Positions 1 to 22,386 of a stretch of 22,386 bases of DNA are shown in pieces. The position numbers were made by a program, and so were the translations under genes. The notes under the pieces were generated by a model. It did no database searches. It worked only from the letters and a program-made list of their open reading frames with translations, and was not told where the DNA came from. This DNA comes from a virus: the IMG/VR virus record IMGVR_UViG_3300032431_000038, positions 1 through 22,386 of that record; one strand, written 5' to 3'. The stretch's first letter is position 1. Each line of letters begins with the position of its first letter.

Positions 1-2
1 GT

Positions 3-131
3 TATGATAGTGTGATATTTAAACGAATAATAGGTGATAACTACATGTATGAAAGTTATACGAACGCTTTGTTTGATTCTGTACGGCTTTCTAACCTGTT
101 GAGGTACATTCTATCGATCATCACAGTATAA
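3..131 (+). CDS. possible C-terminal end of a convergent plus-strand gene, or a 28-codon small ORF
   Basis: This plus-strand frame is open from the window edge to a TAA at 129-131, giving 42 codons. If the start lies inside the window, an ATG at 45 is preceded by AGGTGA at 32-37 with 7 nt spacing, which is a good ribosome site, and the product is 28 residues (starts MYESYTNALF, ends YILSIITV). The frame faces the late genes tail to tail. Forty-two stop-free codons can arise by chance, so openness alone is weak support. The better argument is that short peptides (DN, ESYT, FD, LSII) recur in the opposing minus frame in the same codon phase. I do not recognise a family. Confidence 0.3.
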   Translation, partial: YDSVIFKRIIGDNYMYESYTNALFDSVRLSNLLRYILSIITV

Positions 132-229
132 CACCTAGAAAACGATCCTTGCCGTCGCTGCGTAGGTTTATGATCGATAACTTCTTTCCATCAAACTCGA
201 TCGAGCCTTTCGTGTAACTTTCGTTATCA
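35..229. repeat. nested imperfect inverted repeat (four arm pairs)
   Basis: Four complementary arm pairs nest in order: 35-41 with 223-229 (7 bp), 51-64 with 209-222 (13 of 14 bp), 71-77 with 190-196 (7 bp) and 112-121 with 170-179 (10 bp). The two outer pairs are contiguous on the right side and separated by a 9-nt bulge on the left. The single mismatch in the 14-bp arm is TAT versus TAC, the third position of a Tyr codon in both open frames. A perfect 10-bp palindrome CTCGATCGAG lies at 196-205. The element fills the space after the last late gene. It may be a diverged inverted duplication of coding sequence or a structured regulatory region. Confidence 0.55.
116..202. other. cluster of four evenly spaced GATC sites
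   Basis: GATC occurs at 116-119, 144-147, 172-175 and 199-202, start to start 28, 28 and 27 bp apart. I found none in the remaining 22 kb by eye. Two sites sit in the arms of the inner inverted repeat and one in the palindrome at 196-205, which also contains CGATCG. Whether this is a methylation-sensitive site or foreign DNA cannot be decided here. Confidence 0.6.
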
Positions 230-237
230 GTAAACTT
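121..237 (-). other. startless open frame in phase with the gene upstream, beyond its TGA
   Basis: Directly after the TGA at 238-240, and in the same frame as the membrane coiled-coil gene, 38 further sense codons run to a TGA at 121-123. The translation looks protein-like (KFTDNESYTKGSIEFDGKK, then LSIINLRSDGKDRFLGVIL), but there is no ATG, GTG or TTG to start it. It could be expressed only by stop-codon readthrough, or it could be a remnant separated from the gene by a nonsense mutation. It converges with the plus-strand frame ending at 131; the two ends overlap by 11 nt. Confidence 0.3.
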
Positions 238-747
238 TCAGTATTTTTTTGTAACTTCTGCAACCTCCTTTCTATAATTAATGACTTCTTCTTTTAGCTC
301 AATGTTGGATATGCGCATTTCGTGTATCTCCTGAGTCAGCGCTTCGCTAATGTCGATAGACTTACGAATAACCTCTGTGTTGTTGTTTACTACCTCCCGA
401 ATAAGAGAAATCTCTTGTATGAGGGTAGCCATCAATTGAAAGCTTTCAGATGTTGCGCTCGACTGTCCAGCAGCCATTTGTTTGTTACTGTCGTTCATGC
501 CTTTCAGCATGTTCTCTAGAGAGGCAAACATTGAGTCATAGACTTTGTCTTCACGTCGGCGCTCAGTCTCGAGAGATTTGACTTTCTCTGTGGCAGCTAA
601 CTTTAAAAGCTGAGGTGCACCCAAGAATGTGAGTATACTCAGACAAGCGGCTAGCATCACCTCAACTGGAGAGAACCCTTGTGATGGTTGGACTGGTGGT
701 TGTACTGGTGTTTGCGATTGCGTAACTTGCGCGACAGTGTTTTTCAT
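238..747 (-). CDS. membrane-anchored coiled-coil protein, candidate lysis (holin or i-spanin-like) protein
   Basis: The 169-residue product has a Pro/Gln-rich N-terminus (PVQPPVQP at about residues 14-21), one hydrophobic segment at about 29-47 (VEVMLAACLSILTFLGAP), and then about 110 charged, heptad-like residues that should form a coiled coil. One transmembrane segment followed by a long coiled coil is the layout of an inner-membrane spanin; a non-canonical holin is the alternative. It is the last gene of the late operon, a place where T7-like phages often keep lysis genes. Its ATG overlaps the TAA of the preceding gene by one base (TAATG), implying translational coupling. No sequence motif ties it to a named family, so the lysis role rests on topology and position. 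Confidence 0.55.
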   Translation of the reverse strand: MKNTVAQVTQSQTPVQPPVQPSQGFSPVEVMLAACLSILTFLGAPQLLKLAATEKVKSLETERRREDKVYDSMFASLENMLKGMNDSNKQMAAGQSSATSESFQLMATLIQEISLIREVVNNNTEVIRKSIDISEALTQEIHEMRISNIELKEEVINYRKEVAEVTKKY

Positions 748-977
748 TACTTTTTAGTTTTTCTAGCTCTATTTTTTGACGCTGACTCAAACCCTGATAT
801 AAGACCGCCTTTATGCGAGGCATCCAGACCATCACCGTTGCCATAAGTACCCTTCTTCCGATTATAGGCATTAAGCTCGGCACGGTACTTTTTGCGCTTG
901 GTGGTCTTCTGGTACTTCTTGTCATAAGTGTAATCTCGACCTGTGGACTTGTTATGGACTCGTTTTGCCTTTGCCAT
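747..977 (-). CDS. small basic phage protein of the HNH-like 'GDGxDxxHK...NRxR' type
   Basis: The 76-residue, Lys/Arg-rich product resembles a family of small phage proteins often annotated as HNH-like. It has a GRDYTYDKKYQ start, a basic helix (KKYRAELNAYNRKKG at about residues 29-43), a GNGDGLDASHKGG core at about 46-58 and an SKNRARK tail. Relatives as I remember them carry GKDVDHK in the core; here that position reads GLDASHK, so the first D-H dyad residue is replaced and nuclease activity is doubtful. The start overlaps the end of the large internal protein gene by 26 nt, with a GGAGT ribosome site 10 nt upstream inside that gene. DNA binding or a minor virion role is possible; function is unproven. 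Confidence 0.7.
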   Translation of the reverse strand: MAKAKRVHNKSTGRDYTYDKKYQKTTKRKKYRAELNAYNRKKGTYGNGDGLDASHKGGLISGFESASKNRARKTKK

Positions 978-3900
978 ATTGGGGTATACTCCATTCTTGT
1001 CTGAACTTCATAAGCTGTTGCGCTTGGTTTTGGATGGCGGCATCAATAGGTGATACACCCATCTGCTGTATCTGGTTGAGGTACATCTCTTTCTGCTTAA
1101 TTTCTTTGTCAGTAAGAGTGCCACGTTCGCGCAAGTAGAGGTAGATACGGTCTTCGTCAATCTGCAACTGAGTGCGTGTGATAAGCAGTTTCTCCATATT
1201 CTGCACCCTCTCGGTATACGACTTAGTATTTTTGATACTTCCAGCGCGGGTGTCAGACAGTAAACTCTCCTTTTCACGGTCAAGCTGCTTAGTCACCACA
1301 TCAAGAGAGCGCGAGACATCGTTGTAGGTAATCTTGTTTTGCTTCACCATATCGATAACGCGCAAATTACCACCAATCGTACCCATTATACGGTATGCCC
1401 AATCTGACTCTACCTCTTTGCTCCGCAGCATACGACCAGTTGCGTCAGGTACTGCACCTCCAAGACCGCGCTTGCCTTGTTGGATAATCTCGCCATTGTT
1501 GTCGCGGATTTCGGGACTACCACTCAACCACTCCAAGTCTAGTCTGTCGAGCGCTCCAGCGTATGGTACAGCGTTGTTAATAAGACTGTACAACTCTGGC
1601 GGTACTTTGAATCCGAGCAGTGGGATGGCATTTTCACCACTTCGCAACGCTTTACCTGTGCGGAGGTTTGTGTTTGATGCGAGCTCATAAAGTATCTTTG
1701 CAGGTGCATAGGTGGATTGTAGCGCACGAACGAGAGTGGCATTACGCGCATCACCTTGCAGTTTAGCGCGACGGTCAGCGACTGTCTCATTCATGTTGAG
1801 AGTTTCGCGCAGAAATTCAAATGTGGAGGTAGTAGGATTGTAAGAGGCATCGTTCCAGAAGACAAGTTTGTTGTCGTCTCTACCCCTACCAATGTAATAA
1901 GGCATACCCTTCAAGATGTCGGGCGATATACCTGCTTCAGTTATGGAGTCGTCTTCACGCAACGGTTCGGCGGTAAACTGGCGCAACTTCTCATAAGCAG
2001 CATACCTCCATGGACGACGCACAACATCGCGCAATACACGCGGCATCATTGACGCTTGCCAAGAGAAGTACATGATGGCGTACTTATCGACAGCGTATGT
2101 CGCACTACCAACGTCGCGCATGTCTGGAAAGTAGTTGCGAATGTGCTTGTTAAGCGTTTCAGTTGTGTCAAACTGTTTCATGCTTTGTGAAAACATGTAA
2201 GTCATGCCTTTGTCAAAAGTATCTGCACCATCAATGCGCTTAACTACAGACCGTAGGGTAGTGTACTTCGCTGCGAAGTCAATCATATTAGCAGTGTAGA
2301 ATACAGGTGCAGACAGACCATCAATAACAGCACCAGACTTTTGCATAAAATAGTCTACACCTCCCAAGACGCGCTCCATTGAGTTCAGCGCCTTACCTCC
2401 AGTCAGTTCACCACTACCAAACATATACATCATCAGTTGGTACATTGACGAACTACTGTTGCCGAGCATTTCACGCGCAGCATCTTTAGGGTTAAATGAT
2501 GAGGGTTTACCGCGCTCACCAAAGATTGCAGTACTAGATGTGCCATGCTCTTGATAAACATGGTCAAGAAAGAGTTCGCGCTCAGTCAGTTGCTTACCAT
2601 CTATCTCGTACTTTTTGATGGTATTATCTAAGTGGTCAAGTCCTTCACCACTAACTACCCTACGGACATCGTTGAATGTAGGCATGTACAAAAGAACGTT
2701 CGCACCAGCAGCGTGCATCTGGTGGTAGTTTCCGCGCACTTGGTTAGCGAGGTACACAGGTGCGTTAGCAACAAGATTACCGCCTTTCAGCTTTGAGTAG
2801 AAAGTATTGATTGCACCAATAGCACCTCCAAGCTGTCCAAGCAACGCTGGAGATTTAGTGATGTCGAGAATGGCAACAACTTGGTCAGCCACTACAGGGT
2901 TCATGAGTATATCACCCAAAGCAGATTGCGTTTCAGCAGTTATACCTAAGCGCGAAGTCCACTCAAGCATCTTGTCTTCCATCTTAACGTAATTGGCATA
3001 CTTACGCTGCCCGACTGGGAGTAGTGCGTCATTTTCGTACACACCCTTCGGTATACTCCAACCGAGGCGCACGCCATCTTCTGCAAGTATGCCAGTTAAC
3101 ATCATTGAGATATTAGCTTGGTCGCCGATAGCTCTGGAGTAGCTCTGCATAAGCACCACAGGGTCAAGCTCAAACATATCAGCCGCGCTGTTGAAGGGTA
3201 GCTGATACTGAGTTTTTAGATAGTCGAACACCTCTGAGGTGCTCATGGGTAACTTCTGGAAAAAGCCAAGATTAAGAAGTGTATCTATTTGGGCAACAGA
3301 TAGGTTAGCTTCTACAAACAACTGCATCTGTAATGGATTGTCGATGAGTGCCATCAAATCTGGAGGTGCAACTTGCATTATCTCAGATGCGAGGTCAAGG
3401 TCAGTTGGTACGAGGTAATCGTACTTACGTGCAATGTCAAACTTAAACTTCGCATCTTTACCAACAGGTAGAACACTACCTTGTTTAGCTTCTGCTTCAA
3501 TAATGCGCCTACGCCATATCTTACCATCCATGTTAAAGATGCGTGTAATGTACCCCAAGAATGGCTCCATCTTGTCGATGTCCACCCCAAAGGCTACAGA
3601 CATCTTGCGAATATCATCAGAGATGCGCGACACATCTACAGCTTGGTTTATTAGTTGGTCAATCTGTGGTTGTGTGAAACCAGCGCGAATCATTTGTGTT
3701 TGGTACTGCTGATAACGCGCCTCTTGAACGTGGCGAACTGCAAAGTTGTCAGGGTCAAAGTACTCCAAGAAGTTAGGTATCTGACCTTTCTCAATTGTGT
3801 CTACCATCAACACACGGCGCTGGTTGGGTGCAATACCAAGTGCGTCTGCTGCTTTAGTGAACTCAGTGCGGAAGTCAATGAGCTTCTTAATCTCTACTAC

Positions 3901-4911
3901 ATCAGAGATTTTGTTAACAGCGTTCTCAGCAATAGTACCAGCACGCTGCAAGCCAAGGCGCACCTTGATAGCAGGACTCATGCTTTTAATTAGCTCCATT
4001 GTAATACCAAACTTCGACACAGCCCAATCCATGACACCTCTACCCTGTCTTGGGTCAAGGTCAATTGCTTCAGTGAGGTTTGCGTGGTAAGCATCGCGGT
4101 TAAGTCGCGTTTGCGCTAAATCGTCGACGTTAGAACGGCGTTGCGCTTCGTAGCGATTTTGTACATCGCGAGTCATGTCGAGCTTGAATTGTGCACCATC
4201 AAGCTCTGCCTGTGCTTTAGTGTAGTCTGATGATAGTTGCTTGTCTACCTTCGCAGCAGCTTCACCCCACTGTTTCTCCGCTTTTACTACCCTCTGTTGC
4301 GCCTTTGTAGTTGTTAGAACTTGCTTGTTTTGCTGACTCACAAGACCATCGCGCGTCTTGTAAAGTTTCTTCAATTCACCTGCTACTCCCTTTGCTTCTT
4401 TCTCAAGAGCTTTCTCCATCTGCACAAGAGCAGAATCAATCTTCTTGAGTGCATCAGGGTCAGTAGTTTTCTTTGCAAGGTAGAAGAGGTTCTCGTAAGA
4501 CTTGATGAGGCTAGGGTCAACGTCAGAGTTAGCTTTGTTAAAAGCAGTGTCGAGCTTGTCAATAGAAGTCTGGATGTTTTGTTCAACTTTCTTACTGGCT
4601 TTGACGGCTACCTCTTCTGCGGTGACAACTTTGCGCCGTGATACAAGATTGGCAGTAACAGACTTGTCGTTGAGTACAAGGTTCTCAATACGTGTGCGAA
4701 GTTTGTTGGTAGCGTTTTGAGCGGTGACTACTGCATTTTCAGCGTCAGTCAGCATTTTGACAGTCTCAGGAGTGTCGAGCATTTTGACATAATCAATAGC
4801 CATCTTGCGCTCTTTCATAACAGCAGCAGTACGCGCTTTGATGGTGTTGCTTTCATCTTGACTAAACGCCGCTTTAGCGCGTCCAGAAGGTAGAGGGCAG
4901 GGATTTAGCAT
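952..4911 (-). CDS. very large internal virion protein (gp16-like ejection/core protein)
   Basis: The product has 1319 residues, the size class of T7 gp16 (1318), and is the last large gene of the internal-protein block. The first 300 residues or so are charged and strongly helical (long Lys/Glu/Ala/Gln runs), suggesting coiled coils. The rest is mixed alpha-helical, with an aromatic/basic stretch at about 950-970 (SWQASMMPRVLRDVVRRPWRY) of a kind I associate with large podovirus internal proteins. No lytic transglycosylase motif is visible, unlike the N-terminus of T7 gp16; here that activity seems to reside in the protein encoded at 8376-11228. The ATG overlaps the stop of the upstream gene by 7 nt (ATGCTAA). 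The likely role is a core protein ejected into the cell envelope to form a DNA conduit; this is inferred from size, order and composition. Confidence 0.75.
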   Translation of the reverse strand: MLNPCPLPSGRAKAAFSQDESNTIKARTAAVMKERKMAIDYVKMLDTPETVKMLTDAENAVVTAQNATNKLRTRIENLVLNDKSVTANLVSRRKVVTAEEVAVKASKKVEQNIQTSIDKLDTAFNKANSDVDPSLIKSYENLFYLAKKTTDPDALKKIDSALVQMEKALEKEAKGVAGELKKLYKTRDGLVSQQNKQVLTTTKAQQRVVKAEKQWGEAAAKVDKQLSSDYTKAQAELDGAQFKLDMTRDVQNRYEAQRRSNVDDLAQTRLNRDAYHANLTEAIDLDPRQGRGVMDWAVSKFGITMELIKSMSPAIKVRLGLQRAGTIAENAVNKISDVVEIKKLIDFRTEFTKAADALGIAPNQRRVLMVDTIEKGQIPNFLEYFDPDNFAVRHVQEARYQQYQTQMIRAGFTQPQIDQLINQAVDVSRISDDIRKMSVAFGVDIDKMEPFLGYITRIFNMDGKIWRRRIIEAEAKQGSVLPVGKDAKFKFDIARKYDYLVPTDLDLASEIMQVAPPDLMALIDNPLQMQLFVEANLSVAQIDTLLNLGFFQKLPMSTSEVFDYLKTQYQLPFNSAADMFELDPVVLMQSYSRAIGDQANISMMLTGILAEDGVRLGWSIPKGVYENDALLPVGQRKYANYVKMEDKMLEWTSRLGITAETQSALGDILMNPVVADQVVAILDITKSPALLGQLGGAIGAINTFYSKLKGGNLVANAPVYLANQVRGNYHQMHAAGANVLLYMPTFNDVRRVVSGEGLDHLDNTIKKYEIDGKQLTERELFLDHVYQEHGTSSTAIFGERGKPSSFNPKDAAREMLGNSSSSMYQLMMYMFGSGELTGGKALNSMERVLGGVDYFMQKSGAVIDGLSAPVFYTANMIDFAAKYTTLRSVVKRIDGADTFDKGMTYMFSQSMKQFDTTETLNKHIRNYFPDMRDVGSATYAVDKYAIMYFSWQASMMPRVLRDVVRRPWRYAAYEKLRQFTAEPLREDDSITEAGISPDILKGMPYYIGRGRDDNKLVFWNDASYNPTTSTFEFLRETLNMNETVADRRAKLQGDARNATLVRALQSTYAPAKILYELASNTNLRTGKALRSGENAIPLLGFKVPPELYSLINNAVPYAGALDRLDLEWLSGSPEIRDNNGEIIQQGKRGLGGAVPDATGRMLRSKEVESDWAYRIMGTIGGNLRVIDMVKQNKITYNDVSRSLDVVTKQLDREKESLLSDTRAGSIKNTKSYTERVQNMEKLLITRTQLQIDEDRIYLYLRERGTLTDKEIKQKEMYLNQIQQMGVSPIDAAIQNQAQQLMKFRQEWSIPQYGKGKTSP

Positions 4912-7900
4912 GGTGTATCAAACAGTCCTTCTTTAGGTAAATGGTCATCAATAACATTAGAACGCGAAATCCGTTCAAGTCCGAGGTACTCCAAGTCGTT
5001 AGCTTTCATGGTATCGATGATGTTAGCCTTTTGCGCTGGAGTAGCTACCTCCCATATGTCTTTCAGCATTTTACTACTCCAATTGCGCTCTACTGGAGTA
5101 GTGACAGATAACTCTCTGTTTTTCAGTAGTTGGTCAAGAGAGGTGTCGCTCACTCTGCCAGTGGTGATAATTTCTTCTGATAGAGGGTGCACCTTCATAG
5201 AAGAAGCCTCACGACCGCTAAAGCCTTGTTCACGCAACGCAGCGACTCGCAGATTTTCTATAGACTGTGAAGAGTTGTTAACTACTTGGTATGCATCGAC
5301 AACTTCGGGTGTAACTGTGGAAGCTTTGACGTAAGACAATGCGGGTAGGTCAGGAGGTGGTGGTAGCTTAGTCTGCACCTTCTCCAGACCTAACTCACCA
5401 AGTCGCGTAGCAGTGATGTTCTCGACAACAATCTTACGCTGTTCAAGAGTAGACTTGCGCCAAAGAGTGTTAAAAATATTGTGCAGAACATTCTTAGATT
5501 CTTTAGTGACTGCCATATCATTTAAGATGTTAGAGACAGCTTCTATAGACTTGTTCGTTATCTTACCTTTTCTTACACCACCACCAATAACGTTCATGAC
5601 AGCAGGAGCAGTGAGCGCGTCTAATTCGAGGTCTTCGATGATGTCGCGTATCTCTATAATGGTCAACTCAAAGACATCTTCACCACTCTTTGTCAGCGGT
5701 GTGATGTAAGCTGGCATCCACTCACGGATTTCTTTCGTAGAGATAAAACTGTCAATTCGCACCTCATCTTTCAAGTCTGCAATGTTGGTGATGAGAGACT
5801 CACCCAACACAATAGGGTTAGCTGTTGGAGTGGGTATAGACTCGTCTAGCAAGTCTAACTGTGCGAGTAATGCGCGCTCTTTAGAAGCATCAGTAATAAA
5901 TGCACGTACACCAGTAAATTGAGGGTTTATCTCAGACGCACGTTTAGCAGCGAGATACTCTAGATGACCGCGTATGACTTCAAAATCAGTAGGGCTAGTA
6001 CGACGTACCACAATAGGACGAACATTATCACCTGTCTCCAATAGACGTTGTGCAAGCTTCTCTACCGCTTCAGGATTGTAGTTACCAGAACGGTAAGATT
6101 TTATACTCTCTAAATCAAGAGTCTTTGTACCAACAGCGTCTTGTGCAGATTGTCGTGCATTTGGTTTAAATTCAGGTTCTGCGGTAGCTGTACCCTTTAA
6201 CTCGACGGTGTCGCTCAGTTGCGCTATCTCCTTATACACTTCTTCTTGGCGCAAGAAGTTATCATACGCGGGAGTACCCTTCTTTATGATGGTAGCGCGT
6301 GGCTCAAAGTTAGGGTTAATCTCAGCAGCGCGAATAGAGGCGGAATACTCTTTTTCACCTCTAAGAACTTTGAACTCTACAGGACTTACACGCTCTAATA
6401 AGATAGGACGCGCAACATCGTTAGCGGCTACCATTTCGTTAGCCAGCTTCTCAATATCTGCACCCACAAACTGGGTAGGTCTGGGAGTAGAGATAGACTC
6501 AAGCGCAACGCTGTTAGTGGGTGTAGGGTCAGGTATGAAACTGTTGACGTTATTACGCGCTGGTTGGCGTTGTACCTGCTCAACAATGTTATACTCTAAT
6601 CTTGGCACCTCTCTTGGAAGTTCTATCTGCAATTTAGGTACAACGAAAGGAGTCTCTTTTATGAGTTCAAGTCTGTCAGCGACAATAGCTTCAATCTCTG
6701 ACTTTGTTGCGCCTTGGAGTACAGCAATATTTGGAGTGATGTCGCCAGTACGCGCAAACTCCAGCACATCTTGTATTATTGGGTTATTTCGCACTACCAC
6801 AGAAAGAGCGCGTTCATCAGGTATGGCGCGATACTCGATAACTTCGCGCATTAACTGTTGTACCTCTGGAAGAGAAGGTAAGTCGTTAAATGCGGAAGTT
6901 ACATTGTTGTAGAGGTTTACTTCTGGAACGGTAGGTACAATTGCGCGACTATCAGGGATTGGAGTGAAAGGCTGCTTTGGTTCAATGAACACGCGCTCTA
7001 CTGGTTTTACTGTAGCAAGCTCCTGACTGCGTGCAATCTCACGCTCTATTACTACCTCAGATGGTGGGTTTAATCTAGAGAGAGGTTTAGTATTCTCTGG
7101 AATAGCTGTGGCTAATTCACGTTGCACCCTAAAACGTTCTGGCTCAGGTAGGCGCGGTACATCTGGTGTTCTTACTGGCACGTCTACTTTAGGTAGTTCA
7201 GCAATTACGTCTGCTACTTTGTTAGCTCTACCCAATGGTCGGAGTAGTCTACCAACAAGAGCGTCACTATTGAGAGGGTCAGCAAGTATATCTAACCCAA
7301 AACCAAGACCAACTTGGAAGATGTTCCTGTCGTCACCAACAGCAGCAAGAGGGTTAAAAGGCTTACCTTTCTCATCTATCTGTGCGAGAGAACTAAATTG
7401 CTCACCGAGAATAGCAGCACCTGTAAAAGTGCCACCATTAGTAGGTCGCATAGCGTCATACGCTTTCTTCACCTCTTCTACATTTAAACCACCAGAAACA
7501 ACAGCAGCCGCTGGTCGTAGTACATCTAAGCCAATACCTTTGAACAAGTTGGCAGGGTATGACAGAGCAGCAAATAATGTCTCCAACTCACTCCTATTTT
7601 CACCACCAGAGAGAGGTAGAAAAGACATGTTGAAGTTGCGCCGTCCAGAGAGGTAGCCAGTCTTCTTAGACATTTCAGCACGAATCTGCGCCGCCGTCCA
7701 GCCGTTCCATGTTGTGAAAGAATCACGAACACCCTGTAGTGCAGGTATGTTACTCTTTCTATCAACTATACTCCCAAATCCTTGGTCATCACCCGCAGCA
7801 GAAGCATCGCGAATGTACGCAATATACTCCTCTTTGGAGATACCAGCAGCAATAGCTGCCCTAGCGTTAGGGTCAGAGAATGGGTTTGCCATTCCATTAG

Positions 7901-8369
7901 CAAGTATTGGCGGTTCAAACGCCATACGCTCAGATGCATTTTGCGGTGAGTTCGCCTTACTTGCTGCAAATGGATTGTTCTGTGATGATAGTTGAGGGTT
8001 TATCTGTACTGGTGCTTGTAGTGGGTTGAGCACTCCAGCGACATTGTTAGGCTTTGGGGTAGTATCCGCCAGCACCCTCGCAGTCTCAGCAGCAGATTCA
8101 GCCGACATCTTGGAGATAGTGTCACCATAAGACAGAGCATCAATGACAGGTACTTGCGATACTGGTGAACCTGTGGATGGTACAGCTTCAAGAGGCTGTG
8201 ACTGTGAGGGAGACGGTAGAACAGGAGTTAGTTCTGGAGGTGCGATAGGAGGCGCAATCTTCGTCACATCTACTGGAGGTGCAGAAGGAATAGTGACTGG
8301 CGCAATGTCAATCTTTAAAGGTGGAACATCATTGAGAGACTGTTCAATTTCTGTGATTATGTTTGGCAT
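4905..8369 (-). CDS. internal virion protein with two ParB-N-like domains
   Basis: The 1154-residue product opens with about 80 Pro-rich residues, followed by long mixed regions. Two segments resemble the ParB/Srx N-terminal fold. The first, about residues 633-700, contains EKLANEMV, then RPILLERVSPVEFKVLRG, with GEKEYSAS starting at Gly671. The second, about 763-830, contains EKLAQRLL, then RPIVVRRTSPTDFEVIRG, with GHLEYLAA starting at Gly801. Spacing between the two glycines is 130 residues. They align with the ParB G-E-R-R-x-x-A box, but the Arg pair is lost, so CTP use is doubtful. A second repeat (LW/IW...EQR/AQK...LGLE) lies at about 958-995 and 1097-1132. The gene sits between the peptidoglycan hydrolase and gp16-like genes, implying an internal core protein. 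ParB assignment is by motif reading only. Confidence 0.7.
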   Translation of the reverse strand: MPNIITEIEQSLNDVPPLKIDIAPVTIPSAPPVDVTKIAPPIAPPELTPVLPSPSQSQPLEAVPSTGSPVSQVPVIDALSYGDTISKMSAESAAETARVLADTTPKPNNVAGVLNPLQAPVQINPQLSSQNNPFAASKANSPQNASERMAFEPPILANGMANPFSDPNARAAIAAGISKEEYIAYIRDASAAGDDQGFGSIVDRKSNIPALQGVRDSFTTWNGWTAAQIRAEMSKKTGYLSGRRNFNMSFLPLSGGENRSELETLFAALSYPANLFKGIGLDVLRPAAAVVSGGLNVEEVKKAYDAMRPTNGGTFTGAAILGEQFSSLAQIDEKGKPFNPLAAVGDDRNIFQVGLGFGLDILADPLNSDALVGRLLRPLGRANKVADVIAELPKVDVPVRTPDVPRLPEPERFRVQRELATAIPENTKPLSRLNPPSEVVIEREIARSQELATVKPVERVFIEPKQPFTPIPDSRAIVPTVPEVNLYNNVTSAFNDLPSLPEVQQLMREVIEYRAIPDERALSVVVRNNPIIQDVLEFARTGDITPNIAVLQGATKSEIEAIVADRLELIKETPFVVPKLQIELPREVPRLEYNIVEQVQRQPARNNVNSFIPDPTPTNSVALESISTPRPTQFVGADIEKLANEMVAANDVARPILLERVSPVEFKVLRGEKEYSASIRAAEINPNFEPRATIIKKGTPAYDNFLRQEEVYKEIAQLSDTVELKGTATAEPEFKPNARQSAQDAVGTKTLDLESIKSYRSGNYNPEAVEKLAQRLLETGDNVRPIVVRRTSPTDFEVIRGHLEYLAAKRASEINPQFTGVRAFITDASKERALLAQLDLLDESIPTPTANPIVLGESLITNIADLKDEVRIDSFISTKEIREWMPAYITPLTKSGEDVFELTIIEIRDIIEDLELDALTAPAVMNVIGGGVRKGKITNKSIEAVSNILNDMAVTKESKNVLHNIFNTLWRKSTLEQRKIVVENITATRLGELGLEKVQTKLPPPPDLPALSYVKASTVTPEVVDAYQVVNNSSQSIENLRVAALREQGFSGREASSMKVHPLSEEIITTGRVSDTSLDQLLKNRELSVTTPVERNWSSKMLKDIWEVATPAQKANIIDTMKANDLEYLGLERISRSNVIDDHLPKEGLFDTPC

Positions 8370-8375
8370 TGTTTA

Positions 8376-11228
8376 TTACGGTGCTTGATGTGGTATAAAT
8401 CCCATACCTGCTCTAGTAAGACCTTGACAGGCTGTGCAAGAAGAACGGTAACGTTGGTGTACTGGCGCAACCTTTGGGGTGTAAGATGTTTCGTAAGAAC
8501 GACCAGCATGTTCACCCACTCTAGCAACATAAGAAGAGAACGTGATATCACCATCAGTTACGTTTGCAATACTTTGAGGGTCGCGCACATAATTAGTGAT
8601 GTCTTGATTCCTACCCCATATAGCAAGAATAATGGTTTCTGGTTTATTGAACTTTAAACCACCAGCCTCACTTCGTTGCTTTAGAAAGCGCTCTACATAC
8701 TTCAACTGCTCTACATTACTCATACGAGCTAGTGCAGCTTTAGTAGTACCAACGTCGATGGCGGCTTCATCACCAAACTGTATAAGACCAGTGTAGCCTA
8801 AATAATTAGTTATACTTGATGAGAATGTACCACCAGTCTCAAATGCCATTGCGTCTGCTAACCATTGTGTAGGTACTCCAAGACGTTTCGCTGTATTGTG
8901 CAACTCTCTACGGAATGGTGCGTCTTTCGCCAATACCGCGTAACCGTAGTTCTTGTCAGGACTGGAGGTATAAGCACTCTTATCTGTTGTTAAGCGCTGG
9001 TTGGTAATAGGGTTACGCGCAGAGTAATTGGGCGTGCTCGATGTACCGTCATTGCGAACTATCTTACCGTCTGAGAGGTACGCGCCATTAAGAGGGTAAG
9101 CATTTGGCGGCATGTTATTTGGCACCCCATTGCCGCGCTTAGCATTAATACCACGATTTGCGTTAGATAAGTTTTTTACACTCCAAGCAATAGGGTCTTC
9201 TGTTTTATCATAACCGCCATACATATCGTTACGAACTTCAAAGTGAAGGTGCGGTCCAGTACTACCACCAGTATTGCCAGTAAGACCGAGTAGACTTCCA
9301 GCCATCACCTCTTGACCTTCTTTTACACTCATACTGTTAAGATGAGCAAAACGGAGATACTTACCATCAGGAGTGCGCAAGTCAACATAATACCCATAAC
9401 CATCATCCCATCGTGCTGTAGTGACTTTACCTCCTAGAGGTGCAATAAGGCGCGTATTTGATGCAACTGCAATATCTATACCTGCATGAGGTCTACCGTT
9501 ACGGTCGGGTGACCTATCTGATGTAAACGTAACTGGTGTACCAACAGCAAATGGTAGTGGTAGTTTGACATCCCCAACCTGTAGCTCGGCAAGTTGGGGC
9601 ATGTTAAAATTTGGGTTAGTTCCTTGTTGCATTGACTGGCGTGACAACTGTCGAGAAGCTTCTAAATTAGTAAACACTGTAGAAGCGTCACGTTCAATGT
9701 TTTGACGTTGTTGCGGGTCATTCATCAACTTCTCTACTTTTGTCCAAGGAGAAGATAGGTTACCGAGTTCGGTCTGTAGAGCTTTGAGACTGTCATTAGA
9801 AGCATTTAAAACCACCTTACTAAATGCTTCTACATCTTGCTGCGCTTTCTGTACCTCTATTGGAGTACCTTGTGCTTGAGCTTTTGCCCACTGCTGAGAA
9901 AGCTGTGCAAGCTCCGCTACAATGTTAGTATTTAAAGAAATGTTAGGAAGTTTGAACGCTTGCTGAATCCACCCTAAGCGGTCTTTTGCATCACCTTTTC
10001 CAAGGTTAGCAATTGTGACAGCGTATGCGTTAATCTTCTCTGAGAGTGTAACTTTTTTATCTCTGTCAGACAGGTACTGGTCGCCAGCGTTTATTGCTGA
10101 CTCCAATGCTGGCACACCTTTAGCACGTTCTTTCATCATCGCTCTTTGCACCCCATCAGCATTGAGGTATGAAGCAGTTAGAGAGTTAGTTAAACCGTCA
10201 GTGATGGTGAATGACTTATCAGAACTTAATTCGTTGCGTCGTTGCGCTGCATCAAGTTCACCAGTACGTTTGAGCATTTCAAAGGCACGGTCATCAGCAG
10301 CGTAAGGATTAAGCAAATCTTTGTAAGCACTTGCAAACTGTGGAGGTACAGTTGCTTGGATAGCAGACAGAACAGCAGCACGTTGTTCTGGAGGTAGTCT
10401 ATTTGCTTCGTCAATTTGCTGGTTAATCATGACCACTTGACGCAAACTGTCTTGAACTTTTGCACCAACTTCACTACCTTTCGCGGAAGACTTGCCGAGT
10501 GTGGTGAGAAACAGATTAGTAGCGTATAGCCGTTCTTCTGGTCTTAACTTACTATTCACTAAAGAGTCAGTGAATATTTTAGTAATGTTGTTTAACTTCG
10601 TTTGACGCTCTTCTGGATTAGACACCATTTCAAGGTCTGCAAGTTGGGTATCAAGATTTAATGTCTGTGTCTTTACAAACACCTCTGTAGAAGACTCACG
10701 AACTTTGTCACCCTCTTTGCGGAGTGCAGTAACGCTTGCTTCTTGGTTCTGCTGAACAGGGTTGTACAGTCGCAGAAGTTGTGTCTGTAACTGCGCAGCG
10801 TCTACACTACCAGCGTATCGAGCAGCTAAAGCTTCGACTTGTTTCTGGTAACCAATACCTCCTTGGTCAGTCTTGTTAATTAAGTCAGGTGCATTAGCGG
10901 CAAGCTTATTAGCTTCTAAAATAAATTCTTTCTCAGCCGCCGCCGCTTCTGCTTTCTTCTGTGCATCTATATACCCCAAACCAACTTTAGCAATCTCAGC
11001 TATACCTCCAAAGATATTACCTCCAGATTGAGGTTGCACCACAACTTTACGACCAGTCGCTTCTGCGTCTGCATTAGACGCGGTACTGTTAATCCGCTGC
11101 ACATCTGCGACAGACTGGCGAATACTATTAAACGATGCACTAGCAATGTCAGGCACGTCGAGCATTTTGCCATCTTGCATCTGCGTGTTGACTGGTTCAA
11201 TTTTAAAATCACTTCCAATGTACTTCAT
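8376..11228 (-). CDS. virion-associated peptidoglycan hydrolase: M23 endopeptidase plus lytic transglycosylase-like domain
   Basis: The product has 950 residues. The N-terminal 500 or so are helical and rich in Ala, Gln and Lys. An M23 (lysostaphin/LytM-type) zinc metallopeptidase domain follows at about 555-680: the HAGID motif gives His581 and Asp585, FAHLNS gives His629, and GPHLHFEV gives His660 and His662, so the zinc and catalytic residues look complete. A lysozyme-like/SLT domain lies at about 775-900, with a candidate catalytic Glu797 in AMAFETGGTF and the typical GYTGLIQFGD downstream. The tail carries two Cys (SSCTACQGL). The likely role is to cut peptide cross-links and glycan strands during DNA entry. 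Position matches T7 gp15, whose usual length (about 750) is shorter and which lacks these enzymes. The ATG overlaps the upstream gene as ATGA; a 6-nt gap precedes the next gene. Confidence 0.85.
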   Translation of the reverse strand: MKYIGSDFKIEPVNTQMQDGKMLDVPDIASASFNSIRQSVADVQRINSTASNADAEATGRKVVVQPQSGGNIFGGIAEIAKVGLGYIDAQKKAEAAAAEKEFILEANKLAANAPDLINKTDQGGIGYQKQVEALAARYAGSVDAAQLQTQLLRLYNPVQQNQEASVTALRKEGDKVRESSTEVFVKTQTLNLDTQLADLEMVSNPEERQTKLNNITKIFTDSLVNSKLRPEERLYATNLFLTTLGKSSAKGSEVGAKVQDSLRQVVMINQQIDEANRLPPEQRAAVLSAIQATVPPQFASAYKDLLNPYAADDRAFEMLKRTGELDAAQRRNELSSDKSFTITDGLTNSLTASYLNADGVQRAMMKERAKGVPALESAINAGDQYLSDRDKKVTLSEKINAYAVTIANLGKGDAKDRLGWIQQAFKLPNISLNTNIVAELAQLSQQWAKAQAQGTPIEVQKAQQDVEAFSKVVLNASNDSLKALQTELGNLSSPWTKVEKLMNDPQQRQNIERDASTVFTNLEASRQLSRQSMQQGTNPNFNMPQLAELQVGDVKLPLPFAVGTPVTFTSDRSPDRNGRPHAGIDIAVASNTRLIAPLGGKVTTARWDDGYGYYVDLRTPDGKYLRFAHLNSMSVKEGQEVMAGSLLGLTGNTGGSTGPHLHFEVRNDMYGGYDKTEDPIAWSVKNLSNANRGINAKRGNGVPNNMPPNAYPLNGAYLSDGKIVRNDGTSSTPNYSARNPITNQRLTTDKSAYTSSPDKNYGYAVLAKDAPFRRELHNTAKRLGVPTQWLADAMAFETGGTFSSSITNYLGYTGLIQFGDEAAIDVGTTKAALARMSNVEQLKYVERFLKQRSEAGGLKFNKPETIILAIWGRNQDITNYVRDPQSIANVTDGDITFSSYVARVGEHAGRSYETSYTPKVAPVHQRYRSSCTACQGLTRAGMGFIPHQAP

Positions 11229-12295
11229 GCAGAGAAACCTCCTCTAAAATTATAATTAGGGTCATAGCGCGAATCGGACACTCTTAAACCAGTAGGTTGT
11301 GAAATAGGTGAAACAGGCGCTCGTTGTTGCTGTTGACTACCAAAGCTGTTAAACAGTGATATACCAGCGCTTGCTATAGGCGCAAGGTGGTCAAACATGG
11401 AGAAGCTCCTGTTATTGCGCGATACGTCAACATTCTTTGCGCTTGTTGCACTCCTAATATTAGACTCTTGAGCGCCAGCAAGATTCTCATTACCAACAAC
11501 TTTACGGTAAGCAGACAGTTGTTCTATCTGACTGTTAAGCGCTTGCATTTCTTGAGTAGTGCCAAAAAGTGAATCATTTGCTTGGAAAGCATTACGCTGC
11601 ATTGCGTCAGAAGCACTCAAGGCATTTTGCGCGGCTGCTGTTTGAATTGACGCATTAGTGTCGCCAGATTGTTGGGTAAGTTCGCCAAACCCTTGTAGCA
11701 AATCGCCATACTGTTGCGCGTAATCTAACTGCTGCATCTGGTCACCATCTGCACCACGAAGCTGGTCGAATTGTGACAACACTTTATCTTCTTCGCCAGT
11801 ACGGTACATGTCCGCCATCATAGGGTTTAGCGCCGCCATGATAGCTGCGCGTTGTGTCACCACATTGCTAGCGAGTTTATCAAATGGCACCCCTTGGATA
11901 TCTATACCTCTAGCTTGCGCCGCTTGTGACAGACTATTCTGGAGGGTGTTAGACCTGTCGACTTCACCCTTCTTTGCACCCACATCAATAGCGGATTGTG
12001 CGCTAGTTATCTGAGTGTTCTGGAGGGTGCGCTGTGTTTGAGCGTCTAGTCGTGCTATCTGTGCAGAAGAGAGTGAAGCTGCTAGTTGCGCCAACCGTTG
12101 TTGCGAGCCAAGCTCAAAGTCAATCTGGTTAGACTGACGCTGCGCTTGAACGTCGAGTAGACGTATTTGCTCTTCGCGGTTGTTAGCTTCTATCTGCATT
12201 GCGTTAGCTGCGTTTTGCGCCGACGCTGCGCTTGAAGCAGACATCATACCACTAACAGCGGACACAATACCTATGACTGGAGCGATAAATCCCAT
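11225..12295 (-). CDS. internal virion protein B-like (T7 gp14 position)
   Basis: The 356-residue product starts with a hydrophobic, glycine/alanine/serine-rich segment (MGFIAPVIGIVSAVSGMMSA) and continues as a Gln/Ala-rich helical protein with coiled-coil character (residues about 25-290), followed by a flexible tail (QQQQRAPVSP, FRGGFSA). An N-terminal hydrophobic stretch, high Ala/Gln content and placement between the tail genes and the large internal proteins are features of gp14-like proteins, which in T7 form a pore in the outer membrane. It is longer than T7 gp14 (196 residues). The start overlaps the upstream stop as TAATG, and its own stop overlaps the next start as ATGA. Homology is inferred from order and composition rather than a clear motif. 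Confidence 0.7.
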   Translation of the reverse strand: MGFIAPVIGIVSAVSGMMSASSAASAQNAANAMQIEANNREEQIRLLDVQAQRQSNQIDFELGSQQRLAQLAASLSSAQIARLDAQTQRTLQNTQITSAQSAIDVGAKKGEVDRSNTLQNSLSQAAQARGIDIQGVPFDKLASNVVTQRAAIMAALNPMMADMYRTGEEDKVLSQFDQLRGADGDQMQQLDYAQQYGDLLQGFGELTQQSGDTNASIQTAAAQNALSASDAMQRNAFQANDSLFGTTQEMQALNSQIEQLSAYRKVVGNENLAGAQESNIRSATSAKNVDVSRNNRSFSMFDHLAPIASAGISLFNSFGSQQQQRAPVSPISQPTGLRVSDSRYDPNYNFRGGFSA

Positions 12296-12777
12296 TATGT
12301 TGTACCTGATAAATAACGCTTACCTTTTAATTTAGTCTCTACATCAATGGCGGTAAGTTTGAAGTAGCCACTTGTGTTGTTCCATACGCAGACTTGGTGA
12401 CTATACCCCAATCCTTGGAGTTGCTCCTTGAACACCCAATAGTCGTCATTCTCATCTTCGACGTATGAGAACAACTCTTCGGCAGTTACTGAGTTTTCTT
12501 TGTGTTGGAGTATAAGAGTTACGTTAGCGTCTAGTTGATTCTTGTACTGACCAACTAGCGCCGAGTACGGTTGAGTGAGTAGGTTTACGTCAGATGCAAT
12601 GTAGCGCGACTTATCATCGCGGTCAATTACAACGTAGACGTGTTTGATTCCTTTCATGCGCTGGAGGTGCATAACACCTTTTTGCGCTGCATCTTCGATA
12701 TCGAGTGGTGTAATGTACCAAGTAGGGTAGGCGTAACCTACTATAAACTTCTCTCCTACCGCGACAGTTATAGTCAT
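12295..12777 (-). CDS. uncharacterised 160-residue protein in the T7 gp13 slot
   Basis: I do not recognise this protein. It looks like a compact alpha/beta domain: an N-terminal strand region (MTITVAVGEKFIVGYAYPTW), a central strand-rich part (KHVYVVIDRDDKSRYIA), a helix with acidic residues (TAEELFSYVEDENDDYW), a VCVWNNTSGYF segment and a basic C-terminus. In T7 the gene between tail tubular B and gp14 is gp13, which is needed for internal-core assembly, so a similar accessory role is plausible from position alone. The ATG overlaps the upstream stop (ATGA), and AGGAGG lies about 11 nt ahead. No signal peptide or membrane segment is seen. Confidence 0.7.
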   Translation of the reverse strand: MTITVAVGEKFIVGYAYPTWYITPLDIEDAAQKGVMHLQRMKGIKHVYVVIDRDDKSRYIASDVNLLTQPYSALVGQYKNQLDANVTLILQHKENSVTAEELFSYVEDENDDYWVFKEQLQGLGYSHQVCVWNNTSGYFKLTAIDVETKLKGKRYLSGTT

Positions 12778-15700
12778 GGTTGTCTCACTCCTCCTGTATA
12801 TACGATGTTTGGTTTTGTTGCTACAGGTGTCTTTGAGAGTATTGCACTGGTGATAAAGTTTGGTACAACATTAAAACCGATAGGAGCAATATACCTAAAG
12901 AGTCCATTAGGTTGTAAAACACCAACAGACGACCTATCCGCAGGGTTACCACCAAACAATACATAACTCCTTGCTGGTAGAGTTGCGTCATTACCAAACA
13001 ACAAATCTCTGTTTTGACCTATAAACACAAGCAGTCTACTGAGTGGTAGATTTCCTACATTACTCCAAAGCTCCAAAAATACTCTAGAGTTAGCATCATT
13101 AATTATATCTTTGCCAAAAGAAGTTATATCTAACGCAATTTCACCTAATCTCAGTATGCTGTTGGTATTACTACCCGATGTCCGTACAGTTGTAGTACCA
13201 TCTGTTCTTACAAAGTCATCAGTATTACCAACTGGAATTGTACCAAAGTTTACCAAGTTGGAGTATGAAGGGTAGTCGCTCTGTGCTAGAACAAAGGTAG
13301 TGGCATCAGTGTAGAACACAGTACCATAAGCAAAAGCAGCTAAAATGATACTGTCATTAGTAGGTAGATATACAATAGGTAAACCTTCATCTTGTGGAAT
13401 CTCACCTGTCGCGGGGTCTGTTGTGCCAGTACCGACATCACCGTTATAATCAAAACGAGTGCAGGAATTTGTTGGTGAGACTAAACCTAAAGAAGCACCA
13501 TCTAACAACTGCTCAACATTGTCTTTAAAAACAACTGCACCATTAAAAGAACCAGCAAGCCTGTAGAAAATCTGTAATTCACCTGCAACAGGACTCGTGA
13601 GCTTTATATTATCACCCTCAATCTTGAACCAATCTTGACCAAAAATAAGTCTTTCATTATTCTGGAGTACAAAGATGTCTTGTTCAGTTACTATAGGAGA
13701 TAATGGAAAAGGCGACTTGTACACGCTGACACCTGCAAAGGTAGGTACGTTAGCGACGGCAGGTTGCACGTAAAGTTCACCTTCAGTAAAAACTTTAGCA
13801 AAGTCAATGTACTTTTCATACTCTGTCTTTACCATCTGAAAGTCGCACAAGAGCTTACAGCACAGTATCATAGAGTCACGCCAAGACATAAGAGAGCTTA
13901 TACCCCACTCTAGCACCGAACGGTACTCACTCCAGACTTTAATATCAGTAAAGAAAACTAACAGTCTTTTATCGTAGATATACAGCTTGTTGTTAGCAGA
14001 GTCATAAGCAATTTTAGTGTTACTTGTTAGTAAACTCACGACATCCCTTATGGGTAGACTTACTTCACTAGCGCGATACTCATTTTGCAACACAACTGCT
14101 AAATCAAATACACCAGAGTAAGACACAAAGTATATAGTGCTTTCAGTTGTGACCACACCATCCCTACTTATACATCCAACACTAGCTACTAAAGAAATGT
14201 TTTGTGTAGTAGCATTGAATAAACCATTTTCACCTAATGCAGTTTTAAAAACCTCACTGTTAGTAAAAATAAATAAGAACTGCTGCCACTGGCGCAAAGC
14301 AGTAATAGAGTCAGACTGTGAGAAAGGTATGCGAATACGGAAAGGGTCTAAAAGAGGGTTCTCTAAATCATCTGTTATTTGGAAGTACCTGTATGGTGCG
14401 TCCTCTACGAGTTTGTCATACACACCACTAATTAACACAGTCGTATCTAAACCCGACAAGCACAACCTGTTTTGGTAAAGTGCGCCAAACGTTGGGAATA
14501 CTCCAGTGAGGTAATCTGCGTAGTCGCCAAAACCGTAGGCTGGTACATACGAACCATTATCGAAGTTAAATTTAGAACTTAACGCAGCGCTACCACACCA
14601 AGAGGTCTGCGTGTTTATTAATTCTACGAGTGAATCTTTATCTACCCCAATAGGAGTGTCCGCCGAGAAAGAAATAAACTTCTGTATTGCGGTAGTACCA
14701 ATGTAGGGAGTGAGGGACTCTGCTTCGTGGGTGTAATAAGAAGGTGAAACTGTTGACTCTAACAGTGTGTTGTTGCGCGTAGCGAGAACACCATCTACAA
14801 ACACAGAAAGATTAGCAACAGTCAAACCACTTTCGTCATTAAAGCGCAACTGTCGCAAACGTATAAAAGAAACAGTATCGTAAGCAACGCGCAACACAGT
14901 TGTTACTAGACCGTCCGCGACAACGTTGTGTACACCACCATCCAGATAAAGAAATATATCACCAGCAAGACCAGTGTAATTTGGAACGATTGTAGTAAGT
15001 GCAGAATCTGAGTAAAGCCTAATTGCACCAGCAGTAAGAGCGAGAACATAATAAACACTCGTTGCGACTAAAGTAGCAGGTAGTGTGCCATTAGTAGTTT
15101 TCACCCTAATAGCATCACCTGTAAACAAATTGTGCTGAGGTATGTTTAGCACATTACCAGCAACGTTTGTGGTGTTAAAGAACAGTTCGGTGCGATACAC
15201 AAAGATAACTCTCTTTCGCAGCTTCTGGTCAAAGAAGATACTGAAAGCATTTGCATTAAGAACTGACGCATAGTAAGTAGTGTTTTCACTCATGCCAACT
15301 GGAAGAGTCCCACTAGAAGTAAATCTTATAGGTTGACCCGAAATGAACCCATGTGCAGTTATCGCAAGAAAGTTGTCAGTGTAATCTACTGCCAAGTCTG
15401 TGAAAGACCTTGTGTTACGCGCCGTTATGGGTACAATAGTTGTGAGTGCAACATCAGAGTACAACTCTATAACATCATCATTAATCTTGCTGACGAAATA
15501 AGAGCTACCCTCTACAGTTCCGTTTGGTACATCACCATCGGTATTCCTGAAAGAGATTATATCGAAGCTTTCATACTTATGCTTAAGTATTGTAATCTGG
15601 TTAGCAGTAATATCTTTGTCAGAGAAGGTGCGCTCATTCTCGCTTGCGATACCACCAAACGTTATAAAGAACTTCGACGGACTTGTGAACGTCTCCGCGG

Positions 15701-16547
15701 AGGGTGTATAATTTGCACCATCAGAGAAAGAATAGTCTAACGAAATCTGTGGTTGGTTATTAGATTGGTACGCATACACTCTATTGAAAGCATCTGTCTG
15801 GTAGGCGAACACGCCATAACGAGTTGCATCTGGTATTTCATCCGTAACAATACTGTTAGGGATTTTAACGTGGATATCTTCATCGGATGCGCCAAAGCGC
15901 GACACTCGTTGGTAGAAGCTATCACCAAACCAGATTAAAGCTTCTGCCCACCACTGCCAAGAGAAGGTGCAAACGTAAACACTATCACCAACCAGAAGAG
16001 TCATGGCGGTAAGCGTGAGTACACCAGCAGAGTAACTCCTCGTTGCAGTTCGGCGCTGACCGTTAACATAAACAACAGCGTCAACAAAAGTGTTAACCCA
16101 CTCAACACCGACATTGATAGCAATGCTTGTGCCAGCAGTGACGACACTCTGTCTAAACTCCTGAAAGCGTACCTGTATTGGCGCATGTTTTTCACACAGC
16201 AAAAGATTAATATTGTCATCTAAAGGTACACTGAAGGGTGTAAGAGTAACGTCACGAAAGACATTAGTTTTTGCCCACACAACAGTTGAAACGTCATCAA
16301 CTAAATCAAGCACCCTTAAGGTGCTATCATATTTGCTAATGATAAATGCAAATCCAAGTATGGTCACAAAGCGACTTGCGAACACTGGATTTAGAGTGGC
16401 ACTGTCTTTGTAAATTGTCAGCGTACCTTTGCGCTTCTTTACTGCACCGCTAATGTCAAAATCCACATTCAGTAGAGAGGGTGAGTCTTTCTCAGGTAGT
16501 GAGAGAGAACCGCTTACTGTGTTTAGACCGCCAAATTCCCTCTTCAT
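12774..16547 (-). CDS. tail tubular protein B-like tail nozzle protein, enlarged
   Basis: The 1257-residue product follows tail tubular protein A directly, as T7 gene 12 follows gene 11, but is far longer than gp12 (794). The gp12-like core is recognisable at about 685-830: an NRLCLSGLDTTVLISGVYD segment, DPFRIRIPFSQSDSITALRQ, and a VGCISRDGVV...VSYSGVFDLA stretch. Extra length comes from an inserted block at about 310-530 built of three related units, each with a [H/K]xxxxxxxIxF/V core, a TxGxLPxx turn and a [S/T]xYYxx strand, two of them ending LYSDxALTTIVP. The C-terminal 250 residues are beta-rich and Thr/Gly/Asn-rich, with no T7 gp12 counterpart I can see. Strong ribosome site: AGGAGGT about 8 nt before the ATG, which overlaps the upstream TAA by one base. 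Confidence 0.82.
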   Translation of the reverse strand: MKREFGGLNTVSGSLSLPEKDSPSLLNVDFDISGAVKKRKGTLTIYKDSATLNPVFASRFVTILGFAFIISKYDSTLRVLDLVDDVSTVVWAKTNVFRDVTLTPFSVPLDDNINLLLCEKHAPIQVRFQEFRQSVVTAGTSIAINVGVEWVNTFVDAVVYVNGQRRTATRSYSAGVLTLTAMTLLVGDSVYVCTFSWQWWAEALIWFGDSFYQRVSRFGASDEDIHVKIPNSIVTDEIPDATRYGVFAYQTDAFNRVYAYQSNNQPQISLDYSFSDGANYTPSAETFTSPSKFFITFGGIASENERTFSDKDITANQITILKHKYESFDIISFRNTDGDVPNGTVEGSSYFVSKINDDVIELYSDVALTTIVPITARNTRSFTDLAVDYTDNFLAITAHGFISGQPIRFTSSGTLPVGMSENTTYYASVLNANAFSIFFDQKLRKRVIFVYRTELFFNTTNVAGNVLNIPQHNLFTGDAIRVKTTNGTLPATLVATSVYYVLALTAGAIRLYSDSALTTIVPNYTGLAGDIFLYLDGGVHNVVADGLVTTVLRVAYDTVSFIRLRQLRFNDESGLTVANLSVFVDGVLATRNNTLLESTVSPSYYTHEAESLTPYIGTTAIQKFISFSADTPIGVDKDSLVELINTQTSWCGSAALSSKFNFDNGSYVPAYGFGDYADYLTGVFPTFGALYQNRLCLSGLDTTVLISGVYDKLVEDAPYRYFQITDDLENPLLDPFRIRIPFSQSDSITALRQWQQFLFIFTNSEVFKTALGENGLFNATTQNISLVASVGCISRDGVVTTESTIYFVSYSGVFDLAVVLQNEYRASEVSLPIRDVVSLLTSNTKIAYDSANNKLYIYDKRLLVFFTDIKVWSEYRSVLEWGISSLMSWRDSMILCCKLLCDFQMVKTEYEKYIDFAKVFTEGELYVQPAVANVPTFAGVSVYKSPFPLSPIVTEQDIFVLQNNERLIFGQDWFKIEGDNIKLTSPVAGELQIFYRLAGSFNGAVVFKDNVEQLLDGASLGLVSPTNSCTRFDYNGDVGTGTTDPATGEIPQDEGLPIVYLPTNDSIILAAFAYGTVFYTDATTFVLAQSDYPSYSNLVNFGTIPVGNTDDFVRTDGTTTVRTSGSNTNSILRLGEIALDITSFGKDIINDANSRVFLELWSNVGNLPLSRLLVFIGQNRDLLFGNDATLPARSYVLFGGNPADRSSVGVLQPNGLFRYIAPIGFNVVPNFITSAILSKTPVATKPNIVYTGGVRQP

Positions 16548-17182
16548 TATCTTCTACCTCCTCGGAACATATTAGGTCGTGCGCTATCTATGCGCTGGTC
16601 TTTCTGCATTGCTCTCTTCACCCTCATCATGTACTCCTGCATAAACGACTGGTGTGAACCTTGGTCGTCTAGCATTTGTAAAGCAAGTTTTGCAGACATA
16701 AGGTGCTGCATAATTGCAACGTAATTGTCAGTGAAGGGTATGAGCGCTGCTTGAGTAAATACTGGCAAAGGTAATTCAGAAACGTAATCTATTCTAATTA
16801 ATGCTCTGTCTGTTACTTTTGGTAGTGCGTAGAACTTTATAGTTACGTTATCAACCAAGTGGTAATAGCTTACTGTACCCTCTCTGGTCTGGTCTACTCC
16901 AAGCATCTCCACTTCGTAAGTTGCGGTAAGCTTCTTTAAACCCAAAAACACAGACTGCACAGTTTCATACTGTGGGACTGTCGCGACATTACCTACCCAA
17001 GATGTCGGCACACCCACCCTACGAAGAAAGCTCCACCCATATTCATGAATGAAGCTTTCGTAAGTATCTTTAAATATTCTGTAAGCGCGACGTTGAGCAG
17101 CAGAAACAATAATTGCTTTCATGTAGTCGCGCTCACCGATGGAGAGTAGGCAAGAGTTAATAAAATCTAATTGAGTGGTCAC
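16547..17182 (-). CDS. tail tubular protein A (head-tail adaptor, T7 gp11-like)
   Basis: The 211-residue product matches the gp11 family in length (T7 gp11 is 196) and signature: an INSCLLSIGERDY start like the family's xxILxSIGE, a helical region, a YGWSFLRR motif at about residues 48-55 (compare RGWTFN in T7), and a strand-rich middle. The family forms the ring between portal and nozzle. The start codon is GTG at 17182, overlapping the TGA of the KTSC gene as GTGA; the ribosome site is weak (AAGAAG). The C-terminus ends FRGGRR. The gene directly precedes the nozzle gene, as expected. Confidence 0.85.
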   Translation of the reverse strand: MTTQLDFINSCLLSIGERDYMKAIIVSAAQRRAYRIFKDTYESFIHEYGWSFLRRVGVPTSWVGNVATVPQYETVQSVFLGLKKLTATYEVEMLGVDQTREGTVSYYHLVDNVTIKFYALPKVTDRALIRIDYVSELPLPVFTQAALIPFTDNYVAIMQHLMSAKLALQMLDDQGSHQSFMQEYMMRVKRAMQKDQRIDSARPNMFRGGRR

Positions 17183-17388
17183 AACTTCTTGTACTCATAG
17201 TCGTTCTTTATGTTTCTTGCGAAATAGCTGCCTACAGACTTTGCTTCTAAAAACTCAGAAGCAACCTCTGGTTCTACTCCAATGTACTGGTACAATGAAT
17301 TAGAGGTAAACTCAACTTCCAGCGTTCTAGAAGTTGAGTCGTAACCAACAGCTTTTATGTTCGATGACTTAACAGCTGTTCTTTTCAT
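17179..17388 (-). CDS. KTSC-domain protein
   Basis: The 69-residue product is a single KTSC domain (PF13619-type): VKSSNIKAVGYDSTSRTLEV, then EFTSNSLYQYIGVEPEV, then AKSVGSYFARNIKNDYEY, with the family's G-Y-D, the L-x-V-x-F strand, the Y-x-Y turn, the S-x-G-x-Y-F motif and the final Y. KTSC domains occur alone in phages and bacteria and fused to other proteins; the biochemical role is not established. The ATG abuts the TAG of the Tad2-like gene with no gap, and GAGG lies 5 nt upstream, so the two are probably made together. Both sit between capsid and tail genes where T7 has none, like a small accessory cassette. Confidence 0.85.
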   Translation of the reverse strand: MKRTAVKSSNIKAVGYDSTSRTLEVEFTSNSLYQYIGVEPEVASEFLEAKSVGSYFARNIKNDYEYKKL

Positions 17389-17634
17389 CTACACCTCTAC
17401 CCAATCTTCAGAAAGCATATCAGTCTGGCTGGCAAGCCAAGGAACCAAGCTTTTAGGAGCGTCAGGATTGTCAGTCTGCAAACCTGTAGTGTCGATGTAG
17501 ATGTAAGGATGTGTCATCTTAGAGTGAGCATCGGGTACTTGTAGCTTGATAAAAATACCTTTACCATTCCATCCTTTACGAGCCACCTTCTCACCACTCT
17601 TCAAGAGTTCTATTGCATCACCAAAATTTAACAT
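17389..17634 (-). CDS. tad2: DUF2829/Tad2-like anti-Thoeris protein
   Basis: The 81-residue product is a DUF2829 domain: MLNFGDAIELLKSGEKVARK followed by GWNGKGIFIKL, then a central segment and the C-terminal signature VPWLASQTDMLSEDW. Family members named Tad2 bind and sequester the gcADPR signals made by Thoeris TIR proteins, and some also bind CBASS cyclic nucleotides. An upstream ATG at 17661 would add nine residues (MTSNLKVIY), but AAGGTGA at 17640-17646 lies 5 nt before the ATG at 17634 and the family begins at this point, so 17634 is preferred. It is the first gene after the capsid terminator-like hairpin and is coupled to the KTSC gene. The family call is strong; activity in this phage is inferred. 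Confidence 0.85.
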   Translation of the reverse strand: MLNFGDAIELLKSGEKVARKGWNGKGIFIKLQVPDAHSKMTHPYIYIDTTGLQTDNPDAPKSLVPWLASQTDMLSEDWVEV

Positions 17635-17639
17635 ATAAA

Positions 17640-17646
17640 TCACCTT
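17640..17646 (-). promoter_or_regulatory. ribosome binding site fixing the Tad2 start
   Basis: AAGGTGA on the minus strand, 5 nt before the ATG at 17634. It lies inside the longer reading frame from 17661, so it supports the shorter 81-residue product. Confidence 0.7.
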
Positions 17647-17668
17647 AAGGTTAGAAGTCAAAATATTG

Positions 17669-17690
17669 TTAGGTAACCGAAGTTACCTAA
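17669..17690 (-). terminator. UUCG-tetraloop hairpin, terminator-like, after the capsid gene
   Basis: On the minus strand a perfect 9-bp stem TTAGGTAAC / GTTACCTAA encloses a TTCG loop closed by C-G, the very stable cUUCGg tetraloop. It starts 5 nt after the capsid stop. The following sequence is CAATATTTTG, so the U-tract is short and interrupted, and termination is probably partial. T7 has its T-phi terminator at the same place, after gene 10. An mRNA 3'-end stabiliser is an alternative. Confidence 0.65.
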
Positions 17691-17694
17691 TTGT

Positions 17695-18720
17695 TTAGAT
17701 TGCAGTGTGCACGATTACACAGTGGTCAGGACGGTAGACGCGAGTACCATAAACGTGGGTGTTTACGATGGCATCTGCTTGTAGTAAGTTCTCGCGAGAC
17801 ATTTCACTGTTAGGCATTTTTTGCATAGCAAGTTTTGCCCAACCTTTCTGCACCAACATACAAGATACAAATGGTTGCGCAACTTCAAAGCTCGTTCTAC
17901 CGCGAGGCAGACCAGCAAGCACGAAGCCTACATTTGGGTCTTGCTTAGAACGGTAAGGTGAACCAGCTACAGCAGGAGTAGGTTGAGGAACACCATTAAA
18001 GCCATTGATGTACCCTAACAAAGAGTTAGCCATCATCTGTGTGGTGGACATCACAGGAATACCGTAGAGGCTCCCAATAATACCATTACTCACAGGTGAA
18101 CCATTAACGAAATCAGCTGAAACAAACTTGGCAATACCAAGCAAGTCGGTGTACTGACCTTCACTAACAATCCACATACGGTCGCGCTTCGGTGCTTTAG
18201 CTTCATTGAGCAACTGTAGACCAGCGAGGATAGCCGCGTCATTTAGCGCCAAAGGATTACCAGTAATCAAGCCATTGTCAGAAACAACAATCTGCTGTGT
18301 GAGAGGAATACTGTCGCGCAAAGCAAGAACAGTATTATCGATGTCGATAGATAAAGCGTAGGCAGCTTCTTCGATGTACGGCTGACGCAGCGAATACGCC
18401 GATTGCAAGTCAAGAATATCTTCGACAAGAAATGAAACTTCTTTGTAGGTGTCTACTTTTAATTCCCAAATCTCGTCTTGAAATGCTTGCAACTGAACTG
18501 GAGTTTCCGCCAGCTTTTCATTTACAGCCATTCTGCGAATTAGCGGGTACTTCAGCGTATCACCCTTCTTACCCATGAAAGGAACTTTCTCTACACACTG
18601 CGACAAAATGATGTTTGCGTCTAGTTCACGTTTGAACTCAGACTGCCACATCTTTGGAATGAAGTTGGGATTAGCCGCAACTGTCATTGCAGCGCCGTTA
18701 TAAGGTTGTGGCAGAGCCAT
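17695..18720 (-). CDS. major capsid protein (T7 gp10A-like, HK97 fold)
   Basis: The 341-residue product has almost the length of T7 gp10A (345) and follows the scaffold gene. Regions typical of podovirus coat proteins include an N-terminal arm leading to FKRELDANIILSQCVEKVPF, a KGDTLKYPLIRR strand, a central helix (DNTVLALRDSIP and AAILAGLQLLNEAKAP), the RMWIVSEGQYTDLL segment and the IIGSLYGIPVMSTTQM strand (P-domain/A-domain-like). The ribosome site GGAGAA lies in the last codons of the scaffold gene, about 11 nt upstream of the ATG. A strong hairpin follows directly, consistent with a gene needing high expression. No coat decoration domain or frameshift site was seen. Confidence 0.88.
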   Translation of the reverse strand: MALPQPYNGAAMTVAANPNFIPKMWQSEFKRELDANIILSQCVEKVPFMGKKGDTLKYPLIRRMAVNEKLAETPVQLQAFQDEIWELKVDTYKEVSFLVEDILDLQSAYSLRQPYIEEAAYALSIDIDNTVLALRDSIPLTQQIVVSDNGLITGNPLALNDAAILAGLQLLNEAKAPKRDRMWIVSEGQYTDLLGIAKFVSADFVNGSPVSNGIIGSLYGIPVMSTTQMMANSLLGYINGFNGVPQPTPAVAGSPYRSKQDPNVGFVLAGLPRGRTSFEVAQPFVSCMLVQKGWAKLAMQKMPNSEMSRENLLQADAIVNTHVYGTRVYRPDHCVIVHTAI

Positions 18721-18726
18721 TCTGTT

Positions 18727-19482
18727 TTATTCTCCGACTAGATTTTTGTTGTAAGCAGCAGTGATTCTGTCTGCATGTTTTTCGTACTCTGCTTTAGGCA
18801 TAGCGTCTATTTCACTTTGGGAGTATAAGAAACGCTTGCCTGTGGGTGAGGTAGTACCCTTCGATGTCTTTGTCTTAGCACCACCAGTCTGACGCTGAAC
18901 AGAGCGCCACAGTACATCTGCACCCTTTGGATTGTCGTAAAGCTTTTGGTCTGATTTGGACAAACGGTCAAAGTAGGGTTTAATTACTTCAAGGCGTTTG
19001 TTAGTCTCTGCGCGGTCTACATTCCACAGTTTGTCCGCTTCAGAGCGCACCTCCTCAATCTGCTGTGCAAGGCGCGCAGCACGGATAAAAGCAATACCCT
19101 CTTTTAAACCATCTGCACCAATCTCTCGAACGACTGTTTTAATTTCGTGCATTGTTTCGCCGAACTCAGCCATAGGCATACCTGTGCTTTTCTCAAAGTA
19201 AGCTGCAAACTTCTCATCAAGCTTTACCTCTTCTGGAGGTACCTCTTCTTCTGGAGGTGCCTCTTCAACGAGTGGCTCTTCGATGTTGGGTAGTTCTACC
19301 AAGTCTGTGTCGTCTTCGTCGTCTTCTTCTGGTTCACTTACAGGCACATCTAAATCTTCGTCAACGAAGACTTCTTTACCTTCACTGTTGAGGAACGTCG
19401 ATGCTCTGTCCGAGACTCGGGTCAAGTCCTGCGCTGGCGACTGTGGGGCTTGTGGGGTCGATTGTGGTTGCTGGTCTGCCAT
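18727..19482 (-). CDS. capsid scaffold/assembly protein
   Basis: The 251-residue product sits between portal and coat, the scaffold slot (T7 gp9, 307 residues). It has a disordered Gln/Pro/Ser N-terminus, a very acidic block at about 40-90 (EPEEDDEDDTD, then EEAPPEEEVPPEE), a helical middle (EKFAAYFEKSTG, IRAARLAQQIEEVRSEADKLW) and a basic C-terminal segment (YSQSEIDAMPKAEYEKHADR), the usual acidic-to-basic scaffold layout. The start at 19482 is fixed by AAAGGA 5 nt upstream and the lack of another in-frame start nearby. It overlaps the end of the portal gene by 101 nt in another frame. Confidence 0.82.
   Translation of the reverse strand: MADQQPQSTPQAPQSPAQDLTRVSDRASTFLNSEGKEVFVDEDLDVPVSEPEEDDEDDTDLVELPNIEEPLVEEAPPEEEVPPEEVKLDEKFAAYFEKSTGMPMAEFGETMHEIKTVVREIGADGLKEGIAFIRAARLAQQIEEVRSEADKLWNVDRAETNKRLEVIKPYFDRLSKSDQKLYDNPKGADVLWRSVQRQTGGAKTKTSKGTTSPTGKRFLYSQSEIDAMPKAEYEKHADRITAAYNKNLVGE
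19226..19258 (-). repeat. short tandem repeat in the scaffold gene
   Basis: Two near-identical units, 15 nt (19226-19240) and 18 nt (19241-19258), differ by one inserted TTC triplet. They encode the acidic EEEVPPEEV stretch. This is a likely slippage hot spot that changes the length of the acidic linker in codon steps. Confidence 0.6.
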
Positions 19483-21247
19483 AACTATCCTTTAACATAT
19501 TTACAAGTGAATTTCCGCCATCTGTTTGCAACTGCTGATTAATTGCATTTGCACCACTCTGACCGCCAATTTGCGCTAGAGGGTCATCGGCTGGTTTTGC
19601 CTCTTTCTTCAAGAACTCTTGAGGGTCATCGAAGGGTAGGTGTCGCATCACTCGTCTTAGCACAGCTTCCTTATCAATGAGTGCACCCATAGCCTCATCT
19701 TGATTTACTGCTGCAAGAAAATCATAAAGGTCTTGGAGTGCTTTGCGCTTCTCAATAACATGGTCAGAGCCTTTTGCGTCAATACGCACATCCATGATGT
19801 CTGATGGTGAGATTTCAGCATAGTTAAATTCGCCAGCTTTATCACCAGCATAGCGAACAACAGAGTCTTCACTCTTATACTGCTGGTAAATTTTAACAAT
19901 CTTATTGAGTGCGCCAGTCAATCCGCGCTTCTCAAGTCGGCGGTGTACACTGCTCAATCTGTTACCACCAGCTTCACGAACTGCTGCAATTTCAGCCGCC
20001 GTTACGCGCTCACCTGCTCTACCACCACCTGCACCCACTAGCGGACCAGTTCCACAGTTCTTGTCGACGGCTCTTTCTGCTCTATCTGCCTCTTCATACG
20101 AGATATTTACGTTAAATTGAGCAGGAGTCATCGGTTGAATGTCAGCATGGTCGTCCACTTCCAGCACTTTTCCTGGTTCGGCGAACAATTCTTCTGACGT
20201 GAGGTTAGAAGTTGACTTCTTTGTCCACATTGGGTTGGTGACAAGCTCAATACCATCTAAACGCTGGTTTTGCAGAATGTTTAATACATGTATAAGACCG
20301 AGCGAAGATTGCAAAGAACCAATTCCATACACAGTGTCGAGCATCGGTATGTAATTGCAGTACACCATTGGTACACCGCAATAATACTCATTTTGCTGGA
20401 CGCTTAAGAGCTTGTCAGTGCAAAAAGTGATGACCATGTTCTTATATTCGTCACCGTCTATAATTACACTACCCCAATATTCGTACACCTCAATAATGTC
20501 GCCATTATCCATCTGTGTTTTGGTTAAACCTTGGAAAGATTTAACTCTGTCAAACGTGTTAAAGGAGCGAAAACCAATAACGTGCACCACATCAAGCTCG
20601 TCAATTAATTCGTACTGCTCTCTACGCGCTCTTTCCTCTAACTCTGAGCGATTTACATACATTCGACGCACAAAGTCAGAGTTCATAGGGTCTTTACCTA
20701 TTGCGTCTAACCAACAGTCGAATACATTAATGACTTCGAGGTCAACTCTGTCATTATCTTCGTCCCAAGGAAAGAACAAACAAGAGTTACCTGTTATCAC
20801 CATCTGACGCACAAAGTCGTCCATGACAATCTCGAACTCTAATTCCTTGAGTTCGTCACGCATGAACTTCTTGACAATACGAACAGCGTCCATGTCTGCT
20901 GGCATACGCGGAACTGCGTCAAACCAGTTTTCATTAGGAAATAGCGCACCAAGAAGGTAGGCATGAATAGTCTCTACTACCTCAAATGCCTTACCCACAT
21001 CAATATTGTGCCGCCAGTCTGTACCAACATTGCCAACTGTTTCCAACTGCTTAGAGCGCAACTCACCTTGTGCTTCGCTAGACGCAATATATTGCGCGTA
21101 GGTCTCTACCCAAGTCTCTTCGATTGTGGTGCGACAATCTTTCATAGAAGAAAGGCGCGTCACCATGTACTGCAAAACTTTGTCGCGCTCTTCGGTGGTG
21201 TCTACAGAGAGCCGCCGTACTTTTTGTTTATTCTTAGATGTCTGCAT
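19382..21247 (-). CDS. portal protein (head-tail connector)
   Basis: The 621-residue product lies between terminase and scaffold. It shows portal-like features: an N-terminal helical region (WVETYAQYIASSEAQG), a LLGALFPNENWFDAVP segment, the NSCLFFPWDE strand, and a core with PMLDTVYGIGSLQSSLGLIH then NILQNQRLDGIELVTNPMW (family pattern YG.G......q...N...D...l..nP). A GTGPLVGAGGGRAGERVTAA segment near residue 402 precedes the long stem helix EAGGNRLSSVHRRLEKR. The C-terminal 60 residues are Gln/Ser/Pro-rich and probably disordered. The start overlaps the terminase stop by 46 nt; its ribosome site is weak (GATAAG), suggesting coupling to terminase translation. The family makes the dodecameric ring through which DNA is packaged. 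Confidence 0.88.
   Translation of the reverse strand: MQTSKNKQKVRRLSVDTTEERDKVLQYMVTRLSSMKDCRTTIEETWVETYAQYIASSEAQGELRSKQLETVGNVGTDWRHNIDVGKAFEVVETIHAYLLGALFPNENWFDAVPRMPADMDAVRIVKKFMRDELKELEFEIVMDDFVRQMVITGNSCLFFPWDEDNDRVDLEVINVFDCWLDAIGKDPMNSDFVRRMYVNRSELEERARREQYELIDELDVVHVIGFRSFNTFDRVKSFQGLTKTQMDNGDIIEVYEYWGSVIIDGDEYKNMVITFCTDKLLSVQQNEYYCGVPMVYCNYIPMLDTVYGIGSLQSSLGLIHVLNILQNQRLDGIELVTNPMWTKKSTSNLTSEELFAEPGKVLEVDDHADIQPMTPAQFNVNISYEEADRAERAVDKNCGTGPLVGAGGGRAGERVTAAEIAAVREAGGNRLSSVHRRLEKRGLTGALNKIVKIYQQYKSEDSVVRYAGDKAGEFNYAEISPSDIMDVRIDAKGSDHVIEKRKALQDLYDFLAAVNQDEAMGALIDKEAVLRRVMRHLPFDDPQEFLKKEAKPADDPLAQIGGQSGANAINQQLQTDGGNSLVNMLKDSYGRPATTIDPTSPTVASAGLDPSLGQSIDVPQQ
19488..19493 (-). promoter_or_regulatory. 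ribosome binding site of the scaffold gene, inside the portal gene
   Basis: AAAGGA, 5 nt before the scaffold ATG. It decides the start and thereby the 101-nt overlap with the portal reading frame. Confidence 0.65.
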
Positions 21248-22386
21248 CGCTTATCACTATTTGATTTACCTTGTCGAGTGCCTGAAGAAATTGTCACCAA
21301 ACCAGTGACCACATCAAGACAGTCATCTTGTGTACCCTCTGGATGCTGGCGCAACTCTTTTATAAATGGTGTGTGCAGTTGCACCCATGAGGTAGCATAG
21401 AGTTTACCAAGTTTAATTATTGGCTGTAACGCATTTGTGATGCGCAGCTTTTTGTTACCAGTTTCGTGCACTGGTTTAACGACAATGTTTTTGTTATACG
21501 TCGCACGTTCGCGCGTTATCGCGTGGGGTAGAAGTTCACCCACACCGCGTATAAGAACAAAGCAAGCCACCAACCCATACTTACTTGATAGCTCATAAAT
21601 CAGTTTAATTGTTTCGTGTGTGAGTGTGCGCTTTGCGTACAAATGTAAGACATACAAATTGAGCGCCTCATCTTGACCACCTACAGCAATTGCGGTGTTG
21701 TCGATTGCACCTTTTGTTTTACCCGATGATGGGTCTACCACCATGTAGAGTCGTATCCTCTTCTGGAGACCACCACCAATATTTACAGTTGCAAAACCGT
21801 CACCCGTAAAGTGTACTTGTGCAGGTGAAACATAATTGATGAGGCTTTCGTCAAGTATGACATCCTCGTCAGAAATGTGGCGCAGAAGGTATTGTGCGGA
21901 AAACTTCTTGCGCGACATTCTACCCATCAATGATGTCACATAAGCATCATTAAACTTCTCGGGGTAGGTGTAGCCGTCTTCGCCGTTTATACCATTAATG
22001 TAAAGGTTTGCCTCGAAGGTGCAAAAGCCAAGTGCGTTAGTGTTTTGTTCAATGAAGGAGTAGTAATCCCAAGGGTAGTAGGGTGTACCAATTACATACA
22101 TTGAGTTACCTACCCACTCCCCGAATGTGGGTGTAATCTGGTCAAACATTGGAGGGTCAAGAACACTGTACGCGTCCATCGCCCAATCTTTAATTTTGTC
22201 GGCTTTCTCTTCTGTGTCAGAGTTTTGGAAGTCGACAGCATCATCGTTAATAATTAAATCGTAATGCTCACCAGTATTGGTAGATAAAATAGAAGCAGCG
22301 ACAAGAGTAGGCTCTTTAAGTTTCTTTGGTCGTATTACTTGAATTGCTTCACGCGACCAAATTATCTTTTTGTCTGCTGCTTCTGT
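21202..22386 (-). CDS. terL: terminase large subunit, 5' end outside window
   Basis: The frame is open from the window edge, giving 394 residues; the first in-window ATG (22179) is internal, because the codons upstream read DLIINDDAVDF, a Walker B-like hydrophobic strand with Asp-Asp at 22240-22245. Downstream come a YVIGTPYYPWDYYSF segment (equivalent to the family's GTR/GTPxxxxDxY motif) and the RNase H-like nuclease domain: YMVVDPSSGKTKG with its first catalytic Asp near partial residue 218, and TQDDCLDVVTGL with acidic residues near 354-358. Terminase cuts concatemeric DNA and pumps it through the portal. The Walker A part and small subunit lie beyond the window. The stop overlaps the portal gene by 46 nt. 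Confidence 0.92.
   Translation of the reverse strand, partial: TEAADKKIIWSREAIQVIRPKKLKEPTLVAASILSTNTGEHYDLIINDDAVDFQNSDTEEKADKIKDWAMDAYSVLDPPMFDQITPTFGEWVGNSMYVIGTPYYPWDYYSFIEQNTNALGFCTFEANLYINGINGEDGYTYPEKFNDAYVTSLMGRMSRKKFSAQYLLRHISDEDVILDESLINYVSPAQVHFTGDGFATVNIGGGLQKRIRLYMVVDPSSGKTKGAIDNTAIAVGGQDEALNLYVLHLYAKRTLTHETIKLIYELSSKYGLVACFVLIRGVGELLPHAITRERATYNKNIVVKPVHETGNKKLRITNALQPIIKLGKLYATSWVQLHTPFIKELRQHPEGTQDDCLDVVTGLVTISSGTRQGKSNSDKRCRHLRINKKYGGSL

Follow-up and report, generated by a model that had tools for sequence, protein, structure and literature searches.

ParB-like domains in virion-delivered proteins have already been proposed for the polyvalent proteins, P1 DdrB among them (Iyer et al. 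2017, PMC5512222). The DdrB-like ParB resembles the locus described here in that the ParB/Srx domain belongs to a large phage protein with presumed delivery alongside the DNA, and in that ART and GNAT domains accompany it in relatives. The pocket arginine, retained in DdrB-like domains, is missing from the domains analyzed here, whose nearest relatives form a host family. Of the multi-effector architecture of polyvalent proteins, the present protein carries a tandem of ParB-like domains only, and the ART-like and GNAT-like segments of two related alleles (L002 and L020) fall below Pfam cut-offs. The fold is also shared with the chromosomal ParB and Noc CTPases, but the domains lack the CTP arginines and box III, and no helix-turn-helix (HTH) domain was found. 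In Caulobacter crescentus ParB, the substitutions R103A and R104A (the GERR pair), N136A, and R139A left CTP binding weak or nil (PMC8367383). Protein gp27 of Anabaena phage A-4L occupies the same gene position as the protein studied here and carries one domain of the same subfamily; it differs in that this single copy lies near the C terminus beside an ART-like segment, in a backbone that is barely similar in sequence.

Virion genes of the window

The DNA analyzed, referred to as the window, is a virus record of 22,386 bases (IMG/VR IMGVR_UViG_3300032431_000038). Read along its minus strand, it encodes terminase, portal, scaffold, major head protein, and tail proteins, followed by a protein of 356 aa, an M23 peptidase of 950 aa, and proteins of 1154 and 1319 aa (Table 1). 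The matches of the 1319-aa and M23 proteins were Saffermanviridae (Pf-WMP3, Pf-WMP4, A-4L, LPP, and TR020), podoviruses whose hosts are filamentous freshwater cyanobacteria. The order M23 peptidase, large middle protein, gp26-like protein was common to the window and these phages. Judged by its genes, the window phage is a podovirus related to the Saffermanviridae, with a putative filamentous cyanobacterial host.

The 1154-aa protein matched no PDB entry by sequence, and tblastn of the whole protein against phage records gave no match. Comparison of its backbone with A-4L gp27 yielded a weak relationship (hhalign probability 35%, E 4e-4), so that the correspondence to gp27 is carried by synteny. 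In PDB 9k3a, chain B was identical to A-4L gp27 and chain A (A-4L gp26) was the match of the 1319-aa protein; the M23 protein matched the "Internal protein" in chain E of 9k2v, the entry that contains A-4L gp28. Because the syntenic gp27 is present in 9k3a, the 1154-aa protein was taken to be a "polyvalent"-type component of the virion.

The head genes are separated from the tail genes by the gene for a 90-aa Tad2-like protein (positions 17389-17661, minus strand; Pfam PF11195, 83 bits versus a cut-off of 25), a member of a family of Thoeris inhibitors, i.e. anti-defence proteins. It is adjoined by the gene for a 69-aa KTSC-domain protein (17179-17388, minus strand; 87 bits).

Table 1. Positions of genes, domains, and motifs in the window
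Feature	Position	Strand	Evidence
Gene for 1154-aa ejection-type (polyvalent-like) protein	4905..8369	-	ORF; synteny with A-4L gp27 (PDB 9k3a chain B)
1319-aa neighbour, ejection/core type	952..4911	-	Homologue of A-4L gp26 (PDB 9k3a chain A)
950-aa M23 peptidase	8376..11228	-	Homologue of A-4L "internal protein" (PDB 9k2v chain E)
356-aa protein	11225..12295	-	Positional counterpart of the small internal protein; without match to a family
ParB/Srx-like domain D1, residues 619-712	6234..6515	-	Six-frame search, repeat alignment, profiles
ParB/Srx-like domain D2, residues 749-841	5847..6125	-	Pfam, profiles, AlphaFold2 model, Foldseek
In-frame D1+D2 cassette, ~221 codons	5840..6515	-	Missing from L001; flanks 82-85% DNA identity
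Box II of D1, GEKEYSA (ParB: GERRxRA)	6339..6359	-	Alignment
Box II of D2, GHLEYLA (ParB: GERRxRA)	5949..5969	-	Alignment

Fold of the tandem domains and loss of the CTP site

The 1154-aa protein holds two related ParB/Srx-fold domains in tandem, D1 and D2. Pfam ParB_N matched residues 763-812 within D2 (28.6 bits, cut-off 26.3), and both copies were detected in a six-frame search (E 1.7e-6 and 8.1e-4). The two domains aligned to each other with a Smith-Waterman score of 146, the maximum among 5,000 shuffles being 51, and the RPI motif begins at residue 654 in D1 and at residue 784 in D2, i.e. at a spacing of 130. When a profile was built from four domain copies, Noc and ParB were the best solved structures, and the alignment spanned box II. 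The AlphaFold2 model of the tandem, calculated from a two-row alignment, was weak (pLDDT 62.6); its best Foldseek matches were Noc, ParB, sulfiredoxin, and KorB, and ParB, Noc, KorB, Srx, and SbnI were the matches found with Foldseek and VIA-align. A model of D2 only, based on 18 rows, reached a pLDDT of 89.6 and a pTM of 0.80. ParB and Noc were its top Foldseek matches (E 6e-6), which assigns D2 to the fold of the ParB/Srx superfamily.

The initial annotation, which gave no strand, had described related segments 130 residues apart in a putative ejection protein, had assigned them the ParB/Srx N-terminal fold including the position of box II, and had proposed the structure prediction and fold search reported above. 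The repeat is borne out by the shuffled alignments and the RPI spacing, Pfam, the solved-structure profile search, and the fold search agree on the fold, and a position among the ejection genes is supported by the presence of A-4L gp27, gp26, and gp28 in the two A-4L structures. No HTH family was found in the 1154-aa protein by Pfam that could represent a DNA-binding domain after the N-domain. A suspected internal repeat at the C terminus did not reach significance.

In cyanobacterial ParBs, box II reads GERRYRA. At the GERR position, the six phage tandem copies exhibited GEKE, GHLE, GDLQ, GNLE, DNTL, and GNLE. Neither the box III motif ENxxR nor the conserved pocket or active-site arginine was present in any of the six aligned copies. 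The loss of the arginine pair noted at the outset is therefore real in both D1 and D2, and the changed activity suggested along with it is supported as an idea. As the CTP-binding residues are lost and a DNA-binding domain is not evident, the tandem would most likely act by binding. A catalytic effector with NTP-dependent nuclease or nucleotidase activity, which has been proposed for the DdrB-like ParB domains of polyvalent proteins and would be of the ParB/Srx superfamily, would agree with the shared fold and with a delivery context like that of PMC5512222. With the active-site arginine missing in six of six tandem copies and box III missing as well, we regard such an activity as quite improbable.

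Relationship to a ParA-partnered cyanobacterial family

The motif DGHFEYYAA, which we took to be that of cyanobacterial ParB-like proteins, matched 35 stretches as a search pattern, all of them cyanobacterial. Since this first route to the host family began from a motif, the search was repeated with profile A4, built exclusively from phage domains. This profile matched 30 of 194 cyanobacterial genomes, at one locus each; all loci belonged to the host family and none to canonical ParB. A scan of genome contigs with short patterns of the phage domain itself did not find a relative. The profile of the cyanobacterial N-domains scored 65.8 bits for D2 and 36.6 bits for D1, and phmmer with D2 gave 62.5 bits for the best family member versus at most 24.6 for the canonical ParBs of the same genomes. 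In a tree of 45 rows, the split between canonical ParB and the phage domains plus host family had 100/100 support; host member L099 grouped with the six tandem copies (98/92). According to AU tests, nesting of the phage domains in the host family was not forced (p 0.20) and a single phage clade was not rejected (p 0.14). These sequence comparisons leave little doubt that the phage domains are related to the cyanobacterial ParA-partnered ParB-like family and not to partition ParBs.

The host protein is a ParB-like protein of ~240 aa with one ParB/Srx domain. Like D1 and D2, it carries box II in the form G-x-x-E-Y-x-A and has no ENxxR; position 4 of box II was Glu in 25 of 29 members and Arg in none. 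It differs from the phage domains by its single-domain build, a C-terminal part, and a box I of the form PRS. Of this protein, the phages have the N-domain alone, as two copies in the window and as one in A-4L, built into a virion protein; the window has neither the host C-terminal part nor an adjacent ParA gene, and the neighbours are virion genes.

Within 50,697 phage records, tblastn with the Nostoc member of the host family found Anabaena phage A-4L as the sole match (two records; gp27, E 2e-5), and A-4L gp27 was also the best BFVD match of the D2 model. The subfamily profile detected one copy in A-4L; six further genomes of the Saffermanviridae type gave no match. Pf-WMP4 gp32 (L009) and Pf-WMP3 gp26 (L010), both named "ParB-like partition nuclease" in RefSeq, were rejected as further carriers, as neither genome contained a ParB domain according to Pfam ParB_N and the subfamily profile. 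Pf-WMP4 gp32 harbors an ADP-ribosyltransferase above the Pfam cut-off. The host family had no match among PLSDB plasmids.

In 30 pattern-selected loci, the genes directly upstream of the ParB-like gene formed one cluster of ParA-type ATPases (AAA_31, 183 bits), with an N terminus that scored at the cut-off for HSDR_N (type I restriction). In the sampled cyanobacterial genomes, ParA likewise lay immediately upstream of almost all members, mostly at -1 to +9 bases. The HSDR_N-like part was present in 25 of these ParA genes; the D...EAK motifs were intact in 21 of these and KGGVGKTT in all 25. PADLOC returned weak matches in the ParA region only, and the pair is not among the known defence systems. 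A published name for the HSDR_N-ParA-partnered ParB-like protein was not found in the literature. The carboxysome-positioning system McdAB does not fit, because McdB is reported to be without ParB similarity (PMC6328274). In some genomes with the host family, no canonical ParB was seen on the chromosome. A housekeeping role is thus possible, and the pair may be the main chromosomal ParAB pair in several genomes. In two cyanobacterial genomes (L132, positions 4077-5163, and L133, 3771-4863), the pair is followed by a third gene for a protein of 362-364 aa with a degenerate ParB-like domain at its N terminus.

The loss of the arginines is thus not peculiar to the phage but the rule in the nearest cellular family. 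Canonical nucleotide binding or gripping of DNA, which the initial annotation had suggested, is for this reason unlikely for the phage domain and the host-family domain alike. The suggested action on the chromosome is better replaced by a putative action on the host ParA/nuclease pair.

Presence of the cassette in relatives and proposed role

Relatives in IMG/VR were collected by whole-protein search and domain search; L027-L030, in which the M23 peptidase was the sole match, were excluded. L001 was 80% identical over the protein but the tandem was missing. On the DNA level, window and L001 were 85% identical up to gene position 1854 and 82% identical from position 2531, the intervening stretch being absent in L001. 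L003 was also devoid of the tandem, and no copy was present elsewhere in either record. By tblastn, the cassette gave insignificant matches only. L002 contained the tandem plus an extra insert of ~180 aa with the ART-like motif YHG...GNGLYTT. The L020 protein (569-5647, 1692 aa) combined the insert of L002, here at a different site, with a GNAT-like segment, the tandem, and one more ART-like segment, which is the richest cargo load among the alleles. All Pfam scores of the L002 and L020 inserts were below cut-offs (DUF3990, 7e-6; ART-PolyVal, 0.02; GNAT, 0.005; ART, 0.01), and a search of the ART-like and GNAT-like inserts against solved structures gave nothing convincing. The syntenic proteins of Pf-WMP4 and Dor1 had an ART match above the Pfam cut-off. 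The segment of residues ~873-983 (window 5420-5751, minus strand) was without a DNA-level match to L001, both flanks being 82-83% identical; it represents a further exchanged or fast-evolving stretch.

The tandem is very likely a cargo cassette within a virion protein. The tandems of the window and L002 were 56% identical, similar to the remaining protein, which makes it probable that the tandem dates far back and that loss or exchange occurred on more than one occasion. Identity between phages amounted to 33-58% for D1, 62-66% for D2, and 52-67% for the backbone. D1 thus diverges faster than D2. Host-acquired domains that are being lost and have little present function would fit the diverging D1 and the two relatives without the cassette; as D2 is conserved like the backbone and has kept the family signature, such a remnant appears improbable to us. 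We rate equally low a structural role, in which the tandem would pack in the head core or aid DNA threading and have no host target. The protein does belong to the core/ejection set, but two relatives do without the cassette, the protein has unrelated domains in others, and such a role would not account for the kinship with one host family.

The closest relatives of the tandem are cyanobacterial proteins encoded beside a nuclease-linked ParA. This suggests a look-alike of a host protein that would disarm or redirect the host system at the start of infection. We tentatively propose that the tandem is ejected cargo that mimics the ParB-like partner and acts on the host nuclease-ParA pair, a reading to which we give somewhat less than even probability. 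The virion protein, and its ParB/Srx domains along with it, would probably enter the cell ahead of or together with the DNA. Its conserved backbone has linker sites that accommodate exchangeable cargo domains, here the ParB/Srx tandem. The tandem would copy one binding face of the host ParB-like partner and could imitate a ParB dimer. By engaging either the host ParA-nuclease or its ParB-like partner, it would keep the ParA-nuclease inactive during genome entry.

Alternatively, the domains might bind the host ParA and tether the incoming DNA or the ejection complex to the nucleoid for transcription and replication, in the manner of ParB-cargo adaptors. The homology to the host family, the ParA operon context, and the nature of ParA and McdA as nucleoid-bound positioning ATPases (PMC6328274) would agree with such a hijack. 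Close relatives can, however, dispense with the cassette, and a nuclease-like domain is usually present in the partner ParA, a feature that fits defence at least equally well; we therefore consider tethering rather unlikely. Binding might thus block a defence, disturb the nucleoid, or position the phage genome. The nuclease-like ParA and the Tad2-like anti-Thoeris protein in the window genome tilt the interpretation toward anti-defence. The anti-defence outcome, the binding to host ParA, and the ejection of the domain are all steps that we infer. It is conceivable, albeit doubtful, that a look-alike of the ParB-like subunit of an undescribed host nuclease-ParA defence system is injected by phages infecting filamentous cyanobacteria, the ejected protein serving as a cargo rack whose host-targeting domains are swapped among close relatives.

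Polyvalent virion proteins are predicted to carry effectors, for which few targets are known, and the sequence analyzed here names a candidate target in the host. This candidate is a two-gene operon for a restriction-nuclease-like ParA and a ParB-like protein, present in ~15% of the sampled cyanobacterial genomes. As A-4L, with its known host Anabaena variabilis, carries the same domain, the idea is testable at once. The host operon is a candidate defence or nucleoid-organizing system and would be of interest in itself.
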